DNA of 64,000 nt from contig JABFGK010000002.1 in assembly GCA_013112555.1 (NCBI GenBank), positions 434,001-498,000 of the forward strand. Direction: 5' to 3'. Shown here piece after piece: positions 1-64,000 of the stretch (the stretch's first letter is position 1; each line of letters starts with the position of its first letter). The position numbers and the translations under genes are program-made. The stretch comes from Planctomycetota bacterium. Lineage in GTDB: Bacteria > Planctomycetota > Phycisphaerae > Phycisphaerales > UBA5793. The notes under the pieces were generated by a model. It made no database searches, was not told where the DNA came from, and worked only from the letters and a program-made list of their open reading frames with translations.

Positions 1-484
1 CCGGGGACCTGGCAGTACGGGCGACCTGCGCAGCCACCCGAACCGAGCCGGGCATCCAGTAAGGCACGACCGGGACGGTGCCGAGATGGACCTCTGCTTC
101 CGGGTGCAGCCCCTCGGGCACAGGGAGTCCCGAGCAGGCCCAGGCAACTGAATATGGGCTGTGGGCGTGGATGATGGCCCCGACATCGCTCCGACCACGG
201 TAGATTGCCAGGTGCATCTTCGATTCGCTGCTGGGAACTCGCCCCCTGCAGTTTGAGCCGCGAGGGTCGGTCATATCAAGTGACATCACACACAGATCAC
301 TCGGCTCGATTCGCCCCTTGCGTACGCCGGATGGGGTGATCATAACGCGATCCGCATCGCGCGAGCACCTGGCCGGCAGGCGCACCGAGATGTTCCCATC
401 TGTGCCTGCAAAGTGGCCGCGCGCATCCAGATAGTGCCCGGTGTCACAGAGTGCGTGCCCGAGAATGTCGAAGCGGTCAACCAT
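1..484 (-). CDS. Class II aldolase/adducin-family protein (partial, cut by window edge)
   Basis: Reading the minus strand from an ATG at 484 gives an uninterrupted frame of 161 codons to the window edge, so the C-terminus is missing. The protein carries the marks of class II aldolases of the L-fuculose-phosphate/rhamnulose-phosphate aldolase type: the GNISVR phosphate-binding segment (about residue 30), MITPSGVRKG (about 50), the SSESKMHLAIYR segment with the catalytic Glu, and HAHS with two metal-binding histidines (about 105-108). A third expected His lies beyond the edge or in the EVHLG stretch. These enzymes cleave or form phosphorylated ketoses using Zn2+. The substrate cannot be told from sequence. 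The start lies 59 bp downstream of the O-antigen ligase stop, so the two may be co-transcribed. Confidence 0.85.
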   Translation of the reverse strand, partial: MVDRFDILGHALCDTGHYLDARGHFAGTDGNISVRLPARCSRDADRVMITPSGVRKGRIEPSDLCVMSLDMTDPRGSNCRGRVPSSESKMHLAIYRGRSDVGAIIHAHSPYSVAWACSGLPVPEGLHPEAEVHLGTVPVVPYWMPGSVRVAAQVARTARSP

Positions 485-543
485 CGGATCCGACTTCCCT
501 TCCTCACTCGGGGATTCGTGTTGGCGATCCCTGCTTTGAGCGC

Positions 544-1908
544 TCAGTCATCCGTCGGGCGCAGTGCCAGGCACGCGACGAACATCAGAATACTGGTTCC
601 CGGCGCGCTGAGATTCTGACAGTCCAGCAGATACGAGACAGCCAGACCCACCACGATCGCAGGCAGCGCTATGTAGTATGATTGCCCTGCCGGCACCCTC
701 ATGCATGTCACCGATCTGAGAAACAGCCTCAACCAGAACGCGAACCACAGGCCCAATCCGACCACACCAGTGGTCACAGCCGTGTACAGGACGGCACTGT
801 GCGGGTGCTCCAGCACCGGGCGAGGATTCTGGCGCAGGGTCCCATCCGTCTTGTCTTCATCGGGCGGCGAAACGGGGATTGACCGGGCGACTTCCACGGC
901 GGTTTGACGGTATGAGCCCAGGCCATGCCCGATCATCGGGCGATGCCGGAACAGGTCCCAACTCAATCGAATCTGGAAGAGGCGAGCCCCGGTGTCCGAG
1001 CGATAGTCACCGTCGACCCAGGCTGCGCTGATTTCGGTTCGGGCAGCATCAAACCGCTGCAGCACCGAATCGCGCTTGGCAATGACCACAATCATGATCG
1101 AGATCGCGGGCACCAGCAGGACGCCCCCGATCGATGCGATGGCCCGGCGGCCGGCTGTTCCGCTGATGATCGGCACGGCTGCACTGGACAGCAGTGTCAA
1201 CGGCCAGGCAACGGCTGCGGCAATCCATGAGGCCCGACTGCCGGCCAGGATCAGGCCGGTGACGCACGCTGCCAATACCACGAGCCCTGCGATTCGAGCC
1301 CGCCACGATCGGCCGTGACAGAGCCAGACGATCCCAAAGCAGCCGACGACCATTTGCACCACGGTCGTGCTGCTCGGGTGGACAAAGCCGGGGTACCGAT
1401 TCGGCACGCCCGGGTCATACCAGCCGAACTCGAGCCCGGATGCCTGGGCTACTTGTGCGCCGGCAGCGATCACGGCTGACAGGCACACGCCGGCGGTCAG
1501 CCAGAGTCGCCCCCGTTTGTGCAGGATCGGCCAGGCTGCCAGCAGAAAGGGAATGTGCAGCCGGAAGATGTTGAGTTCGTCCAGCCCCTGCGGCACATCG
1601 ACCGACCAGAACAGACTCAGTGTGCTGAAAAGGAGGATCAGGAACAGCAGCCGGAACAGCCAACTTCGAAACAGTTGCCCATAGGTTGGATTCGTCGCCC
1701 ACACACGCAGGATGGCATAAGCAGCCCCGGCGGCCGTCATGAAGGCGGCTGGGAATGTCCCCAGGATGATCGAGACGCCCCAGAGCCCTGCGAGATACAC
1801 ATGAACCTGATCGCCGATCCGATCGCGCACCCGTGCGTGGCCGAAGGGATCAATGTCCGGCGAAGGAGCATCCTGATAACTGGACCAGAGGGGCATGGGT
1901 GTCGTCAC
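544..1908 (-). CDS. O-antigen ligase family membrane protein
   Basis: A 454-residue hydrophobic protein with about ten predicted membrane spans separated by short loops. Near residue 325 it has a large extracytoplasmic loop containing a Wzy_C-like motif, RPMIGHGLGSYRQ, followed by HPHSAVLYTAVTTGVVGLG. The pattern of a G-x-G motif then an H-x-H-S/N motif is typical of WaaL-type O-antigen ligases and Wzy polymerases, which transfer or polymerise lipid-linked glycans at the periplasmic face of the inner membrane. The GTG at 1908 opens the frame; an ATG four codons later (1896) is an equally plausible start and neither has a strong ribosome-binding site. It could be a polymerase rather than a ligase, since the family does not separate on sequence alone. 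Confidence 0.8.
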   Translation of the reverse strand: MTTPMPLWSSYQDAPSPDIDPFGHARVRDRIGDQVHVYLAGLWGVSIILGTFPAAFMTAAGAAYAILRVWATNPTYGQLFRSWLFRLLFLILLFSTLSLFWSVDVPQGLDELNIFRLHIPFLLAAWPILHKRGRLWLTAGVCLSAVIAAGAQVAQASGLEFGWYDPGVPNRYPGFVHPSSTTVVQMVVGCFGIVWLCHGRSWRARIAGLVVLAACVTGLILAGSRASWIAAAVAWPLTLLSSAAVPIISGTAGRRAIASIGGVLLVPAISIMIVVIAKRDSVLQRFDAARTEISAAWVDGDYRSDTGARLFQIRLSWDLFRHRPMIGHGLGSYRQTAVEVARSIPVSPPDEDKTDGTLRQNPRPVLEHPHSAVLYTAVTTGVVGLGLWFAFWLRLFLRSVTCMRVPAGQSYYIALPAIVVGLAVSYLLDCQNLSAPGTSILMFVACLALRPTDD

Positions 1909-2016
1909 TCACTCGAAGTCGGCCGTTACGCAGGAGCGGTGCTGATACGGCCCGTCCCGTTCGACCATGATATGGGCCTGTGCTGCCAGCCAACAAAGAA
2001 CACGCAGGAAGCCGGC

Positions 2017-3054
2017 TCAACCTTTCGCCAGTTCCTCCCAGACGGCGCCGAGCGCTCGCGGCAGAACCTGCCCAAAGCCATAGGCTTCGTACCCGGGCAG
2101 TTTCATTTGCGTGATCGCGGCCCGCGACTTGCCCTCAGCCCGGGCTGCCGTGACGAGATTCCGTATCGCATCGAAGTAGTCTGCCTGATCCTGCAGGCCA
2201 TCTTTCGCTGTGATCTCGCCGTGGCCGGGGATCACGACCGTTTCCGAATCACAATGCGTGATGACGGCCTTGACCGACGTCTGCCAGCCGACTGAGTTCG
2301 AACCGCCGGGTGGGTCGAAGTATGGGTGGAGTTTGTAAAACAGCAGGTCGCCGGTGTGGATCACGTTGTGCTGCGGAAAGTGGACGTAGACATCGTTGTC
2401 CGTGTGGCCGGCCCCCTCATGGCGCAGCACGACTTTCAAGTCGCCCAGCGTCAGTTCGAGTTCGTTGTCCTCCATCAGTTGGTCCGGCAGGAAGTCATCA
2501 ACGGTCGCATCATCGGCCCACTTGGCATACCGCTGGTATTCCTCGGCCAGGTCCGCCGGTGGGTCGCCCGCCTCGGCCGAGCGGCGGCCGGCCTCCACGT
2601 ACAGGTTGTAGTTATCCTCGATGCGGGGCTTGATCGCCTGGTGCCCGATCAGATGCAGGTCACTGTTGAAGGCGTGATTCCCCCCTGCATGGTCCGGGTG
2701 GTGGTGGGTATTGATCACATGGGTGAGCCGGACCTGGCACTGATCCTCGATTTCACGCCGCAGCGTGTACCCGAGGTGGCTGAGTTTGCAGTCGATGAGC
2801 AAACCATACGGCTTGAGGCCGGCCGTCGGGGTCCGGTACTTCGCGACGAGGCAGTTGCCCCCCTCGCCGAAGACGGCTGTGATCGTGTCGTTGATCGGCT
2901 TGAACTCGAAATGAGGTGTGCTGAATCCTGCGGCCCAGCCGAGTGCCGGGGTACTCCACGGCATCGCCACCAGCGCCACCGCGCCAGTGGTGTACTGTAA
3001 AAAACGGCGTCGATCGATCATTCGGCCGGATACTGGCACACTCATCGCTTCCAT
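2017..3054 (-). CDS. Metallo-beta-lactamase-fold hydrolase with Tat signal
   Basis: 345 residues. The N-terminus has a twin-arginine-like signal (IDRRRFLQ, then a hydrophobic stretch VALVAMP), so the protein is probably exported folded. The MBL-fold metal motif NTHHHPDHAGG is at about residue 115, and later metal ligands appear in GHTDNDVYV (about 218), HTGDLLF and VIPGHGE (about 275). This complement fits a binuclear zinc hydrolase of the glyoxalase II/SoxH-like branch; the substrate is unknown. The ATG at 3054 has GGAG about 12 bases upstream; internal ATGs at 3045 and 3021 are alternatives, the last placing the RR motif right at the N-terminus. The gene is transcribed divergently from the oxidoreductase at 3286. 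Confidence 0.85.
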   Translation of the reverse strand: MEAMSVPVSGRMIDRRRFLQYTTGAVALVAMPWSTPALGWAAGFSTPHFEFKPINDTITAVFGEGGNCLVAKYRTPTAGLKPYGLLIDCKLSHLGYTLRREIEDQCQVRLTHVINTHHHPDHAGGNHAFNSDLHLIGHQAIKPRIEDNYNLYVEAGRRSAEAGDPPADLAEEYQRYAKWADDATVDDFLPDQLMEDNELELTLGDLKVVLRHEGAGHTDNDVYVHFPQHNVIHTGDLLFYKLHPYFDPPGGSNSVGWQTSVKAVITHCDSETVVIPGHGEITAKDGLQDQADYFDAIRNLVTAARAEGKSRAAITQMKLPGYEAYGFGQVLPRALGAVWEELAKG

Positions 3055-3285
3055 TTCAAATACTCCGAAACAAGCCGGTTGTGCCGATCAAGAGACATGG
3101 GGCAGGTGTCTCGCCCGCCGAACGTGCGATGGGATCGGCCGGATCTCGCGTGGCAGCCAAACCACCCTCTGGTGGATACCCTCAATGGTACGGCAACCGG
3201 CGACGATGGGTTTGTTGGACGCACGCCCGGTTTGCCAAACGAATCACTCGGACAGACGGATCGGCAAGAACAGGAGTGTGGACGG

Positions 3286-4512
3286 ATGGCTGGCAAATCC
3301 AGGAAAAACGAAGTACTCAACGTGGCCCTGATCGGAACCCAGTTCATGGGACGGGCCCATTCCAACGCCTGGCTCAACGTGACGCGGTTCTTCAATCTGA
3401 AACGCCCGGTCTCCATGCACACGGCCTGCGGCCTGCCGGTCGACAAGCCCGAGGCCTTTGCCGCCAAGTGGGGCTGGGGTCAGGGCGTCCCGAACTACAA
3501 GCGCGATGTCGTGGCCAACCCGGACATCGAACTGGTCGATATTGCCACGCCGAACCACGTCCATGCCGAGATCGCCATCGCTGCCCTCGAAGCCGGCAAG
3601 CACGTGTCATGCGAAAAACCGCTGGCCGGCACACTGGCCGACGCGAAGCAGATGGTCGAGGCTGCCAAAAAAGCGAAGCGGCGTAAGCAGCACACGTTTG
3701 TCTGGTTCAACTACCGCCGCGTCCCGGCCATCGGACTGGCGCATCAACTCGTGACCTCCGGCAAACTCGGGCGCATCTACCACGTCCGCGCTGCCTATCT
3801 CCAGGAATGGGGCGGGCCCGATACCCCGCTCGTCTGGCGGTTTGACAGGAAGGTGGCCGGCTCGGGGGCCCACGGCGACCTGAACGCCCACATCATCGAC
3901 ATGGCCCGTTTCATCACCGGCGACGAAGTCACCGAAGTCGTCGGTTCGGTGGAGGAGACGTTCATCAAGCAGCGCGTGATCCCGGAGGAATACGGGGCTG
4001 AGATCAAGGGGAAAGCCGGTCGCAAAGGAACGAAGAAGCGGATGGGCCGTTCGACGGTCGATGACCTTGTTATCTTCCTGGCCCGCTTCAAGGGTGGGGC
4101 TGTGGCGAGTTTCGAGGCTTCGCGGTTGTCCACCGGTAACAAGAACCGCAACATGATCGAGATCAACGGGGAACATGGATCGATCAGGTTCGACTTCGAA
4201 CGGATGAACGAACTCGATTATTATGATGCCAACGCACCGGCAGCCGTCCGAGGCTGGACGAACATCATGTGTACCGACGGCACGGTCCATCCCTATGTCG
4301 CCAACTGGTGGCCCGATGCGCACGTGATCGGGTACGAACACACGTTCGTCAACCAGGCTTCTGATATTGTGAATATCCTGGCATCACCGAGCGTCAAGCC
4401 GGTGGTCCCGATCGCCGATTTCGCCGACGCCTACAAGACCCAGTGTGTCCTCGAAGCCGCGATCGTGTCGGCCCGGGAGCGCAGGCCGGTGAAGGTGAGG
4501 GAGATTACGTAA
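3286..4512 (+). CDS. Gfo/Idh/MocA family NAD(P)-dependent oxidoreductase
   Basis: 408 residues from the ATG at 3286, which is preceded by CAGGAG at a proper distance; the open frame extends upstream without protein-like sequence. The N-terminal Rossmann segment VALIGTQFMGRAH is a variant of the GxGxxG dinucleotide loop, DIATPNHVHAEIAIAAL follows, and the family signature EKPLAG is at about residue 110. GSGAHGDLNAHIIDMARF (about 200) carries the D-x-x-x-H active-site pattern. Members oxidise or reduce sugars, inositols and related polyols; the substrate is not predictable here. The same family is very expanded in Planctomycetota. A decayed second copy of its C-terminus lies about 230 bp downstream. 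Confidence 0.88.
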   Translation: MAGKSRKNEVLNVALIGTQFMGRAHSNAWLNVTRFFNLKRPVSMHTACGLPVDKPEAFAAKWGWGQGVPNYKRDVVANPDIELVDIATPNHVHAEIAIAALEAGKHVSCEKPLAGTLADAKQMVEAAKKAKRRKQHTFVWFNYRRVPAIGLAHQLVTSGKLGRIYHVRAAYLQEWGGPDTPLVWRFDRKVAGSGAHGDLNAHIIDMARFITGDEVTEVVGSVEETFIKQRVIPEEYGAEIKGKAGRKGTKKRMGRSTVDDLVIFLARFKGGAVASFEASRLSTGNKNRNMIEINGEHGSIRFDFERMNELDYYDANAPAAVRGWTNIMCTDGTVHPYVANWWPDAHVIGYEHTFVNQASDIVNILASPSVKPVVPIADFADAYKTQCVLEAAIVSARERRPVKVREIT

Positions 4513-4572
4513 ACGCGTAGGGTGGCGCTGAGCGAAGCGAAGGCCACCGGCAAGTATGCACGGAACCACGTG

Positions 4573-4603
4573 TAGGGGCACGCTGCGGCGTGCCCCTCTT
4601 CTT
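4573..4603. repeat. Intergenic palindromic repeat (TAGGGGCACG type)
   Basis: A hairpin with arms GGGGCACG and CGTGCCCC followed by TCTTCTT. The same element, with a changed loop, occurs at 22961-22990, so this is a dispersed intergenic repeat rather than a terminator of the preceding gene. Upstream of it (about 4518-4550) is another inverted repeat, GGTGGC...GCCACC, around a GAGCGAAGCGAAG core. Confidence 0.7.
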
Positions 4604-4676
4604 CGCCTGAAGTGCGCATGTATGTAGCCCGACGTTCAGTCCCGACAGCGAGTCTTGCCGAAACGAGCAACACCCG

Positions 4677-4745
4677 CGCGCCATCGAGGCCGCAACCGTG
4701 TCAGCGCGAGAGTAGAGGCAAGTGAAGGCGGGAGAAGTGGAGTAC
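4677..4745 (+). pseudogene. Relic of the C-terminus of a second Gfo/Idh/MocA oxidoreductase
   Basis: Read in the frame of 4677, this stretch encodes RAIEAATVSARE, a TAG stop, then RQVKAGE. This matches the very end of the intact oxidoreductase (VLEAAIVSARERRPVKVREI at about 4448-4508) at both DNA and protein level, with an in-frame stop in the middle. It appears to be what remains of a tandem second oxidoreductase gene whose body was lost. The accessory two-gene cassette starts only about 20 bp further on. The similarity was found by eye; the part upstream of 4677 is not recognisable. Confidence 0.6.
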
Positions 4746-4764
4746 ACGGTGATAGTATACTCCA

Positions 4765-5478
4765 ATGCCTCAGCCATCTGACATATCGCACGACTCCCAT
4801 GCCCTCCAACAGGCTATATCCTTCGACGGAGCGATTTGGACTAAGCAGCGGAGTGAACTCCGCAAGTGGTTCGAGGATCGTGCGCCTACATTGACTGATG
4901 CTTACACTGGCTGTGTGCTACTCCTATATATGCCGGCGTTCCCGGCACGTGTTCATTTTATCTGCCATGCTGTGCGCGACATTTATGTCAAATTGCCGGC
5001 CTCCCTGGGTATACCTCAAATCAAGCGGCCGGCAGAAGTGTTTCCTGAAATGGTAAAGGCGTTCAGTGTTCGCTGGCACAAGTATCCGCCAAAGACAATC
5101 AACAGTTCAAGTGAGGATACGCTGTTCGCTTTCGCTGATCCCCTTTATAGGTATGCGAAAAAGATGGTCGACACAAGTGATAGCATGAAGCGCGTCTCGG
5201 TTGGCACCCAGCTGGCCAGCGCGCTATTTCAATGCCACGATCGAGGCACAAGCGAATTCATACCCAAATGGGTTGTAGACTCCTTTGATCGTGAGTACAA
5301 ATTCTTCGTTAAACGAGCTCACCTCGTACCTGATGTGGAAAAGCTGCCCAGCCATGATGGTCTTGTAGAACACTTTCAGGCGTTCGAACGCACATTTCAC
5401 TCACTCACATGTTCGTATTTCGAGGGGAAGGAGGAAGTAGATGCCATCCTACGACGCACCAACACAACCAGACATTGA
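4765..5478 (+). CDS. Uncharacterised protein, first gene of a two-gene accessory cassette
   Basis: 237 residues with no recognised family. The protein is mixed alpha/beta with an amphipathic central segment, LLLYMPAFPARVHFICHAVRDI (about residues 52-73, quoted only as positions and core ARVHFICHAVR). It contains an R-x5-H pattern, which by itself is only weakly reminiscent of HEPN ribonucleases. It overlaps the next gene by 38 bp, so the pair is almost certainly translationally coupled. Base composition is visibly more A+T-rich than the flanking oxidoreductase and AsmA-like genes, which suggests horizontal acquisition. A TATACT hexamer (4756-4761) sits immediately before the ATG. If it is a -10 box, the transcript would be leaderless or the true start lies further in. 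Confidence 0.7.
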   Translation: MPQPSDISHDSHALQQAISFDGAIWTKQRSELRKWFEDRAPTLTDAYTGCVLLLYMPAFPARVHFICHAVRDIYVKLPASLGIPQIKRPAEVFPEMVKAFSVRWHKYPPKTINSSSEDTLFAFADPLYRYAKKMVDTSDSMKRVSVGTQLASALFQCHDRGTSEFIPKWVVDSFDREYKFFVKRAHLVPDVEKLPSHDGLVEHFQAFERTFHSLTCSYFEGKEEVDAILRRTNTTRH

Positions 5479-8350
5479 CAATATTCTGCAGCGCATGCAC
5501 TCTCCCGAGTTTGCAGCCTACTTTCTTTCCCGCCTGGAGAACCCGGAGTGGATTGAGCCGCTGCAGAAGGCTGGGATTTTTTCAGAGCCACCAAAGGCGG
5601 TATACACTGATAGCGGAGCGATCTACTTCCCGCACTGGCCAGTTATGCCATTTTTGATAAGAATGGCTACAAAGGCCCCTGCGAAAGTTGCGATGATTCT
5701 GTCGACAATCCAAACTGAGAACCCGCTTGTGATTATTGATGTGTTCAGAGCATCACAGCAACTGCCGTCAAGTATGGCTGAGGAACTTGTTCCGGTCTTG
5801 GAACAGCACCTGTCTGGATTGAACAACACGATTGTTGCGAATGAAGCTAGCCAGCTGTGTGTCAAACTAGCAAAAGATGGCAAGACGGAGGCTGCACTAT
5901 CCCTTGCAGATCCTTTGTTTCAACCGGTCGTAGATGAGTCGACTGGCCGGAGAAGAGGGCCTAGTGGTCAGGATTGTGTCGAGTACTTGCAAGAAATCGC
6001 TCCGGCGCTGTCAGAGCACGCGGCCACGTCTTTTGCGAAACGACTCTGCCAATGGCTGAAACTCTGGATTGAAGTCGAGCGACGGACTGACGACTTGGAC
6101 AGTGATGACTTCTCGCACATCTGGCGTCCTGCCATTGAGGATCATCCAGAGAATCGAGACTATGAAACGGCCGGAGTTATTGTCGGGATTCTGCGAGACT
6201 GTTTGGTAAAGGCTATTGAGGGCGACACAGTAAGCCTGCAGGAGGCACTCGGCATTCTTGCTGAGTACCAGTACTTGATCTACAAGCGGCTACATATTCA
6301 CCTGGTCAACGTATTTGCTGACAGCGACCAGGCCATAGCAAAGCAGACAATGTTGAACAAGGAGTTGTTCGACAATTACAGATACAAGCATGAATACGCA
6401 ATGCTCGTCGGCAGTCGCTTTGAGCTGCTCAACCCCGATGAGCAGAGCAAGTGGTTCTCGTGGGTCGCTGGTGGCCCGGACTTGACGCGATTCCACGAGC
6501 GATTCGTGGAGTGGAATGAGAGAGAGCCTACTGATGTTGATCGAGCGAACAGAATCGAGCATTGGCAGTTGGAGAAACTGCATTGGGTTCGAGATCACCT
6601 GATCGGCGATCGGAAAGCCGAGTACGACCGACTGGTTGAGGACTATGGTGAGCCCGAACTGGCAGACTTAAACGTACGCTTCAGTTCAGGCTGGGCGGGC
6701 GAGCGCGACAGAAGCCCGTTTACGGTTGACGAACTAACCGCCATGTCATTTGAGGCGGCCGTTGCCACCGTGTCAGAGTGGCAGCTGTCAGACAAGTCCT
6801 TTGAATCACCCACGATCGAAGGGTTGGCCACCGTATTCGGCCAATATCTGGAAACCGATCCTGAGCAGTTCTCGAAAAAGGCCGTCCTGCTGAAGGATCG
6901 TCCGCCCACATTTGTTCACTGCTTTGTAAAGCAGATGCTAACAAGCGCTGGATCAGGACGGGATATAGACGTCAGCGCTGTCCTTGACCTAAGCGAGTGG
7001 ATTCTTGATCAACCAATGGCGGCGGGCGAGGAGGAGCTGGATGAGGATGGTGATCCAGGAGTTGGATGGGGCTGGATCCGCGATGAAGTGTCCCGCTTTG
7101 TAGAAGAGGTCTGCAAGGCAGACAGCAGAAACGTACCACGTTACCCGGTAGACGCTCTCAGAGAACATATCTGGGCGGTTATTGAACGCCTGCGCGAGGT
7201 GGCCGACCCTGATGAAGGCTCAGGCATTACTCCGGACGCCGACAAACTCGACCCTCGCATGCGTGACTATCTGGACGTTGCAATCAACTGTTCGCGTGGG
7301 AAGGCCTTTCAGGCAGCGATTGAGTACGCGCGATGGGTGGCATTGCATCTTGTGGCAGATTTAGAGGACAAGGATAATGTGCCCGGAGGCCTCGATTCAA
7401 TCGCGGAGGCCAAGGCCTTGTTGGAGGACGCAATCAAACCCGATAATCGCAGTGTTGCAGTCATGGCGATCATTGGTTCGCGAATCAACCTACTATCGTG
7501 GATTGACACACATTGGTTGAACGAGCACGCCAATGAAATCTTTGATATGGCGGGACTTGACAGGCAGCCGGAGGATGTGACAGGCTGGGCAGCATGGAAT
7601 GCGTTTATCGATTGGGTGCGTCCACGGGGCGCATACTATGAGCTACTGGGCGAACAGTACGAGTGTGCCGTGGAGCACACGGTTGGAGTCGAACTGCCGG
7701 AAAAAGTGTACTCACATCCACTGCAGCGTCTAGCAGAGCATCTGATGTGCCTGACCGGATGGGGCGTCCTTGACCCCGAGACTGATGACAGTCTGGTCCG
7801 GCGATTCCTCCAAACAACGCACCCGAAAATCCGGCGATTCGCGCTCAGTTTTGTGGGACAGTGGTTGCGAGGTGCTGAGAAGCTGCCGGATGGTATGGTT
7901 GACCGATATCAGAAGTTGTGGGACGTGTACTGGCCTGAATTTGGTGAGGAGGATGCTAAGGCCGCGACAAACGAACACTTGTTTGGGAACTGGGTGTGGT
8001 GCGGGCACTTCCCACGTGGGTGGGTATTGGAACGGCTTGACCAGTTCACTGAAGTCAAACCGGATGTGCGGCCTGACCATGGAGTCATCAAGGAACTGGG
8101 CAAGGTCGCCAGGATGAAGCTCGGCAAAGACCACACTGAAAGATTGGTCCGCATTCTGAGCCGCATTGTCAAGGGAGACAAGGAGGGATGGCACGTTCGG
8201 TCGTGGGTTGAACAGGCGAGGCTAATCCTCGATCTTGGCATGAGGGCCGGTGGCCCCGCTCGTGAAACGTCAGAGAGCGTGATCGATACGCTTGGTCGTC
8301 GTGGGTATCTCGAATTCGGTGAGTTGCTCAAGAATGATCCGGCTGAATGA
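5441..8350 (+). CDS. Large alpha-helical protein, second gene of accessory cassette (possible defence protein)
   Basis: 969 residues, soluble, almost entirely helical, with no Walker A, nuclease or protease motif that I can find. A strong AAGGAGG lies about 10 bases before the ATG at 5441. The C-terminal half (from about residue 500) reads like irregular helical repeats. A segment near residue 608 (DYLDVAINCSRGKAFQAA, followed by IEYARWV) resembles, from memory, the helical sensor regions at the C-termini of STAND defence proteins (Avs) and DUF4020-like proteins. Here such a region stands without the usual ATPase or effector domain. The gene overlaps the 237-residue gene upstream, shares its lower G+C, and is followed by a repeat-rich region. 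The defence assignment is inference only; the gene itself is clear. Confidence 0.8.
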   Translation: MPSYDAPTQPDIDNILQRMHSPEFAAYFLSRLENPEWIEPLQKAGIFSEPPKAVYTDSGAIYFPHWPVMPFLIRMATKAPAKVAMILSTIQTENPLVIIDVFRASQQLPSSMAEELVPVLEQHLSGLNNTIVANEASQLCVKLAKDGKTEAALSLADPLFQPVVDESTGRRRGPSGQDCVEYLQEIAPALSEHAATSFAKRLCQWLKLWIEVERRTDDLDSDDFSHIWRPAIEDHPENRDYETAGVIVGILRDCLVKAIEGDTVSLQEALGILAEYQYLIYKRLHIHLVNVFADSDQAIAKQTMLNKELFDNYRYKHEYAMLVGSRFELLNPDEQSKWFSWVAGGPDLTRFHERFVEWNEREPTDVDRANRIEHWQLEKLHWVRDHLIGDRKAEYDRLVEDYGEPELADLNVRFSSGWAGERDRSPFTVDELTAMSFEAAVATVSEWQLSDKSFESPTIEGLATVFGQYLETDPEQFSKKAVLLKDRPPTFVHCFVKQMLTSAGSGRDIDVSAVLDLSEWILDQPMAAGEEELDEDGDPGVGWGWIRDEVSRFVEEVCKADSRNVPRYPVDALREHIWAVIERLREVADPDEGSGITPDADKLDPRMRDYLDVAINCSRGKAFQAAIEYARWVALHLVADLEDKDNVPGGLDSIAEAKALLEDAIKPDNRSVAVMAIIGSRINLLSWIDTHWLNEHANEIFDMAGLDRQPEDVTGWAAWNAFIDWVRPRGAYYELLGEQYECAVEHTVGVELPEKVYSHPLQRLAEHLMCLTGWGVLDPETDDSLVRRFLQTTHPKIRRFALSFVGQWLRGAEKLPDGMVDRYQKLWDVYWPEFGEEDAKAATNEHLFGNWVWCGHFPRGWVLERLDQFTEVKPDVRPDHGVIKELGKVARMKLGKDHTERLVRILSRIVKGDKEGWHVRSWVEQARLILDLGMRAGGPARETSESVIDTLGRRGYLEFGELLKNDPAE

Positions 8351-8943
8351 CGGCGGCGGTAGGTGTTCGTCCGCCCGCCGGGCGGCGGGGGAAGACGGGG
8401 GGTGGGTCACTCATACCCGGTGGCTGAAGCCACCGGCTACGATCGTGCGCCCTGACGGGCGAAGACGCATTGCGGCCACCGGCCGGGTGCCCCGGGTTAC
8501 CCCGAGCGAAGCGAGGGAGAACCCGGGAGCCTGTGTCCATCATTAACTCAGTCGTGTGAATGCAAATCGGCCCATTTCCACGGGTTCTGCTCCGTCGTCT
8601 GCCGACGACTCCGCGTAACCCGTGCCACCCACACCCCCCTCTACCCGGCCCCACGTGTATTCACGTGGGGCTAATCGTTGCGCGCATCATGCATATGGCA
8701 GGGACCGAGGAAGCGGAAGGCCCTCGCCCCCCCGGGCCCCTCTCCCGCGGTGAGAGGGGAGTACGGAACCCGCTTACTGACGTGCGCGGCTCGTCGGACA
8801 ATCACGGGCGAGACGCCCGTGCCAGTTCGGAACCCGCTCCCTCACGGTCGCGGCTCGTCGAGCCTCCCCTCACCCTCCGCCTCTTCTCTCCTACTCTCCT
8901 TTCTCCTGCTCTCCTCACTGTTTCCCCCCTACCATTGTCTACC
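8351..8943. repeat. Repeat-rich intergenic region with several REP-like families
   Basis: No gene is evident in these 593 bases. They hold a series of short palindromes: GGTGGCTGAAGCCACCGG (about 8421-8438); a CGGGTTACCCC...GAGAACCCG unit (about 8492-8526); CCCCACGTGTATTCACGTGGGG (about 8650-8671); and a unit running from AACCCGCTTACTGACGTG to GCGGCTCGTCGG (8767-8797). Next come ACGGGCGAGACGCCCGT (8804-8820) and a second AACCCGCTCCCTCACGG unit (8831-8860). A polypyrimidine tract rich in TCTCC (about 8862-8940) runs up to the AsmA-like gene. The 8767 unit recurs inverted at 22991-23021, and the 8804 unit is the same palindrome that flanks the transposase inside valS. An open frame runs through the region into the next gene but its sequence is only translated repeats. 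Confidence 0.75.
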
Positions 8944-10560
8944 ATGAAAAAGATACTCCTCATCATCGTTCTCGTGCTCGGAATCGGCGTGGCCTACCTG
9001 ATTGCCCGCCCCCCGGCGTTTTTCAAGCAGTTTGCAGGGGCCGGGTCAGGCAAACTCGAGCAATGGATCGGCCAGTGCATCGTCGGCGTCATGGGCAGTT
9101 ATCTCACGCCCACCATCGAAATGGGTACGCTCGACTACCAGGCGCCGTACACGGTCATCATTGATGATCTTGTGCTCACGACCCGCGGTGTGAAGCAACT
9201 CGAGGTCAACCGGCTGACCATGGAACTGGCTGAGATTCCCAAGATCGGCCAGCCCATCCAGATCAAGCGCATCGAACTCGATGCCCCCACCATGCGCTTC
9301 GTCGCTGACACCGACAACGAAGCCGGCGGGTTCGTCGGCTGGACCGACCTCGTCAAAACCGATGCCGTCAAGGATCCCTCGACGGTCGAAGAAGGCAGCC
9401 GGCTCTCCGATGTCCTCGTCATGCGGCATGTGGCCATCGACGACGGCGGCTTCATCTATGACCTGAACGATGGGTCCGAGCCGATGACGCTGCGCGGCCT
9501 GGAACTGGCGCTTGATACCGAGCCGATGAGTACCGAAGAGGGTGGGTCCGGTGAAGCAGGATGGTACAGCATCGATACCACGATCACCCAGGCATCGCTG
9601 CTGGACATGGGCGTCAAGGGACGGATCAACCTCGATACGATGCTGATGGATCTGGCCGATCTGACGGTGGCCGGCCAACTCGGCGAGGCAAACTATGAGG
9701 CCCTGCCGCCTCAGATTCAATCGATGGTGCGCGAGTACGAAGTCCGCGGGCAACTGAACCTGAGCGCGAGCGGTTCACTGACCTTGACTTCGCCAATGGA
9801 ATCGACGCTGCAGGCAAACTTCGGGCTGACCGATGCGTTTTTCTCGATGGCAGACAAGGTGTTCCCGCTCGATTCGTTCGAGACGACGGCCAATCTGAGC
9901 GGATCGCAACTGAACGCGGACTATCGGGCTGCACTATTGGGTGGGACGGTGGATGGCAAGGCGGACCTGGGCCTGAGCGACCCGACCACGATGCCGCTGA
10001 AACTGACGTGGCAGGCATCGAACCTCCTGATTGAGAACACGCTCAAGGTGCTCGAGGAGGGCAAGGTCCCGAAGTATGCCGGCCGCATCGCCAGCCAGGG
10101 GACCGTGACGGCTCGTGCAGCCGCGCTCTCCGAATCGCTGTCGGGCTCGGGCACGATGAACCTCGACAACGGCCGACTCGTGATCATCCCGGTGATTGCC
10201 CAGTTGAGTGATGTCTTGAATCCCGGCGGCCTTGGCAAGACCCCTGAAGACCGGCAAAAGGCACTGTCAGACAAATTGGACGTCACATTCACCATCAGGC
10301 CGGACCGCATTCACCTTGACAGTCTGGACCTGACATCAGCAGTCGTGGCTGCCCGCGGCGACGGCGACATCTTCTTCGATACCAGACTGGCCCTGGCCCT
10401 CAACGCCGGCCCGATGGAAAAGGTGCAAAAGGGGTTGGGCGATGTCGGGAAACTGATCGGCAAGGTGACCGATTCACTGGTCAAGTACTACGTCAGCGGG
10501 ACGACGGGCGAACCGAAGGTGTCGCTCAAACCGCTTGGCATGGGGATCAAGGACAACTAG
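8944..10560 (+). CDS. AsmA-like outer-membrane assembly family protein
   Basis: 538 residues from the ATG at 8944. The N-terminus MKKILLIIVLVLGIGVAYLI is a single membrane anchor and everything after it is predicted periplasmic. The body alternates beta-strand segments typical of AsmA/TamB-like lipid-channel proteins. The C-terminal part, including a SGTMNLDNGRLVIIPV segment (about residue 402) and DRIHLDSLDL...ARGDGDI (about 455-480), fits the AsmA-like C-terminal domain. Such proteins are implicated in moving phospholipids between membranes. The frame remains open 384 bp upstream, but that part is translated repeat DNA, so the start with a hydrophobic lysine-rich N-terminus is preferred. 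Confidence 0.75.
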   Translation: MKKILLIIVLVLGIGVAYLIARPPAFFKQFAGAGSGKLEQWIGQCIVGVMGSYLTPTIEMGTLDYQAPYTVIIDDLVLTTRGVKQLEVNRLTMELAEIPKIGQPIQIKRIELDAPTMRFVADTDNEAGGFVGWTDLVKTDAVKDPSTVEEGSRLSDVLVMRHVAIDDGGFIYDLNDGSEPMTLRGLELALDTEPMSTEEGGSGEAGWYSIDTTITQASLLDMGVKGRINLDTMLMDLADLTVAGQLGEANYEALPPQIQSMVREYEVRGQLNLSASGSLTLTSPMESTLQANFGLTDAFFSMADKVFPLDSFETTANLSGSQLNADYRAALLGGTVDGKADLGLSDPTTMPLKLTWQASNLLIENTLKVLEEGKVPKYAGRIASQGTVTARAAALSESLSGSGTMNLDNGRLVIIPVIAQLSDVLNPGGLGKTPEDRQKALSDKLDVTFTIRPDRIHLDSLDLTSAVVAARGDGDIFFDTRLALALNAGPMEKVQKGLGDVGKLIGKVTDSLVKYYVSGTTGEPKVSLKPLGMGIKDN

Positions 10561-10739
10561 GCCGGCAGCCGGATCGGCCATGCGCCATTGCTGATTGCGG
10601 GGAATACACTCCGGGCAACCCGTGTCCGGCATGACTGACGTGCTGCCGACTCGACCCGCAGGCGCGCTGCTGCGGCTGATGTGAGAGGCCGGCTGCAGTC
10701 CCAGGACGCCCAGCCATCAACGGAAGACCCTGATTCTCC

Positions 10740-12254
10740 GTGTATCACGCGCTTCTGACACGCCGCTACCTCTTTCGCCGGGTGATCCCGCTGCTGGCGA
10801 TGCTGTCGGTTGCGCTGTGTGTGGCGATGGTCATCATCGTGCTGTCGGTCATGGGCGGCTTTCTGGACATGGTCCGGGTTTCGGCCCGGCAACTGATTGG
10901 CGATGTGGCCGTCTCCCGGCCGATCATCGGCTTCCCGTATTACGAGGAAATGCTTTCAGAGATCACGGCCCTGCCCGGGGTCGAATGTGCAGCGCCGATG
11001 ATCGAGACATACGGCCTCGTGAAGATGCCCGACGGCGATGTCGTAAGCAAAGCGATCTTCGGGATTGATACGACGAGTTTCAGTGCCGTCACCACGTTCT
11101 CCGATGCACTGATCTGGAAACCGCTGTCCGATGACGAACTCAAGGACGTGGACGATAACGACTACCGGCAGCCGAATGTCGCCTTCCTCGACTGGGATGC
11201 GGACTACAAGCGGCAGATGCTGGCGCGGTTCCATGACGATGCGCTGAATCTGGGCCAGCCCGATGCGAAGGAGGGCGCGGTCCTCGGCGTCGAGATCAAC
11301 CCGTACAACCAGCGGCTGCAGTTGGGGCAGTACAGCGTCATGCACCAGCGCTACTGGATGCCGGTCAACGACATCACGATCACCGTCATTCCGATCACGG
11401 AGCGGGGTGCCGTCGCCACCGCCGAGTCGCGCAAACTCCCGGTGTTCAACGAGTTTTTTGTCGGCCGATTTGATGTCGACTCGAATTATGTCTTCGTGCC
11501 GTTCAAGGTCTTGCAGTCGATGCTGAAGATGGGGCCGGCCCAGGTCGAAACCGGCGAGTTTGAGCGCGATGCCAACGGGGATTATGTTCGTGATGAGTTC
11601 GGCGACCCGATCCCGATCCTTGCCGCCGGCCCGGGCCGCTGCACGAAGATCATCATCAAGGCTGCACAAGGCCAGTCAGACGACGAACTCAAGGAGGAGG
11701 TTGAGCAGGTCTGTCTCGAGGTGATGGCCCGCCATCCTAAGGAAATTCGCAACGTGTTCGTCATGACCTGGGAGAAGCAGATCGAGCGCTATCTCGGGGC
11801 AATCAAAAAAGAAACGGCGCTCGTGACGACCCTGTTTTCGATCATCAGCACCGTGTCCATTTTCATGGTGCTGGCCATCTTCTGGACCATTGTGCAGCAA
11901 AAGACCCGCGACATCGGCATCCTCCGGGCCGTCGGGGCCTCCAAGTTCGGGGTGGCCTGGCTGTTTGTCCGCTTCGGCCTGGCGCTGGGGATTCTCGGGG
12001 CCATCCTCGGCTGCGCGCTGGCGTATGTCATCGTGTGGAACATCAACCCGATTCATACGGTAGTCGGTGAGATCACCGGTACATATATCTGGGACCCGGA
12101 AGTGTATTACTTCTCCGAGCTGCCCAATGAAGTTAATCCGACCCACGCTGCCCTCATTATGTGCGGCGGCGTTGTGTTTGCCGTCCTCGGGTCACTGATC
12201 CCCGGGATGCGGGCAGCCATGATCGACCCCGTGACGGCCATCCGATACGAGTAG
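10740..12254 (+). CDS. LolC/LolE-type lipoprotein-releasing ABC transporter permease
   Basis: 504 residues from a GTG at 10740. The layout is a short cytoplasmic stretch, transmembrane helix 1 (VIPLLAMLSVALCVAMVII, about residue 18-36), a large periplasmic MacB_PCD-like domain of about 300 residues, then three C-terminal helices around residues 355-500. These include LFSIISTVSIFMVLAIFW and an RDIGILRAVGAS loop. The TRDIGILRAVGA motif is the coupling helix region of FtsX/LolC-family permeases. With the ATPase encoded 34 bp downstream it would extract lipoproteins from the inner membrane. Only one permease is present here, so it may act as a homodimer. Confidence 0.87.
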   Translation: MYHALLTRRYLFRRVIPLLAMLSVALCVAMVIIVLSVMGGFLDMVRVSARQLIGDVAVSRPIIGFPYYEEMLSEITALPGVECAAPMIETYGLVKMPDGDVVSKAIFGIDTTSFSAVTTFSDALIWKPLSDDELKDVDDNDYRQPNVAFLDWDADYKRQMLARFHDDALNLGQPDAKEGAVLGVEINPYNQRLQLGQYSVMHQRYWMPVNDITITVIPITERGAVATAESRKLPVFNEFFVGRFDVDSNYVFVPFKVLQSMLKMGPAQVETGEFERDANGDYVRDEFGDPIPILAAGPGRCTKIIIKAAQGQSDDELKEEVEQVCLEVMARHPKEIRNVFVMTWEKQIERYLGAIKKETALVTTLFSIISTVSIFMVLAIFWTIVQQKTRDIGILRAVGASKFGVAWLFVRFGLALGILGAILGCALAYVIVWNINPIHTVVGEITGTYIWDPEVYYFSELPNEVNPTHAALIMCGGVVFAVLGSLIPGMRAAMIDPVTAIRYE

Positions 12255-12288
12255 GAACGTATACACACACTTCGCACGTAAGAACGAC

Positions 12289-13017
12289 ATGCCCAGTGGC
12301 AAACCTGCACAATCCGAACTGCTCATCTCAGCACGAAACGTGCATAAGACGTATCGGCTGGGTCGGATTCTCGTCCCGGTGCTGCATGGCGTCGATCTCG
12401 ACGTGAAGGCCGGTGAGTGGGTGGCAGTCCTGGGAGCCAGCGGGTCCGGCAAGTCAACCTTGCTCCATATCCTCGGGTCCCTTGATCGACCGGATGAACA
12501 GGATGGCAAACGCGGCACAGTCTCATTTCACGGCCAGGATGTGCATCAGCAAAGCGCCTGGGTACAGAATGAGTATCGCAACGGCAAGGTTGGCTTCGTT
12601 TTCCAGTTCTATCACCTCTTGCCGGAAATGACGGTCGCAGAGAACACGGCCCTGGCAGCCATGATCCGACTCGGGCGATTCGGGTATCAGAAGCACCACC
12701 ACGAGATTCGCGAGGCTGCCAACACCTTACTCGATGCGTTCGGGCTGGGCGATCGGCTCGATCATCGGCCGGCTGAGTTATCCGGCGGTGAGCGTCAGCG
12801 CGTCGCCATCGCCCGTGCATTGATGAACGAACCGGAGATTCTGCTGGCGGATGAACCGACCGGCAACCTCGATTCCGTCACCGGTGGGCAGATTCTCGAT
12901 GTGGTTGCCAGGACACATTCAGAGCGAGGACTCGCGATCGTCATGGTCACACACGACCAGACCGTCGCCGATCGGGCCGACCGCATCGTCAGTCTCGAGT
13001 CTGGCAGAATTGTGTAG
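12289..13017 (+). CDS. LolD-type ABC transporter ATP-binding protein
   Basis: 242 residues. Walker A GASGSGKST is at about residue 53, the Q-loop lies in FVFQFYHLLPEMT (about 104), the ABC signature LSGGERQRVAIARAL at about 162, Walker B ILLADEPTGNLD at about 184, and the switch His in VMVTHDQ at about 221. Length and motif set match LolD/MacB-N type ATPases that energise lipoprotein release or other envelope export. The gene follows the permease by 34 bp in the same direction, so they form one transporter operon. An insertion between Walker A and the Q-loop (residues 67-95) is longer than in E. coli LolD. Confidence 0.88.
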   Translation: MPSGKPAQSELLISARNVHKTYRLGRILVPVLHGVDLDVKAGEWVAVLGASGSGKSTLLHILGSLDRPDEQDGKRGTVSFHGQDVHQQSAWVQNEYRNGKVGFVFQFYHLLPEMTVAENTALAAMIRLGRFGYQKHHHEIREAANTLLDAFGLGDRLDHRPAELSGGERQRVAIARALMNEPEILLADEPTGNLDSVTGGQILDVVARTHSERGLAIVMVTHDQTVADRADRIVSLESGRIV

Positions 13018-13142
13018 CCGCGTTCAGTGCCGGACAGAGCAACGTACCGCCCGTGTCGGCCGTGGTGCATCGTCTGCCAGGCCGTTCCGTATAACTCAGC
13101 ACACATTCGCACACGCACAACCTCGTATTGCGGTACCGATCC

Positions 13143-14430
13143 ATGACACGAACGAACGCCTCCGGGCCACCGAAGCCGACTTTCACGCTCGCCACCCCAG
13201 ATTCCTACCAGGAGTGGGATGCGTTAACCGCCGCACTCACCGATGCGTTCCGGTTCCCGACGGATCGGGCCGACGGGTTTTATGATGTGGTCGGCCGGTC
13301 CAACATGCGCATGATCGTGCGCCAGGATGACGGGACGGTGTGCGGCGGGTTGGCACTGGTCCGGATGGGTCAGTGGTTCGGCGGGCAGGCAGTGCCGATG
13401 ACCGGCATCGTCGCAGTCGGCATTGGTGCCGGCTACCGCTCGCAAGGGGCGGCAGGTTCCATGATGGCCCAGATGCTGCAGGAACTGCATGCCACCGGTG
13501 AGACACCGATCTCAACGCTCTACCCGGCCACGCGCCCGCTGTACCGGCGAGCCGGCTACGAATCCGCAGGACACCGATTCAAGATCACGATGCCATTGCG
13601 TCATATTGAGACGCGCGACCGCTCGCTGTCGGTTCGCCCGCTCCCGACTGCCGGTGACGAACCGGACGGCATCCCGTTGGAAGTGAAAGCCGCTGTACCG
13701 TGAGCAGTGTCAGCCCGGCAGCGGCCAACTCGATCGCGGCCCCTACATCTGGGCCCGGGTCGCCAAGCCCCGAGGTCGTGAAACGGTCGGCTACGGCATC
13801 TACGACGATGATGCTGCCACATCGTTGTCATCAAACGAACTGCTCGGGTACGTCTACTACTGCAAGACTGACAGCCGGACGCGGCCGTATTCGCTCGAAG
13901 TCTCTGACATGGCATTTCTCACGCCGGCTGCCGGTCGTCGCATCCTGGCCCTCATGGCCGATCACCGGTCGATGGCGGACACCGTTACCTGGTGGGGGTC
14001 GCCGGCCGATCCCATGCTGGAACTCGAAACCGAGAAAGGGGCTGAGATCCAGGACGATCTGGCCTGGATGCTCCGAATCGTCGATGTGAAGAAGGCACTC
14101 GAAGCCCGTGGGTACCCACTGGGAGTGAATGCTGAGATCCCGATCGAGGTGTTTGGCGATACCGTCTTGCCGGACGAGAACAATCGGCGCTGGCTGCTGC
14201 AGGTTGCAGACGGGAAGGCCACGGTGGTGCGCAATCGAGGCAAGGGCATCGTGCGCCTCCATATCAACGGCCTGGCTGCGTTGTATTCCGGCTATCGCAG
14301 TGTCAGCGACCTGGAACAAATGGGCCTTCTTTTCTGGAAGAATCGCTACGAGGACGCCCGCTCAGACGTCTCACAATTGATCCGGTCTGTTTTTGCCTGC
14401 CCGATGCCGTGGATGTCAGATCAGTTCTGA
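13143..14430 (+). pseudogene. Eis-like GNAT acetyltransferase broken by one frameshift
   Basis: Two abutting frames encode the two halves of one Eis-family protein. The first (ATG 13143 to TGA 13703) is the GNAT half, with VAVGIGAGYRSQGAAGSMM as the acetyl-CoA loop (about residue 98) and LYPATRPLYRRAGYE. The second frame continues without a stop from about 13687 to 14430. It reads LYREQCQPGSGQ, then SSNELLGYVYY, and ends in an SCP2-like C-terminal half. Because the second frame has a TGA at 13684-13686 and the first ends at 13703, the indel must lie between 13687 and 13703. There is no homopolymer there, so this is more likely a real mutation than a run-length error. Eis proteins acetylate amines, including aminoglycosides. 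Confidence 0.75.
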
Positions 14431-14471
14431 GCAGAAGGCCACCGCTTCTGCCGCGTGAAGGAGTCAAAGCC

Positions 14472-15401
14472 ATGAAAATGAGGATAATGGTCATGAAGAC
14501 AGGGCACATACCCCTGCTTGTGGCGTGCGCAGCAGCCGCAGCACTGATACTCCCGGCGCGACCTGCCCAGGCACAGTTCAATCGACTTCCGGGCATGGAG
14601 TTTGAAGGCCTCGGCCGCCTGGTGGAGTTTGTCGTCAACTCGCCGGTTGAGGACCCGATCGATCAGGGATATGAGGTCGTGACGCAGATCGGCTTTGTGC
14701 CCGACGACAGCCCGACTCCGGTTCGAGTCAGGCCGGCCGACAAGCCGTATCAGATCGCCGTCAAGGATGCTGAGAAAGATGAGGACGAGGATGACGCCTT
14801 GAAGCCGGGGGCGCGTGTATGGTTCAAGGGAACGATCAAGGTAAACGTCTTGCACATCGAGGACCTCGTCGTGTTTCCGCTGGAAAACCTGAGCGACATC
14901 CCGGACCACTGGCCCATCGAGACCGAGGACAAGCGAGATCGCGTCCCGATGCGATACTCGACGCCCACGATTGAGTTATCCAAGGTGGCAGCCTGGGTCA
15001 ACCGCATGCCTGCTGTCGGAGGCGGTGAAGGCGAGAACGCCGGCCCAAGCCGGCACCTTGTCATGTCACTGCAAGTCAAGAACCCGTCCCGCGAGGATGT
15101 CAAGGTGACGCTGAATCGCGTGTTCCTGGCTCAACGAGCCAATACCGAGGGTACCCACATTGCATCCGAACGCATCTCGTTGGCTGACGACACCGGCCGA
15201 GAAACCGGCAAGCACGCGACCACCGTCAAGGCGAAGTCTGAGATGGAAGTGAGCATCCGCGGCCTGAATGTCTTTGACGTCCCGGCACCGGACGAGGCTC
15301 AGCCCTGGCTGTACGCCATCGTGTTCCTGACTGTTGACATAGACGGCCTGGAGTACGAGATCGTCCTCCGCCAGACCGGTGAGATCGAAACGGTGTGGTA
15401 G
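14472..15401 (+). CDS. Secreted protein of unknown function
   Basis: 309 residues from the ATG at 14472, with AAGGAG about 11 bases upstream. A signal peptide is clear: basic start MKMRIMVMK, hydrophobic core LLVACAAAAALILPA, and probable cleavage after AQA at about residue 34. The mature part is acidic, with a DAEKDEDEDDALKPG stretch at about residue 100, and appears beta-rich with no recognised domain. The segment PSRHLVMSLQVKNPSRED (about 195) and the tail resemble an Ig-like beta-sandwich. The gene lies in the same direction as the Eis-like relic and converges on the MTA phosphorylase gene. Confidence 0.72.
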   Translation: MKMRIMVMKTGHIPLLVACAAAAALILPARPAQAQFNRLPGMEFEGLGRLVEFVVNSPVEDPIDQGYEVVTQIGFVPDDSPTPVRVRPADKPYQIAVKDAEKDEDEDDALKPGARVWFKGTIKVNVLHIEDLVVFPLENLSDIPDHWPIETEDKRDRVPMRYSTPTIELSKVAAWVNRMPAVGGGEGENAGPSRHLVMSLQVKNPSREDVKVTLNRVFLAQRANTEGTHIASERISLADDTGRETGKHATTVKAKSEMEVSIRGLNVFDVPAPDEAQPWLYAIVFLTVDIDGLEYEIVLRQTGEIETVW

Positions 15402-15421
15402 CCAGGGAGTACGGCCCGAGA

Positions 15422-16330
15422 TCACTCAAAGCACCGGCCCCACAGGGCGTGCAACCGCTGCACTTCGGCCGGGTCTATCTTTGATTTGTCAGACCAGATT
15501 GCCAGATCCAGCGCGCGGTGTGCAGGACTGACTTCCTGCTGCAGCGATGTCGTATCGGACAGTGCCTGCTTGATCAACGCGACACAGGCACTCGTTGCCG
15601 TCTCGAGGTTGGCAATGATCTCCTGCAGGAGTGATTCGCCTGTCGGCGCGTCATGCTGTTTCCAGCAATCGTAATCGGTCGGCAGCGCGACGAGGGCATA
15701 GGCCAGTTCGGCTTCGCGTGCCAGTCGCGCTTCGGGCAGGGCCGTCATGCCGATGAGATCGCCCCCCCACTGCCGATGCATCTCGCTTTCTGCCCGTGTT
15801 GAAAACGCCGGCCCCTCCATGCACACATACGTGGCCGTCTCATGCACAGCGATCCCGGCTGCCTGTGCTGCATCGGACAGCCACTTCCGCATTACCGGGC
15901 AGCATGGATCGGCAAACTCGACATGCACCGCAGCCTCGTGATAGAACGTCCGCGGGCGCCCGTCAGTCTTGTCGATGAACTGGTCCACGAGTGCAACGTG
16001 CCCCGGTTGGATCTGCTCACGAAGTGACCCGACCGCCCCGCTGGCAATCACATGCGTGACCCCGAGCATCTTGAGTGCATACACGTTGGCACGGTACGGC
16101 ACCTCGTGTGGATTCAGCACATGTCCCTCGCCGTGGCGAGCGAGCAGCGAGAGCCGGGTCCCGTCAGCCAATGTGCCCGTCTCAATCGGCCCGCTAGGTG
16201 TGCCGAAGGGTGTCTCGGGACAACTGCTTTCGGACAGTGTTCCGAGTGCCCGATCGTTGCCGAACAAGTGCTCGCCGAGCCCGGTCCCGCCGATGATGCC
16301 GATGTGTACGCCGGTGTCGTGATTGCTCAT
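15422..16330 (-). CDS. mtnP: S-methyl-5'-thioadenosine phosphorylase
   Basis: 302 residues from the ATG at 16330. It belongs to the PNP/MTAP family: the N-terminal phosphate loop IGIIGGTGLGEHLFG, then RHGEGHVLNPHEVPYRANVYAL, ASGAVGSL and EGPAFSTRAE. The stretch MTALPEARLAREAELAYAL ending in PTDYDCW is characteristic of MTA phosphorylase rather than of purine nucleoside phosphorylase. The enzyme splits methylthioadenosine, a polyamine by-product, to adenine and methylthioribose-1-phosphate for methionine salvage. It could instead use methylthioinosine, which sequence alone does not exclude. It is transcribed divergently from aroDE, with only 70 bp between the chosen starts. Confidence 0.88.
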   Translation of the reverse strand: MSNHDTGVHIGIIGGTGLGEHLFGNDRALGTLSESSCPETPFGTPSGPIETGTLADGTRLSLLARHGEGHVLNPHEVPYRANVYALKMLGVTHVIASGAVGSLREQIQPGHVALVDQFIDKTDGRPRTFYHEAAVHVEFADPCCPVMRKWLSDAAQAAGIAVHETATYVCMEGPAFSTRAESEMHRQWGGDLIGMTALPEARLAREAELAYALVALPTDYDCWKQHDAPTGESLLQEIIANLETATSACVALIKQALSDTTSLQQEVSPAHRALDLAIWSDKSKIDPAEVQRLHALWGRCFE

Positions 16331-16400
16331 GATCAAGGAGTGTAGCCTGCTGCACTGCATGGCGCACAGTCGCATCAGACGTGCTATCCTCCATCACCTG

Positions 16401-18047
16401 ATGACACTCATTTGCATCCCCATCATGGTTGAAGCCGACGAAGCCACCGGCGCACAGCCCGCACTGGAGCAGGCTGCCCGGGCCATCGAAGCCGGCGCGC
16501 GCCTCATCGAGTGGCGAATCGACCATGTGACAGACACACCGGACCTGATTGCCCGTCTGCTGTCGGAATCGCCGGCACCGTGTATCGTGACCTGTCGGCC
16601 GACGACCGAGGGCGGCGAGTATGACGGCACCGATTCAGACCGCATTGCGGCGCTGGAGCATCTCGCGCTTGAGCACACGCCGTCGTATCTCGATGTCGAA
16701 CTGGCGACCTATGAGCGCTCGGCGAACCTGGCCCAGAAGGTTCGTCTGGTGATTGATCATCCGAACCAGTTGCGCGCCACCGGCACACGTCTGATCCTGT
16801 CCACACATGACTTCACAGGTCGGCCGAAGGACCTGTACAACCGGCTCGGCCGGATGGCCCAGGACGATGCCTGTGCCGTCATCAAAGTCGCCTGGACGGC
16901 TCGCTCACTCCGCGACAATATCGAAGCATTTGAGTTGCTGCAGAATCGCACGAAGCCGACGATCGCGCTGTGCATGGGGCGATTCGGCCTGCTCAGTCGC
17001 GTCCTGGCTCCCAAGTTCGGCGCGTTTCTCACTTTTGCACGCGCCGATGACACGCTCGGCACTGCGCCGGGGCAACCCGGCATCGGGCAACTTCGTGAAA
17101 CGTATCACTTCGATGCGATTAACAAACACACGCGCACCTACGGGATTGTCGGGTGGCCGGCCGAGCATTCGATCGGCCCCGTTGTGCATAATGCTGCGTT
17201 CCGGCATGCCGATCATGACGGCGTCTATCTACCGCTCCCGATCCCGCCGGAGTATGAGCATTTCAAAGCGACGATCGGGTCACTGATCGATTATGGGCCG
17301 CTCGATTTCAGCGGCGCCTCGATCACCACCCCGCACAAGGAGAACGCGCTCCGGTTTGTGCGCGAACACGACGGCACGGTCGATCCGATGACCGACCTGT
17401 GCGGGGCTGCCAACACGTTGACGATCGATCGAAGTACCGATGTGATGACCCTCCACGCTGCCAACACTGATGTGGAGGCGCTCGTGGATTCAGTGTGTGA
17501 TGCACTTCAGATTGCGCGCGACGGACTCGCTGGGCGCTCGGTCGCCGTGATTGGAGCCGGCGGGGCAGCCCGGGCTGCGGCAGTCGGATTCGCATTGGCC
17601 GGTGTGGGCTCAATTACACTTCATAACAGAACCGAAGCGCATGCACACGCACTGGCAGATGAGTTGAGTCGGCGGCTGTCCGATATGAGGCAATGTGATG
17701 TTCCGATCACGGCTGCCGGCCTCGAAGCCATGAGCCGTCGCCCATACGACCTGATTATTCAGACCACGCCCGTGGGGATGGCTGACCCAAGCACCCCGGA
17801 CCGGAGCGACTGCCCGCTGCCGGATGATGTACTGAGCGCAATACCGTGGAGTGACTGCGCGCTCGCGCTTGACCTTATTTATACGCCGGCCGAAACCCCG
17901 TTCCTTCGTGCAGCACGCCAGGCCGGCTGTCACACGCGCAACGGCAAGGACATGTTCAGCCGCCAGGCACTGGGTCAACTGCACTACTGGCTCACGCCTG
18001 AGGCTGCGTCACTGCTGAACGCGGGTTTCATCGACTCACTTATATGA
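16401..18047 (+). CDS. aroDE: Fused type I 3-dehydroquinate dehydratase / shikimate dehydrogenase
   Basis: 548 residues. Residues 1 to about 235 are a type I dehydroquinase: EWRIDHV near the start, THDFTGRP with the catalytic His (about 137), and the Schiff-base Lys in AVIKVAWTA (about 161). From about residue 247 a shikimate dehydrogenase follows: YGIVGWPAEHSIGPVVHN (substrate serine segment), ITTPHKENAL with the catalytic Lys (about 314), and the NADP loop GAGGAARAAAVGF (about 385). It performs two consecutive steps of aromatic amino acid synthesis. The fused order DHQase-SDH is like plant and chlamydial enzymes. The start was chosen at MTLICIPIM because homology begins there; the frame is open 78 bp further up. 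Confidence 0.9.
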   Translation: MTLICIPIMVEADEATGAQPALEQAARAIEAGARLIEWRIDHVTDTPDLIARLLSESPAPCIVTCRPTTEGGEYDGTDSDRIAALEHLALEHTPSYLDVELATYERSANLAQKVRLVIDHPNQLRATGTRLILSTHDFTGRPKDLYNRLGRMAQDDACAVIKVAWTARSLRDNIEAFELLQNRTKPTIALCMGRFGLLSRVLAPKFGAFLTFARADDTLGTAPGQPGIGQLRETYHFDAINKHTRTYGIVGWPAEHSIGPVVHNAAFRHADHDGVYLPLPIPPEYEHFKATIGSLIDYGPLDFSGASITTPHKENALRFVREHDGTVDPMTDLCGAANTLTIDRSTDVMTLHAANTDVEALVDSVCDALQIARDGLAGRSVAVIGAGGAARAAAVGFALAGVGSITLHNRTEAHAHALADELSRRLSDMRQCDVPITAAGLEAMSRRPYDLIIQTTPVGMADPSTPDRSDCPLPDDVLSAIPWSDCALALDLIYTPAETPFLRAARQAGCHTRNGKDMFSRQALGQLHYWLTPEAASLLNAGFIDSLI

Positions 18048-18113
18048 CCGATGCTGATGCAGCAGGGATACTCACTCGGCACTCCGAACGGGACGCCCGA
18101 ACCTGCGTTCTAC

Positions 18114-18154
18114 AAAAAACAAACGACCGATCGAGTCACGCGATCGGCCGTTTG
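18114..18154 (-). terminator. Rho-independent terminator for the 18247-19002 gene
   Basis: On the minus strand a 13-bp nearly perfect stem (AAACGGCCGATCG with CGATCGGTCGTTT, one G-T pair) and a 7-base loop are followed by GTTTTTTGT. It lies about 95 bp downstream of the PEP-CTERM gene stop. There is no T-run on the plus strand, so it serves aroDE less well. Confidence 0.8.
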
Positions 18155-18246
18155 CAACGTAGAGGATTTCAAGCATCAATCAAGTAAGGGAGTCAATCTT
18201 ACCTTTTGATGAGGGACACTCTTTCTTGAGTGTTGTGGATGGTCCG

Positions 18247-19002
18247 TTACGCAGTCTTCCTGCGGCGACGCCCGCCCATCGTCAACCCACACCCGGCCAG
18301 CAACAGTGAGGCGGCAGCCGGTGACGGCACGAGCCAGACCGCTGATGCGTCGGCATAGTGGCCGGCGAACTCGGGGTGATACAGATCGTTGAATGAATCT
18401 TCGACGGCCGCAACGCGGAGGGCCACATAGTCGGTCTCAGCAGGCAGAACCAGGTTGATCTCTGCCAGTTCCCACGTCTGCGTATCGGCATCGGTGTAGA
18501 TGATACCCTGGGCCTGTGCGAGATGACTGCCACTGCTCCACATATCGGAGAAGTCGGCCGTGGATCCTGAGTACGCGGACAGCATGACGCTGAAGCGTGT
18601 ATCGGTGAGCTGATCGCCGGCAATGCGATTGAAGTATGCTTCGCCGTGCAGTTCGGCTGTCCCGGTCTGCACCACGTCCATCACGGATGTCAGATCAATC
18701 AACTGCCATACTTCCGACGCCACGGTGTTCTTGCTCGACACGTCGAAACTCGTATCGATCAACTGCAGCATCTCAACACCTTCGAACGGGATGATCCCAT
18801 CCTGGGCCACCGTGATCTGTGAGAAGTCGCCGCGCCAATCGCCATAGGCATCCGGCAGGAAGCCGACGGTGTTCTCGACCAATTCATACCCATTGTTCAC
18901 GGCCAACTCATTGCCGGCTGCAAAGGCGGAGCCGGCAGCCAAGGTCAGGCCGAGTCCAACGGAGCACAGGCCTGCCATGCGCGCACCAGAAGTGCTTCTC
19001 AT
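18247..19002 (-). CDS. Secreted protein with PEP-CTERM-like sorting tail (paralogue A)
   Basis: 251 residues. A signal peptide (MRSTSGARMAGLCSVGLGL, cleavage near AFA) is followed by a beta-rich domain. The C-terminus is a PEP-CTERM-type tripartite signal: WLVPSP, the hydrophobic segment AAASLLLAGCGLTMGG, then RRRRK. Proteins with such tails are recognised by exosortase and sent to the surface or matrix in EPS-producing bacteria. The mature domain shares with the next gene the pattern GYELVENTVGFLPD...GDW/NW..GD, QDGI-PFEGVEMLQ and SEVWQLID. The function of the mature domain is not known. Confidence 0.82.
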   Translation of the reverse strand: MRSTSGARMAGLCSVGLGLTLAAGSAFAAGNELAVNNGYELVENTVGFLPDAYGDWRGDFSQITVAQDGIIPFEGVEMLQLIDTSFDVSSKNTVASEVWQLIDLTSVMDVVQTGTAELHGEAYFNRIAGDQLTDTRFSVMLSAYSGSTADFSDMWSSGSHLAQAQGIIYTDADTQTWELAEINLVLPAETDYVALRVAAVEDSFNDLYHPEFAGHYADASAVWLVPSPAAASLLLAGCGLTMGGRRRRKTA

Positions 19003-19370
19003 AATCTTTCTCCAATCTTAAGTTCTACATCATCTCAGATTAGTGCCCGTGCAGGCCCACTACAAATCAAACCAGGTGCCGGCTCTGTGTCGCCGACTTC
19101 GATGCGGTCGTTGCACCGCTTTCAGACTACAGCGCCCCGCTCGGCTGTCCAACGAACAATGGGATTCAAGAGGGAAGGGCGGCCACAGAGAACATACAAG
19201 TGGCAGTGTTATATTGAATCACCGCGTTCCCCTACGTTTCCAGCCTGACCTCATCGTTACAAACGGAACCTGTGCACTCAGAATCGATGCCCTGACCCCG
19301 GGCATGCTCCCCGAAACAGGGTTATCAGACACCTCCCCTCTCAGCCGGCCGAGCCGGCTGCCCAAAACGC

Positions 19371-19406
19371 GAAAAGGCGGCGCGGACATTTCCATCCACA
19401 CCGCCT
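19371..19406 (-). terminator. Probable terminator downstream of PEP-CTERM paralogue B
   Basis: On the minus strand, AGGCGG and CCGCCT form a stem around an 18-20 base loop that includes extra GTG/CGC pairing, followed by TTTTCGCGTTTT. It lies about 60 bp after the stop of the 19464-20255 gene. An additional hairpin, CAGCCGG...CCGGCTG, follows at about 19342-19360. The rest of 19003-19463 shows nothing convincing. Confidence 0.5.
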
Positions 19407-19463
19407 GCATAGGGTCAATCAGCCACTCAGCGTCGCTGAGTCACTGACGCAAGCACGTTGCAT

Positions 19464-20255
19464 TTACCCGGTCGTCGAGCGCCGACGACGCGACAATCCG
19501 CCGAATCCCAGCCCGCAGCCGGCAAACAGCAATGCGGCTGAACCCGGCGTCGGGATGAGCCAGACAGCCGAGCCGTCCGCATAGTGTCCGTCAAATTCCG
19601 GAGCGTCCCAATCATCCATGATGTTCTCGGTCGCAGCGATCCGAATCGCGACGTAGTCCGTATTCGTCGGAAGCAGCAGCTTGACCGCTGCCATTTCCCA
19701 CGTCCGGGTATCATCGTCCGAGAACAGATCGGCCCGAGCTCCGTCGAGCTGGCTGCCAGAAATCCACTTCGCTGAGAAGTCCTGGGGTGTTCCTGCATAG
19801 GCAGCCATCACCACACTGAATTGTGTGTCCGTTTCCGCATCGCCCGGCCCTTTGCCGTCTCGCGAGACACGGTTGAAATACACACTTGCATTCAACACGG
19901 CCTGGCCCGATCGAACCTGATCCACAAATGAGGAGATATCAATCAGCTGCCAGACCTCGGACCCGACGGTGCCCAAGTCGGCCCCGCTCATCGTCGAGCC
20001 CTGGAACTGCAGCATTTCGACCCCCTCGAAGGGGACGATGCCGTCCTGGGTGCTGGACAGGATTTCGGACTGGTCGCCCTGCCAGTTCCCAAACTCGTCC
20101 GGCAGAAAGCCGACCGTATCCTCGTAGACCTCAAAGCCGGCGTTCGTCAGATACTCGTTGTCGAATGCACGGGCTGTCGTGCAGACGCAGCCCACGACAA
20201 GGGCTGCAGCTGTCAGCCCAACTCCCGACACGAAGCGTTGATGTTTTCTGTTCAC
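19464..20255 (-). CDS. Secreted protein with PEP-CTERM-like sorting tail (paralogue B)
   Basis: 263 residues from a GTG at 20255, chosen because AGGAG lies about 9 bases upstream and because the signal peptide begins there (VNRKHQRFVSG, core LTAAALVVGCVCTTARA). The mature part is homologous along its length to paralogue A. Shared blocks include the opening NxGxE, ENTVGFLPD/EDTVGFLPDE, SEVWQLIDIS and TRTWEMA. It ends in WLIPTPGSAALLFAGCGL followed by SRRRRS, a PEP-CTERM-like tail. It contains one block absent from A (RVSRDGKGPGDAETD, about residue 150). Two same-strand paralogues in tandem suggest a local duplication. Confidence 0.82.
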   Translation of the reverse strand: MNRKHQRFVSGVGLTAAALVVGCVCTTARAFDNEYLTNAGFEVYEDTVGFLPDEFGNWQGDQSEILSSTQDGIVPFEGVEMLQFQGSTMSGADLGTVGSEVWQLIDISSFVDQVRSGQAVLNASVYFNRVSRDGKGPGDAETDTQFSVVMAAYAGTPQDFSAKWISGSQLDGARADLFSDDDTRTWEMAAVKLLLPTNTDYVAIRIAATENIMDDWDAPEFDGHYADGSAVWLIPTPGSAALLFAGCGLGFGGLSRRRRSTTG

Positions 20256-20918
20256 CTCTTCATCTCCTGTTCTCTGTAAAAGGCATGCAGATGCGGCATT
20301 GACGGCACGCGTGAGTGGCGGGATGCACCTGGGCCGGTCATTCTCGTTCCTGCCGGCCCGCCCGCACCATGCCCGGCACGCGTTGCCTCGATGATGCGCT
20401 CCATGCATCTGCGTCGTCCCTGGTCCAGTCTGCGGTCACGATCGGTCAGTCCATCGCGCCCAACACCGGGCTGGGACGCTGCCGTGTGATCACAGTTCTC
20501 CCTGTGAGTGTGTACGTGTGTGTTTCCTGTGTTGTCTCCTTCCTCTTCCGGGATCAGAAACCGGGCGAACTGACGTGACCGAGGGCTGAGATGACGCTTC
20601 GCCACCTCGAACCACCTGACCGCCCACCACGCACTCGCTGTCAAGATCCCACATCTTCTGACCGGCCGGAATCGGCCTTCGAACTCTGCTTTTTCTTCAT
20701 CTCTCAGACACCCTCGGAACCGACCGGCAGGCGCACGCGATAAACGTCAGGCCCCCTGTTGCCCACACACACCTGTGTGTGCGCATGGCACCTTCGCCTG
20801 CCACGACCCCGGACTCAAATGTTCTTTCTCTCGCTCCACTACAGCGAATGGCGTAGAATCATGCCGGTACTCTGCCCCCTCGCACTGTAGTATAGCACTC
20901 GGGAGATACAGCAAACAT
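20256..20918. other. Intergenic region between PEP-CTERM gene and ffh; no gene seen
   Basis: Frames here are short and lack ribosome-binding sites or protein-like composition. The stretch should hold divergent promoters for the PEP-CTERM gene and ffh. A CACACACCTGTGTGTG palindrome lies at about 20765-20780. I looked for the conserved core of the SRP RNA next to ffh and did not find it. Confidence 0.5.
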
Positions 20919-22436
20919 ATGTTCGCATCACTAAGCGATAGGTTCAACGAAACATTCCGAAAACTGGCAGGTCGCGGCCGAATTAGCGAGTCGAATGTGC
21001 GCGATGCCATGCAAGAAGTGCGCACTGCGCTGCTTGAGGCTGATGTCCACTACGAGGTCGTCAAATCATTTTGTGACGATGTCCTGCAAGACGCGCTCGG
21101 CCAAGAGGTTACACAAAGCCTCAAGCCCGGGCAGGAGATGATAGGTATTGTCAACCAGCGCCTCATCGATTTGATGGGCCCGGTCGACTCCCACATCATG
21201 TACGTTTCCCCCCCTCCAACCGTCATAATGATGTGTGGGCTGCAGGGAAGCGGCAAAACCACGACCTGTGGCAAACTCGCTGCATACCTCAAAAGACGAG
21301 ACAAAAGCGTCATGGTCGCTGCGGCTGACCTGCAGCGTCCGGCAGCCGTCGAACAGCTGCGCACCGTCGTTGAGCAAGTGCGTGATCAGATGCCTGGGGG
21401 TGGTTCTACTCATTTTTACGCTGAGCCGGAAAAGTGTGCAGAATATGGCAAGGCAGTGGGCGTCGCAGTCGGTGTCTGCCAACGTGCGCTGAATGCTGCC
21501 AGACAAACCGGTATCGATGTCCTGATACTCGATACCGCCGGCCGACTCCATGTTAATGACGATCTCATGGGCGAGCTGCGCGCTGTGAACCAGGCGCTTA
21601 CCCCACATCAGATTTACCTCGTGGTCGATGCCATGACCGGCCAGGATGCCGTCAACTCTGCCAAAGCGTTCCACGAATCGCTCGCCGTCGACGGCGTCAT
21701 TCTCACCAAGTTCGACTCCGACACCCGAGGCGGGGCAGCACTGAGCGTCAAGAAAGTGACCGGCGCGCCCGTCAAGTTCGTCGGCGTCGGCGAACACCTC
21801 GATGCCCTTGAGGAATTTCACCCAGAGCGAATGGCCGGCCGAATCCTCGGCATGGGCGATGTCGTCAGCCTCGTCGAACGCGCGCAACTCGAAGTCAGTG
21901 AGCAGGAGGCTGAGGAACTCCAGGAACGCATGGCCAAAGGCCAACTCACGATGGATGACTTCCTGGGCCAACTCAAGAAACTCCGACGAATGGGTCCGCT
22001 CAAACAACTCCTGGGCATGTTGCCGGGCGTCGGGTCAGCCATCAAAGATCTCCCGATCGAGGACAAGCAACTCAACGGCATCGAGGGCATCATCAACTCG
22101 ATGACCAAACAGGAGCGTCGGGACGTCAAAGTGCTCAACAACTCGCGCAGAAAACGCGTCGCCGACGGATCGGGATCTGATCTCCGCCAGGTGTCGCAAC
22201 TCACCAAGACGTTCGATACCGTGACCAAGATGAGTCGTCAGATGTCGGATACCGGTGCGATGGGCAAGATGAAAGCGATGAAGGACCTTGCCTCAGGCCA
22301 GGGAGGGGCCGACCCGGCCGCGCTGGCCGGCCTGCTCAGGACCAAAGGCTCAACCCGAACGACCAGCCCCAAGGCCAAGTCAGCCAAACGTCGCAAGGGT
22401 CGATCCGGCTCCGGCGGGAAGCGGCGCAAACGCTGA
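20919..22436 (+). CDS. ffh: Signal recognition particle protein Ffh (SRP54)
   Basis: 505 residues from ATG 20919 (GGGAG upstream). N domain helices come first, then the GTPase G domain: P-loop GLQGSGKTTT (about 108), DTAGRLHVND (about 205), TKFDSDTRGGAAL (about 265) and the closing FVGVGEHLDALEEFHPER. The C-terminal M domain starts at about 320 (AKGQLTMDDFLGQL), with the hydrophobic methionine groove and RRKRVADGSG for SRP RNA binding. The C-terminus is an unusually basic, serine-rich tail (KSAKRRKGRSGSGGKRRKR). It delivers nascent membrane proteins to FtsY and the Sec translocon. Confidence 0.95.
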   Translation: MFASLSDRFNETFRKLAGRGRISESNVRDAMQEVRTALLEADVHYEVVKSFCDDVLQDALGQEVTQSLKPGQEMIGIVNQRLIDLMGPVDSHIMYVSPPPTVIMMCGLQGSGKTTTCGKLAAYLKRRDKSVMVAAADLQRPAAVEQLRTVVEQVRDQMPGGGSTHFYAEPEKCAEYGKAVGVAVGVCQRALNAARQTGIDVLILDTAGRLHVNDDLMGELRAVNQALTPHQIYLVVDAMTGQDAVNSAKAFHESLAVDGVILTKFDSDTRGGAALSVKKVTGAPVKFVGVGEHLDALEEFHPERMAGRILGMGDVVSLVERAQLEVSEQEAEELQERMAKGQLTMDDFLGQLKKLRRMGPLKQLLGMLPGVGSAIKDLPIEDKQLNGIEGIINSMTKQERRDVKVLNNSRRKRVADGSGSDLRQVSQLTKTFDTVTKMSRQMSDTGAMGKMKAMKDLASGQGGADPAALAGLLRTKGSTRTTSPKAKSAKRRKGRSGSGGKRRKR

Positions 22437-22450
22437 GTGTGTTGCTGCGC

Positions 22451-22474
22451 CCCCCCTCCTCCTCCTCCTCCTCC
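22451..22474. repeat. Short TCC microsatellite
   Basis: A C-run followed by about six TCC units lies just after the ffh stop codon. It is a simple tandem repeat likely to vary in length. Confidence 0.7.
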
Positions 22475-22488
22475 AACGGCCGGCCGAA

Positions 22489-22875
22489 TCAGTAGCGCGG
22501 GACCCGTGAGTCAATCTGTGTTGCCCACGCCTCGATGCCGCCGGCCAGCGAGTGCACCTGTTCATAGTCTGCCTGTTGTCTGAGGAAGATCGCCACCTGC
22601 AATGATCGCTGCCCGGTGTGGCAATAGACCACCACGCGCCGCCCTTCTGCCAGTTTGTCAATCTCATCCAGCCGGGATGCGATCTCATCCATTGGGAAGA
22701 ATACATCACCTTCAATGTGTGCAGCAGCACGCTCCTCCGGCGTGCGACAGTCAATCAACAACAGCGGCACCGCTCCGTCATCCTCTGCCTGTTCCGGAGC
22801 GCGCAGCAGATCAGCCAGGTCGGCGGCGCTGACCTCCCATTCCGGATTGCATGATGGTGCGTGTGCTGCAGTCAT
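22489..22875 (-). CDS. Single-domain rhodanese-like protein
   Basis: 128 residues, one rhodanese domain. LLLIDCRTPEERAAAHIEGD is the CH2A-type strand, and the active-site loop VVVYCHTGQRSLQVA carries the catalytic Cys at about residue 95. LAGGIEAWA closes the domain. Such proteins transfer sulfane sulfur (thiosulfate or persulfide) or act as sulfur carriers. The loop CHTGQRS is six residues long, like GlpE/PspE-type sulfurtransferases rather than Cdc25-type phosphatases. The gene converges on ffh. Confidence 0.88.
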   Translation of the reverse strand: MTAAHAPSCNPEWEVSAADLADLLRAPEQAEDDGAVPLLLIDCRTPEERAAAHIEGDVFFPMDEIASRLDEIDKLAEGRRVVVYCHTGQRSLQVAIFLRQQADYEQVHSLAGGIEAWATQIDSRVPRY

Positions 22876-23394
22876 CTGTGCCGATAAGTGTAGCCCATAA
22901 ACGAGCCGCGCACGACTCGCCGGAGGGTAAGAGCACGATGCGTCATGCCCAATAGTCTCGTAGGGGCACGATGATTCGTGCCCTCTTCTTCCGACGAGCC
23001 GCGCACGTGAGTAAGCGGGTTTTTACTATTTTCCGATTGATCATCTGCCAGGACTCGGCGGACCTCGTCCTGGCCTACCACGCTTTCGTCATGCTCGCGC
23101 ACGCGGGCATCCAGGGAGAACGACCCTGCGTGTGCAGGGCTCCCATGCCCAGCTCGACTCAGAAATGCTCCTGCTGAATCTCCCTGGATTCCTGCGTTCG
23201 CAGGAATGACGGAGAGACGGAAGAGAGAGGCGCCAATCGGGATATTGGCGATCCGGAGGAAGTGCTCGGGCGATCCGTGGCACTCCGGCGCTTGGCATGA
23301 TGCTTGCGCATCATCCCCCCCCCCCCGGCAGAGCCGGGGGCTAACGGGATCGCGATTGTTGACGCGCGTGCCACCGACCCCTTTTCCCAACTTG
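22876..23394. repeat. Repeat-rich intergenic region
   Basis: No gene is seen in these 519 bases. The repeat at 22961-22990 is the TAGGGGCACG palindrome also found at 4573-4603. Directly after it, 22991-23021 is the inverted copy of the repeat at 8767-8797. An ATTCCTGCG-TTCGCAGGAAT palindrome followed by GACGG lies at 23184-23212. It is the type that, when translated, gives SVIPANAGIQ and is widespread in bacterial genomes; a degenerate cousin lies at about 23085-23117. At about 23316-23342 a C12 run merges into CCGGCAGAGCCGG. An open frame across the region is merely translated repeats. Confidence 0.72.
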
Positions 23395-24972
23395 TTAATA
23401 CGACTTGGCAAACACGACGCGCTGTGGGCTCGGCTCGCCGGAGAACGGGCAGGTGCCGGGCTCACGAACGAGGTCGTCCAACCACTGGCCGGGCAGCGGG
23501 ATGCCACGCACCGTCACGCTCAGATCGTTTTTGACCTGCTCCTCGATCGCCCCGTCGCCGTTCCAGTGGCACAGCGCAAACCCGCCATGAATCTCAGGCT
23601 GCTCGCGGTTGGCCGGCGTGAAGTAATCATACAACTCATCGCGCGTGTTAATACACGCTGAGTTCTCACGTACCAGCGCCGTTGCCCGATCGTGCAATCC
23701 GGTCTGAATCTCGGCCAGGAGATCAGGCAGCGTGTTCACAAACTCCGCCCGCTTCAACGTGAACCGGTCCTTATGTTCGCGATCGCGTCGGCCGACGAAC
23801 ACGCTGTCTGCCTCCATGTCACGGGGCCCGACCTCAACGCGCAACGGGATCCCCTTCTTGATCCACGACCAGATCTTGTCGCCGCCGCGCAGATCACGCG
23901 TATCAAGTTCAACGCGCACAGGACGGCCGTCGTATTGGACACTGTGCTTGAGTTCGTCTGCCAGTTTCGTGCAGTACTCAAGTACCTGAGCCCGTGTTTC
24001 CTCCTTATGCAGAATCGGGAGGATCACAACATGCGAGGGCGCAAGTTTGGGAGGCAGGACCAGGCCGTTATCATCAGAGTGCGTCATCACCAGCCCGCCG
24101 ATGAGCCGAGTCGAGACGCCCCACGAAGTCGTCCAGGCATGCTCATGTTGTCCTGATTCACCGAGGAACTGGATGCGCGAGGCCTTCGCAAAGTTCTGGC
24201 CCAGGAAGTGCGATGTACCCGACTGCAACGCTTTGCGATCCTGCATCATCGCTTCGATGCTGTAGGTCTGCACCGCACCGGGGAACCGTTCGCATTCGGT
24301 CTTCTCGCCCTTGATAACAGGCATGGCCATGTAGTTCTCAGCAAAATCAGCATACACATCGAGCATGCGCATCGTTTCCTCACGAGCCTCAGCCTCCGTT
24401 GCGTGGGCAGTGTGCCCCTCCTGCCAGAGAAACTCAGCCGTCCGCAGAAACAGGCGCGTGCGAAGTTCCCAGCGAACAACGTTGGCCCACTGGTTGATCA
24501 GCAGCGGCAGGTCGCGATACGACTGCACCCACTGCGAGAACATCTCGCCGATGATTGTCTCCGACGTCGGCCGCACAATCAGCGGCTCCTCCAACTTGCC
24601 GACGGGGATCAGTTTCCCGTCAGGCCCGGCTTCGAGTCGATGGTGGGTGACTACGGCACATTCCTTGGCAAATCCCTCGACGTGCTGGGCCTCCTTCTCC
24701 AGGTAGCTCAGCGGGATGAACAGCGGGAAGTATGCATTCTGATGGCCGGTCTCCTTGAACATGCGATCAAGCACGCCCTGGATGTTCTCCCACAGGCCAT
24801 AGCCCCACGGCTTGATCACCATGCACCCACGAACCGGGGACGACTCAGCCAGGTCGGCTGCGCGCACAACCTGCTGATACCACTCCGGGTAGTTATCGGA
24901 CCGCGTTGGGCTGATCGCTGTCTTGGCGGGCTTGTTGGACTTCTGCTTGGTGCTGCCGTTTCCAGCGGCCAT
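23395..24972 (-). CDS. proS: Prolyl-tRNA synthetase, archaeal/eukaryotic type
   Basis: 525 residues from the ATG at 24972, chosen because CAGGAAG lies upstream; the frame extends eight codons further. Class II catalytic motifs are present: ESSPVRGCMVIKPWGYGLWE, then motif 2 in ANVVRWELRTRLFLRTAEFLWQEGH (core RTAEFLWQEGH), and an ATP-binding motif 3 in STRLIGGLVMTHSDDNGL. No INS editing domain is inserted. The anticodon domain follows, and the C-terminal zinc-binding-like extension ends in a tyrosine (FAKSY), as in ProRS of the archaeal/eukaryotic class. It charges tRNA-Pro in the cytoplasm. Confidence 0.93.
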   Translation of the reverse strand: MAAGNGSTKQKSNKPAKTAISPTRSDNYPEWYQQVVRAADLAESSPVRGCMVIKPWGYGLWENIQGVLDRMFKETGHQNAYFPLFIPLSYLEKEAQHVEGFAKECAVVTHHRLEAGPDGKLIPVGKLEEPLIVRPTSETIIGEMFSQWVQSYRDLPLLINQWANVVRWELRTRLFLRTAEFLWQEGHTAHATEAEAREETMRMLDVYADFAENYMAMPVIKGEKTECERFPGAVQTYSIEAMMQDRKALQSGTSHFLGQNFAKASRIQFLGESGQHEHAWTTSWGVSTRLIGGLVMTHSDDNGLVLPPKLAPSHVVILPILHKEETRAQVLEYCTKLADELKHSVQYDGRPVRVELDTRDLRGGDKIWSWIKKGIPLRVEVGPRDMEADSVFVGRRDREHKDRFTLKRAEFVNTLPDLLAEIQTGLHDRATALVRENSACINTRDELYDYFTPANREQPEIHGGFALCHWNGDGAIEEQVKNDLSVTVRGIPLPGQWLDDLVREPGTCPFSGEPSPQRVVFAKSY

Positions 24973-25143
24973 GGGGCACTTCCTGTTCACGCTCACACGG
25001 ATGGGGAGATGGACTAATCACGGATCGTTGCTCACACGATCGGCACATCGGGCCGGGCAAACCCCGGAAAAACACGAGTGCATCATTCCCGTGCCGAGTC
25101 AGTGAATCGACTCTTGCCGGGGACACAATGCACAAAAGCCATG

Positions 25144-25180
25144 CTGCCCGCATGGGAGATGGTGAGTCCCACACGGGCAG
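25144..25180 (-). terminator. Two-part hairpin downstream of the polyglutamine gene
   Basis: CTGCCCG and CGGGCAG pair, then after a symmetrical CA/CA internal loop TGGGA pairs with TCCCA around GATGGTGAG. On the minus strand it is followed by CATGGCTTTTGTG. It lies about 50 bp beyond the stop of the 25233-26555 gene, so a terminator is the simplest reading, though the T-run is short. Confidence 0.45.
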
Positions 25181-25232
25181 GCAGATATGGCCAAAATGGA
25201 GAGAAAGCGTTTCGTTTCAGGATCGGTCGGCC

Positions 25233-26555
25233 TCAGAGGGGCCGGTTGGGGTTGCCCGGGCCGCCTCGTCGGCCACGTGCCGGCCGATCATTGCCCTGCG
25301 GGGCCTGGGGGGCGCTCGGCGGGGGCGGCGGGCCTTGCTGCTGGAAGCGGTTGGTCGGCATGCCCGGCTGCTGTCGCTGACCCTGTGGCGCCGGACCGCT
25401 CCAATTGCCCGGGAAGTCAAACTGAGGACCGTTGTCACGGAACATCATGTTTCGCCGTTGCCGCTGTGGTTGCATCCGCATCATCCGCCGGTTCACGCCC
25501 TGCTGCCGGCGCCCCTGCATCATCGGCTGATGCATCATCATTGGGCGTCGCTGCTGCATCTGCTGCATCTGCTGCTGCTGGTGCGGGCCTCTCTGACGCT
25601 GCCCGAACTGCTGGGCACCCGGCCCGAACCCTCGGCCCTGCATCTGCGGCCCGTTCATCATCCGCGGTAGGCCATTGCCTGCAGCCCCGGGGCCTTGTTG
25701 CATCCGACCCCGCCCCTGTCCGGCTCCGGGCACTCCATCCCGGCTCGGTCCTCCACGGCCACACATGGGGCACGGTGCCTGGGCATCGAACTGCTGGCCC
25801 CGGCGACCCTGCTGCTGTCGTTGCTGCTGCTGCGGCTGTTGCCGTGGCATCATGTTGCGACGGTTCTGCTGCTGCCGTTGCTGAGGCTGTCTCATTCTCT
25901 GAGGCTGCTGTTGCTGTTGCCGCTGCCGCTGCTGTGGCTGATGCTGCATCATCGGGTCGGCTTGATCCCAACCTGGCCCGCCCAGGAACCGATCCGTCTG
26001 TTGTTGTTGCTGTTGCTGCTGCTGTTGCTGTCGGCCCATGCCGCGCCGCTGCTGCATCGGGCGATCGCTCTGGAATCCCGGTGGGAAGGCCATGTCACTC
26101 GGCGGCCCACCGAATGGGCGGTCTTCAAACTGCGGGGGCCCCCATTGCTGCTGCTGTTGCTGTTGTTGGCCACGGCGACCTCGTTGCCCCTGCTGCGGGC
26201 GATCGGTCGGCGGTGCTACGGCCCGGTCCGTATCCTGTCCTCTCGGTTGACGCTGGCCGGCCGGCGGCCCTCCCCAGCCCTCGCGTTCGAGCAGAATCTT
26301 CCTGATCCGCTCGCGAACGACCGGGTCATCCGTATTCCAACCGGCATTCTGGAGTCGTTCCCGAAGTTGCTGCATGCGCTGTCGGCGCTGCTGCTCCTGT
26401 ACATCAACCTTCGATGGCGCCCTGTCCGTCTGCTGTTGTGCCTGATCCTGCGGCAATGCCACCGCAGCGTTCGCCGGCCCGGCCACAAAGCACAGACCTG
26501 CTGCCAGACTCAAAGTGGCCACGATGAGCGGTTTTGCGTACCCAGTCCGTTTCAT
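25233..26555 (-). CDS. Secreted glutamine-rich low-complexity protein
   Basis: 440 residues from the ATG at 26555, chosen because AAGGAG lies about 10 bases upstream. A signal peptide (MKRTGYAKPLIVATLSLAAG, cleavage near ANA) is followed by a short charged helical part (RMQQLRERLQNAGWNTDDP, about residue 65-83). Beyond it almost the whole protein is Q, R, P, G and M, with runs of eight (about residue 135) and eleven (about 180) glutamines written mainly as CAG/CAA. One CPMCGRGG (about 262) is the only cysteine pair. No domain is recognised. The helical part recalls linker or assembly segments of low-complexity envelope proteins. Confidence 0.75.
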   Translation of the reverse strand: MKRTGYAKPLIVATLSLAAGLCFVAGPANAAVALPQDQAQQQTDRAPSKVDVQEQQRRQRMQQLRERLQNAGWNTDDPVVRERIRKILLEREGWGGPPAGQRQPRGQDTDRAVAPPTDRPQQGQRGRRGQQQQQQQQWGPPQFEDRPFGGPPSDMAFPPGFQSDRPMQQRRGMGRQQQQQQQQQQQTDRFLGGPGWDQADPMMQHQPQQRQRQQQQQPQRMRQPQQRQQQNRRNMMPRQQPQQQQRQQQGRRGQQFDAQAPCPMCGRGGPSRDGVPGAGQGRGRMQQGPGAAGNGLPRMMNGPQMQGRGFGPGAQQFGQRQRGPHQQQQMQQMQQRRPMMMHQPMMQGRRQQGVNRRMMRMQPQRQRRNMMFRDNGPQFDFPGNWSGPAPQGQRQQPGMPTNRFQQQGPPPPPSAPQAPQGNDRPARGRRGGPGNPNRPL

Positions 26556-26883
26556 TTCAGTGCTCCTTATCATCACTTGTCAGTCTGGCTGAAGCACCAT
26601 CACAACAGCACGTATCTGATCGTCGGTCTATCCCCCGCCTGTCTTACCACAAGGGGGAGAGTGGCAGGCCACCCGATTGTTCCTGCCATCGTCTGCTCAA
26701 CGCACACGAATACCCTATATTGCATGCTGGAGACGATTTGGGGACATCGAATCCGCGAGATCGACTGCCCCCTGCTGTTATCGGCCAAGTGATCTGGTCC
26801 GATCGGTCTTCGCCTGTGAGAATGTACAGGCTCGCGATAGCCGGCGGGACTCAGGCACGACAGCACCCGAGCAGGGGCACGGC
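26556..26883. other. Intergenic region; divergent promoters expected
   Basis: These 328 bases separate the polyglutamine gene from the zinc-ribbon gene. The reading frame of the latter remains open leftward to 26677, but its translation is not protein-like and lacks a ribosome-binding site. I see no RNA gene or repeat. Confidence 0.4.
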
Positions 26884-28458
26884 ATGACGGTGTTTCATCC
26901 CATATTTCTGGCCATCCTCGTCGCGTCGGTTGCCATCGTGCTTGCCGCCGTGTGGTCGGTCCTGGTCCTGCTGAGATTCTGGAAGGTATGGAATCACAGG
27001 CGGCGGGAAGGCCCACCGGCACCGTGTTGTGCGGCCTGTGGGTTTGATCTGCGAGGCACATGGCCGAACTGCGTCATTTGCCCCGAGTGCGGCACCGATC
27101 TTCTGGAAGCGCCTGCTGCGATACGGTGGGAGCCGAGCGGTCCCCTGCGCAAACACATGCGATTGGCCTGCATCGTCCTGGGCCTGATCACAGTTGTGTG
27201 CAGCGCCCTCCTCTGGCCACGGGTCACGTCGGCACCGTGGAGGTCCTGGTACCCGACGTCGTGGCTGATGAAGACTGCCACGGATCCGGCGGCCACGGGT
27301 GATCCCACGGCCGCATTGAACGTGCTGGCAGACCGTCTGGAAGCAGGGAACCTGAGCCCGGAGCCGTTGCAGACACTCGTCGATCATGCCTTCAGTGTGC
27401 AGGGAGACCCCGAAACCCCCTGGTTGCCGGCGTGGGGACGCATCATCGAAGGCGCGTGGCGGGCCGGGAGTCTGCCCGACAGCCGGATCAGTCAATACGT
27501 TCAACAGGCACTCGATCTGACAATAACGGCCACACCGTCCAGAGTCGGTCAATGGTCGCTCCTTCATACCGCTGTCGCAGCAGCCGGCCCGGCACGAACA
27601 TCAAATGCGGTGGGTATGGGAATCGAGGTCACGATCAGCGACGTTCGCATTGACGGGCAATCCGTTCATGTTGAACAGACTGAATCAGCCAATCTCTGGG
27701 TCGGGGCACCGTTGATGACCAGGTGGATTACCAGGGCCGAGGTGGCCGCCCCCGGTGAGCCGGGCACCCATGACCTGGCCGGCACTGTCAGCGTCGTCCT
27801 GTATGATGCATCGATCAGCCCGTATCGATATGCGCCTCCGGTCACACTCACCACCACGCCGGCGTCATTCACGGTCGTGCAGCGCGAGGCTGAGGCTCCG
27901 ATCTACTTGTCTGATCCCGCAGTCGATGACATGGTGCGTCAGGCCTGTGATACGCGGATCATCGTGATTGACCGAGGGTTGGAGTATGAACCGGCCTGCG
28001 TCATCTCGTACTCCATTGAACACGTGCCATGCTCCGCGTGGATGCATGTCGACTTGAGGCTCAATGACGGGACGACCGTTCGAATCGGAGACTTCTGGGG
28101 ACGGCACGCCAGAGAACTTCTAAGCCTTAAGCAACCCGGCGATCCCCGCAACGGTGACGCAGACTGGTCCGGGGTGCTGATCAAAGACCCGGATCAATGG
28201 GGCCGAGGCGGCGCGTCGGGATTGGGGCCCTCTGCACTAGGCGAAGCCACCCGGGGTGACGTGATCTATGACAGCGTGCTATTGCACGGGATCCGATGGC
28301 AAATGCAGAAGAACCGCGTATTCTGGTGTGGGCGAGTCGTTGATAAAGATGTGCCCATTTATCACTTCGCCACACCTGAGGACGCAGCGGCTGCCGGCTA
28401 TCCGGTGACATCGTCACAGGATTGGTTCATGGAACAGGGGCCGGGCGATGGCCAATAG
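26884..28458 (+). CDS. Membrane protein with zinc-ribbon (CGFDLRG...CPECG)
   Basis: 524 residues from ATG 26884. Helix 1 covers about residues 7-32 (FLAILVASVAIVLAAVWSVLVLL). A zinc ribbon follows at about 47-73: CAACGFDLRGTWPN then ICPECGTDL, giving two CxxC pairs. Helix 2 is at about 98-114 (ACIVLGLITVVCSALLW). The rest, about 400 residues, is extracytoplasmic, beta-rich and without a known domain. The short ribbon-plus-helix module is very common in planctomycetal proteins of unknown function. The gene converges on purM with 20 bp between the stop codons. Confidence 0.75.
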   Translation: MTVFHPIFLAILVASVAIVLAAVWSVLVLLRFWKVWNHRRREGPPAPCCAACGFDLRGTWPNCVICPECGTDLLEAPAAIRWEPSGPLRKHMRLACIVLGLITVVCSALLWPRVTSAPWRSWYPTSWLMKTATDPAATGDPTAALNVLADRLEAGNLSPEPLQTLVDHAFSVQGDPETPWLPAWGRIIEGAWRAGSLPDSRISQYVQQALDLTITATPSRVGQWSLLHTAVAAAGPARTSNAVGMGIEVTISDVRIDGQSVHVEQTESANLWVGAPLMTRWITRAEVAAPGEPGTHDLAGTVSVVLYDASISPYRYAPPVTLTTTPASFTVVQREAEAPIYLSDPAVDDMVRQACDTRIIVIDRGLEYEPACVISYSIEHVPCSAWMHVDLRLNDGTTVRIGDFWGRHARELLSLKQPGDPRNGDADWSGVLIKDPDQWGRGGASGLGPSALGEATRGDVIYDSVLLHGIRWQMQKNRVFWCGRVVDKDVPIYHFATPEDAAAAGYPVTSSQDWFMEQGPGDGQ

Positions 28459-28478
28459 CATCGCCGTATGGCGGCAGA

Positions 28479-29600
28479 CTACGTCAGCACCACTTCACCG
28501 GTACCCGGCACGATCTCGCCGAGCCGATACGGTGTTTCGCCCAACCGTTCCAACTGCTTCATGACCGACGAGGCGAACGACGGCCGGACGATCAATGTGT
28601 AGCCAATGCCCATGTTAAAGACATGGAACATCTCATCCGTATCCACGTTGCCGTGATCCTGCAGAAAGCGAAAGACCGAAGGAATCGTCCAGGCCTGTGT
28701 CTTGATTTCGGCATCCACATCGGGTGGAAGGACGCGACAGATATTGCCCGGTAGCCCGCCCCCGGTGATGTGTGCCATCCCGCTGATAATGCGCTTGACC
28801 TTGTATCGCCGCAGCAAGCGCACGATCGGCCGACTGTAGATCCGCGTCGGGGTCAGCAGCACTTGACCGAGTGTCTGATCCGTGCCCAGCGCGTCATAGG
28901 GACGATTCAGATCGAGCCCGCGCTCGCGCACGATCTGACGCACGAGGCTGTAGCCGTTGGAATGGAGCCCGTTGGATGCCAGCCCGATGACCACATCGCC
29001 AGCCTCGACCCGTGAAGAGTCGACGGCCCGATCGAGTTCGAGGACGCCAACGGCAAAGCCGGCCAGGTCGAAGTCTCCCTGGGCATAGATATCCGGAAGT
29101 TCAGCCGTCTCCCCGCCGATCAGGGCTGCCCGAGCCTGACGACATCCCTCCGTCACGCCGGCCACAATCTGCGCTGCCGTCGTGGGGTCGAGCCGGTTCA
29201 CGCCGAGATAATCAAGAAACAGCAGCGGCTCAGCCCCCTCAACGATCAGGTCATTGATGCACATGGCCACACAGTCGATCCCAACGGTGTCATAGACCCG
29301 CATCTGACAGGCAAGTTTCACCTTGCTGCCGACCCCATCGGTACACGCAACCAGGACCGGCTCCCGGTAGTTCCTGCGAAAGAGTTGTTCGTTGAAGTCG
29401 AGCCGTACCAGGCCGGCAAAGCCGCCGGGACGGTCAATGACCCGTGGGCCGTGTGTTGACCGCATCATGGTTTGGATCAGGCCGACCATGCGATCGCCTG
29501 CCTCAATATCGACACCGCTGCCGGCATAGGTCAGGGGGGCTTGGTCCCGTGCCGCCATACGATCGTCCTCGCTGCTCATATCGTCTGTTGCGCTGCTCAT
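28479..29600 (-). CDS. purM: Phosphoribosylformylglycinamidine cyclo-ligase
   Basis: 373 residues from the ATG at 29600; homology begins at LTYAGSGVDIEAGDRMV, so ATGs at 29579 or 29561 are also possible. Typical PurM blocks are the glycine-rich ATP segment CTDGVGSKVKLA, GIDCVAMCINDLIVEGAEPLLFLDY (core MCINDL), LIGGETAELPDIY, GLASNGLHSNGYSL and ISGMAHITGGGLPGNI. It makes AIR, the fifth step of purine synthesis. Divergent from the dehydratase gene at 29765. Confidence 0.93.
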   Translation of the reverse strand: MSSATDDMSSEDDRMAARDQAPLTYAGSGVDIEAGDRMVGLIQTMMRSTHGPRVIDRPGGFAGLVRLDFNEQLFRRNYREPVLVACTDGVGSKVKLACQMRVYDTVGIDCVAMCINDLIVEGAEPLLFLDYLGVNRLDPTTAAQIVAGVTEGCRQARAALIGGETAELPDIYAQGDFDLAGFAVGVLELDRAVDSSRVEAGDVVIGLASNGLHSNGYSLVRQIVRERGLDLNRPYDALGTDQTLGQVLLTPTRIYSRPIVRLLRRYKVKRIISGMAHITGGGLPGNICRVLPPDVDAEIKTQAWTIPSVFRFLQDHGNVDTDEMFHVFNMGIGYTLIVRPSFASSVMKQLERLGETPYRLGEIVPGTGEVVLT

Positions 29601-29764
29601 TGGGTCATACAATAGTATGACGAGCGGCTGTGTGCATGTTGATCCGGAAACTGGTTGGCTGATCGGGTTGGCAGCCCTACTCTTGCAGCCGCCGGTACCC
29701 GATGTGCCCCCAGACGAGGCTCGACGGCCCGTGGCCGCATGACACCCCCGAAATGGGTCAGCCA

Positions 29765-30190
29765 ATGAAGTTCGATCTGATAGATCACGTTATTGAGCAA
29801 ACCGACGACCGGATTATTGCGGTCAAAACCGTGACCCTGGCCGAGGAATACCTGCAGGACCACTTTCCGACGTACCCGGTTCTGCCTGGCGTCCTGATGA
29901 TCGAGACCCTCGTGCAGGCTGCACGACGACTGCTGACGAAGGCGACCGGGAACCCGAGGCTGGTGCTCGGGGAGGTCAAAGCGCTGCGGTACGGGCAGTT
30001 CGTCAAGCCCGGCGAGGCCTTGCGCGTCGAGGTGGCCTATCTGGGGGTGGATGCCGATGGGCATCACCGCTGCAAGGGCATCGGCCACGTGATCCGCGCC
30101 GGCGAGGCAACGCGATCAGAGACGGCAGCCGTGACCGGTCGTTTTACGCTCAGGCCGGTGCTGGCAGGCCCGAAGCGAACATCAGGCTGA
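29765..30190 (+). CDS. Hotdog-fold beta-hydroxyacyl-ACP dehydratase, FabZ-like (first of pair)
   Basis: 141 residues from ATG 29765. The hotdog core is marked by LAEEYLQDHFPTYPVLPGVLMIETLVQAA, whose DHFP..PVLPGV segment (about residue 32) contains the FabZ active-site His, with the helix Glu in IETLVQ. It would dehydrate 3-hydroxyacyl chains on an acyl carrier protein. It is followed in the same direction by an ACP (215 bp on) and then a second dehydratase-like gene, so the three probably serve one pathway. An ATG at 29753 is an alternative start. Confidence 0.82.
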   Translation: MKFDLIDHVIEQTDDRIIAVKTVTLAEEYLQDHFPTYPVLPGVLMIETLVQAARRLLTKATGNPRLVLGEVKALRYGQFVKPGEALRVEVAYLGVDADGHHRCKGIGHVIRAGEATRSETAAVTGRFTLRPVLAGPKRTSG

Positions 30191-30404
30191 TACACATCGC
30201 GGTCGGGAGGAACCGGAGTCCGAATGCCCGGACTTGACATTGGGCCCCCGCGACCGTCAAATCCCGCTATTGTTCCTGCCGTGAGATTGCTGTGCATGGC
30301 AGGGCGATACGAGCAGATACACTGACCAACGGCCCGGGACTGCGCACGTGGCGTGCCGTCTCAGGCCCTTCATACGAGAGCAAACGCAGGAGCAGCAACG
30401 AATC

Positions 30405-30797
30405 ATGGATAGAAACGAAATCTACGACAAGGTCAGCGATGTCCTGGTTGACGCCCTGGGCGTGGACGATGACGAAGTCAGCCCGCAGGCCACGCTCACA
30501 AGTGACCTCGGGGCCGAGTCCATCGACTTTCTTGACATCGTCTTCCGCCTGGAGAAGGCATTCGATATCAAGATCGCTCAAGGCGAGCTGTTCCCCGACA
30601 ATGTCGCGCAGAACCCGGAATATGTCCAGGATGGCAAGGTCACCGGTAAGGGATTGGCCGAGTTGAAGCAGCGAATGCCGCATGCCGACTTCGCCACGCT
30701 CGAGCAGAACCCGGACGTCAACAACGTCGCCGAGATCTTCACGGTCGAGGCCATCGTTCGATTCGTCGAGAGCAAGCTGTCCGCTGCCGCATCGTGA
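30405..30797 (+). CDS. Acyl carrier protein with C-terminal extension
   Basis: 130 residues from ATG 30405 with CAGGAG upstream. The phosphopantetheine site is DLGAESIDFLDIVFRLE with the modified Ser at about residue 38; GAES replaces the more common GADS. Helix 3 and 4 follow, with an insertion (FPDNVAQNPEYVQDGKVTGKG, about residues 62-82) and a helical tail ending in VEAIVRFVESKL. Length exceeds the usual 75-85 residues because of this middle insertion. It lies between two dehydratase-like genes, so it likely carries their substrate rather than serving as the housekeeping AcpP. Confidence 0.86.
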   Translation: MDRNEIYDKVSDVLVDALGVDDDEVSPQATLTSDLGAESIDFLDIVFRLEKAFDIKIAQGELFPDNVAQNPEYVQDGKVTGKGLAELKQRMPHADFATLEQNPDVNNVAEIFTVEAIVRFVESKLSAAAS

Positions 30798-30912
30798 TGA
30801 TGGTGACGCGCGGGGCCGTCGACCACTGAGCGCCCCCGCGCACACACCGTGACGAGGGGTCAGACACAGGGCCGATCCGGACGTGCTCAGCACAGATGGG
30901 TGGACACTTCCC

Positions 30913-31431
30913 ATGCGATGGATGTGGATTGATCAGATTGTTGAAGTCGAGCGGGGACAGCGATTGGTCGCTATTAAGAATGTGTCCCTGGCCGAGGACG
31001 TGGTGCACGACCACTTCCCGACGCAGCCCGCGCCAAACGGCGAGCAGCTGGACGCCCTGCCGGTCATGCCCGCCAGTTTGTTGATTGAGGGAATGGCCCA
31101 GACGGCCGGGATCCTGGTCGGCCATGCCAACGACTTTGCGGAAAAGGTCATTCTGGCCAAGATCAACAAAGCCCGGTTCACCTGCGATGTCTTCCCCGGT
31201 CAGACCGTTCGCTTCGAGGCCCGGATCGATCGCATGGATGAGTCGGGTGCCTCGGCAACCGGCCAAGTCAGCGCCTACGACCATGCACGACAGCAGTATC
31301 ACGACGTCGGCACGGTCGAACTCATGTTCTCGCATATCGATCAGAATATGACCGGCTTGGAGTTTCCTGAGGAGAACTTCGTCTTCACAGACAACTTCAA
31401 GACCCTGCTGCGGGCCGCTGAGTTGATCTAG
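30913..31431 (+). CDS. Hotdog-fold beta-hydroxyacyl-ACP dehydratase-like protein (second of pair)
   Basis: 172 residues from ATG 30913. The hotdog segment SLAEDVVHDHFPTQPAP contains the conserved DHFP His (about residue 35). After an insertion (NGEQLDALPV) it continues MPASLLIEGMAQTAGILVG, with the helix Glu in LIEGMAQ, the FabZ/FabA active-site pattern. Its C-terminus is longer than the first dehydratase's. It begins 115 bp after the ACP gene in the same direction. It may act on a different chain length or be an isomerase; sequence does not decide. Confidence 0.82.
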   Translation: MRWMWIDQIVEVERGQRLVAIKNVSLAEDVVHDHFPTQPAPNGEQLDALPVMPASLLIEGMAQTAGILVGHANDFAEKVILAKINKARFTCDVFPGQTVRFEARIDRMDESGASATGQVSAYDHARQQYHDVGTVELMFSHIDQNMTGLEFPEENFVFTDNFKTLLRAAELI

Positions 31432-31470
31432 CGCCGCTATCGTATCGATTCGATTCGGGATCTCCGAATA

Positions 31471-33303
31471 TCACTTGCTGACGGTCACGGCATGGGTGTT
31501 TGACTTCACACTGTCGTTCCCATTGTGCCCACGCCGTGCAAATGCCTGCCAGTACACCGTTCTTCCCTTGAGCCAGCCAGGGACCGTCACGGTGAGCGTC
31601 GCCTCGCCGCTATCACGGGCCTGGATGGTGTCGATGTCGAACACCGGAGACAGCAGGTCGGCCACAATCCCGCCGAAACCGGGCAACGGCGGCCCCTCCC
31701 CGATTCCGTTGAGGCTCGCATAAAACGTAATGTCCTCGCCTGCATCGGCACCGGTCACGGTCACATCGGCCTCCTTCCCGACTGTAAACGGCGTCGTGCC
31801 CAGATACACCGGGTGCGTGCAGAACGCGTAGGCTCGGCCTGCCTCCGAATGCCCATTCACCACTTCGGTCGGTGAACCGACGCAGAAGTCCGGCAGCCCG
31901 TCGCGATTCAAGTCATCAGCACTGCTCACGGAATAACCGAAGTGCCCGCCGGCCTGCTCGCCGCTGATCAGGAACAAGGTTGTGCGTGACCGACCTGAGA
32001 ACGCATAGACGCGCCCGGCATCTTCCCCGCTGCCGTCGTTGTACTGCGCCCCGACCACGAGGTCGGCGTAGCCGTCGCCGTTCACATCCCACAGCCCGCC
32101 GAGGGGTCGCCCCATCTGGTCGCCGGCACGCTCTCCGGACTTGAGCATGATCAGCGCGCCGGTGTCGCCGGAAAAGACGTACACGCGCCCGCTCTGGTAC
32201 CCATTGACATCACTGAACGGTGCGGCTGCGATGAAGTCCGACACCCCATCCCGATCCATATCGCCGCCGCCGAGGATTCTCAGGCCGAACTGATCGCCGG
32301 GTTCCTCCCCCTCCTTCTTATAAATCGCATTGCCGTTTCGGCCCGAGACGACATAGACCACGCCCTGGTCGGTGCCGAGCCCGGGGCCCGTGCTGGCAGA
32401 GACGAGAATATCGTGGCGACCGTCGTCATTAATATCGTCATACGGTTCGAAGCGATCGGCTAGACGCGCATTCGTTTTCTCGCCGTCGAATGTAAACAAC
32501 TGCGAGCCGGACTTGCCGGAGTAGACGTACAGGCGGCCGGCATCGTTTCCATTGCTGTCATACCCCGGGGCACCGACCCCGAAATCGTCATAGCCGTCCC
32601 GGTTCACATCGCCGACCCCGCGCGTATGCATCCCGAAATTGTCCCCGGCGTTGTTCCCGTAATACGTGTACAGAATCCGTTTGCGCTTGAGGGAGATGAC
32701 ATAGGCGCTGCCGGCGTTGTTCCCGTTCTCATCGTTGTAGGGCGCGCCGACGACGATCTCATTGTAATTATCGTGGTCCAGATCGCCGCACGAGGCGAGT
32801 GAAAACCCGAAGTTATCACCCTCGGCTTCGCCGGTCCAGATTTTGATCAGGTCTCCATCGCGCCCGTCATACAGGTACACGCGACCGACATCGGTCTGCC
32901 CGTTCACATCGGCGGCAAATGCGCCAATCACGATGTCCGCCCTGTCATCGCCGGTCACATCTCCGACCACAGCCAAACGATGCCCCAGCTCATCATACGG
33001 TTCGTCGCCGAAGTACTCGTACATCAACGAACCGTCACGTCCGGAATAGATGTACACCTCGCCGGAGTCGGTCCCACCCCCGTCACCGAAGCGTGATGTG
33101 ACAATGAGATCGGTAAACCCATCCCCATCAACGTCCCCGATTGACTTGGCACGACGGCCAAGATGATCACCATCAAGCCGACCCTCAAACGCGAACTGCG
33201 CCTGATCGATCGACAGGTCCGGAGCATCCCACGCCAGCACCGGGCGCGATACCCCAGCGACAAGAATGAGAGTTAACACACCAGTATCACGCAGCAATCC
33301 CAT
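31471..33303 (-). CDS. Secreted FG-GAP (integrin alpha-type) repeat protein
   Basis: 610 residues from ATG 33303, with an A/G-rich Shine-Dalgarno segment (AAGGA) 8-12 bases upstream. After the signal peptide (GLLRDTGVLTLILVAGVSRPVLA) come about nine FG-GAP repeats. Each has a Ca2+-binding D-x-D/N-x-D-G loop (for example DVDGDGFTDLIVTS, DVNRDGYDDFGVG, DMDRDGVSDFIAA) and a GxxYVYSGxxG strand, so a seven-bladed or larger beta-propeller is expected. From about residue 500 a different beta-sandwich begins, ending in LKGRTVYWQAFARRG...SNTHAVTVSK. That tail is related to the tails of the five tandem FG-GAP proteins at 55.9-63.8 kb and the subtilase at 52.1 kb. It is probably on the cell surface. Confidence 0.88.
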   Translation of the reverse strand: MGLLRDTGVLTLILVAGVSRPVLAWDAPDLSIDQAQFAFEGRLDGDHLGRRAKSIGDVDGDGFTDLIVTSRFGDGGGTDSGEVYIYSGRDGSLMYEYFGDEPYDELGHRLAVVGDVTGDDRADIVIGAFAADVNGQTDVGRVYLYDGRDGDLIKIWTGEAEGDNFGFSLASCGDLDHDNYNEIVVGAPYNDENGNNAGSAYVISLKRKRILYTYYGNNAGDNFGMHTRGVGDVNRDGYDDFGVGAPGYDSNGNDAGRLYVYSGKSGSQLFTFDGEKTNARLADRFEPYDDINDDGRHDILVSASTGPGLGTDQGVVYVVSGRNGNAIYKKEGEEPGDQFGLRILGGGDMDRDGVSDFIAAAPFSDVNGYQSGRVYVFSGDTGALIMLKSGERAGDQMGRPLGGLWDVNGDGYADLVVGAQYNDGSGEDAGRVYAFSGRSRTTLFLISGEQAGGHFGYSVSSADDLNRDGLPDFCVGSPTEVVNGHSEAGRAYAFCTHPVYLGTTPFTVGKEADVTVTGADAGEDITFYASLNGIGEGPPLPGFGGIVADLLSPVFDIDTIQARDSGEATLTVTVPGWLKGRTVYWQAFARRGHNGNDSVKSNTHAVTVSK

Positions 33304-33879
33304 AATGGGCTTCCTTCCTCCTTCATCACACCTTCGCACCAAACGGCACAGTGAGCCGCACACAGATGGGATGCCGGAACAGATTATCTGGACGAGACCT
33401 CCGCTGACAGTGCGCGATTGCAGCAACACGGAGGACACTTTCGATTTCCTATAATACTGTAAATACCCGGAATTGCAACTAATCAAATCATGTCTCTATT
33501 TCAATCACCTGTAGTTTTTCGCTCAGTAATACAGAGCAACAGGTCGCAATAGCCGGAGGGCCGACGCACACAGGTTGCGGTCGGCGCGTTGTATTTCTCA
33601 TCAGGCGATACGTGTTGTTGCCGGTGCAGAATCGAATTGCCATCTGCAGGCGGCCTCAGTGCGGGTCGCCATGAACACGCCCTTGTTATCGGTCCGGGCG
33701 ATACGCATCCGGCTCAGCCAACCGGGTCAATCTGCACCGGATCGGCACGGTGCAAATACCGCACTTCTACCGTGGTGCAAGTCCTGATATGAGTACAATA
33801 TGATCCGCTTCAGTACGATGGCCCGCCATCTGTTCGTGGGTCTCGGACTGGGTGGAATCGAGCAGGAAGGACCGCGGAC
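33304..33879. other. Intergenic region; nothing recognised
   Basis: These 576 bases between the FG-GAP gene and the glutamine synthetase contain only short frames without ribosome-binding sites. The left part is A+T-rich (about 33430-33530) and could hold the FG-GAP promoter. No RNA gene or repeat was noticed. Confidence 0.4.
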
Positions 33880-35307
33880 ATGTTCGGATCAACAGCCGAA
33901 GCACTGGGGTATATTCGCAGCCATGAGATCGCCATGGTGGACTTGAAGGTCACCGGCGTCAATGGCCAGTGGCTGCACTTGACGATGCCGGCTGCACGGC
34001 TCAACGAAGGCCACTTCGAAAGCGGCGTCGGCTACGACGGCTCCTCGGGATCCGGCTTTGCCCAGGTCGAGAGCGGTGATGTGGCTGCCCGGCCCGTCCT
34101 TGAAACGGCCTTTGTAGACCCGATCTACGAACACGCCACCCTCAGCTTTCTCTGTGAAACCGTCACGGCCGATACGCACGAGCCGTTCCCTTTTGATCCC
34201 CGCACGATTGCACAAAAAGCCGTCCAGGCCATGCAGAGGCGGAATGTTGCCAAGAAGGCACTGATGGCACCTGAGTTTGAGTTCCATGTATTCGATGACG
34301 TCCGGATCGTCAACACGCCCTACCGCTCCGGCGTCCACATTCGATCCTCGGAGTCCGGCCCGAAAGCGCTTGCACCGGCGATCCCCCCAAAGGGAGGGTA
34401 CCTGCGTGTGCCGCCGGCAGATCGCCTGCAAGATCTCCGCTCAGCAATCGCCTTGACACTCGGGGAGATCGGCGTGGATGTTCGGTACCACCACCACGAA
34501 GTCGGCGGGCCCGGCCAGTGTGAAATCGAACTGGACATGACTGATCTCGTGCGGGCAGCTGACCAGGCCATGATGGTCAAGTACATCGTCAAGAACCTGT
34601 CACGGCAATACGGCCTGCTGGCCACGTTCATGCCCAAACCGATCCACGGCGAGTCCGGCAACGGGATGCATGTACACCAGCGCCTCGTCGGGCCGGATGG
34701 GCAACCCCTGTTCTATGACGGCACGAGCGGCCAGTACGCCGACTTCAGCGCGCTCGGACTCAACTACATTGCCGGCCTCCTCCAACATGGGCGAGCCTTG
34801 ACGGCGATGACGAACCCCTCGACCAACTCGTTCAAACGGCTGGTCGAAGGATACGAAGCACCGGTTAATCTCTTCTTCTCGCTCGGCAACCGGTCTGCAG
34901 CCATCCGCATCCCGCGATATGCCGTCACCCCGGACAAGAAACGCATGGAATACCGCCCTCCCGATGGGACGGCCAATGTCTACCTGATGCTCGCCGCCAT
35001 GCTGATGGCCGGCCTCGATGGAATCAAGAACAGGACTTTCGAAACGGTCAAGGACCATACGTTCGGGCCGCATGACGTGGACATTGCGCGGCAGACGAGC
35101 GAGTTCAAGAACGGGATCGAAGCCCTGCCGCGATCACTCCGTGATGCATTGGCTGCCCTCGAAGCCGACCATGCCTTCCTCAGTGCCGACGATGTGTTCC
35201 CCGAGCCGTTCATTCAACAGTGGATTCAATCGAAATTGGCAAACGAAGCCGATGCCGTAGACAACCGGCCCCACCCATACGAGTTTGAACTGTACTTCGA
35301 TGCCTGA
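33880..35307 (+). CDS. glnA: Glutamine synthetase, type I (GSI-alpha-like)
   Basis: 475 residues. Beta-grasp N-terminus with VGYDGSSGSGFAQVESGD (GYDGSS), then catalytic domain signatures: MAPEFEFHVFD (metal Glu), YHHHEVGGPGQCEIEL, GNGMHVHQRL, NPSTNSFKRLVEGYEAPVN, the arginine motif NRSAAIRIP and RMEYRPPDGTANVYLMLAAML. It condenses glutamate and ammonia with ATP. The NLYDLP-type adenylylation tyrosine of GSI-beta enzymes is absent near the C-terminus, so control by adenylylation is unlikely. Confidence 0.93.
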   Translation: MFGSTAEALGYIRSHEIAMVDLKVTGVNGQWLHLTMPAARLNEGHFESGVGYDGSSGSGFAQVESGDVAARPVLETAFVDPIYEHATLSFLCETVTADTHEPFPFDPRTIAQKAVQAMQRRNVAKKALMAPEFEFHVFDDVRIVNTPYRSGVHIRSSESGPKALAPAIPPKGGYLRVPPADRLQDLRSAIALTLGEIGVDVRYHHHEVGGPGQCEIELDMTDLVRAADQAMMVKYIVKNLSRQYGLLATFMPKPIHGESGNGMHVHQRLVGPDGQPLFYDGTSGQYADFSALGLNYIAGLLQHGRALTAMTNPSTNSFKRLVEGYEAPVNLFFSLGNRSAAIRIPRYAVTPDKKRMEYRPPDGTANVYLMLAAMLMAGLDGIKNRTFETVKDHTFGPHDVDIARQTSEFKNGIEALPRSLRDALAALEADHAFLSADDVFPEPFIQQWIQSKLANEADAVDNRPHPYEFELYFDA

Positions 35308-35336
35308 GCGGGTCGGCCTGTTCTGCGACTGTCGCG

Positions 35337-36756
35337 TTACCCAATGCGCTCAGCCCCACCCATGTATGGCCGTAGGGCGGTTGGGACGGTGATGGAACCG
35401 TCCTCGTTCTGATACATCTCCATGACAGGGATCAGGAAGCGCGGGCAGGCCAGCACCGTGTTGTTGAGCGAATGGCAGAACACCGGCTTGCCGGTCTCGT
35501 GGTCACGGTACCGGAGATTCAAACGGCGGCACTGATAGTCATACAGCCGGCTGGCCGAGTGTGTCTCGCCGTAGGCCCCGGTCGGCCGCCGATTGGTCTG
35601 CTCCCGGCTGCCGTCACTGTCTTCCCCTCCCCCATACCGCCCCGGCATCCAGCACTCGAGATCGATCATGTCGGCATTCTTCGGCCCGAGATCGCCCGAA
35701 CAGCACTGGAGCAGTCGATACGGCAGTTCCAGCCGCTGCAGTACGGTCTCAACAAAGCCGATCATCTTCTGATGCCAGGCCCGGCTCTCGGCCTCGTCTG
35801 CCTTGCAGATCACGACCTGTTCCACCTTGTCGAACTGGTGGATACGATACACGCCGGCGGTGTCCTTGCCGGCTGCGCCGGCTTCACGGCGGAAGCACGT
35901 GGAGACGGTGGTGTAACACTTCGGCAGGTCGTCGGCATCGAGGATCTCATCCTTGTGGAACCCCATCAGGCCGACTTCACCGGTCCCGGTGAGGTACAGG
36001 TCATGCCCGCCCCCCCCGCTTGGTCTCCTCGATTTCGTAGGCCTGGTCCCGACCTTCGGGGAAGAAGCCGGTCCCGACCATGATCTCATCGCGCACGATC
36101 ACCGGCACGTACACCGGCGTAAAGCCGTTTTCCTCGGTCATAAAGTCGAACGCAAAACGGAGGAGTGCCTGGGCCAGCCTCATGCCGTCGCCGATCAGCA
36201 CATACGAACGGCTGCCCGACATTTTGACGGCCCGCTGAAACTCGATCAGGCCGTGCTTTTCTGCCAGCTCAAGATGGGTCAGGGGGGCAAAACCGCGGTT
36301 GTCCTCGAATGACTTGGCCGGGTCGAACCAGTCCGGGTTCCAGCGTCGCAGTTCGACATTGTCATCGGCTGATTTGCCGACCGGAACGTCATCGTCAGCC
36401 GGTTGCGGGATCCGCAGCCACAGGGCATCGCGCTGCGGCTCAATCTCGACAATCCGGGCAGCAAGTTCCGCTTCCCGGGTCTTGATGGCCGTCGGTCGCT
36501 GCTGCAGGGCCTTCATTGACGCCTGCAATTCAGCCCGCTCGGCATCGTCTGCTGCCTTTTTCATGCGGCCGGCGACCTGGCCGATTTCCTTGCCGATTCG
36601 GTTCTTTTCGGCAACGAGATCCTGCAACTCGGTCTGGCAGGTTCGCAGTTGCCGATCCAGGTCGAGCAGGGCATCAATATCGACGGCGGAGCCTTTGTTG
36701 GCAGCCCCACGCTTGAATCGGTCCGGGTCATCTCGAAGTCGTTTGAGGTCAATCAT
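35337..36756 (-). CDS. serS: Seryl-tRNA synthetase, split by a frameshift in a C8 run
   Basis: The ATG at 36756 (MIDLKRLRDDPDRFKRG) begins a normal SerRS: a coiled-coil tRNA-binding arm (about residues 25-105), then HLELAEKHGLIEF and VPVIVRDEIMVGTGFFPEG. It stops at 35998 after TKRGGRA. The rest of the enzyme continues in another frame from the same point: GHDLYLTGTGEVGL, STCFRREAGAAGKDTAGVYRIHQF (motif 2) and NNTVLACPRFLIPVMEMYQNEDG (motif 3), ending normally at 35337. The switch falls in eight consecutive C (36010-36017; G8 in the gene). Seven would restore one 470-residue protein. For an essential gene, a run-length error in the sequence is the likeliest explanation. Confidence 0.9.
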
Positions 36757-36895
36757 GGTGCTTGATGGTAGCGTCGCTCGGCCACAGGCAAGTGCCACCC
36801 GTGAGTTCTCTTGGTGTGAAAAACGTGATGCGGGCAGGGCGGATCGACTCTCGGTGGGTCGGGGATATACTGACCGGCTGTTACTCAGCCTGATT

Positions 36896-36982
36896 GCCCA
36901 GGTGGCGAAATTGGTAGACGCGCCAGCTTGAGGGGCTGGTGGGAATTATTCTCCCGTGGAGGTTCGAGTCCTCTCCTGGGCA
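36896..36982 (+). tRNA. tRNA-Leu (anticodon GAG)
   Basis: 87 nt. Acceptor stem GCCCAGG pairs with CCTGGGC, then discriminator A; CCA is not encoded. The D arm region has GGCGAAATTGGTAGACGC as in leucine tRNAs. The anticodon stem is CCAGC/GCTGG with loop TTGAGGG (anticodon GAG). A long class II variable arm (GGGAATTATTCTCCC) and the T arm with GGTTCGAGTCC follow. It lies 35 bp from the left direct repeat of the inserted element. Confidence 0.95.
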
Positions 36983-37016
36983 TTTCAATCAAACGGTCCC
37001 GAATCCCCCCCCGTTT

Positions 37017-37237
37017 TCCCCTGCTACTATTCAAACGACGCCACCGAGCTGGTCAGTTTCACCAGTGCCTGTGTCAATTCGTCGATCCGCTTCAGAATCT
37101 CAGGGCTGCTCACGGATTCGTCGTCGAAGTCCGGGTAGTTGGCGTACACAAACCGCGGGTCGATGACGGTCCGGAAGTCGAGCATGAGGCTGTTGGCCAA
37201 CTGCATGACGGACATGTAGCTGCCTTGACCGCCGGCT
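37017..37237 (-). repeat. Left 221-bp direct repeat: truncated copy of the FMN reductase 3' end
   Basis: This segment matches 39091-39311 over exactly 221 bases with about ten substitutions and no indels. In the minus frame it encodes the last 70 or so residues of the NADPH-dependent FMN reductase ([17 protein letters not shown] to [10 protein letters not shown] and the same stop). It lacks everything upstream, so it is a gene relic. Together with the right copy it brackets the AlbA_2 gene. Confidence 0.88.
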
Positions 37238-37542
37238 ATGTGGGAATCACATTACAGTCACATGGCGACAGCGCTACAAAAGTCCTGTAACATGCTGATA
37301 ACCGCCTATATAGGCCCTGACTGAGCCTGCGGAAGAGCAGCGGCAATCGTTGAGTCACATAGCCGTCACATTGCTCTGACTCGCCAAGTGCAGGCTCCAT
37401 GCGCATCGACGAACTCCAAGGACGCCATAAACCATACAAATGACCTGGATGTCCTCTTTATATCTGTATTCAGATGCTGCTACTGTGCAACGAAGGCAGG
37501 CAAGTCTGACGTTTGCGTCTGCGTGCGAGCCTGACGGTCCGA
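37238..37542. other. Non-coding left part of the inserted element
   Basis: 305 bases between the left repeat and the AlbA_2 gene, A+T-richer than the surroundings, with no recognisable gene. Short imperfect repeats of TCACAT (about 37258, 37354 and 37368) are present. No integrase remnant could be identified. Confidence 0.4.
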
Positions 37543-39000
37543 TCACCACGCTGCCCAGAACGGAGCGTATTTCGCATGTCTTCTAGCTTTACTGTCAGGT
37601 GGGTCGGGCCGGATCATCCCCGCTTTGACCGTGTCAGCGATTACTCGGGAGACCTGTGCATAGTTTCTCTCCTCGATGCCAAAGCGTCTGCGAAGCGTCG
37701 AGTTTGACATCCTCTCACCCGTGATCCACCGAAGACCAGCATGCTGATAGCATGCTCTAATCCGCTCCTCGCGATCCATTTGCGCAAACCTTCGATAGGC
37801 AAACAATGTGACCCTCGTACTATTGCTGCTCTCAATAAACGCAGGGGGAGGGAGCTGAAAGAACTCGACGGCCGTCAAGACTCGATCAATCCCACTGCCT
37901 AACTCCTCACACATGCCCATTCGGCGCATGAGCGACGCGAGCTGCTCATTGCGAGAGCGGGGTGGAATATCCAGCCGATTCGGGTCAATGATCGGGCGGC
38001 CTGGGTTTGACACTTCGACCCGATTCCGAAATACCTCGACAAGAGGCCCAGTGCCGGTAACGGTAAAATCCTGGTGAATCAATGCGTTGGCGACGACTTC
38101 ACGCACCGCGATCTCAGGATACATCGGTACTGTGGTCCTGAGGGCCTGCCCAATCGGCTCATTCTGAGGGAGCTGCGCGTTCAACCAGGCAACGAGCCCA
38201 CTGAAGCCGGCAGCGTACCCCTTATCACCCTCCTGCTGACGCACAATTTCAGTTCTGTCATCTCCGCGATAGACCACCACGCGCACCGCTTTTCGGGCGA
38301 GTCGCTCAAATTGACTCAGCGACTTCGCAAAGAGAGTCGCACCTAAATTGGTCACGGCATATCCGGACGGCTTATGTTCCACCAATCGCTCAGCAGTCAG
38401 CCGCTCGAGGATGCTCCCGCGATTTTCCGGAAGCGGTTGCCCAATCAACTCGAAGTACGCCGGAAAGTCCAGTAGGGGAAGGATATCGGCTTCATCGAGC
38501 CGCTCTCTGGCCGATAATGTCTCAAAAGGCCGCGCATCGAAGCGGGACCACATCTCCCTCTCCTTGGCGATGTGCTGTCGCAACTCAGTGGTTGATTCCC
38601 CAATCCGCACATATTCAACACGCTTGAATGCGACAGGGGACTGACTGGCGGCAGGCACGCAGAACACAACGACATGCTTGCCTTCAACTTCACCCTCGTG
38701 AATTGTGAAGTGTACTCGGGGCGACAAGAACGACGCAAGCCATATCTCGAGGGGCTGGCTCCCTCTCCGGTCCGACTTAGGACGAAAATCAGTACCGACC
38801 AACTGATGCGACTTGTTTTCTATCCCCCAGACAATGTACCCTGCGTCCTGATCCTGCAATACCGCAGCGTTCGCAATCGCTGATATGTTCTTCCCGATCC
38901 TCTCAGCATCACAGTTGTTAACCTTGAATTCGACCCATTCGGTCTCATGTGGAAGGCTACGTATGTGCGCGACAACTTGTGGAAGATCGGCGTCGTTCAT
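37543..39000 (-). CDS. AlbA_2 (Schlafen-type) DNA-binding domain / ATP-binding protein
   Basis: 485 residues from the ATG at 39000 (a TTG at 39030 would add ten). The N-terminal AlbA_2 domain (about 1-130) shows ETEWVEFKVNN, IGKNISAIANAA and DAGYIVWGIEN. A middle winged-helix-like part contains YAVTNLGATLFAK. It is followed by an HATPase_c_4-like region with IAVREVVANALIHQDF (N-box, about 305), VEVSNPGRP and MGMCEELGSGIDR (G-box). Such proteins are typical cargo of mobile or defence-associated regions and are thought to be regulators, but their activity is not settled. The gene sits alone between the 221-bp direct repeats. Confidence 0.86.
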   Translation of the reverse strand: MNDADLPQVVAHIRSLPHETEWVEFKVNNCDAERIGKNISAIANAAVLQDQDAGYIVWGIENKSHQLVGTDFRPKSDRRGSQPLEIWLASFLSPRVHFTIHEGEVEGKHVVVFCVPAASQSPVAFKRVEYVRIGESTTELRQHIAKEREMWSRFDARPFETLSARERLDEADILPLLDFPAYFELIGQPLPENRGSILERLTAERLVEHKPSGYAVTNLGATLFAKSLSQFERLARKAVRVVVYRGDDRTEIVRQQEGDKGYAAGFSGLVAWLNAQLPQNEPIGQALRTTVPMYPEIAVREVVANALIHQDFTVTGTGPLVEVFRNRVEVSNPGRPIIDPNRLDIPPRSRNEQLASLMRRMGMCEELGSGIDRVLTAVEFFQLPPPAFIESSNSTRVTLFAYRRFAQMDREERIRACYQHAGLRWITGERMSNSTLRRRFGIEERNYAQVSRVIADTVKAGMIRPDPPDSKARRHAKYAPFWAAW

Positions 39001-39090
39001 CGTACTCAAGTGAAACCTATGTTTTCCCAAGCGCCGTCATCCTCGCGAATCGGCACGGCCAGGCGCGGGAACTCCGGCCTACATCTGCGA

Positions 39091-39311
39091 TCCCCTGCTA
39101 CTATTCAAACGACGCGACCGCGCTGGTGAGTTTCACCAGTGCCTGGGTCAATTCGTCGATCCGCTTCAAAATCTCAGGGCTGCTCACGGATTCATCGTCG
39201 AAGTCCGGGTAGTTCGCGTACACAAACCGGGGGACGATGACGGTCCGGAAGTCGAGCATGAGGCTGTTGGCCAACTGCATGACGGACATGTAGCTGCTTT
39301 GACCGCCGGCT
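39091..39311 (-). repeat. Right 221-bp direct repeat (3' end of intact FMN reductase)
   Basis: This is the partner of 37017-37237 and overlaps the last third of the intact reductase gene. The repeat begins ten bases beyond the stop codon (TCCCCTGCTACTATTC) and ends at GACCGCCGGCT within the coding sequence. The two copies are in the same orientation, 2,074 bp apart. Confidence 0.88.
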
Positions 39312-39637
39312 GAGCAGAGGAAGCCGGCCACCTTGCCGGTCCAGCCGTCGCGCCCGGTGAGTTCGACGACGTTCTTGGCGGCAGCACTGACATCGAAGTT
39401 GTAGATGGGGCAGGCCATCAGAATGCCCTGGGCAGCCACGACCCGCTGCTTGAGCAGTTTCGCGTTCTCGTTGTTGTACGCATCGGCCCCGTCACACACC
39501 GGCAACGGCAGGTCGGCCAGATCGAGCAGTTCGGTCTTGCTCTCGCTGATCGACGCGAGGCGCTGGTACGCCTCCTGGGCCAGCAGGCGGCTTCGGCTGT
39601 TCGGATTCAAACTGCAACTGATGACGAGATAATTCAT
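39101..39637 (-). CDS. NADPH-dependent FMN reductase family flavoprotein
   Basis: 178 residues with a flavodoxin-like fold. LVISCSLNPNSRSRLLA at the start is the FMN-phosphate loop (S-x-N-x-x-S), ILMACPIYNFDVSAAAKN (about 75) the flavin-binding PxYN loop, and TGKVAGFLCSAGGQ (about 105) the third loop. It would reduce flavins or quinones with NAD(P)H. Its last 70 codons are duplicated 2 kb downstream, on the other side of the AlbA_2 gene, which implies that an element integrated at this 3' end while leaving the gene complete. Confidence 0.85.
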   Translation of the reverse strand: MNYLVISCSLNPNSRSRLLAQEAYQRLASISESKTELLDLADLPLPVCDGADAYNNENAKLLKQRVVAAQGILMACPIYNFDVSAAAKNVVELTGRDGWTGKVAGFLCSAGGQSSYMSVMQLANSLMLDFRTVIVPRFVYANYPDFDDESVSSPEILKRIDELTQALVKLTSAVASFE

Positions 39638-39697
39638 GAGACATCCTTGACGGGTCGGTCAGTCGTATCCAGCAACCAAAACTTGGGGTGGGGTCAA

Positions 39698-39736
39698 TGC
39701 TGAGGGAGAATCGACTCGCGACTCCCGTTCTCAGCA
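39698..39736. terminator. Imperfect hairpin between reductase and CPBP protease genes
   Basis: TGCTGAG pairs with CTCAGCA, with an inner GGAG/CTCC pairing. There is no T-run on either strand, so termination is only a possibility. Confidence 0.3.
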
Positions 39737-39755
39737 TCGTTCAGTTCAGTTCACG

Positions 39756-40616
39756 TCATCCCATCACCTTGCCGAGCCAGGGAATGACGACAATCACGAT
39801 GATGTCATAGGCTGCATGCGTGCCGGCCACGATCCCGAAGCCGCGCGACGCATAGAGCACCGCAAAGTACACACCGCACAGGAAGTAGAACACAGCCAGG
39901 TACAGCATGAAACCGCCGTCCCCGGAATACCAGGCCGGGTGATACACCATGAAGGCCAGCGATGAGCCGACGACGGCCACGATGGTTGCCGTTCGTTGAG
40001 ACCATTTGAACAGACTCACGCACAGCGTGTGCATAGCCAGCATGATCACCATGCGGAACAGCAGTTCCTCATAGATCCCGGCCCCGATACTCAAAACCAA
40101 TCTCGTCTGCCAGGCCATCTGACCCAGCGTTTCAGCCTGCATGGCAGCACCGGCGGTATCGGTCGGCGGTGCCGTCGAGAACGCGGCGGTCGCACCCATC
40201 GCGCCGGTGAAGTGGAGCAACCCATCCGGCCCCATGAGCATGCCGATGAACTTGTCCAGCACGAGCAACGGGATTGCCAGCGCCACCGCTTCGATAAACA
40301 TGACCAGGGGGATGCCGAGGTGGACGGTCCAGGAGTGGCGCTGAATGACATGCAGCACAATGAGGACGGCAATCAATGCCAGCCCGGGCAGATACCAGCC
40401 GGCTGCCGGGATCCCGAACAGTTCAAAGAAACTGTTGAGTTGCTGATAGGCAGTGATCTGAATGCTGCTGACCGCGCCGGTGCTCGGGTCCTGCACGTAG
40501 CGCCAGGTGCCAAGTTCGTAGGCAACGATGAGTGGCAGCAAAAACGCCAGGATCTGGAGCGGCTGTTGCGACAGCACGAAGTAGCGCCCCAGGTTGGCCG
40601 GTTTCAGTTTGGGCAT
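39756..40616 (-). CDS. CPBP (CAAX-protease and bacteriocin-processing) intramembrane protease
   Basis: 286 residues with about eight membrane spans. The family motifs are in order: EELLFR within IGAGIYEELLFRMVI (about residue 182, catalytic Glu pair), FMVYHPAW with a His (about 225), and GTHAAYDI (about 267). These form the glutamate/histidine site of ABI/CPBP proteases, which cleave prenylated or membrane-embedded substrates. The substrate is unknown. It lies downstream of rpsT in the same direction, 130 bp apart. Confidence 0.86.
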   Translation of the reverse strand: MPKLKPANLGRYFVLSQQPLQILAFLLPLIVAYELGTWRYVQDPSTGAVSSIQITAYQQLNSFFELFGIPAAGWYLPGLALIAVLIVLHVIQRHSWTVHLGIPLVMFIEAVALAIPLLVLDKFIGMLMGPDGLLHFTGAMGATAAFSTAPPTDTAGAAMQAETLGQMAWQTRLVLSIGAGIYEELLFRMVIMLAMHTLCVSLFKWSQRTATIVAVVGSSLAFMVYHPAWYSGDGGFMLYLAVFYFLCGVYFAVLYASRGFGIVAGTHAAYDIIVIVVIPWLGKVMG

Positions 40617-40746
40617 GCCACAACCGTATGCGGCCTCCTGCCATCAGGAGACCGCTTCGATGAAACACTGGGTGTACTGCGTATGAAAAAGTGCGCAAAT
40701 GGCGAACGAGCGAGCCACGCAGGGCGCGGGGCAACGAATCGATCAA

Positions 40747-41022
40747 TCAGGCGCCGGCGGACTTGAATGCGTTGAGGCGCTTGGCCAGACGGCTCTTGCG
40801 GCGGGCCGCCTTGTTGCGGTGGATGGTTCGCTTGCCGGCCACCTTGTCGTACAGACTGCTCACGCGCACGAAGGCCTGCTCGGCCGCACCGACGTCCTTG
40901 CCGTGGAGCTTCTCTTCGAAGTCACGGACTGCATCGTGAATACGGCGCTTGCGCCACCGATTCAGTGCACGTCGGGCTGTGTTCTGTCGAATCCGCTTTT
41001 TGGCAGACAGCGTGTGGGCCAT
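40747..41022 (-). CDS. rpsT: 30S ribosomal protein S20
   Basis: 91 residues, highly basic and helical. MAHTLSAKKRIRQNTARRALNR is the conserved S20 N-terminus and TIHRNKAARRKSRLAKRLN the C-terminal rRNA-binding helix. It binds 16S rRNA early in small-subunit assembly. GAGG lies about 10 bases upstream of the ATG. It stands alone, as rpsT often does. Confidence 0.95.
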   Translation of the reverse strand: MAHTLSAKKRIRQNTARRALNRWRKRRIHDAVRDFEEKLHGKDVGAAEQAFVRVSSLYDKVAGKRTIHRNKAARRKSRLAKRLNAFKSAGA

Positions 41023-41199
41023 GGTCCCTCACCTCTTGATCAGTCGGTCAAACATTCACCATTGTGTCATCTGGCATGCAAAAACAGGCAGGCCGGTCGT
41101 TTATCCCAGCCTTCACAGACCGGAATCCCACCGCCCGGCCAAGCCAGACAGCCGCGTATTATGCCAGCCAGACGTCCGAAGGCAACCATCAGGCCCGTT

Positions 41200-41607
41200 T
41201 CATCTGCCGGAACCGGCCTCCCAGGCTGTTTTCGCAGCCTTCAGAGCAGCAGCAGAATCCATCAACAGGTCCGCAAGATTGGGCGGGATGTCGGTCCACT
41301 GCCACAAATCGGCAAGTTTCTCTCGGTGGGCCCGGATCAGGATTTCGGCCCGGTCCAGGCCGAGTGCCTGTTCATCAGCGGGCAGGCCGTCGAGTTCGCC
41401 CAGGGCACAGGTGACGGCCTGGAGGGTGATGATGGACACAACCGAGCCCTTCCAACGTTGTCCCTCGGCATCATCAGGCAGAGCGGCCGAGGTCTTGGCA
41501 AAGGCCATCCAACGGGCCAGCAGGGCAGCCCACGTCAGTTGGCGGATGGCCTCGGTATCGGTAGCCGATTCCTGGGCAGCAGGTTGGGGAGTGTCGTTTT
41601 CAGCCAT
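41200..41607 (-). CDS. Small uncharacterised soluble protein
   Basis: 135 residues from the ATG at 41607; the frame extends six more codons. It is helical and acidic, with no signal peptide or recognised motif. WAALLARWMAFAKTSAALP, then GQRWKGSVVSIITLQAVTC and an amphipathic LADLWQWTDIP form the visible pattern. It lies between valS and rpsT, all on the minus strand. I do not recognise a family. Confidence 0.65.
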   Translation of the reverse strand: MAENDTPQPAAQESATDTEAIRQLTWAALLARWMAFAKTSAALPDDAEGQRWKGSVVSIITLQAVTCALGELDGLPADEQALGLDRAEILIRAHREKLADLWQWTDIPPNLADLLMDSAAALKAAKTAWEAGSGR

Positions 41608-41696
41608 CGTTGGTCGTATCAGCAAGAAGCAAATAGGCCAGGCCCGTAGGCCAGGCCGAGGTCCTCCGAGTCCTGGCAGTTAGGGGAGTCGAGCGT

Positions 41697-41721
41697 GTCA
41701 GGACTCGTTCCTCGTCCTGAC
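41697..41721 (-). terminator. Possible hairpin after valS
   Basis: GTCAGGAC (41697-41704) pairs perfectly with GTCCTGAC (41714-41721) around a nine-base loop, about 15 bp beyond the valS stop. No T-run follows on the minus strand, so it may be a processing or attenuating hairpin. Confidence 0.35.
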
Positions 41722-41737
41722 CTACATCACTGACCCA

Positions 41738-44700
41738 CTACACCGCTGCCAGCCGATCCAACTCACCTTTGGCATCGGCCAGTTGCTTGCGGGTTTCCTC
41801 AACAAGATGGGGCGGGGCCTTATCAACGTACCCCTTGTTGCCCAACCGCCCTTCGAGGACCCGGATCTGCTTTTCGAGTTCATCTCGACGACGCCCGACC
41901 CGCTCGGCCTCTGCCCCGGCGTCGAGTGATGATTCCTCGCCGGCCAGCCCGGACAGGGCATGCTCGACTCCCGCCACGGTGAAGGTGACCCAATCGGAAC
42001 CACGATCCGCTGATCCATCAAGAGCGGACCATTCGCTCAAGCCTGCCAGCGATTCGACCACCCCGTCGGCCGATTCGATCAATGCGGTGGTCGGCTCGTC
42101 GCCCACATGCAGCGCGATCCGACGCTTGTCGGGGACCTGATGCGAAGCCCGGATCTCCCGGATGGCAGTGACCAGTGCCTGGGCCCGCTCAAACGTCGCG
42201 ACATCCTCGTTCTGATCGGTGACAGCCTGATCAAGGCCGGCCAGTTGCGGCCAGCGTGCGGTGGCTGCCATGTCGGACGGCGGGAGTTGCACGCACGCGA
42301 TCGGCTGGACCGCCAGCGACTCGATCGGCTCGTGGAGCGTCTCGGTAATGAACGGCATGATCGGCTGGGCCATCCGATGAATCGAGCCCAGGACAGCGCG
42401 CAACACGGACTGCTGGGTCGGATCGGTCGCGATCGTTGCCTTGACGGCCTCGAGGTACCAGTCGCAGAAGTCCCGCCAGAACAGGTCGTACAGGCCCTGG
42501 GCATAGGCATTGAACTGATACTCGCTGACGGCCGTCTCGATATCGCGCACTGTTCGGGCCAGCCGGGCCAGGATCCAGCGGTCAACCAGGCGGGTCGGCT
42601 CCCCATCGGGTTTCCCGTGGCCGTCAACGGACCCGAGTGTCATGAGCGCAAAGCGGGTGGCATTCCAGAGTTTGTTGCTCAAGCGTCGGCCGATCTCGAA
42701 CTTCGGGCTGCTGTTGGCACCGATTGCCTCGTCATACTCGACCGGCATCCGCACATCCTGCGTCTGGGTCGTCATTTGCGCCAACGTGAAGCGCATCGCG
42801 TCCGAGCCTTTGGTCTTGATAATGTCGCGCGGGTCGACGCCGTTGCCCAGCGACTTGCTCATCTTGCGGCCATCGCCGTCCTGAATCATCGCATGGATGA
42901 ACACATCGTCATACGGCAGCCGCCCGAGGAAGTAGAGGTTGAACATCACCATGCGCGAGACCCAGAGGGTAATGATTTCGCGGGCAGTGCACAGAACGCT
43001 GGTGGGGTTCCATGTATTGAGGACGTCCCAGCCTTCGGGAATCTCGGTCAGAAACGCCTCGGGATTCGGCCAGCCCATGGTGCTCATCGGCCAGAGTGCG
43101 GAGGAGAACCAGGTGTCGAGGACGTCGGGGTCCTGCGCAAAGCCGAGTTCCTTCAGGGCTTCGACTAACTCGGGGATATCCCGGCGTGGGCAGGCGCAGA
43201 TAGTTGTGCCATGCTTCGCCCCACCTGTGCGATCATCGCTGGCTGCGCGTTCGATCGTTATAACGTGCAGATCGTCCGGGTACTGTCCTCTCAGGCTGTC
43301 CAGTGCGCTCTTATCCGGCGTTTTGCGCTCATCGTCAAACACCCACACCGGGATCCGGTGCCCCCACCAGAGTTGCCGGCTGATGCACCAGTCGCGGATG
43401 TTCTCGTGCCAGGACTGGAAGGTGCGGGCATAGCGCTCAGGATAGAAGGTGAGGCGGCCATGCCAGCCCTCCTCATGGTCGGTGGCACGGGCGTCTCGCC
43501 CGTCCCAGTGGGCCGAAGGCCCAGATACGTCTTCACACTCATCCGCACTATCCCTCGTCTGAGGGTTGACCGTGAACTCATAGTCTGCAGCCTGCTTGAT
43601 CAAACCTGCCTTGACCGGATTCATCCACATGTACTGCCATTTCTCTTCGAACTCCGCCTCGTCCCGCATGATTCGATCGTAATACTCGTCCTGCCAGACG
43701 CTGCCGGATGATCCACGTGCCTGGTTGATCTCATGCGCCGAGTAACTCTTAATGCTGTGGATAAGATCCGGAAGGGGATACCAATGCTTCGTGTCATTCT
43801 CCTGTTGCATCGGCGTCATGAGGATGTGTACATGGTCATGCATCACGGTCACAAGATGAATGATGGCCCGCTTCTGATGCCAATGCAGGCAAGAAGAAAG
43901 GACAAGTCGTCGCTCATCTTGGCTCAATTGCCCATTTGCACACCGAAACGTCACAAAATAAGTCTGGCCGCCTGCCTCCCAGTGGGGAAGGCTTCTTGCT
44001 CTTCTATGGAGCTGTCTTGTGACGACCCTTTTGACGGGCGAGACGCCCGTCCCACCGTCTTGCTGTGATTCTGATTTGACGGGCGAGACGCCCGTCCCAC
44101 TGTCATTTCCCCCCCACTGTTTCAACTCATCTCCCACGACCTGCTCTTTGCTCATTGCGCGCAAGGCAAAGCCGGCCAGTGAGTTCACCGGCAACTTCGT
44201 TCCCGGCAGCGTGCCTGCATCATCAAGCGACGGGATCTGTCTCGTCACGGCGACATACCACTGGTCACTCAAGTACGGCTCAATGGCGACGTGACTGCGA
44301 TACGAGTGGCCGACCGAGTGGACATACGGCTTCACTTCTTCGAGCAGGCTGTTCTCACGGAACCACTCGACAACCGCTTCGCGCGCTTCGTAACGATCAA
44401 GCCCAAGCGTGAACTCACCGCCGCCGACGTCCTCCCAGCCATACTGGTCGCTCACACACCCATCGGGAGCCAGGACGTTGATGATCGGCAACTCGTGGCG
44501 CAGGCCGATCTCCCAGTCATTCGGATCGTGGGCCGGCGTGACCTTGAGGAAGCCGGTCGCAAACTGTGCCTTTGCATCGTCCGGGTCGCCGCCGTGCTCG
44601 ACGGCCAGGACCACGTAGTCGTCTTCGATGATCGGGATTTCACGATTGACGATCGGCAGCCGAATCATTCGGCCGGCAAAGTGCTTCGCTCTCGGGTCGC

Positions 44701-45433
44701 GCGGATTCATGGCCACGGCCGTATCGCCGAGCATGGTTTCGGGTCGGGTGGTGGCCACGGTGACATGGTCATACGCCGTGCCGTCGATGACGACCGGGTC
44801 GCCGATCAGGGGATACTGGAGATACCAGAAGTGCCCTTCAACCTCGTGCATTTCGACTTCATCGTCAGCCAGCGCGGTCTGCGTGGCCGGGTCCCAGTTG
44901 ACCAACCGCTTGCCGCGATAGATCAGGCCTTCCTGAAAGAGCCTGAAAAACGCCTCCCGGACGGCTGCAGCACAGACATCATCGAGCGTGAATCGGGTTC
45001 GGTCCCAATCGCAGGAGCATCCCATTTCGCGCAACTGGCTGAGGATGGTGGACTGAAACTCGTCTTTCCACGAGAGGATCTTGTTGACGAACTCCTCGCG
45101 CTCAAAATCGGTCCGACGCTTGCCTTCCTCGGCCAGCACCCGTTTTTCGACAACGGTCTGGGTCGCGATCCCAGCATGGTCGGTCCCCGGCATCCAGAGG
45201 GCGTTACGGCCTCTGGCCCTGTGATAGCGTGTGAGGATGTCCTGCAGCGTGTTATTGAGCGCATGCCCGAGGTGAAGTTTGTCGGTGATGTTGGGCAGCG
45301 GGATCAGGATGCAGTAGGGGTCACCCAAATCGCCGGGGACGGCATGAAAAGGGTGTTTATCCACCCATTTCTGCAGAACTTTAGGTTCCTCGGCGAGTGG
45401 ATCATACGATTTGGGAAGTGCTGTCATGTCCAT
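41738..45433 (-). CDS. valS: Valyl-tRNA synthetase containing an in-frame RAYT transposase insertion
   Basis: 1,231 residues, about 200 more than expected. All ValRS parts are present: HLGHA (HIGH motif, about residue 54), the CP1 editing domain with TTRPETMLGDTAV (about 228), SDQWYVAV (389), WCISRQLWWGHRIPVW (682), KMSKSLGNGVDP (about 857), the anticodon domain, and a C-terminal coiled coil rich in E/R/L. Between residues about 446 and 652 lies foreign sequence: two GTGVSPVK repeats, a REP-associated tyrosine transposase, then DGRDARATD. The frame is preserved across both junctions. The insert falls between the end of the CP1 region and the second half of the Rossmann fold, where ValRS sequences vary. 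Whether the chimeric enzyme is active is not known from sequence. No other valS is in the window. Confidence 0.93.
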   Translation of the reverse strand: MDMTALPKSYDPLAEEPKVLQKWVDKHPFHAVPGDLGDPYCILIPLPNITDKLHLGHALNNTLQDILTRYHRARGRNALWMPGTDHAGIATQTVVEKRVLAEEGKRRTDFEREEFVNKILSWKDEFQSTILSQLREMGCSCDWDRTRFTLDDVCAAAVREAFFRLFQEGLIYRGKRLVNWDPATQTALADDEVEMHEVEGHFWYLQYPLIGDPVVIDGTAYDHVTVATTRPETMLGDTAVAMNPRDPRAKHFAGRMIRLPIVNREIPIIEDDYVVLAVEHGGDPDDAKAQFATGFLKVTPAHDPNDWEIGLRHELPIINVLAPDGCVSDQYGWEDVGGGEFTLGLDRYEAREAVVEWFRENSLLEEVKPYVHSVGHSYRSHVAIEPYLSDQWYVAVTRQIPSLDDAGTLPGTKLPVNSLAGFALRAMSKEQVVGDELKQWGGNDSGTGVSPVKSESQQDGGTGVSPVKRVVTRQLHRRARSLPHWEAGGQTYFVTFRCANGQLSQDERRLVLSSCLHWHQKRAIIHLVTVMHDHVHILMTPMQQENDTKHWYPLPDLIHSIKSYSAHEINQARGSSGSVWQDEYYDRIMRDEAEFEEKWQYMWMNPVKAGLIKQAADYEFTVNPQTRDSADECEDVSGPSAHWDGRDARATDHEEGWHGRLTFYPERYARTFQSWHENIRDWCISRQLWWGHRIPVWVFDDERKTPDKSALDSLRGQYPDDLHVITIERAASDDRTGGAKHGTTICACPRRDIPELVEALKELGFAQDPDVLDTWFSSALWPMSTMGWPNPEAFLTEIPEGWDVLNTWNPTSVLCTAREIITLWVSRMVMFNLYFLGRLPYDDVFIHAMIQDGDGRKMSKSLGNGVDPRDIIKTKGSDAMRFTLAQMTTQTQDVRMPVEYDEAIGANSSPKFEIGRRLSNKLWNATRFALMTLGSVDGHGKPDGEPTRLVDRWILARLARTVRDIETAVSEYQFNAYAQGLYDLFWRDFCDWYLEAVKATIATDPTQQSVLRAVLGSIHRMAQPIMPFITETLHEPIESLAVQPIACVQLPPSDMAATARWPQLAGLDQAVTDQNEDVATFERAQALVTAIREIRASHQVPDKRRIALHVGDEPTTALIESADGVVESLAGLSEWSALDGSADRGSDWVTFTVAGVEHALSGLAGEESSLDAGAEAERVGRRRDELEKQIRVLEGRLGNKGYVDKAPPHLVEETRKQLADAKGELDRLAAV
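43485..43508. repeat. REP palindrome, copy C (right junction of RAYT insert)
   Basis: ACGGGCGTCTCGCCCGT with flanking CCCAG. It is the inverted orientation relative to copies A and B and lies at the gene-distal end of the insert, where it encodes DGRDARAT in the valS frame. Confidence 0.85.
44033..44055. repeat. REP palindrome, copy A (inside RAYT insert)
   Basis: GACGGGCGAGACGCCCGTC followed by CCAC. In the valS frame it encodes GTGVSPVK and sits directly before the transposase sequence. It is identical over 23 bases to copy B, 45 bp away. Confidence 0.9.
44078..44100. repeat. REP palindrome, copy B (left junction of RAYT insert)
   Basis: The same 23-base element as copy A and in the same orientation, encoding GTGVSPVK at residues about 446-453 of ValS, where similarity to normal ValRS ends. 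The core palindrome also occurs alone at 8804-8820. Confidence 0.9.
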
Positions 45434-45462
45434 AACGGGCGATTGTAGGCCAACGCCCCCAG

Positions 45463-46563
45463 ATGGCCGATGGATACACCATGCAACACGTTTCTTCGCA
45501 CCAAATACTTTCCCGCCCTGGCCGCGTCAATCCGTGGGTCATGCTGGGTATCTCGCTCATCCTGGCCGTGGCAGCCATTGCCCTGAAGTCACTGACTCAG
45601 AAGCAGGCCCCGCCGGCCGTGACGACCGGGCAGACGAGTGCACCGGCACCATCCGGGGCGGACGACACCCAGACGCTCAATGCACAGCAACGCAAGGAAA
45701 TCGAAGATGCCCTGGACGCTGCCTCCCAGTACATGAATACGGATCATCTCCCGGAGGCCGAGACGATCCTCAAGGCGTTGATTGCCAAGTACCCGGATCA
45801 TCCTGATGTGCTGCGACAAATGTCCGGGCTCCACATGCTGTTTGCGCGGACGGTGCCGGCGTGCGAGTGCTTCGACCACATGCTCGAACTCCACGGAGGG
45901 AGCGCTGCCGACTATCACCATGCCGGCGTGCTGGCCAACATGATTGGAAACCTGGACCTCTCGCGCCAGCGTTTCGAGACGGCCTGTCGGATGAACCCGT
46001 CCGAGCCGGAACATTTCAAGTACCTGGCCATGATCGAGATGAAGCAGTACGACTATGCCGCTGCCAAAGCCCACCTGGTCCAGGCAGCCACGATGAACGA
46101 TGCCGATGAGGTCATCTGGGGGACGCTGGGTGAGATTGCCTTTCTCGAGAATCATCTCGACATCGGCATGCAGCACACCAAGAAAGCACGGGCGCTGAAT
46201 CCAGCAAATCTGAAATGGAGACTGATCGAGGCCCGCATTCTCAGACGTCAGAACAAGCCGGATGAGGCCATCACGCTCCTGTCGGCCTTGACCAAACCCG
46301 ACAGCGTCGAGCAGGGAGTCATCAACGAGATTGCCCTGTGTTGGGCGATGAAGGGCGACCCGCTCCATGCCGCACAGATTCACATCGACTATGTGAATTC
46401 AAACGCGCGCAACCGGCGAGTCGACTCGCCGCTGGCTGCCGCTCGCTACTTGATGCAGGCCGATGATCTTGGCCAGGCCCGTGTCTGGGTACAAAACGCT
46501 TTGAACCGAGACCCAACGAACGAAGAGGCTCAAAACCTGCTTGATCAACTGAACAAGCAATAG
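45463..46563 (+). CDS. Membrane-anchored TPR repeat protein
   Basis: 366 residues from ATG 45463, or 360 from 45481. One N-terminal membrane helix (PWVMLGISLILAVAAIALKSL, about residues 24-44) and a short P/A/T-rich linker lead to a TPR solenoid of about eight repeats. The repeats have the usual pattern, for example LPEAETILKALIAKYPDHPDVL and LDIGMQHTKKARALNPANLKW. It is presumably a periplasmic scaffold. It is divergent from valS, with only 29 bp between the start codons, so the promoters must overlap. Confidence 0.83.
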   Translation: MADGYTMQHVSSHQILSRPGRVNPWVMLGISLILAVAAIALKSLTQKQAPPAVTTGQTSAPAPSGADDTQTLNAQQRKEIEDALDAASQYMNTDHLPEAETILKALIAKYPDHPDVLRQMSGLHMLFARTVPACECFDHMLELHGGSAADYHHAGVLANMIGNLDLSRQRFETACRMNPSEPEHFKYLAMIEMKQYDYAAAKAHLVQAATMNDADEVIWGTLGEIAFLENHLDIGMQHTKKARALNPANLKWRLIEARILRRQNKPDEAITLLSALTKPDSVEQGVINEIALCWAMKGDPLHAAQIHIDYVNSNARNRRVDSPLAAARYLMQADDLGQARVWVQNALNRDPTNEEAQNLLDQLNKQ

Positions 46564-46596
46564 CCGAGTCGATACGGATCCATCCCACACAGCGTA

Positions 46597-48204
46597 CTAC
46601 GAGCCGGCCAGCAGTTCGGAGACCGGCCGTCCCACCAGGTCATACTCTTGTGAATCGACAATCGCACAGCGGACCAGATCGCCGGGCGCGAGCCATGTCT
46701 GTGCATCAACAAACGTCACCGAATCGACCTCAGGGGCCTGGTGATAGCATCGGCCGACAGAGCGACGGCGGTTTCCAGCGTCCGGGCCTTCAAGGTCGGT
46801 TTCAGATTCCTCATCCTGCTTTTCGATGAGCACATCAAACTGGACTGCGGATTCGAGGGCCTCGGTGACGCCGGGCTGGGTGCCGACTACTGCCTCTTGA
46901 TAGAGTGATGCGAGGTACTCAGCCTGCTCAAAGGCGATCTGTTGCTGCACGGTCATCAGTTCATGGTGTCGGCGTTTGACGACATCGGCTGGAATGACGA
47001 GTTCCGGGTGCTGCTGCTGGAGTTTGTAGGCAGGCGTGCCGGGCTCGGGCGAGAACGGGAAGACCCCCATCATGTCGAACCCGAAGGACCCAACGAACTC
47101 GACCAACTCCTCGTGCTCTGCCTCGGATTCGCCGGGGAATCCTGTAATGAACGTCGTCCGGATCGCAAGTCCGGGGATCCGTTCACGAAGTTTGTCCAGT
47201 AAGGTGCAGATTTGCAGACGCGATGTATTGCGGCGCATCGTCGTCAGGATTCGATCGTTGATGTGCTGTAACGGCATATCGACGTATTTCACGATGTGCG
47301 GCAGTGACGCAATAGCATCGATCATCGCATCGGTAAAGTTGGAGGGATAGGCATACATGAGGCGAATCCAGCCGGCCCCCTGTTCCTGAGCCATGCAGTC
47401 ATTCAGTTCCGTCAACAGGCCGGCCAGCCCGGGTTCGTACCCGGTATCGTCCCCGTAGGAGGTCGTGTCCTGGCCGATGAGATTCAGTTCAAACGCCCCG
47501 TCAGCCATCAACTCCCGGGCCTCAGCCAGGATGTGATCAATCGGCTTGGAGCGCATTTTCCCGCGGATGGAGGGAATCGTGCAGAATGTACAGTTCTGGT
47601 TGCAGCCTTCAGACATACGCAGATACGCATAGTGCCTCGGGGTCAGGCGGAAGCGCGCTGCATCCGATTCGTAATACCCGAGTGCTCGAACCTCGGCGCC
47701 GGCGGTTCTGGCTGAGCGACCGCGCACCGTCAGGTTCACGGTATTGACGCCTTGTGACTCGGCGGCTTCGAGAGCATTGCGGGCAATCCAATACGGCGGC
47801 ACCGGCTCGTCTTCAGGTGCTGCTTCAATCCGAGGGGAGGAACCGGTCACTGCTTCGAGAATGTGTTCCCGGTCAAAAACGCCCACCAGCGCATCAACAT
47901 CCGGGCACCAGGTCATGATCTCATCGCGATGCCGCTGCACGAGACACCCGGCCACGATGAGCCGTTTGACCTTCCCGCTTCGCCGCAGGACAGCGGCCTG
48001 CTCGATCACTTCGAGTGACTCCTCTTTGGCATCCTCGAGAAACCCACAGGTGTTGATCACGACGACATCGGCATCGTCGGCGCTCTCGACCGGCACCACG
48101 CCCCCGCTCGACAACAGCCCCAGCATGCGTTCAGAGTCAACGAGGTTTTTCGGGCATCCGAGGCTCACGAGGGCGACGGTCTGCAGGTGTGCTGTCTGAT
48201 CCAT
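46597..48204 (-). CDS. rimO: Ribosomal protein S12 methylthiotransferase RimO
   Basis: 535 residues. The N-terminal MTTase domain has the three cluster cysteines in VSLGCPKNLVDSERM, VINTCGFLEDAK and IVAGCLVQRH. The radical SAM motif is RMSEGCNQNCTFCTIPSIRGKMRS (CxxxCxxC, about residue 204-211), which with MRS typifies RimO rather than MiaB. A TRAM domain ends the protein. It is longer than E. coli RimO (about 440) because of an insertion of roughly 60 residues before the radical SAM domain (about 135-195) and a longer C-terminus. It methylthiolates Asp of ribosomal protein S12 using two 4Fe-4S clusters. Confidence 0.93.
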   Translation of the reverse strand: MDQTAHLQTVALVSLGCPKNLVDSERMLGLLSSGGVVPVESADDADVVVINTCGFLEDAKEESLEVIEQAAVLRRSGKVKRLIVAGCLVQRHRDEIMTWCPDVDALVGVFDREHILEAVTGSSPRIEAAPEDEPVPPYWIARNALEAAESQGVNTVNLTVRGRSARTAGAEVRALGYYESDAARFRLTPRHYAYLRMSEGCNQNCTFCTIPSIRGKMRSKPIDHILAEARELMADGAFELNLIGQDTTSYGDDTGYEPGLAGLLTELNDCMAQEQGAGWIRLMYAYPSNFTDAMIDAIASLPHIVKYVDMPLQHINDRILTTMRRNTSRLQICTLLDKLRERIPGLAIRTTFITGFPGESEAEHEELVEFVGSFGFDMMGVFPFSPEPGTPAYKLQQQHPELVIPADVVKRRHHELMTVQQQIAFEQAEYLASLYQEAVVGTQPGVTEALESAVQFDVLIEKQDEESETDLEGPDAGNRRRSVGRCYHQAPEVDSVTFVDAQTWLAPGDLVRCAIVDSQEYDLVGRPVSELLAGS

Positions 48205-48501
48205 GGTACAGAGATTTCCTCATCGAATTACCGGTCTTGGCAGCCGTCTTGCTGCGGTGTGGCGATTGTAGGACCGGGCCAGACGTGGCAACTCTGCCGG
48301 ATGCCTCGACCGGACCCGATAATCAAGTGCCGTGGTGCCGACTGGTCCGGTTGAAGTGGCCACCGGCCGGTCGCGTACTCGTCAGATCACGATACCAGTG
48401 CGATTCCCGATCCGTTGAGCCGATGAGAGCATCGGAGAAGCTGCGCGAGCGGGCGGCCACTGAAGTGACGGACGGTGGCTCGACTGCAAAGGAGACAGGT
48501 C

Positions 48502-49074
48502 TTGGACTCAACCTCGCCACAGACATCGGTGGAAGAACAAGACGTCGAAGCGTCAGCACCTGCCCATACGAGCGTTAGCCTGACTGATCTGGTCCGCCAC
48601 GACCCGCCGGAAGAGGACGCAGCCGATCCTGCCGAGGCAGGGCACGACGGTGCCGAGTGTGCCGACGAGCAGGAATCGACCACACGGGAACAAGACGATC
48701 CATCGGAGATCCAGGAGGCCCCGGCAGGGGATTCTCCGGGTTCGCCTCAGGCCGAAGCACTCCCAGCCGGCAAGCCGTTCCGGACCGTCATCCGCCTGGC
48801 CACACTCGATGAGCGGAACTGCCCCGGGCCACGTCAGCGGGCACGGGCCTTTGAGATCAGCCCGAAGCATGTCGGTCTCAAGACGAGAAACATGGTCCAC
48901 ATCTCACGCCGGGTTGCGGTCGTCATTGACCGGATCGATGATCGGCCGACGGTCGTTTTCGGCCGAGTGGTACGATGCAGTTACGCCGGCGGGGGCGAGT
49001 ACACCACCATGGTTCGTTTTGAAGAGATCCCCGAGTGGCAGGACGTGCAGGACTGGGCCGGCGGAAGTAGATAG
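48502..49074 (+). CDS. PilZ-like domain protein
   Basis: 190 residues from a TTG at 48502, preferred because AAGGAG lies at a 9-base spacing; a GTG at 48475 would add nine residues. The first 90 residues are an acidic, disordered E/D/P/S-rich region. The C-terminal part (FRTVIRLATLDERNC, RARAFEISPKHVGLKTRN, FGRVVRCSYAGGGEYTTMVRFEEIP) resembles a PilZ beta-barrel. It has no perfect RxxxR...DxSxxG c-di-GMP motif, so ligand binding is uncertain. It lies 72 bp before panC in the same direction. Confidence 0.65.
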   Translation: MDSTSPQTSVEEQDVEASAPAHTSVSLTDLVRHDPPEEDAADPAEAGHDGAECADEQESTTREQDDPSEIQEAPAGDSPGSPQAEALPAGKPFRTVIRLATLDERNCPGPRQRARAFEISPKHVGLKTRNMVHISRRVAVVIDRIDDRPTVVFGRVVRCSYAGGGEYTTMVRFEEIPEWQDVQDWAGGSR

Positions 49075-49103
49075 ATCGATAGACAGATAGATGGATGGGT
49101 AGG
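49067..49103. repeat. Degenerate GATA tetranucleotide microsatellite
   Basis: A run of GATA-like units (AGATAGATCGATAGACAGATAGATGG) spans the stop codon of the PilZ-like gene and the first part of the spacer before panC. It is a candidate for slippage. Confidence 0.7.
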
Positions 49104-49146
49104 CGGTTGAACCGAACCGCTGCCGGGCGTCTATCCTTACACGCCC

Positions 49147-49977
49147 ATGCGTGTTGTCGAGAGCACACAATCCTGGACTGAAGCGGACAACGGGGGAATC
49201 TGCGTTCCCACGATGGGAGCCTTGCACTCCGGGCACCGGGCGCTCATTTCCGCGGCCGTTGACCATGGGGCGCGTCCGGTCGTCGTCACGATCTTTGTCA
49301 ATCCAACTCAGTTCGGCCCCAACGAGGATTACGCTCGCTACCCTCGGACCTTCGACGCCGATTGCGAGTTATGTCGTGAGACCGGTGCCGATGTCGTGTT
49401 CGCGCCGCCGGTGGAGGAGGTGTACCCCGGCGGGGCGGGGGCATGCTACCAGCCCACACTGCCGACGGTGGCCACGACCCCGCAACTGGAGGATGCACAT
49501 CGTCCCGGCCACTTTGCCGGCGTGTGTCAGGTGGTGCATCGGCTCTTTGAACTGGTCCGCCCGACGGCTGCGGTCTTCGGCGAGAAGGACTACCAGCAAC
49601 TATGCGTGATTCGAGCGATGGTTCAGCGGGAAGGGCTTGGGATCGACATTCTCGGTCTGCCGACGATCCGTGACCCGGACGGCCTGGCCTTGAGCAGCCG
49701 CAATGCGTACCTGGCCCCCGCCCAACGAAAACGGGCCCTCGGGCTCAGCAAGGCACTGGCCGCCGCAGCAGACTCGGAACGCGCAACCCCAGCCCAGGCT
49801 GAGCAGGCGATGCGGTCGGTGCTGTTGGCTCACCAGGTTCGGCTCGACTATGCCGTCGTGCGCGACGCCCGGACATTGATGCCGATCGACACGTTTTCCG
49901 AGCAACCGGCCCGGGCCGTGATTGCCGGCCGAGTTGGGACGACCCGCCTGATCGACAATGCCGACGTCTCGCGATGA
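49147..49977 (+). CDS. panC: Pantothenate synthetase
   Basis: 276 residues. Nucleotidylyltransferase signatures are VPTMGALHSGHRALI (the HIGH-like HSGH at about residue 32), VTIFVNPTQFGPNEDYARYPR (FVNPTQF), FGEKDYQQL (about 145), DPDGLALSSRNAYL with the KMSKS-like serine motif, and RALGLSKAL. It joins pantoate and beta-alanine with ATP in the vitamin B5 pathway. The start has no clear ribosome-binding site, but homology begins at once. Confidence 0.93.
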   Translation: MRVVESTQSWTEADNGGICVPTMGALHSGHRALISAAVDHGARPVVVTIFVNPTQFGPNEDYARYPRTFDADCELCRETGADVVFAPPVEEVYPGGAGACYQPTLPTVATTPQLEDAHRPGHFAGVCQVVHRLFELVRPTAAVFGEKDYQQLCVIRAMVQREGLGIDILGLPTIRDPDGLALSSRNAYLAPAQRKRALGLSKALAAAADSERATPAQAEQAMRSVLLAHQVRLDYAVVRDARTLMPIDTFSEQPARAVIAGRVGTTRLIDNADVSR

Positions 49978-50099
49978 GGCTGCAGCCGGTTCCGTGCTCC
50001 TGACACGGCGATGTCAGAACCCTACACTCCGCGCTGGGCAACCGTACCGTACAGCCTTGAACCGTCACATGCCTCCAGACAGCGAGATGATCGTTTCAG

Positions 50100-51920
50100 A
50101 TGATGCAATCACACAACGACACTACGGCCAAGTCAGGTGACCCGGTCGCCGTCCTCGGCCAGCGGATTCAACAGGCGTTGGCCCAAGTCCTCGGCCCGGA
50201 GTATGCCGACGCCGATCCATTGGTCCGCCCGGCCCAGAACAAGGCCTTCGGCGACTTTCAGTCGAACGCAGCGATGGGGCTGGGCAAGAAGGCCGGCCGA
50301 CAGCCTCGCCAACTGGCACAGGAGATCGTCGATGCGCTGGACGCGGGCGATCTGTGCGAGCCGCCGGCCATTGCCGGCCCGGGGTTTATTAACATCACGA
50401 TTCGGCCGGAAGCGCTCAATGCCATGCTGGCGGACATGGATCAGGAGCACCTCGGCGTGGAGCCGTTGGACCGGGGGCATCTGGTTGCGGTTGATATGGT
50501 CGGCGTCAACATTGCCAAGGCAATGCATGTCGGGCATCTGCGCTCATCCATCATCGGGGATTCCGTGTGCCGCATCCTCGCCCGCCTCGGCTATGAACCG
50601 CTCCCGCAAAACCACCTGGGAGACTGGGGCCTGCAGATCGGCATGTTGATTGACTATGTCATGCAGGAGCAGATCGATCTGGACTCGCTGACCCTCCCGG
50701 ATCTGGAGGTGGCCTACCGCGAGTCCAACCGGCGCTGCAAGGAGAATCCGGAAGCGCTCGAGCGTGCCAAGGCGCGGCTCGTTTTGCTACAGCAGGAGCA
50801 GCCGGCTGAAATCGATGCCTGGCACAAGGTGACTCGAATCACGCTTGATGCGTGTTATGAAGCCTGCGATCTGATGGATCTCACATTGACTCGCGACCAT
50901 GAGCGCGGCGAATCGTTCTATCGCGAACGGCTCAAGCCGGTGGTCGATGCACTGCTTGAGCGCGGGATTGCCGAGGAGTCCGAGGGCGCGATTATCGTCC
51001 GCTTTCCTTCGGAAAACCCGTCGTCAGATGCATCGGGCGAGGATGATGAAATCGACGAAGAGCAGTCGCCGCTCGTGATTCAGAAGTCTGATGCAGGGTA
51101 TCTGTATGCCACGACCGACCTGGCCGGCATTCGCTACCGAGTTGGTGAACTTGGGGCTGAGCGCCTGATTTACGTGGTTGATGCACGGCAGCGAGATCAC
51201 TTCAAAAAAGTGTTCACCGCTGCAGGCATGGCCGGGTGGGATGTTCTGCCGGGCAGGGACGACAGCGAGCGCAAGGCTGAACTGATCCATGTTGCGTTCG
51301 GGGCGGTGTGTGGCAAGGACGGCAAGCCGCTCAAGACTCGCGAGGGCGAGAACGTGAAGTTGATGGACCTGCTGCAGGAGGCCGTCCGCCGGGCCCAGGC
51401 CATCGTCCAGGAGAAGAACCCGGACCTCTCCGATCAGGAGAAGGCCGAGGTGGCACGGGCCGTCGGGATCGGGTGTGTCAAGTATGCCGATCTCTCCAGC
51501 CAGTTGGGCAAGGATTACGTCTTCGATTGGGATCGGATGCTCGCGTTTGAGGGCAACACCGGCGCCTACCTGCAGAACCAGTACGTGCGAATCCGATCGA
51601 TCGGGCGCAAGGCACCGGATGATGTCAATCCGGCAGCCCCGTTCTGCATTGAGAAGCCGCACGAGAAAGACCTGGCGCTGACACTGCTGCGCTATCCGAC
51701 CATGCTGGCCGGCGTGGGTCGGACGCTGGAAGTGAACAAACTCTGCCAGTATCTGTTCGACCTGGCCCAGACGTATAGTGCGTTCTACACGGAGTGCCCG
51801 GTCCTCAAGGCTGAGTCGCCGGCGTTGCGTGACGCCCGGTTGCGACTCTGCAATCTGACGGCCGCCGTGCTGGCTGACGGGCTCCATTTGCTCGGCATCC
51901 GGACACTGGAACGGATGTAA
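50100..51920 (+). CDS. argS: Arginyl-tRNA synthetase
   Basis: 606 residues. An N-terminal Arg-S additional domain (about 15-110) ends in GPGFINITI. HIGH-type NIAKAMHVGHLRSSIIGD follows at about residue 136, then LPQNHLGDWGLQIGMLIDY, and the catalytic core with LYATTDLAGIRYR and FGAVCGKDGKPLKTREGE in place of a canonical KMSKS. The DALR anticodon-binding domain closes the protein (NQYVRIRSIGRKA onward). An acidic insertion (SSDASGEDDEIDEEQS, about residues 303-318) is unusual. It charges tRNA-Arg. Confidence 0.95.
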   Translation: MMQSHNDTTAKSGDPVAVLGQRIQQALAQVLGPEYADADPLVRPAQNKAFGDFQSNAAMGLGKKAGRQPRQLAQEIVDALDAGDLCEPPAIAGPGFINITIRPEALNAMLADMDQEHLGVEPLDRGHLVAVDMVGVNIAKAMHVGHLRSSIIGDSVCRILARLGYEPLPQNHLGDWGLQIGMLIDYVMQEQIDLDSLTLPDLEVAYRESNRRCKENPEALERAKARLVLLQQEQPAEIDAWHKVTRITLDACYEACDLMDLTLTRDHERGESFYRERLKPVVDALLERGIAEESEGAIIVRFPSENPSSDASGEDDEIDEEQSPLVIQKSDAGYLYATTDLAGIRYRVGELGAERLIYVVDARQRDHFKKVFTAAGMAGWDVLPGRDDSERKAELIHVAFGAVCGKDGKPLKTREGENVKLMDLLQEAVRRAQAIVQEKNPDLSDQEKAEVARAVGIGCVKYADLSSQLGKDYVFDWDRMLAFEGNTGAYLQNQYVRIRSIGRKAPDDVNPAAPFCIEKPHEKDLALTLLRYPTMLAGVGRTLEVNKLCQYLFDLAQTYSAFYTECPVLKAESPALRDARLRLCNLTAAVLADGLHLLGIRTLERM

Positions 51921-52007
51921 TACAGCCGCTTACAGACGAGCGGGCCGGGAGTGGTTTCGGACCGACTTGCATTCCGGCGGGCGTGGCACCTGAGTCTCGG
52001 ACAATAG

Positions 52008-52047
52008 AAAAAGCCCCACGACTGAACGCAGCCGTGGGGCTTTCTTT
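52008..52047. terminator. Bidirectional rho-independent terminator
   Basis: AAAGCCCCACG and CGTGGGGCTTT form a long G/C stem with a small internal loop and a second CTG/CAG stem. A-rich sequence lies on the left and TTTCTTT on the right. It serves argS (plus, 88 bp upstream) and the subtilase gene (minus, 59 bp away) at once. Confidence 0.88.
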
Positions 52048-52105
52048 GGTTGGTGGGACTCGCTTCCTGTGTACGAACGCAGGAATGACGAGCGAGTCGA
52101 TCGGG

Positions 52106-54544
52106 TTAGTTCACGGTCGCCTCGACGGCCGTGGACTTCCGACCGGACTGCACGGCCTGCAGCCAGACGGTCTTGCCACTGGCCCCATTGGGAACGGACA
52201 CGATCAACTCAGCCATCCCGGTGCCATCGGCAAAACTCGAGCCGGCCAGATCCGGGGATGTCAGATCAATCACCACGTTCAGCGAGTTGACATAACGGAA
52301 TCCGCGCCCGCGCAGACTGTACACGAAGTACGTTTCCGCGTTGGCGGTCCCGTTCTTGGCGGTCAGGGTTGCATTCTGACCGGAGTTCAGCGGCGGGACG
52401 TCCAGCACCATGCGGTCGCAGAACGATTCGGTGATCATGAAGGCATCAATGGCAGCCTCGGTCGTCGAGTCGTCCGGATTATCAGAGACGAGGAACCGCA
52501 CGTGCATGTCAGCAGACGGTGTGACGAAGTCGCTGACATCGAACGAGTACTCCGTCCAACCGCTGCCGTGGGCGTGCTGGGCCGCAGTGGTCCATGAGTT
52601 CCCGCCGTCGTTTGAGACCTGGACGTCCATCGTGTCGGGGGTTCCGTTCACGGAGTGCATCCAGTAGGCATAGCTGACGATGGCCGTGCCGTCCGACAGG
52701 CCGAACGCGGGCGACATGAGTCGTGTCGGGCCGCCGTCCACATCGCGATAGCCGCCGTTATCAGTCACCCAGCACTTGCCCGAGCCGTCGAAGTCGGCTG
52801 GTGGGGTACCCGGGCCACCGTTTGCATTCGGGACGACACGCGCCCAGAACCCGGTGCTGAGATTCGAGTACGAAATCCGCCAGCCGGTGTCGGTTTCAAA
52901 GTCGTCGGTGAATGCGACGTCATTGCCTTGGGCGGCAAAGGTGGCATACGCACTTGTCGGTGCACCGCTCGGGTCCGTAATCGTCTCGCCGCCGATGGTG
53001 TCGGCACTGAAGTAATAATCGACTGCGGTCAGGCAATCAATGGCCGGGAAGTAGGCATCGTAGGTGTACTGGTTGATGGCCCTCATGGCCACGCTGTTCC
53101 AGCCGGCACCTGTGTTGTAATGCAGCATGCCGGTTCCCGGTGCCGGCTCTTCATCCTGCGGGGTCAGTTCGACACGGATCGCCGTGCTGCCGTCCGGGCT
53201 GATCATGTCCGGCAGGCCGTTCGGGTAGGAGAAGTCGAACGCATGCGAGACCTGTGTAATCGAGTTGAAGACGTTGATTCGGCCATAGCCGAAGGTGTTG
53301 TCAATGCCGGGACTCCCGAGGTCATCACAGTACTGCTTGATCAGTTGCTCGACTTCGTCCGGCGTCAGGCTCGGATTTCGTGACCAGATCAGGCAGGCCA
53401 GGCCGGAGGTGAGCGGGCAGGCAAAGCTCGTGCCGTCAACCGCTCGGTAGTTGCTGTCACCGTTGTAGGCTGTCGTATAGACGCCGACGCCCGGGGCGGT
53501 GAAGTCCACGAATGGCCCGTAGTTTGAGAAGGATGCCTTATTGTCACCGCTGTCGGTGGCGCCGACGACGATGACGTCGTCTGCATCGCGATCGTTGAGT
53601 GTCATGTTCTGGCCGCTGTTGCCGGCTGCCCAGATCATGAGTCCGCCGATGGACTTGATGTAGGTGGCAGTATCTTTGGTTGCCTCATTCATCACGCCCG
53701 AGTAACTCAGGCTGGCGACCTTGCAGCCGTTCTCGATGGCAACCGAGGCAGCATGGTTCAGAATCTCGATGGTCGAGCCGCCGCCGCCACTGTTGGTCAC
53801 ACGCAGCATCCGGTGGCTGAGATCCCAGCACACACCGCTCACGCCGATGCCGTTGTTGCCATTGGCAGCAGCACAGCCGGTTGTTTCCGTGCCGTGACCG
53901 TAGATGTCATTGATCTGGCCGCCTTCCGACTCCCAGAGCTGGTCAACGGCGTTGTACCCCTCGAGGCGGTGCAGCTGGAGGTCTTCATGGGAGACGCGGA
54001 TGCCGGTATCACAGATACCGACCGCGATCTCGGTGGGATCCCCAGTCTCGTAATCCCACCCCAGGCAGGAGTTCAGACGATTCGCATTGTGATGCCACTG
54101 CTGACCCAGCCTCGGATCGTCCGGGCAATCGGTGGGATACACCGCCCAGTTCGGGTGGACATACTTGAACAGCCCGGTCTCGAGCATGGTATCGGCGACC
54201 AGGTTCTCATCCGAGTTCATCGGTACGCTGAACACATAGTAATCGGTCTGCGGGTAATAGTTCGAAATGTCGTAGTTGTCTGACAGGAGCGCCAAGGCAC
54301 GGTCATACTGTACCTGAGCCCGAGACAGGGAAAGCCCCTTTTCCTGCCAGTGTTCGACCGGCCACGGGCGGGCGATCATCGAGCCTGAGAACTCCATGTA
54401 CCCGGGCTGCTCGATATAGCGGACCGGCACATCGGATTCCTGATCAACTTCCCCGAGGCTGACGCCTGCTGTCATGGTGAGGGCACCGGCCAGGCCGGCC
54501 CACAGCATGAGGTGACGGGTCTTTGCTGTAACTGAATTGTGCAT
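52106..54544 (-). CDS. Secreted subtilisin-like serine protease (S8)
   Basis: 812 residues. A signal peptide (about 1-31) and a propeptide-like part (about 32-135) precede the S8 catalytic domain. The triad is Asp179 in VGICDTGIRVSHED, His217 in YGHGTETTG and Ser373 in DGTSFACPLTSG, with the oxyanion Asn309 in WAAGNSGQN. After about residue 440 there are beta-rich accessory parts, including a jelly-roll-like region around VSNDGGNSWTTAAQH and SDFVTPSADMHVRFLVSD. The last 95 residues (from LDVPPLNSGQ) form a sandwich ending ADGTGMAELIVSVPN...LQAVQSGRKS, related to the tails of the FG-GAP proteins. It is probably surface-attached or released. Confidence 0.92.
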   Translation of the reverse strand: MHNSVTAKTRHLMLWAGLAGALTMTAGVSLGEVDQESDVPVRYIEQPGYMEFSGSMIARPWPVEHWQEKGLSLSRAQVQYDRALALLSDNYDISNYYPQTDYYVFSVPMNSDENLVADTMLETGLFKYVHPNWAVYPTDCPDDPRLGQQWHHNANRLNSCLGWDYETGDPTEIAVGICDTGIRVSHEDLQLHRLEGYNAVDQLWESEGGQINDIYGHGTETTGCAAANGNNGIGVSGVCWDLSHRMLRVTNSGGGGSTIEILNHAASVAIENGCKVASLSYSGVMNEATKDTATYIKSIGGLMIWAAGNSGQNMTLNDRDADDVIVVGATDSGDNKASFSNYGPFVDFTAPGVGVYTTAYNGDSNYRAVDGTSFACPLTSGLACLIWSRNPSLTPDEVEQLIKQYCDDLGSPGIDNTFGYGRINVFNSITQVSHAFDFSYPNGLPDMISPDGSTAIRVELTPQDEEPAPGTGMLHYNTGAGWNSVAMRAINQYTYDAYFPAIDCLTAVDYYFSADTIGGETITDPSGAPTSAYATFAAQGNDVAFTDDFETDTGWRISYSNLSTGFWARVVPNANGGPGTPPADFDGSGKCWVTDNGGYRDVDGGPTRLMSPAFGLSDGTAIVSYAYWMHSVNGTPDTMDVQVSNDGGNSWTTAAQHAHGSGWTEYSFDVSDFVTPSADMHVRFLVSDNPDDSTTEAAIDAFMITESFCDRMVLDVPPLNSGQNATLTAKNGTANAETYFVYSLRGRGFRYVNSLNVVIDLTSPDLAGSSFADGTGMAELIVSVPNGASGKTVWLQAVQSGRKSTAVEATVN

Positions 54545-54920
54545 TGCACGATCTCCTGAGTGACAAATGTAACTGGACGATCACGTATCCCGGCGACAAC
54601 GCACCCCGATCGTTCGTGTCGAGTCCGTTGGGAATCTGAATTGCAGGGGCCTGAAGTGGCTTTCTCCCCTTGCACGCCCATAGCCGAGGATGATTCTCAG
54701 CCAGTATACAACATGGCAGCCGAGTCGAATGCCGTAAAACCTGTGATTTGACTGGAAAATACTGAGACGAAGCCTGACCATGCAAGGAACCGACCAGTGG
54801 CATCAGAGAATCTGAAAGACTACGCTCAGACCCGAACATGATCCGATCATTGAGATGGACACGGATACAATGGCAGCGGATGCCGGACGGCCCACGATGA
54901 GGAAGGGGCGATAACAGCCT
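54545..54920. other. Intergenic region with divergent promoters; nothing else seen
   Basis: 376 bases between the subtilase and WalJ-like genes. There is a TATACTGG-like segment on the minus strand near 54700 that could be a -10 box for the subtilase. GGAAGGGG lies before the WalJ-like start. No gene, RNA or repeat is recognised. Confidence 0.4.
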
Positions 54921-55844
54921 ATGTCATCTCGGATTACGCGCATGTCTTTGTGCGTGCTTGGTAGCGGCTCCGGGGGGAACTGCTCGGCACTGGCCTTGTC
55001 TCGAAAAGGCCGGCGCCGACCTGATGTCACGCTGATTGACTGCGGGCTGTCCATCAAACAGACTGCCAAGCGGATGGAGGCAGTCGGCCTGAAACTTGGC
55101 GATGTGAAACAAGTGCTCGTGACGCACTTCGATTCGGATCACTTCAAACAAGTCTGGATCAGACGGGCTGAGCAACGCGACTGGCGCATTCGCTTTCACA
55201 TCAACCACTGGCACCTGGCCAACCGGGCCGGGGCACCGGAAGTCGAGCACGAACCGTTCGATGACGACGGCCCGTTCGAACTCGAGGATGGGTGTGTCGT
55301 GTACCCGATTCGGCTTGATCACGATACGAACGGCACCGTCGGCTACCGCGTCGAGGCCGGCGGGCGACGGCTGGGCTTTGCCACCGACCTCGGGCGCGTG
55401 CCGGACCGCCTGCTCGATGAGTTTGCTAATATCGACCTGCTGGCCCTGGAGAGCAACTACTGCCCGCAGATGCAGATGGACTCGCCTCGGCCGGTCTACC
55501 TGAAACGGCGCATCATGGGTGGGCGAGGGCACTTGTCCAATCAGGAATCGCTGGAAGCCGTCAAACTGATTGCTGATCAGTCTGAGCGACTCGAGCGGAT
55601 CGTGCTTTTGCATCTATCACGGCAATGCAACAGCCCCGGCAAGATTCTTAGCCTGTACGCGCAGTTTCCTGAGTTGTCGCGCAAACTGGTCTTGTCGAAC
55701 CAGGATCGGCCGACCGAATGGGTGCACCTGAAGTGTGAAGGCAACGGCACGGGTCGAGCCGGCGGTCGTCCCGTGGCGACAGGACGGAAGGCGGCACCAG
55801 TCATCGAAGCCGAGCGCGCACAACTCGGTCTGTGGGAGGGGTAG
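54921..55844 (+). CDS. WalJ/YycJ-like MBL-fold hydrolase with altered metal motif
   Basis: 307 residues. It opens SLCVLGSGSGGNCSALAL, as in the YycJ/WalJ branch of MBL-fold proteins. The metal motif reads VTHFDSDHFKQ, that is H-x-D-x-D-H, with Asp where the family has a second His. The later family blocks are present: LGFATDLGRVPD, LLALESNYCPQM, RGHLSNQESLEAVK and LLHLSRQCNSPGKI. WalJ homologues are linked to cell-wall or DNA-related 5'-exonuclease activity. The changed ligand may alter or weaken one metal site. An ATG at 54942 is another possible start. It converges with the FG-GAP array. Confidence 0.8.
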   Translation: MSSRITRMSLCVLGSGSGGNCSALALSRKGRRRPDVTLIDCGLSIKQTAKRMEAVGLKLGDVKQVLVTHFDSDHFKQVWIRRAEQRDWRIRFHINHWHLANRAGAPEVEHEPFDDDGPFELEDGCVVYPIRLDHDTNGTVGYRVEAGGRRLGFATDLGRVPDRLLDEFANIDLLALESNYCPQMQMDSPRPVYLKRRIMGGRGHLSNQESLEAVKLIADQSERLERIVLLHLSRQCNSPGKILSLYAQFPELSRKLVLSNQDRPTEWVHLKCEGNGTGRAGGRPVATGRKAAPVIEAERAQLGLWEG

Positions 55845-55866
55845 GCGCGTCGGTCCGTGTGTGTGC

Positions 55867-57417
55867 TTATTCGATATGAACGACGTTTGACGTCTCGCAG
55901 GTGGTGACGTCGACGGCCTGAACATAAACACGACCACATGCAATGGCGGGGACCTTGACATCGAGCCGGCCCGTACCATTCTCATCAGCCACTCCGACAC
56001 TTGCAAGTTTCGTGGTCTTGTTCAACCCGAGGGTGAGGCCGGCGCACTGGTATCCAGGGGGGATTTCGAAGGAACCTTCGCCGTCGGCATAGAGGTATGC
56101 AATCCTCGCGCCAGGGGTGGCACTTTCAACCTTGAATCGCATTTGGCCCGGGCAAGACCCGAGTGTTGTCAGAGACGGGGGGGTGCAGTTGAGATCAAAG
56201 ACGTAGGCAGCCCCGGTGCGCACGCCCTGTTCATTCTCATCTCGATACGCCCCGACAACAAGCGTCTCACCTTCCAATGCGAGTGCGGACCCGAAGTATG
56301 TATAGAGTTCCATACTCGGTCCTGGTACGCTGGTCTCCTCAATGCACTGCTGCCCGTCGAGTCGGTAGGCAACGGCGAGACCGGTTGATCGTTCATGATC
56401 CGGCCCGCCTGTGATGCACATGCTCTCAGACATCGCAACCGCTGTTCCCAGGGAATCCTTGCTGAAACCGTCGCTGATCATGATATCACATTGCATCGTC
56501 CAGTCGGACCCGTCCCAGCGATAGATGTAGGTATGTCCCTTGTCGTTCCCGTAGTAATATCGCGGTGCACCAATGGCCAAGAGATCACCGGACATCGAGA
56601 CGGCCGACCCGAAGAGGCTGTTTTCCATGCCGCCGGGTTCAAGAATTCTGGCCTCCTGAACCCATTGACTCCCGTCCCAACCAAAGACATACACCGCGCC
56701 CGAGCGCACGCCACGGTCGTCACAATGCGGTGCACCGATAGCCAGCCGTGTCTGTGACAGCGAGATCGCAGAGCCGAACAGATCGCCGCTTTTCGTATCC
56801 GTTCCCTGAACCGTTGCCTGTCGGTCCCATCGCTGATCCTGTACGTGCAGTACCGTGACGGCGCTGCCGCCCGGCTCGTCATCCAGCCCGAGCGCGCCGA
56901 TCGCTGCCTGCGTGCCGTACATACTGATTGGATGGCCGAAGCGTCTGTGTGCCTTGTCCTCCTCTGCATGCAGCACCTGCCGCAGGGACCACTCATTGCC
57001 TTCCCAGTAGAACGCACAGGCACCACCGGAATCCGGGACCATTGTGTTACGCTCGGGGGCCCCTACCAGCGCCCACCTGTCGGAGACCGACACACTCAGG
57101 GCATACTCCTGCTCCTGAATGGTCGCGCGATCGAGCATGGCTTCCTGGATCCACCCTTCACCTGTGCGCCGGTAGACATAGGCGCATCCGTGATCTTCAT
57201 ACGGTGCGTCTGCATTCGAAGCCCCAACAACAAGAAGGTCGCCGGATATCGAAACGGCACATCCAAAGTTATCGCCATGGGCACCGTTGGACGCCAGGAG
57301 CCGCTGTACCAGCACGGGTTCACAGGTTTGGGCGACGGCCGTCGACCCGGGCGTCAACATGAGTCCACCTGCCAGCCCCAGGATCAGGACCCATGAAAGA
57401 GCGAGATGATATTTCAT
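55867..57417 (-). CDS. Secreted FG-GAP repeat protein, tandem paralogue 5
   Basis: 516 residues from ATG 57417 (AAGGTAG upstream). Signal peptide MKYHLALSWVLILGLAGGL, cleavage near VAQ, then CEP. Seven FG-GAP-like repeats follow, each about 50-55 residues, of the pattern D-x-FG-x-(S/A)-(V/I)-SG-(D)-hydrophobic-VGAP, with Y-V-F/Y and W strands; a seven-bladed propeller is likely. The tail (from LGSCPGQMRF) has cysteines in GSCPG, YQCAG, IACGRVYVQ and TTCETSN. Its stop is at the 3' end of the five-gene array, and it is most similar to paralogue 1 in the tail. Confidence 0.87.
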   Translation of the reverse strand: MKYHLALSWVLILGLAGGLMLTPGSTAVAQTCEPVLVQRLLASNGAHGDNFGCAVSISGDLLVVGASNADAPYEDHGCAYVYRRTGEGWIQEAMLDRATIQEQEYALSVSVSDRWALVGAPERNTMVPDSGGACAFYWEGNEWSLRQVLHAEEDKAHRRFGHPISMYGTQAAIGALGLDDEPGGSAVTVLHVQDQRWDRQATVQGTDTKSGDLFGSAISLSQTRLAIGAPHCDDRGVRSGAVYVFGWDGSQWVQEARILEPGGMENSLFGSAVSMSGDLLAIGAPRYYYGNDKGHTYIYRWDGSDWTMQCDIMISDGFSKDSLGTAVAMSESMCITGGPDHERSTGLAVAYRLDGQQCIEETSVPGPSMELYTYFGSALALEGETLVVGAYRDENEQGVRTGAAYVFDLNCTPPSLTTLGSCPGQMRFKVESATPGARIAYLYADGEGSFEIPPGYQCAGLTLGLNKTTKLASVGVADENGTGRLDVKVPAIACGRVYVQAVDVTTCETSNVVHIE

Positions 57418-57444
57418 GATCTCTACCTTACTCATGCGCGTGTG

Positions 57445-58968
57445 CTACTCAATCCGCACGATGTTCGATGTTACACAGGTCGAGAAGTCGACCAGCTGCA
57501 GATACCCCCCACAGGCGGAGGATGGCATCGACCCAGTCAGGACGCCATCGCCGGCTTCATCGGACCAGATCAATGATGAGATCACCCGCACCTGGTGAGC
57601 CCCCAGCGCGAGTACTGTGCCGGCGCACGGATTCCCGTCCGGGATTGTGAGCGCCCCTCGCGCGGGGGCATAGAGAAGCGCCACGCGCCCGGCAGGGGTA
57701 GCACATTGCCACCAAATCCTGATGTCCGTGCTGAAGCCGCAGGGCGACGACGTCATCAGGAACGGCCCGTCATGTTGAGCGAGAATGTACGCCAGGTTCT
57801 TATACCACGGATCTTCAAGCAAGCGCGCTGATGCCATCACGTGTCTGCCGTCCGTGGCCAGAGTCGCCCCAAAGTCGTCGTAGGAACACAGCCCGGAGCG
57901 CGGCCCTATCTTGGCCACCTCGCGCCACCATTGTCCCCGCAGTTCATATTGATACAGGACACCCTCGTCGTAGTCGTTCTCTGCCATCTCCTTCGGCGCA
58001 CCGATCACGAGCGACTGCCCGGATATGTCAACGGATGACCCGAAGCTGATACGTGCTCCATTCGCATTGGGGCGTATCTTCGCCTGTCCGACCCATTCTG
58101 TTTCACTGCGGACGCCAACATAGACGGACCCGGATGGACTATCACCCCTGGACCCGACAGCGATCAGGTTCTCTGAAATTGCAACGCTGCACCCGAACTT
58201 GTCTTGAGCCTGAAGATCACCAGGCAGGAACTTGGACTCCTCGAGCCACTGCCCACTCTCGTACCGAAAGATGTAGGCTGCTCCGGCGTCGTACAGGTTC
58301 AAACGCTTCATGTAAGCGCCGACGATGATATAATCGCCGCTTACATCAACGGCATCCCCGAAGAAATCCCGCTCCTCGGCGTCCGATGCGTACAGTTTCG
58401 CCTCCTCCTCCCACTGTGAGCCGTTCCACCGAAACACGTACACGGCACCGCTGGAATCGCCAAAGGTCTCATCGTCGGGTACGCCACAGACAACCACATC
58501 GCCGGAGACTGCCATCGAGCGAACGGTCGGCTGGGCATCTGAAAAGGAGAGCCTCTCCACATCAACCCACCCTACCTCGGATCGCTCGAATACATAGACC
58601 CCCCCGGCCCCTGAAATAAGCAGTCTATCGTCTGCCATCGCGACGCTCATGCCGAAGTTCCCGTATGGCGCCCCGTCCGGCGTCAGCAAACGAGACTCCT
58701 CCACCCATCTCGCTCCCTGTCGGTGATACACATAAGCGCATCCGGTATCAAGGTAAAACCCTCGGGCCGTGGGAGCACCAACGACCGCATAATCTCCATC
58801 CAGGCAAATCGATTCGCCATAGCCGATGCCGTCCTCTGTGTCTTGCTGCTGCAGCACCGCCACCTCAACTGCAGCGCACTCCTGGTACGCCATTGTCCCA
58901 GGCGACATCACGAGCACCGTACCCACAGCAAGCATAATGAATCGGGATCGTCCCACTGTACGGTCCAT
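57445..58968 (-). CDS. Secreted FG-GAP repeat protein, tandem paralogue 4
   Basis: 507 residues from ATG 58968 (GAGGTGGAGT upstream; a GTG at 58980 would add four). Signal peptide RTVGRSRFIMLAVGTVLVM, cleavage near MAY. Seven repeats with blocks such as GNFGMSVAMADDRLLISGA, RDFFGDAVDVSGDYIIVGA and ISFGSSVDISGQSLVIGAP. The tail shares with paralogue 3 the block LTIPDGNPCAGT, a serine-containing SLIWSDEAGDG, and CGGYLQLVDFSTC. An extra Cys pair (SPCGF, WWQCATP) is present. It lies 27 bp before the start of paralogue 5. Confidence 0.87.
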   Translation of the reverse strand: MDRTVGRSRFIMLAVGTVLVMSPGTMAYQECAAVEVAVLQQQDTEDGIGYGESICLDGDYAVVGAPTARGFYLDTGCAYVYHRQGARWVEESRLLTPDGAPYGNFGMSVAMADDRLLISGAGGVYVFERSEVGWVDVERLSFSDAQPTVRSMAVSGDVVVCGVPDDETFGDSSGAVYVFRWNGSQWEEEAKLYASDAEERDFFGDAVDVSGDYIIVGAYMKRLNLYDAGAAYIFRYESGQWLEESKFLPGDLQAQDKFGCSVAISENLIAVGSRGDSPSGSVYVGVRSETEWVGQAKIRPNANGARISFGSSVDISGQSLVIGAPKEMAENDYDEGVLYQYELRGQWWREVAKIGPRSGLCSYDDFGATLATDGRHVMASARLLEDPWYKNLAYILAQHDGPFLMTSSPCGFSTDIRIWWQCATPAGRVALLYAPARGALTIPDGNPCAGTVLALGAHQVRVISSLIWSDEAGDGVLTGSMPSSACGGYLQLVDFSTCVTSNIVRIE

Positions 58969-58976
58969 ACTCCACC

Positions 58977-60524
58977 TCACTTAAGTGGCGTCAGGTTTGA
59001 GACCTCACATGTTGTCACGTCGATCAGTTGCAGGTATCCGCCACACGCCCCCTCGGGCAGTGTGCCCACCATCGATCCGTTGCCGTGTGAGTCGGACCAG
59101 AGCAGTGCTGATATGACCACCACACGCGGCCCGCCAAGCTGCAGTTGTGTGCCGGCACAGGCATTGCCGTCTGGAATCGTCAGTTCCCCGTGATTCGAGC
59201 CATAGATGAGGGCCACCCGGCCCCCCGGAGTCGTGCAGCTCCACTTGATTGTCATGGGGCCGCCGCCGGGACACTCGTGCTGGGCAACCAGGATCGGCGA
59301 ATCGGCAACTCGAAAGACCCAGGCAGACGGTCCGAACGGTCTGATGTACTCAGTGTTTGCACCGATCAGTATCGTGTGTCCTGAAAGAGCAACTGCCAGA
59401 CCAAACTGGTCCTCGTCATAGCGTTCCCATGCTTCGATCCTGTATGCTTCGCTCCACTGTGATCCGGTATTCTGATAGATATATACAGCACCGGCCGCGT
59501 ACTCTGATGAGTAGATTGCAGGAGCGCCGACAATGATCGTGTCCCCACTGATAGCAACTGCATGTCCAAAGAGACCGCCTTCCTCACCATCTGAAGCCTC
59601 TAACTGAGTATCCTCGACCCACGCTGAGCCGGTCCATTCATAGGTGTACGCAACGCCGGAGTATCGGTTATGGCCATCCCCCTCGGGCATGCCCACAACC
59701 GCGCGGTTCCCATGCATCGCCACGGCGTGCCCGAACTCATCACCCCAGGATCCATCCGGGGCGGGCACTCTCTGGTCAAGATACCAGTAGTGGCCGTCAT
59801 AACGAAACACATAGACAGCCCCCGAGTTGCCGGAAGCGCCAACCATGATCATATTGTCGGCGACCGCCACACTCCTTCCGAAAAAATCCTTCTCCAGGAC
59901 ATCTGGAAAGAGTAGTTTCGCATCAGTGATCCACTGTGCCCCATCCCACCGGAATACATAGGCCGAGCCGGACCACTGTCCATTCTGATCATCGTACGGA
60001 GCACCAACCACAATCACATCGTCATCAACAGCAAGCGACGACGAGAAGTACTGGCCCTCGTGGCCGTCGAATGCGTACAACTTCGCCTCCTCGTCCCACG
60101 TGGTACCGTTCCAGCGGAACACGTAGACAGCGCCGGCATCAGCCCAGCGCCCGTCGCTCTTACTTGCTCCTACGATGAGAAGATCATTCGATACAGCAAT
60201 GGATCGCCCAAAGCCGTCCCCTGCTTCGCCATCAGATGCTCGCAACTTGTCCTCGAGCACCCAACGAGTACCGGATCTGCGAAAGAGGAAAACGGCCCCT
60301 GTTTTCTCATCGTGCCGGTTCGGGTATCCCGGGTCTCCCACCAGACACATGTCGCCCCAGAGCGCAACGGAGCACCCGAACTCAGAATACTTGACCTCGT
60401 AATCCGGCTGTAACAGCGCCACACCTGACGGCTCACACTCCTGAGCGGGTGCCGTCGCCGTGGCCATGCACACCAGTCCAATTGCCGACACGGCACTGCC
60501 GATGCGAACACGCTTCCATCGCAT
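58977..60524 (-). CDS. Secreted FG-GAP repeat protein, tandem paralogue 3
   Basis: 515 residues from ATG 60524, with GGAGAGGGG upstream. Signal peptide RWKRVRIGSAVSAIGLVCMA, cleavage near APA, then QECEPSGVALLQ. Seven repeats, for example GDGFGRSIAVSNDLLIVGA, GQYFSSSLAVDDDVIVVGAPYDDQNG and GGLFGHAVAISGDTIIVGAP. The tail (from HECPGG) has IKWSCTTPGGRVALIYG, LTIPDGNACAGT and ACGGYLQLIDVTTCEVSN. The stop codon lies 8 bp upstream of the start of paralogue 4, so the two are translationally close. Confidence 0.88.
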   Translation of the reverse strand: MRWKRVRIGSAVSAIGLVCMATATAPAQECEPSGVALLQPDYEVKYSEFGCSVALWGDMCLVGDPGYPNRHDEKTGAVFLFRRSGTRWVLEDKLRASDGEAGDGFGRSIAVSNDLLIVGASKSDGRWADAGAVYVFRWNGTTWDEEAKLYAFDGHEGQYFSSSLAVDDDVIVVGAPYDDQNGQWSGSAYVFRWDGAQWITDAKLLFPDVLEKDFFGRSVAVADNMIMVGASGNSGAVYVFRYDGHYWYLDQRVPAPDGSWGDEFGHAVAMHGNRAVVGMPEGDGHNRYSGVAYTYEWTGSAWVEDTQLEASDGEEGGLFGHAVAISGDTIIVGAPAIYSSEYAAGAVYIYQNTGSQWSEAYRIEAWERYDEDQFGLAVALSGHTILIGANTEYIRPFGPSAWVFRVADSPILVAQHECPGGGPMTIKWSCTTPGGRVALIYGSNHGELTIPDGNACAGTQLQLGGPRVVVISALLWSDSHGNGSMVGTLPEGACGGYLQLIDVTTCEVSNLTPLK

Positions 60525-60546
60525 GGCTTGATCCCCTCTCCTGTGA

Positions 60547-62145
60547 TTACTCGACGAGTATCACGTTTGACGTCTCGCAGGTACTCACATCAATCACCTG
60601 CATATAAGAACTCCCGCACGCTTTGCCGGGCACTCGTACCCGAAGGATAGCAGACCCTGTGCCGTCTGCACGCTCGACACCGGCCAGCACGCTCGTCCTG
60701 TTGAGCGCGAGTGCTATCCCGGCACAGGGATTCCCCTGCGGGATGGTCACCGCTCCTCGATCCTCGGCATAGACATACCCAATGCGCCCGCCGGCTGTGG
60801 CATTGGTCACAACGCACTTTATCGTACCGGGGCACGAGCCGAACAACTCAAGCCGCAGGGCCTGCGAACATGGGATATCGAACATGGTGGCCGAGCCGGC
60901 ATTGGTGATCTCATTAACATCATCACCGAGCGCGCCAATGACAGCCACGCGCCCGCTCAGTGCGACGGCACAGCCGAAGCGATCGTCAGCCGCACCATCG
61001 GCAGCCGTCACGACGGCGCTTTGTGCCCATGCTCCATCAACCAGTTCAAACACATAGGCTGCCCCGGAGTCCGTCGCCGGCGCATCGGCCTGCCACGCTC
61101 CCACGATGGCCACGCCTCCCTCGACCGTACAAGACGTGCCGAAGCCGTCAAGGTCTGCCCCGTCGGACGCAGTGAGTTTGGTTGTTTGTTGCCACTGTCC
61201 TTCGACCACCTCAAAGACGTAGACAGCCCCGGCATCGTACCCGCGCTCGTCGTTCCCGCCGGCACCAACAAGAATGATCGATGCACCATCGGATGCAACG
61301 GAGCAGCCGAAGCAATCAAGCGATGCACCATCTGCAGCGCTCAGCGTTGAGACTTCATTCCATGCATAGCCGATCCGTTCAAACACATAAGCCGATCCGG
61401 ACGCGATAACCTTTCCGGTGCCGTTCGTGGCTCCGACCACAATCACATCATCTGCGATGGTGACGGCCGCCCCGAACCAGGCACCATCCATCCTATCAGA
61501 GGCCGTGAACTTCAGTGTTTGAATCCAGGTGCCGCCGACACGATCGAAGAGATAGACCGCGCCGGCATTCGTCCCGGCATCGTCATCGTAGATGGCCCCC
61601 ACAATGACGGTTGAGCCGCTGACTGAAACCGAGAAGCCGAACAGGTCACCGGCCGATCCGTCCTCGGCTGCAAGTTTTGCAACCTCCACCCACTCGCTTC
61701 CGATTCGTTCGAACACATAGGCCGAGCCGGAGTTGTCACCACGGTCGTCATCCAGGTAGGCCCCGATGACTGCGATGTTGCCATCAACGGCAACCGAACA
61801 CCCGAACCGATCGTCAGCGGCCCCGTCCGAGGGCCACAACGTGGCAACCGGCGTCCACAGACCGGACACGAATTCAATGACATTGGCAGCCCCGCAATCA
61901 GCGCCGAGTTCATCGTTTCCCGGGATGCCGATGACGGCTCGATCCCCGCTGATGGAGACCGATGTACCATAGTTGTCATAACTCACGGCCTCGGGGTCAT
62001 ACAGCGTGGCCAGTTGCTGCGGATTGCACTCCTGCGCGCTGCTGCCGGCGGTGACGATCAGGCAGTACAGCACCGAGCCTGCTGCGAGACCCGCTGTTGA
62101 GGGTTGGCATAGCAGTGGTACGCACGTTGGAAACGTTGGTCGCAC
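60547..62145 (-). CDS. Secreted FG-GAP repeat protein, tandem paralogue 2
   Basis: 532 residues from a GTG at 62145 with AGGAGG upstream. The nearby ATG at 62150 is out of frame. The leader is long; its hydrophobic part (AGSVLYCLIVTAGSSAQ) ends before ECNPQQLATLYD. Seven highly regular repeats, each with AADGAxDDxFGCSVA and DDxGxxxGSAYVFERIGxxW, are the most uniform in the array. The tail has FGSCPGTIKC, GNPCAGIALALN, GKACGSSYMQVIDVSTCETSN. It lies 47 bp from paralogue 1 and 22 bp from paralogue 3. Confidence 0.88.
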   Translation of the reverse strand: MRPTFPTCVPLLCQPSTAGLAAGSVLYCLIVTAGSSAQECNPQQLATLYDPEAVSYDNYGTSVSISGDRAVIGIPGNDELGADCGAANVIEFVSGLWTPVATLWPSDGAADDRFGCSVAVDGNIAVIGAYLDDDRGDNSGSAYVFERIGSEWVEVAKLAAEDGSAGDLFGFSVSVSGSTVIVGAIYDDDAGTNAGAVYLFDRVGGTWIQTLKFTASDRMDGAWFGAAVTIADDVIVVGATNGTGKVIASGSAYVFERIGYAWNEVSTLSAADGASLDCFGCSVASDGASIILVGAGGNDERGYDAGAVYVFEVVEGQWQQTTKLTASDGADLDGFGTSCTVEGGVAIVGAWQADAPATDSGAAYVFELVDGAWAQSAVVTAADGAADDRFGCAVALSGRVAVIGALGDDVNEITNAGSATMFDIPCSQALRLELFGSCPGTIKCVVTNATAGGRIGYVYAEDRGAVTIPQGNPCAGIALALNRTSVLAGVERADGTGSAILRVRVPGKACGSSYMQVIDVSTCETSNVILVE

Positions 62146-62192
62146 GTCATGACCCTCCTAACTTGAATATGTTCGCAGAGTATCTGAGGTCG

Positions 62193-63761
62193 CTATTGTA
62201 TCTTCACGACGTTTGAGGTATCGCAGGTGGTGAGGTCGACAGCCTGTACATAAACTCTGCCGCACGCCGATGCCGGCACATTGACATCAAGACGGGCCTT
62301 GCCGAGGTCGTCAGCACCGGCGACTCCGACGAGATGGACGGTCCTATTCAATCTCAGCGTCAGGCCGGCGCACGGGTATTCAGGGGGGATCACGATCGAG
62401 CCCTCGCCCTCGGCGTAGAGGTAGGCGACTCTGCTGCCCGGGGTGACATCCTCGACCTTGAAGCGCATCGGGCCCGGGCAGGAACCGAGGGTGAAGAGCA
62501 CCGGAGCACAGTTCAGAGCGATCACCCGCGCGCTCCCACGATCACGAATTCCGCCTTCATCGTCTCCCGGGGTTCCGACGATGGCCTGGCCGCCTGCGAG
62601 TGCTACGGAGGCCCCATATTGATCGTCGACTTCTCCCGGTTCCGGCTCGACAGTCGAGCTGATGACGCAGCCGCGACGATCCCATTGCGCGATGTACAGG
62701 GCGCCTGCATCGAGCCAAGGTGCACCAATGACCGCTGTATGTCCTGACATGGCAACCGCTGCGCCGAAGCCATCGCCGCCAACAGCGTCAGGTGCACGCA
62801 GTCTGCACTCTTGCGTCCAGCGAGCGTTCTCTCGTGTCAACAAGTAAGCCATCCCTGTTCGGTTACCGCTGCGTGGCTCTCCAATCAGGGCCGATGTCTC
62901 TGTCATGGCGACTGCATAGCCATACTTCCCAAAGTTGTGAAACGCTGGAGGCAGTAGCTTCTGCTGGAATCCCCATTGACTCCCATCCCAGTGAAATGCA
63001 TAGACCGCACCGACTTCAAGATGACTGTATGTGATCCTCCGTGGCGCACCAACGAGGATGCTGTCTCCCGCAATCGCCACGGCATAGCCGAACCCATCAT
63101 CAAATGACCGGTCCGGTGCTGCCAGTTTCGCGACTTGCACCCAATCTGATCCAATCAACTGAAAGACATAGGCAGCGCCCACCAACTGCTTCGAGCCGAC
63201 ATCGGCACGCGAGGCCCCAATGACAATCGTGTCATCGGCGATACTGACGCTGCAACCAAACTCCTCACGATCACCGCCGTCCGACGCCAGGAGCTTGGCG
63301 TACTCACTCCACTGCTCGCCATCCCTGTGAAAGACATAAACCGATCCAGAGTTTGGCTCACCAATGTCATCATGGGGGGCACCGATGACTGCAAACTCTT
63401 CTGATAAAGCAAGACAGTATCCGAACCAATCTCCGGAGCCGTAGGGATCTGTCGCTGTCAAAGCAGATTCCTCCACCCACTGCCCGTCGGTATAGCGATA
63501 TGCGATCACTGCACCCGCGTCCGTACCGTGCCTGTCATCAAACGGAACTCCAACCAACGCCACGTCATCCAGCAGGGCCACCGCGTACCCACACGCTGCA
63601 TCATCATGAACGCCCTCCGGCTCCAATCCCTGCACCTCCACCGGCTCACAGTTCTGGGCAATCGCCGATGCCGACCCAACCGCTGGCAGCGAACCGCCGC
63701 AATGCCCAACCAACAACAGGCCGAGTATGAGAAAGCGCATGCCCCAATGGTGTGGTCGCAC
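62193..63761 (-). CDS. Secreted FG-GAP repeat protein, tandem paralogue 1 (first of array)
   Basis: 522 residues from a GTG at 63761. This start was chosen because GGAGGGTCAAGCC precedes it in the same way that AGGAGGGTC precedes the GTG of paralogue 2, and both open V/M-R-P. The frame remains open to 63842. The hydrophobic part is MRFLILGLLLVGHCGGSLP, cleavage near AIAQ, then NCEPVEVQGLEP. Seven FG-GAP-like repeats (GDWFGYCLALSEEFAVIGAPHDD, REEFGCSVSIADDTIVIGA) are followed by the tail LGSCPGPMRFKVEDVTPG...ACGRVYVQAVDLTTCDTSN. It is first in the direction of transcription. Confidence 0.87.
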   Translation of the reverse strand: MRPHHWGMRFLILGLLLVGHCGGSLPAVGSASAIAQNCEPVEVQGLEPEGVHDDAACGYAVALLDDVALVGVPFDDRHGTDAGAVIAYRYTDGQWVEESALTATDPYGSGDWFGYCLALSEEFAVIGAPHDDIGEPNSGSVYVFHRDGEQWSEYAKLLASDGGDREEFGCSVSIADDTIVIGASRADVGSKQLVGAAYVFQLIGSDWVQVAKLAAPDRSFDDGFGYAVAIAGDSILVGAPRRITYSHLEVGAVYAFHWDGSQWGFQQKLLPPAFHNFGKYGYAVAMTETSALIGEPRSGNRTGMAYLLTRENARWTQECRLRAPDAVGGDGFGAAVAMSGHTAVIGAPWLDAGALYIAQWDRRGCVISSTVEPEPGEVDDQYGASVALAGGQAIVGTPGDDEGGIRDRGSARVIALNCAPVLFTLGSCPGPMRFKVEDVTPGSRVAYLYAEGEGSIVIPPEYPCAGLTLRLNRTVHLVGVAGADDLGKARLDVNVPASACGRVYVQAVDLTTCDTSNVVKIQ

Positions 63762-64000
63762 GGCTTGACCCTCCATGAAATGAGTGGTGCTCAGATTGCC
63801 GATACACACGCAATTCGGGGCCAGAGCAGGTATTTGAAGCACCGAGTAACACCCAGATTGCGCGCTATGGGGTCCAGTCTACCAATTCCAGGCGATTGAG
63901 CAAGGGTCATTTTGTGCTTTTGTTACAATCTGTGGCGGCCAGTTGCGGCACGAGTCAGGCGATCCCACCCGGCCCGCTGTCAGACCACAAGGCAACCCGG
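63762..64000. other. Upstream region of the FG-GAP array; promoter expected
   Basis: 239 bases to the window edge. No gene is recognisable. An A+T-rich patch at about 63905-63930 (TTTTGTGCTTTTGTTACAAT, minus-strand reading ATTGTAACAAAAG) is the most promoter-like stretch. No terminator was seen. Confidence 0.35.

Follow-up and report, generated by a model that had tools for sequence, protein, structure and literature searches.

A lone Schlafen-like gene probably inserted with long target duplication at the end of a planctomycete FMN reductase gene

The window considered here, a stretch of 64,000 nucleotides from a Planctomycetota bacterium, holds an FMN reductase gene whose 3' end occurs twice, once within the intact gene and once as an orphan fragment on the far side of an unrelated gene. 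One question then is how a gene of apparent defence function came to lie between two copies of the end of its neighbour. The answer that we regard as probable is that a lone AlbA_2/Schlafen-like defence gene was inserted with a long target duplication at the 3' part of the reductase gene.

The duplicated reductase end and its insert

The two copies of the direct repeat (37017-37237 and 39091-39311) are each 221 bp long, align without gaps at 95% identity and lie 2074 bp apart from start to start, in exact agreement with a first-pass annotation made from the sequence; in the 4.55-Mb genome, a genome search places this repeat at exactly these two positions (E 7.8e-112 and 2.7e-98). The right copy consists of the last 211 bp of an intact FMN reductase gene of 178 aa on the minus strand (39101-39637; FMN_red E 1.5e-26), together with 10 nt beyond its stop codon, and the homologues of this reductase align over the whole length, tail included. 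The left copy preserves the frame and the stop codon of the intact gene, the homology likewise extending some 10 nt beyond the stop, and the repeat alignment bears out its earlier description as an orphan tail ending at the same stop. It occupies the original place of the reductase 3' end beside a tRNA-Leu(GAG) gene on the plus strand (36895-36983; ARAGORN, Rfam RF00005), the native downstream neighbour, from which it is separated by 33 bp rather than by the 35 bp first given.

Between the copies lies an insert of 1853 bp (37238-39090), present once in the genome and slightly lower in G+C than its surroundings. Read along the minus strand from the intact reductase, it comprises a spacer of 60 bp (39031-39090), a single ORF of 495 aa (37543-39030) with SLFN_AlbA_2 and HATPase_c_4 domains, and a non-coding 3' part of 305 bp (37238-37542), which has no long ORF and no match in an Rfam scan where the tRNA alone was matched. 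ORF and Pfam analysis of 37238-39090 revealed no integrase, transposase or recombinase, so that the initial picture of an AlbA_2/HATPase gene with about 0.3 kb of additional DNA and no integrase holds. The homology between the two reductase copies ends sharply inside the gene, and any overlap at the junction amounts to a few bases at most. That these features are an artefact of assembly from mixed strains is extremely improbable: the genome is in two contigs with an estimated completeness of 92%, and the nearby serS gene is broken at a homopolymer, but the contig measures 1.69 Mb, an overlap of a few bases is too short for an assembler to use, and an equal architecture is found in other assemblies, named isolates among them.

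Three further peculiarities of the window may be recorded. The serS gene (35337-36798, minus strand) is broken near a C run at about 36010 into overlapping frames, one for Seryl_tRNA_N and one for tRNA-synt_2b, probably by a homopolymer error or a recent frameshift. The valS ORF (41738-45433, minus strand, 1231 aa) contains, inside the synthetase domain and bordered by GTGVSPV peptides, an in-frame stretch of about 190 aa that by eye resembles a REP-associated (Y1-type) transposase, Pfam giving synthetase domains only. A direct repeat of 299 bp, 73% identical between its copies (55868-56166 and 62194-62492), falls within a region of 40-bp periodic repeats.

The ten substitutions that separate the two reductase tails comprise seven synonymous and three non-synonymous changes. 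One of the latter (V135D) gives the orphan an aspartate where all 29 relatives have V, I or L, and the orphan tail has therefore begun to decay; S173 in the orphan is also unusual, while the third amino-acid difference, S114, sits in the intact reductase. Under simple duplication with one copy neutral ever since, non-synonymous changes would be expected to make up about 60-64% of the differences. The excess of synonymous changes gives p 0.03-0.055 for the window alone and p 3e-6 to 4e-5 when five clear tail cases are pooled, and the same tendency accompanies a tail divergence of 2-30% across the repeat-flanked loci described below. Since the differences are mostly synonymous, simple duplication followed by decay fits poorly. 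An equivalent pattern is expected either if the incoming DNA brought its own tail allele or if recombination replaced the intact gene at a later time; the first-pass proposal that the element carried its own tail is thus suggested by the synonymous excess, with which allelic replacement of the intact gene agrees equally well.

Two functional paralogues would also have diverged mostly at synonymous sites, as might follow if the whole reductase gene was first duplicated in tandem, the AlbA_2 gene then entered, and the second copy lost its 5' part. This sequence of events is nevertheless improbable, given that the homology stops sharply within the reductase gene, that the same scar recurs elsewhere with fragments of many genes, one of them of 60 bp and 98% identical, and that one recurrent case, in Halomonas, has an empty site without tandem genes.

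The AlbA_2 protein and its defence contexts

The SLFN_AlbA_2 domain of the window protein scores 60.6 bits against a curated cut-off of 25.3, and an AlphaFold model of the protein (mean pLDDT 85.6) is matched by Foldseek to 3lmm, an uncharacterised bacterial protein, and weakly to the Schlafen domains of SLFN14, SLFN11 and SLFN13. All 23 homologues compared have E29 and E34; position 72 carries D in 17 of them and N in the window protein. The resulting spacing, E-x4-E-x37-D/N, matches that of E205, E210 and D248, which form the active site of SLFN13 (PMC5862951). By this acid spacing and by its predicted N-terminal fold, the protein resembles the vertebrate Schlafen RNases; it departs from them in consisting of a single bacterial core followed by a GHKL-type ATPase and a C-terminal part, and in the asparagine at the third position. 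A Schlafen-like, nucleic-acid-processing role in defence is accordingly a prediction from domains, conserved residues and modelled fold.

The genomic contexts of the homologues point in a similar direction. Linkage to hsd genes is seen in 31 of 100, homologues lying within type I restriction-modification (R-M) operons, and other contexts include an antiphage operon and satellite phages; PADLOC returned weak matches to pAgo-associated models. The MloB/AlbA_2 genes that accompany type I R-M loci as accessory genes have the same domain architecture, a plasmid homologue (H14) being annotated as MloB, whereas the window copy has no hsd linkage. By analogy with these relatives, the window gene is probably a Schlafen-like anti-phage or defence gene. 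E. coli, considered as a population test, carries a homologue in 4 of 5,426 genomes, beside a retron in a P4-like satellite, and was set aside since as satellite cargo this homologue is uninformative on target duplication.

Flanking repeats around homologous genes

If the arrangement in the window reflects a mode of insertion, the tail-plus-AlbA_2 combination might be met elsewhere, as the first-pass annotation proposed to check. The homologues, mostly 41-53% identical, occur in cyanobacteria, proteobacteria, acidobacteria, bacteroidetes, planctomycetes and other groups. When the DNA upstream of each AlbA_2 gene was compared with the DNA downstream, tight flanking direct repeats were found at 13 of 76 testable loci, as against 1 of 473 size-matched control intervals taken from the contigs of these loci, and further loci from the phylum of the window added 3 of 24. 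Among control families, flanking repeats occurred in none of 29 Fic, none of 22 AIPR, 2 of 28 N6_N4_Mtase and none of 20 SIR2_2 loci. With the window left out, the pooled comparison is of 16 in 100 AlbA_2 loci, drawn from many phyla, with 2 in 99 control-family loci (p 4e-4); matched by phylum only (3/24 vs 2/99), the enrichment is marginal (p 0.05). All 17 repeat-flanked cases, the window included, are stand-alone genes (17 of 69 stand-alone loci vs none of 31 hsd-linked), and about 83% of the homologues are without such a repeat. Because two of the loci (L059 and L114) are near relatives, the number of independent cases is about one fewer.

In most cases the repeat is a piece of a neighbouring host gene. 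Repeat length varies between loci from 35 to 285 bp, and the targets are unrelated genes in both orientations, duplicated at heads as well as tails; the names of these targets were assigned partly by eye, those of sulfatase, asparaginase, MoaB and MoeA being confirmed by Pfam. Duplicated 3' tails are those of EF-G (L046), asparaginase (L109), a sulfatase, ending exactly at the stop codon (L131/L262), and MoaB in Halomonas; duplicated 5' heads belong to HsdR (L053, L125) and a RhuM-like gene (L076), and other fragments to an S9-type peptidase (L104) and a TcdA-like gene (L083). One copy of the target gene is intact in the clear tail cases, as selection would require, with the limit that at L046 and L053 the gene runs off the contig and can be read only in part. 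Integron cassettes were considered as a source of the repeats and ruled out, most repeats being pieces of different coding genes. The flagged repeats of L050, L064 and L078 and the inner copies of L059/L114 are non-coding and may have another cause. At L059 and L114 there is a non-coding direct repeat, about 89 bp on each side of the AlbA_2 gene, with similar sequence in L050, L055 and L104; it is common to AlbA_2 loci from different phyla and may belong to the element itself.

Two of these loci may be described further. At L262 the order is sulfatase, 64 bp, AlbA_2 gene, about 302 bp and a 60-bp orphan tail running to the stop codon and 98% identical to its counterpart, a layout almost identical to that of the window down to the sizes of the 60-bp spacer and the 305-bp non-coding part. 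On a plasmid of Paracoccus marcusii (L277) the duplicated sequence is the tail, about 285 bp, of a plasmid HTH gene, the orphan copy having later been split by an IS3 element. Related Paracoccus plasmids have the HTH gene followed by other genes; 11 other plasmids carry the HTH gene, and the orphan tail of L277 is about equidistant from all 11.

The duplication can be followed at base resolution in Halomonas, where the overlap between moaB and moeA consists of the bases ATGGCTGA. In genome G512 (L067) an AlbA_2 gene is situated between exact 37-bp copies of the end of moaB with the start of moeA. The corresponding empty site is provided by genome G551, in which moaB and moeA overlap; its moaB and that of G512 are 99% identical. 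The empty-site comparison proposed at first pass therefore succeeds for a homologous insert, but for the window itself it yields nothing, since the family members in which an empty site was sought do not keep the reductase neighbourhood or its synteny. Two other Halomonas species (L070, L072) have a complete hsdM-hsdS-AlbA_2-hsdR island at the moaB-moeA site, and the repeats of all three loci begin and end at identical bases. Both repeat copies within one genome carry nearly all of the synonymous variants proper to that genome.

L067 has its insertion site and left flank in common with these islands and, because L070 and L072 hold the full island there, is best read as a deletion derivative of a type I R-M island. 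Together with the hsd linkage of 31 in 100 homologues, this might suggest that the insert in the window is likewise what is left of a larger R-M island that entered with target duplication and has since lost its hsd genes. We consider such an origin very unlikely: no hsd similarity is found near the window gene, and at L053 and L125 the AlbA_2 unit alone must have been the insert, since the duplicated target is there the hsdR head itself.

The moaB-moeA junction also accommodates, at L323 (G545) and L324 (G542), an unrelated operon that by eye encodes a TRAP transporter, accompanied by a 37-bp duplication similar to that of the R-M and AlbA_2 inserts in other species. The junction is thus an insertion site with exchangeable cargo and, since it takes several cargoes, the AlbA_2 gene is not required there. 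Different cargoes flanked by an identical 37-bp repeat might be expected of a site-specific element, and the window could by the same token hold a non-autonomous element at an att site within the reductase, mobilised by a recombinase in trans and carrying a replacement 3' tail. The location at a gene end, the restored intact gene and the divergent tail with its mostly synonymous differences would all agree. Yet the insert has no recombinase, the loci reveal no short fixed att core, in view of the 35-285 bp repeats and their varied targets, and both Halomonas repeat copies bear the host's own synonymous variants. The likeness to integrative elements with replacement tails, drawn at first pass, is for these reasons not upheld, and such an element is improbable here. 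A search for a conserved terminal sequence of the insert, by comparing all 5' and 3' flanks with one another, gave mainly coding hsdS and hsdR ends and neighbouring genes of close relatives, and in addition one non-coding repeat limited to a few loci.

Mode of insertion and its meaning

Insertion with long target duplication is said to have been described for restriction-modification genes by Nobusato et al. in 2000 and by Furuta et al. in 2010. For such genes, target duplications of long and variable extent, of the order of 100 bp, are reported to accompany insertion, and single R-M components appear to be mobile (PMC3874152, PMC3031569, PMC1643837). The window and its homologues share with them a defence-type gene, flanked by long direct target duplications of variable length (221 bp in the window, 35-285 bp in the homologues) and unaccompanied by a transposase or integrase, as well as, for the Halomonas insert, an empty site. 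They differ in the cargo, which in the window is a lone AlbA_2/HATPase_c_4 gene in place of a restriction or modification gene, and in tails that diverge by 2-30% with a synonymous excess and are spread over many phyla. A second known process is homology-facilitated illegitimate recombination (PMC3240628), proposed as the source of orphan 3' regions in T6SS and Rhs loci (PMC5361080). Here too one end may have been anchored by homology in a conserved gene and the other joined illegitimately, which would leave orphan and divergent gene ends; but the cargo of T6SS and Rhs loci belongs to the anchored cluster, whereas the AlbA_2 genes are unrelated to their putative anchor, which can be any end of a host gene, and in Halomonas the duplication is exact and nothing was lost. 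By its anatomy the window fits insertion with long target duplication, and the divergence of its tails fits a contribution of homology-facilitated illegitimate recombination. The open-licence papers searched contain no report of target-duplicating insertion of AlbA_2 genes.

By analogy with the recurrent cases and the Halomonas insertion, we infer a like origin for the arrangement in the window. Insertion into the 3' part of the reductase gene would have produced a second copy of its last 211 coding bases (221 bp overall) across the insert, and homologous recombination in the duplicated gene end could have served to anchor the DNA as it entered or, at a later time, to exchange the intact allele, either of which would explain why the tail differences are mostly synonymous. 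The AlbA_2 gene, as putative anti-phage cargo, would survive because the target gene remains intact, in keeping with the original view of a minimal defence-type cargo at a gene 3' end with an orphan tail beyond it. Within insertion with long target duplication, a one-ended homologous import by homology-facilitated illegitimate recombination has a little less than an even chance; that the resident sequence was truly duplicated and recombination came afterwards is plausible at a lower probability, and another route is unlikely. It is also conceivable, if very improbable, that the AlbA_2 protein promotes its own insertion, a Schlafen-like nuclease making widely staggered nicks near gene ends and repair duplicating the stretch between them. 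If true, a single gene without a transposase would constitute a self-mobilising element; present evidence does not support the protein as the driver of its own movement.

The arrangement in the window is real and probably belongs to a known insertion class of unexplained mechanism, here with a lone Schlafen-like gene in the place of R-M genes as cargo. At stake is a question that has stood since the R-M insertions were described, namely how lone defence genes enter chromosomes without a recombinase. In the Schlafen-like family such duplications accompany about a quarter of the stand-alone copies, across phyla, and so offer many independent junctions; with the matched empty site in Halomonas, and with orphan gene ends as a simple mark of recent insertions, the mechanism would become testable.

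Follow-up and report, generated by a model that had tools for sequence, protein, structure and literature searches.

Y1 transposases embedded in frame in housekeeping enzymes of Phycisphaerales: a REP-flanked RAYT inside valyl-tRNA synthetase

Introduction

RAYT transposases are viewed as single-copy, domesticated and free-standing genes, and their persistence is a puzzle. We describe here a RAYT that lies, together with its flanking REP palindromes, in frame inside a valyl-tRNA synthetase (ValS) gene; 'the window' denotes the whole 64,000-nucleotide stretch of DNA that was analysed. Residence of such Y1 guests in housekeeping enzymes is a recurrent lifestyle in Phycisphaerales, not a unique chimera. 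The reading that we favour, at a probability of roughly 0.7, is that the insert would be a REPtron (REP-RAYT-REP, an IS200/IS605-like Y1 unit with inverted REPs) adapted to life inside protein-coding genes.

Three features of this arrangement can be established at the level of sequence: the frame is open from the left to the right REP in a fixed phase, giving the order host – linker – transposase – linker – host; the guests occupy tolerant loops (in ValS, LeuS, RdgB and others), mostly without a start codon of their own; and purifying selection acts on the transposase domain, whose catalytic residues are retained.

The chimeric synthetase

The features of the chimera, in window coordinates, are as follows.

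41738–45433, minus strand: chimeric valS open reading frame, 1231 amino acids, with an ATG start; ValS equivalog models exceed their cut-offs to either side of the insert
44105–45433, minus strand: N-terminal part of ValS, comprising the first half of the catalytic core and the editing domain, to LSDQWYV and SLAGFALRAM (aligned to residues 3–363 of Thermus thermophilus ValS, 1gax)
43478–44104, minus strand: whole guest unit REP-RAYT-REP, residues about 444–652 (from REP positions; boundaries backed by the insert-free sister pair G060/G026)
44078–44104, minus strand: 5' REP no. 1, sense GACAGTGGGACGGGCGTCTCGCCCGTC, translated SGTGVSPV (repeat search)
44033–44059, minus strand: 5' REP no. 2, a direct copy of no. 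1, translated GGTGVSPV (repeat search)
43574–43984, minus strand: RAYT (Y1/HUH) domain, residues 484–620 (NF047646; match of the G001 relative to 4er8; pLDDT)
43826–43834, minus strand: HxH motif, His534-Val-His536 (sequence)
43631–43633, minus strand: catalytic Tyr601 (alignment by way of the G001 relative pairs it with Y115 of TnpA-REP 4er8)
43480–43506, plus strand: 3' REP, inverted, plus-strand CGGTGGCACGGGCGTCTCGCCCGTCCC, sense-strand translation DGRDARAT (96% complementary to the 5' arm)
41738–43477, minus strand: C-terminal part of ValS, with WHENIRDWCISRQLWWGH, KMSKS, the anticodon domain and the tRNA-binding arm (profile matches and 1gax alignment)

The frame has no internal stops, and two ValS models match it on both flanks of the insert with scores well over their cut-offs (NF004349, 945 bits vs 704; TIGR00422, 814 bits vs 612). 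The class signatures are in place, HLGH at residues 55–58 and KMSKS at residues 857–861. A search of the genome (two contigs, 92% complete) found no second valS, a gene that the sequence-only reading had proposed to look for in uninterrupted form; the weaker matches came from a different class I synthetase and from RAYT-like genes. By its equivalog scores, its HIGH and KMSKS motifs and its standing as the only copy found, the host is assignable to ValS, and its essentiality together with the predicted structure suggests that it would charge tRNA-Val while carrying the guest.

In the AlphaFold model, both the ValS and the RAYT domains are predicted with confidence (RAYT pLDDT mostly >90), the guest sits in a surface loop, and the linkers at residues 441–483 and 628–655 fall below 50 and appear disordered. 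When the whole model was compared with the PDB in Foldseek, ValS, IleS and LeuS were among the top 50; this was a whole-chain search, in which the RAYT part is not resolved. The earlier proposal that the host tolerates the insertion stands, backed by a sole and otherwise intact ValS, the predicted two-domain fold and the recurrence described below.

The guest unit

Residues 484–620 match the RAYT model NF047646 (REP_Tyr_transpos) at 90 bits against a cut-off of 80, and at 96 bits in a second search, which bears out the similarity to Y1 transposases and, with the open frame and the ValS models on both sides, confirms that a RAYT lies in frame inside ValS. The guest begins with GTGVSPV at residue 446 and closes with WDGRDARATD at residue 652, so that the span first given for the insert, 446–652, is exactly the REP-to-REP unit. 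The nucleophile was misplaced in that reading: alignment to Y115 of 4er8 gives Tyr601 (in EKWQY-MWMNPVKAGL) rather than Tyr564.

The flanking REPs are inverted and carry a GTGG head, with arms at 43480–43504 and at 44033–44057 and 44078–44100. Their family has 71 copies in the genome at ≤2 mismatches (control, 1), and the ValS guest is the only RAYT found in the genome that is bordered by it. On its HUH motif, catalytic Tyr, RAYT profile and many-copy flanking REP, the insert is classed as a RAYT. It is not a free-standing gene with its own start, being embedded in the ValS frame, but that trait describes known RAYTs and does not define the family. Assignment to the IS200/IS605 TnpA proteins was rejected (NF033573, 15.8 bits vs a cut-off of 55), as was an intein, neither the Pfam nor the NCBIfam matches to the chimera including an intein family. 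That last result also weighs against release of the guest after translation, by splicing or by protease cuts in the linkers; the long disordered linkers on both sides in the AlphaFold model would suit such excision, but they are translations of the REPs and vary between copies, and we regard this course as very improbable.

Recurrence across genomes and host genes

The same ValS loop holds a Y1 transposase in about 50 of 400 Phycisphaerales genomes and, within a set of 117 ValS genes from the order, in 20, the window's included; the insertion site, 'between reference residues 434 and 435', is partly fixed by construction, the loop having been cut out of the reference. Carriers include three single-contig assemblies (G032, G060 and G067). 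Since insertion in the same loop recurs in the order, chance and assembly chimerism are excluded. An artefact in the wider sense – an assembly chimera, or a real valS elsewhere in the genome – could appeal to the 92% completeness of the assembly, but the same-site inserts in other genomes, single-contig ones included, and the failure to find a second ValS leave it a negligible probability.

The guests of the ValS loop belong to two unrelated lineages, RAYT (type I) and 'class 3' TnpA-Y1 (type II). The type II guests, all in relatives of the window's genome, are assignable to class 3 by signature (NHVH, W[TA] and YV..EQ, by comparison of the sequences with the table in PMC6006769). The RAYT lineage is also found in frame in LeuS, RdgB, PurH, MiaA, Hsp70, IleS, RarA and GcvP, with sites that recur, although the agreement of sites in LeuS and RdgB is approximate, the references having been made by removing inserts. 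Type I copies lie in frames of ≥350 amino acids in 77 of 82 cases in the 400 Phycisphaerales genomes, compared with 6 of 23 in the rest of the phylum, in a search whose query was itself an embedded copy and may favour embedded copies. What had been read as a single odd chimera thus recurs in Phycisphaerales, involving two or more transposase lineages and several host genes.

Selection and function

An intact frame by itself proves nothing about the guest, because stops cannot accumulate within an essential host; this, and the position of the guest in a surface loop between disordered linkers, is what an inert passenger would predict – an accidental insertion, now old, that a loop can tolerate, with a transposase free of activity and selection. 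Several observations make that explanation improbable. The catalytic HxH and Tyr are retained in 82 of 85 type I and 19 of 19 type II embedded copies (101/104 together), and dN/dS of guests in close pairs is 0.08–0.23, about 0.1–0.2, which indicates purifying selection. The REP ends are matched: among 85 embedded type I copies, 70 lie between inverted repeats of ≥14 nt, compared with 1 of 85 when flanks are swapped, and the two REP feet agree in phase in 46 of 57 copies, against an expectation of 1/9 (p about 1e-33, a value that, like our other statistics, treats related copies as independent). The type I REP is open in all six frames. Host switching (below) counts against an inert passenger too.

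Start codons differ between embedded and free copies. An ATG lies within 25 codons upstream in 1 of 19 embedded type II copies compared with 23 of 29 free ones, and in 16 of 83 embedded type I copies (about a fifth with an ATG near the domain) compared with 13 of 22 free ones.

REP copy number tracks guest presence, again against an inert passenger. Exact copies number 10 in G060, which has the guest, 1 in its insert-free sister and 0 in two congeners; the type II REP has 4–177 copies in 10 of 10 carriers and ≤2 in 9 of 13 non-carriers.

Purifying selection would equally be expected if the RAYT had been recruited to aid the synthetase (in tRNA or ssDNA binding, or regulation) and were retained for that use, and several aminoacyl-tRNA synthetases (ValS, LeuS, IleS) are indeed among the hosts. 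So are the unrelated RdgB, PurH, Hsp70, MiaA and GcvP, however, and one slot is common to two unrelated transposase lineages while sister species lack the guest; a host-useful domain is accordingly an improbable account.

Inheritance and mobility

Most copy pairs share <75% identity, for which reason the copies are called old. A single old insertion per site, vertically inherited with many losses and little mobility, would fit some of the trees: ValS-embedded type II copies form one clade (96/88), type I clades are host-specific, and the congeneric copies G154, G291 and G354 look vertically inherited on the RAYT tree and by dN/dS. We nevertheless consider it unlikely. Guest presence on the ValS tree needs 16 changes, of which starred branches force 14, and two sisters differ in the guest of the ValS slot, type II in G091 and type I in G112. 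The ValS guest of G067 groups with LeuS guests, those of PurH and Hsp70 nest within a ValS clade, and those of MiaA and Kbl within the LeuS clade. The host label clusters on the RAYT tree, with 23 changes compared with a shuffled mean of 64, and host switches are supported. Mantel tests on vertical descent (p 0.14 and 0.41) are weak either way, and it is the swaps and host switches that speak against strict vertical descent as the sole explanation. A search for matched strain pairs with and without the insert found none, so that no insertion event was caught in the act.

In sister ValS genes the insert may be present, absent or decayed, all of the states that had been anticipated. The sequence-only reading had also supposed an intein-like protection from loss, and this stands in part: none of the type I copies listed in the order scan has a stop, but sisters are often empty or carry another insert, so guests are acquired, lost and exchanged. 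The host-specific clades, the patchy distribution and the exchanges between sister species suggest an intein-like ecology without splicing.

Proposed mechanism and significance

In the favoured reading, a REPtron adapted to intragenic life, the guest would be made by transcription and translation of the host and would stay tethered to the host enzyme, as a domain that folds apart on its flexible REP-encoded linkers and leaves ValS active. The guest may still act as a single-strand nuclease on matching REPs scattered in the genome. Its inheritance would mostly follow the host gene; now and then it would re-invade the same slot in another species, and rarely it would jump into a different host gene. 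Selection probably filters frame and position, letting through only insertions that are in frame and fall in a harmless loop of an essential gene, and the survivors would then be shielded from stops and frameshifts. More tentatively, and at slightly under even odds, this Y1 lineage may have turned into a nearly obligate parasite within the genes of essential Phycisphaerales enzymes – dependent on host translation, with in-frame ends, active as a tethered nuclease, homing to the same slots across species and competing with a second lineage for the ValS slot – and so intein-like without splicing.

A RAYT lineage normally resident in indispensable enzymes would explain in concrete terms how a gene of this kind escapes loss, and would show that a nuclease can inhabit an essential protein without self-splicing. 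Sister species whose slot is empty, occupied or swapped are natural experiments, as are REP populations that track the guest, and these natural whole-domain insertions map permissive sites in ValS, LeuS, RdgB and PurH. For annotators, proteins dismissed as 'fusion or annotation error' may be real.

Comparison with known systems

With RAYT/REP systems (TnpA-REP, REPtrons; Nunvar 2010, PMC2817692; Corneloup 2021, PMC8266576) the guest shares HUH and Tyr, the NF047646 match, two inverted REPs with a GT(A/G)G head and many REP copies. The RAYTs described there are free-standing genes regarded as domesticated, whereas here the whole unit lies in frame in essential enzymes, mostly without its own start, its REPs translated as linkers. 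The type II guests share with TnpA-Y1 class 3 (Quentin 2018, PMC6006769) the signature and the occurrence in Planctomycetota, but form a clade that is embedded only in ValS.

In-frame palindromes in housekeeping genes, tRNA synthetases included, are known from intragenic REPs (Di Nocera 2013, PMC3733652) and from the Rickettsia palindromic elements (Ogata 2000, 2002, as far as relayed in PMC10969869). Those elements, on the same accounts, are short non-autonomous palindromes of about 20–80 amino acids, whereas here the transposase gene itself is inserted. We found no description of a RAYT or transposase embedded in ValS or other housekeeping enzymes in the open-access literature searched; intragenic REPs are already known.

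Inteins and homing endonucleases are likewise selfish nucleases in frame in conserved genes, with recurrent sites, a patchy distribution and site-specific clades. The guest differs from them in having a Y1 transposase fold and no splicing domain and, as far as can be read from its sequence, it stays in the protein.

A RAYT in frame within a valyl-tRNA synthetase

The ORF listed first below is confirmed as a valyl-tRNA synthetase (ValS) gene with an in-frame REP-associated tyrosine transposase (RAYT), as the sequence-only reading had claimed: it is stop-free, and in a profile scan the parts on either side of the insert score far above the cut-offs of the ValS models, while residues 484-620 between them pass the cut-off of the RAYT model NF047646. 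The gene retains the ValS landmarks HLGH and KMSKS, together with the editing domain. A search of the source genome (G000, two contigs) for an uninterrupted second valS, a possibility raised earlier, found no other ValS.

Features of the chimeric gene
41738-45433, minus strand: chimeric valS ORF, 1231 aa, stop-free
44078-44104, 5' side of the insert: 5' REP, copy 1, direct; in-frame translation SGTGVSPV
44033-44059, 5' side of the insert: 5' REP, copy 2, direct; in-frame translation GGTGVSPV
43480-43506, inverted relative to the 5' copies: 3' REP, after the RAYT domain; in-frame translation DGRDARAT

The catalytic set of the RAYT is His534, His536 and Tyr601. Tyr564, previously named as the catalytic tyrosine, is rejected: when the relative in G001 is used as a bridge, the residue matching Y115 in the TnpA-REP structure 4er8 is Tyr601.

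An AlphaFold model of residues 1-1150 (mean pLDDT 85.5, pTM 0.77) supports the RAYT as a tethered domain that would leave the ValS fold intact: pLDDT is mostly above 90 in both the ValS and RAYT parts and below 50 at 441-483 and 628-655, the REP-encoded linkers, and the top Foldseek match is Thermus thermophilus ValS (1gax, E 5e-57). The model bears on the fold, not on activity; ValS is presumably active with its guest in place.

The guest as a REP-bounded unit

The same palindrome opens and closes the insert, in inverted orientation. Its 18-nt core occurs 71 times in G000 at up to two mismatches, versus once for the reversed control, and is absent from the ~1.5 kb flanks of the nine other RAYT-like loci checked there (L019-L029), which belong to other subfamilies. 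Perfect inverted repeats of at least 14 nt flank 70 of the 85 embedded copies of this RAYT kind (type I), against 1/85 when flanks are exchanged between copies. For embedded copies of a second transposase, the ‘class 3’ TnpA-Y1 (type II), such repeats are found in 19/19, yet also in 12/19 of the control, because the copies have one REP sequence in common; here the test shows a common REP, not pairing.

The frame of the unit is fixed: a foot could be recognised in 57 type I copies, and in 46 of these both REP feet lie in one codon phase (expectation 1/9). The window's REP is stop-free in all six reading frames. Compared with the insert-free sister G026, the edges of the insert in G060 are its two REPs. 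At 8803-8858 of the window, a type I REP adjoins a type II REP. Both are in frame with ORF 8560-10560, close to its 5' end; translation probably begins downstream of the pair, at MKKILLIIV.

Occupancy of the ValS loop

Transposases recur in this loop, and among sister genomes – whose state the sequence-only reading had left for comparison – occupied, differently occupied and empty loops are all found. Within the family of G000, G001 has a RAYT of the same kind, G002 and G005 a different Y1 transposase, and G003 none. Across 121 genomes of the order Phycisphaerales (117 loops read), 20 ValS genes hold a transposase, 8 of type I and 12 of type II, the latter with the NHVH, WT and YV..EQ signature of TnpA-Y1 class 3, reported mainly from Planctomycetes (Quentin et al. 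2018, PMC6006769). The measured segment spans 210-314 aa when occupied and 26-114 aa (median 46) in the 97 insert-free loops, three of which (G025, G064, G082) keep a lone translated REP.

Across the order, the ValS stretch between WGHRIPVW and DPDVLDTW is hypervariable, both in sequence and in length. In L099 (G038) and L108 (G018) the slot holds another insert, of ~60 aa (AGTWRKTTGDADALE...), that is not a transposase. A second loop, upstream of HLPFKHVFIHAMIQD, holds bare translated REPs in L105 (G060) and L011 (G002): TSRDREGAD..PLPDGRGSS, and AEHGRPARTNE three times.

Other host genes

A type I query found 82 copies in 400 genomes of the order, 77 of them within ORFs of at least 350 aa. 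Elsewhere in Planctomycetota relatives occur less often, and most lie in ORFs shorter than 300 aa (6/23 within ORFs of at least 350 aa). Hosts assigned by similarity are ValS, LeuS (14 of 16 guests at the editing-domain entrance, two near the leucine-specific region) and RdgB/HAM1 (one region). Others were named by eye from sequence: PurH, MiaA, Kbl, Hsp70, IleS, RarA, GcvP and a type IIG-like DNA methylase (L251, L268, L276, L284, L290, L292, L294, L297, L301, L305), with PurH in two records, at a similar site, and the methylase in two. In the Sedimentisphaerales-like records L348 and L357, a more distant RAYT occupies a second ValS site, directly before VATTRPETMLGDT; this site resembles the main LeuS site in position.

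History and possible mobility

Guests cluster by host, with switches: host labels on the type I tree (109 copies) require 23 changes against a shuffled mean of 64, and well-supported branches force several host switches. The 12 ValS-embedded type II domains form one clade, separate from 15 free-standing ones (support 96/88). On the ValS tree, guest presence requires 16 changes, 14 of them forced by starred branches; sister genomes may differ in guest (type II in G091, type I in G112) or in occupancy (G060 with, G026 without). Insert identity shows no significant correspondence with ValS distance, a weak test with only 12 and 8 copies. The route by which slots would be re-invaded is inferred.

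Exact copies of the G060 REP number 10 in G060, one in its sister G026 and none in two congeners. The type II REP (ACGAGCCGCGACCGTGAGGGAGCGG) has 4-177 copies in all ten tested carriers and at most two in 9 of 13 non-carriers. These copy numbers fit an active guest, which would act as a nuclease on REPs. G000 itself is an exception, with 102 copies at up to three mismatches although a search at E 1e-15 found no type II transposase there; the copies may have been left by a former type II tenant.

Selection and expression

The guest domain is under selection. HxH and Tyr are retained in 82/85 embedded type I and 19/19 embedded type II copies, and dN/dS is 0.08-0.23 among guest pairs with usable divergence; an essential host alone would account for the intact frame, but not for these two features. 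An ATG within 25 codons upstream is rare in embedded copies (16/83 type I, 1/19 type II) and common in free ones (13/22 and 23/29), which suggests that embedded copies depend on host translation, host and guest presumably being made as one protein.

Relation to known systems

The guest is best read as an intragenic REPtron (a REP-RAYT-REP unit), a mobile unit that resides within essential enzymes as a guest domain. Inverted REPs on either side of a RAYT have been described before, and the GTGG and GTAG heads found here agree with the head GT(A/G)G of REPs in the literature (PMC2817692, PMC8266576). Also known are short intragenic REPs, tRNA synthetase genes included (PMC3733652), and Rickettsia palindromic elements in frame within proteins (Ogata 2000, 2002, cited through PMC10969869). 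A 2018 survey set aside TnpA-Y1 proteins that were longer than expected, regarding them as fusions of genes or mistakes of annotation (PMC6006769), and we found no description of RAYT genes embedded in housekeeping enzymes in the open-access papers searched. The window's guest is therefore a member of a known family with a new lifestyle.
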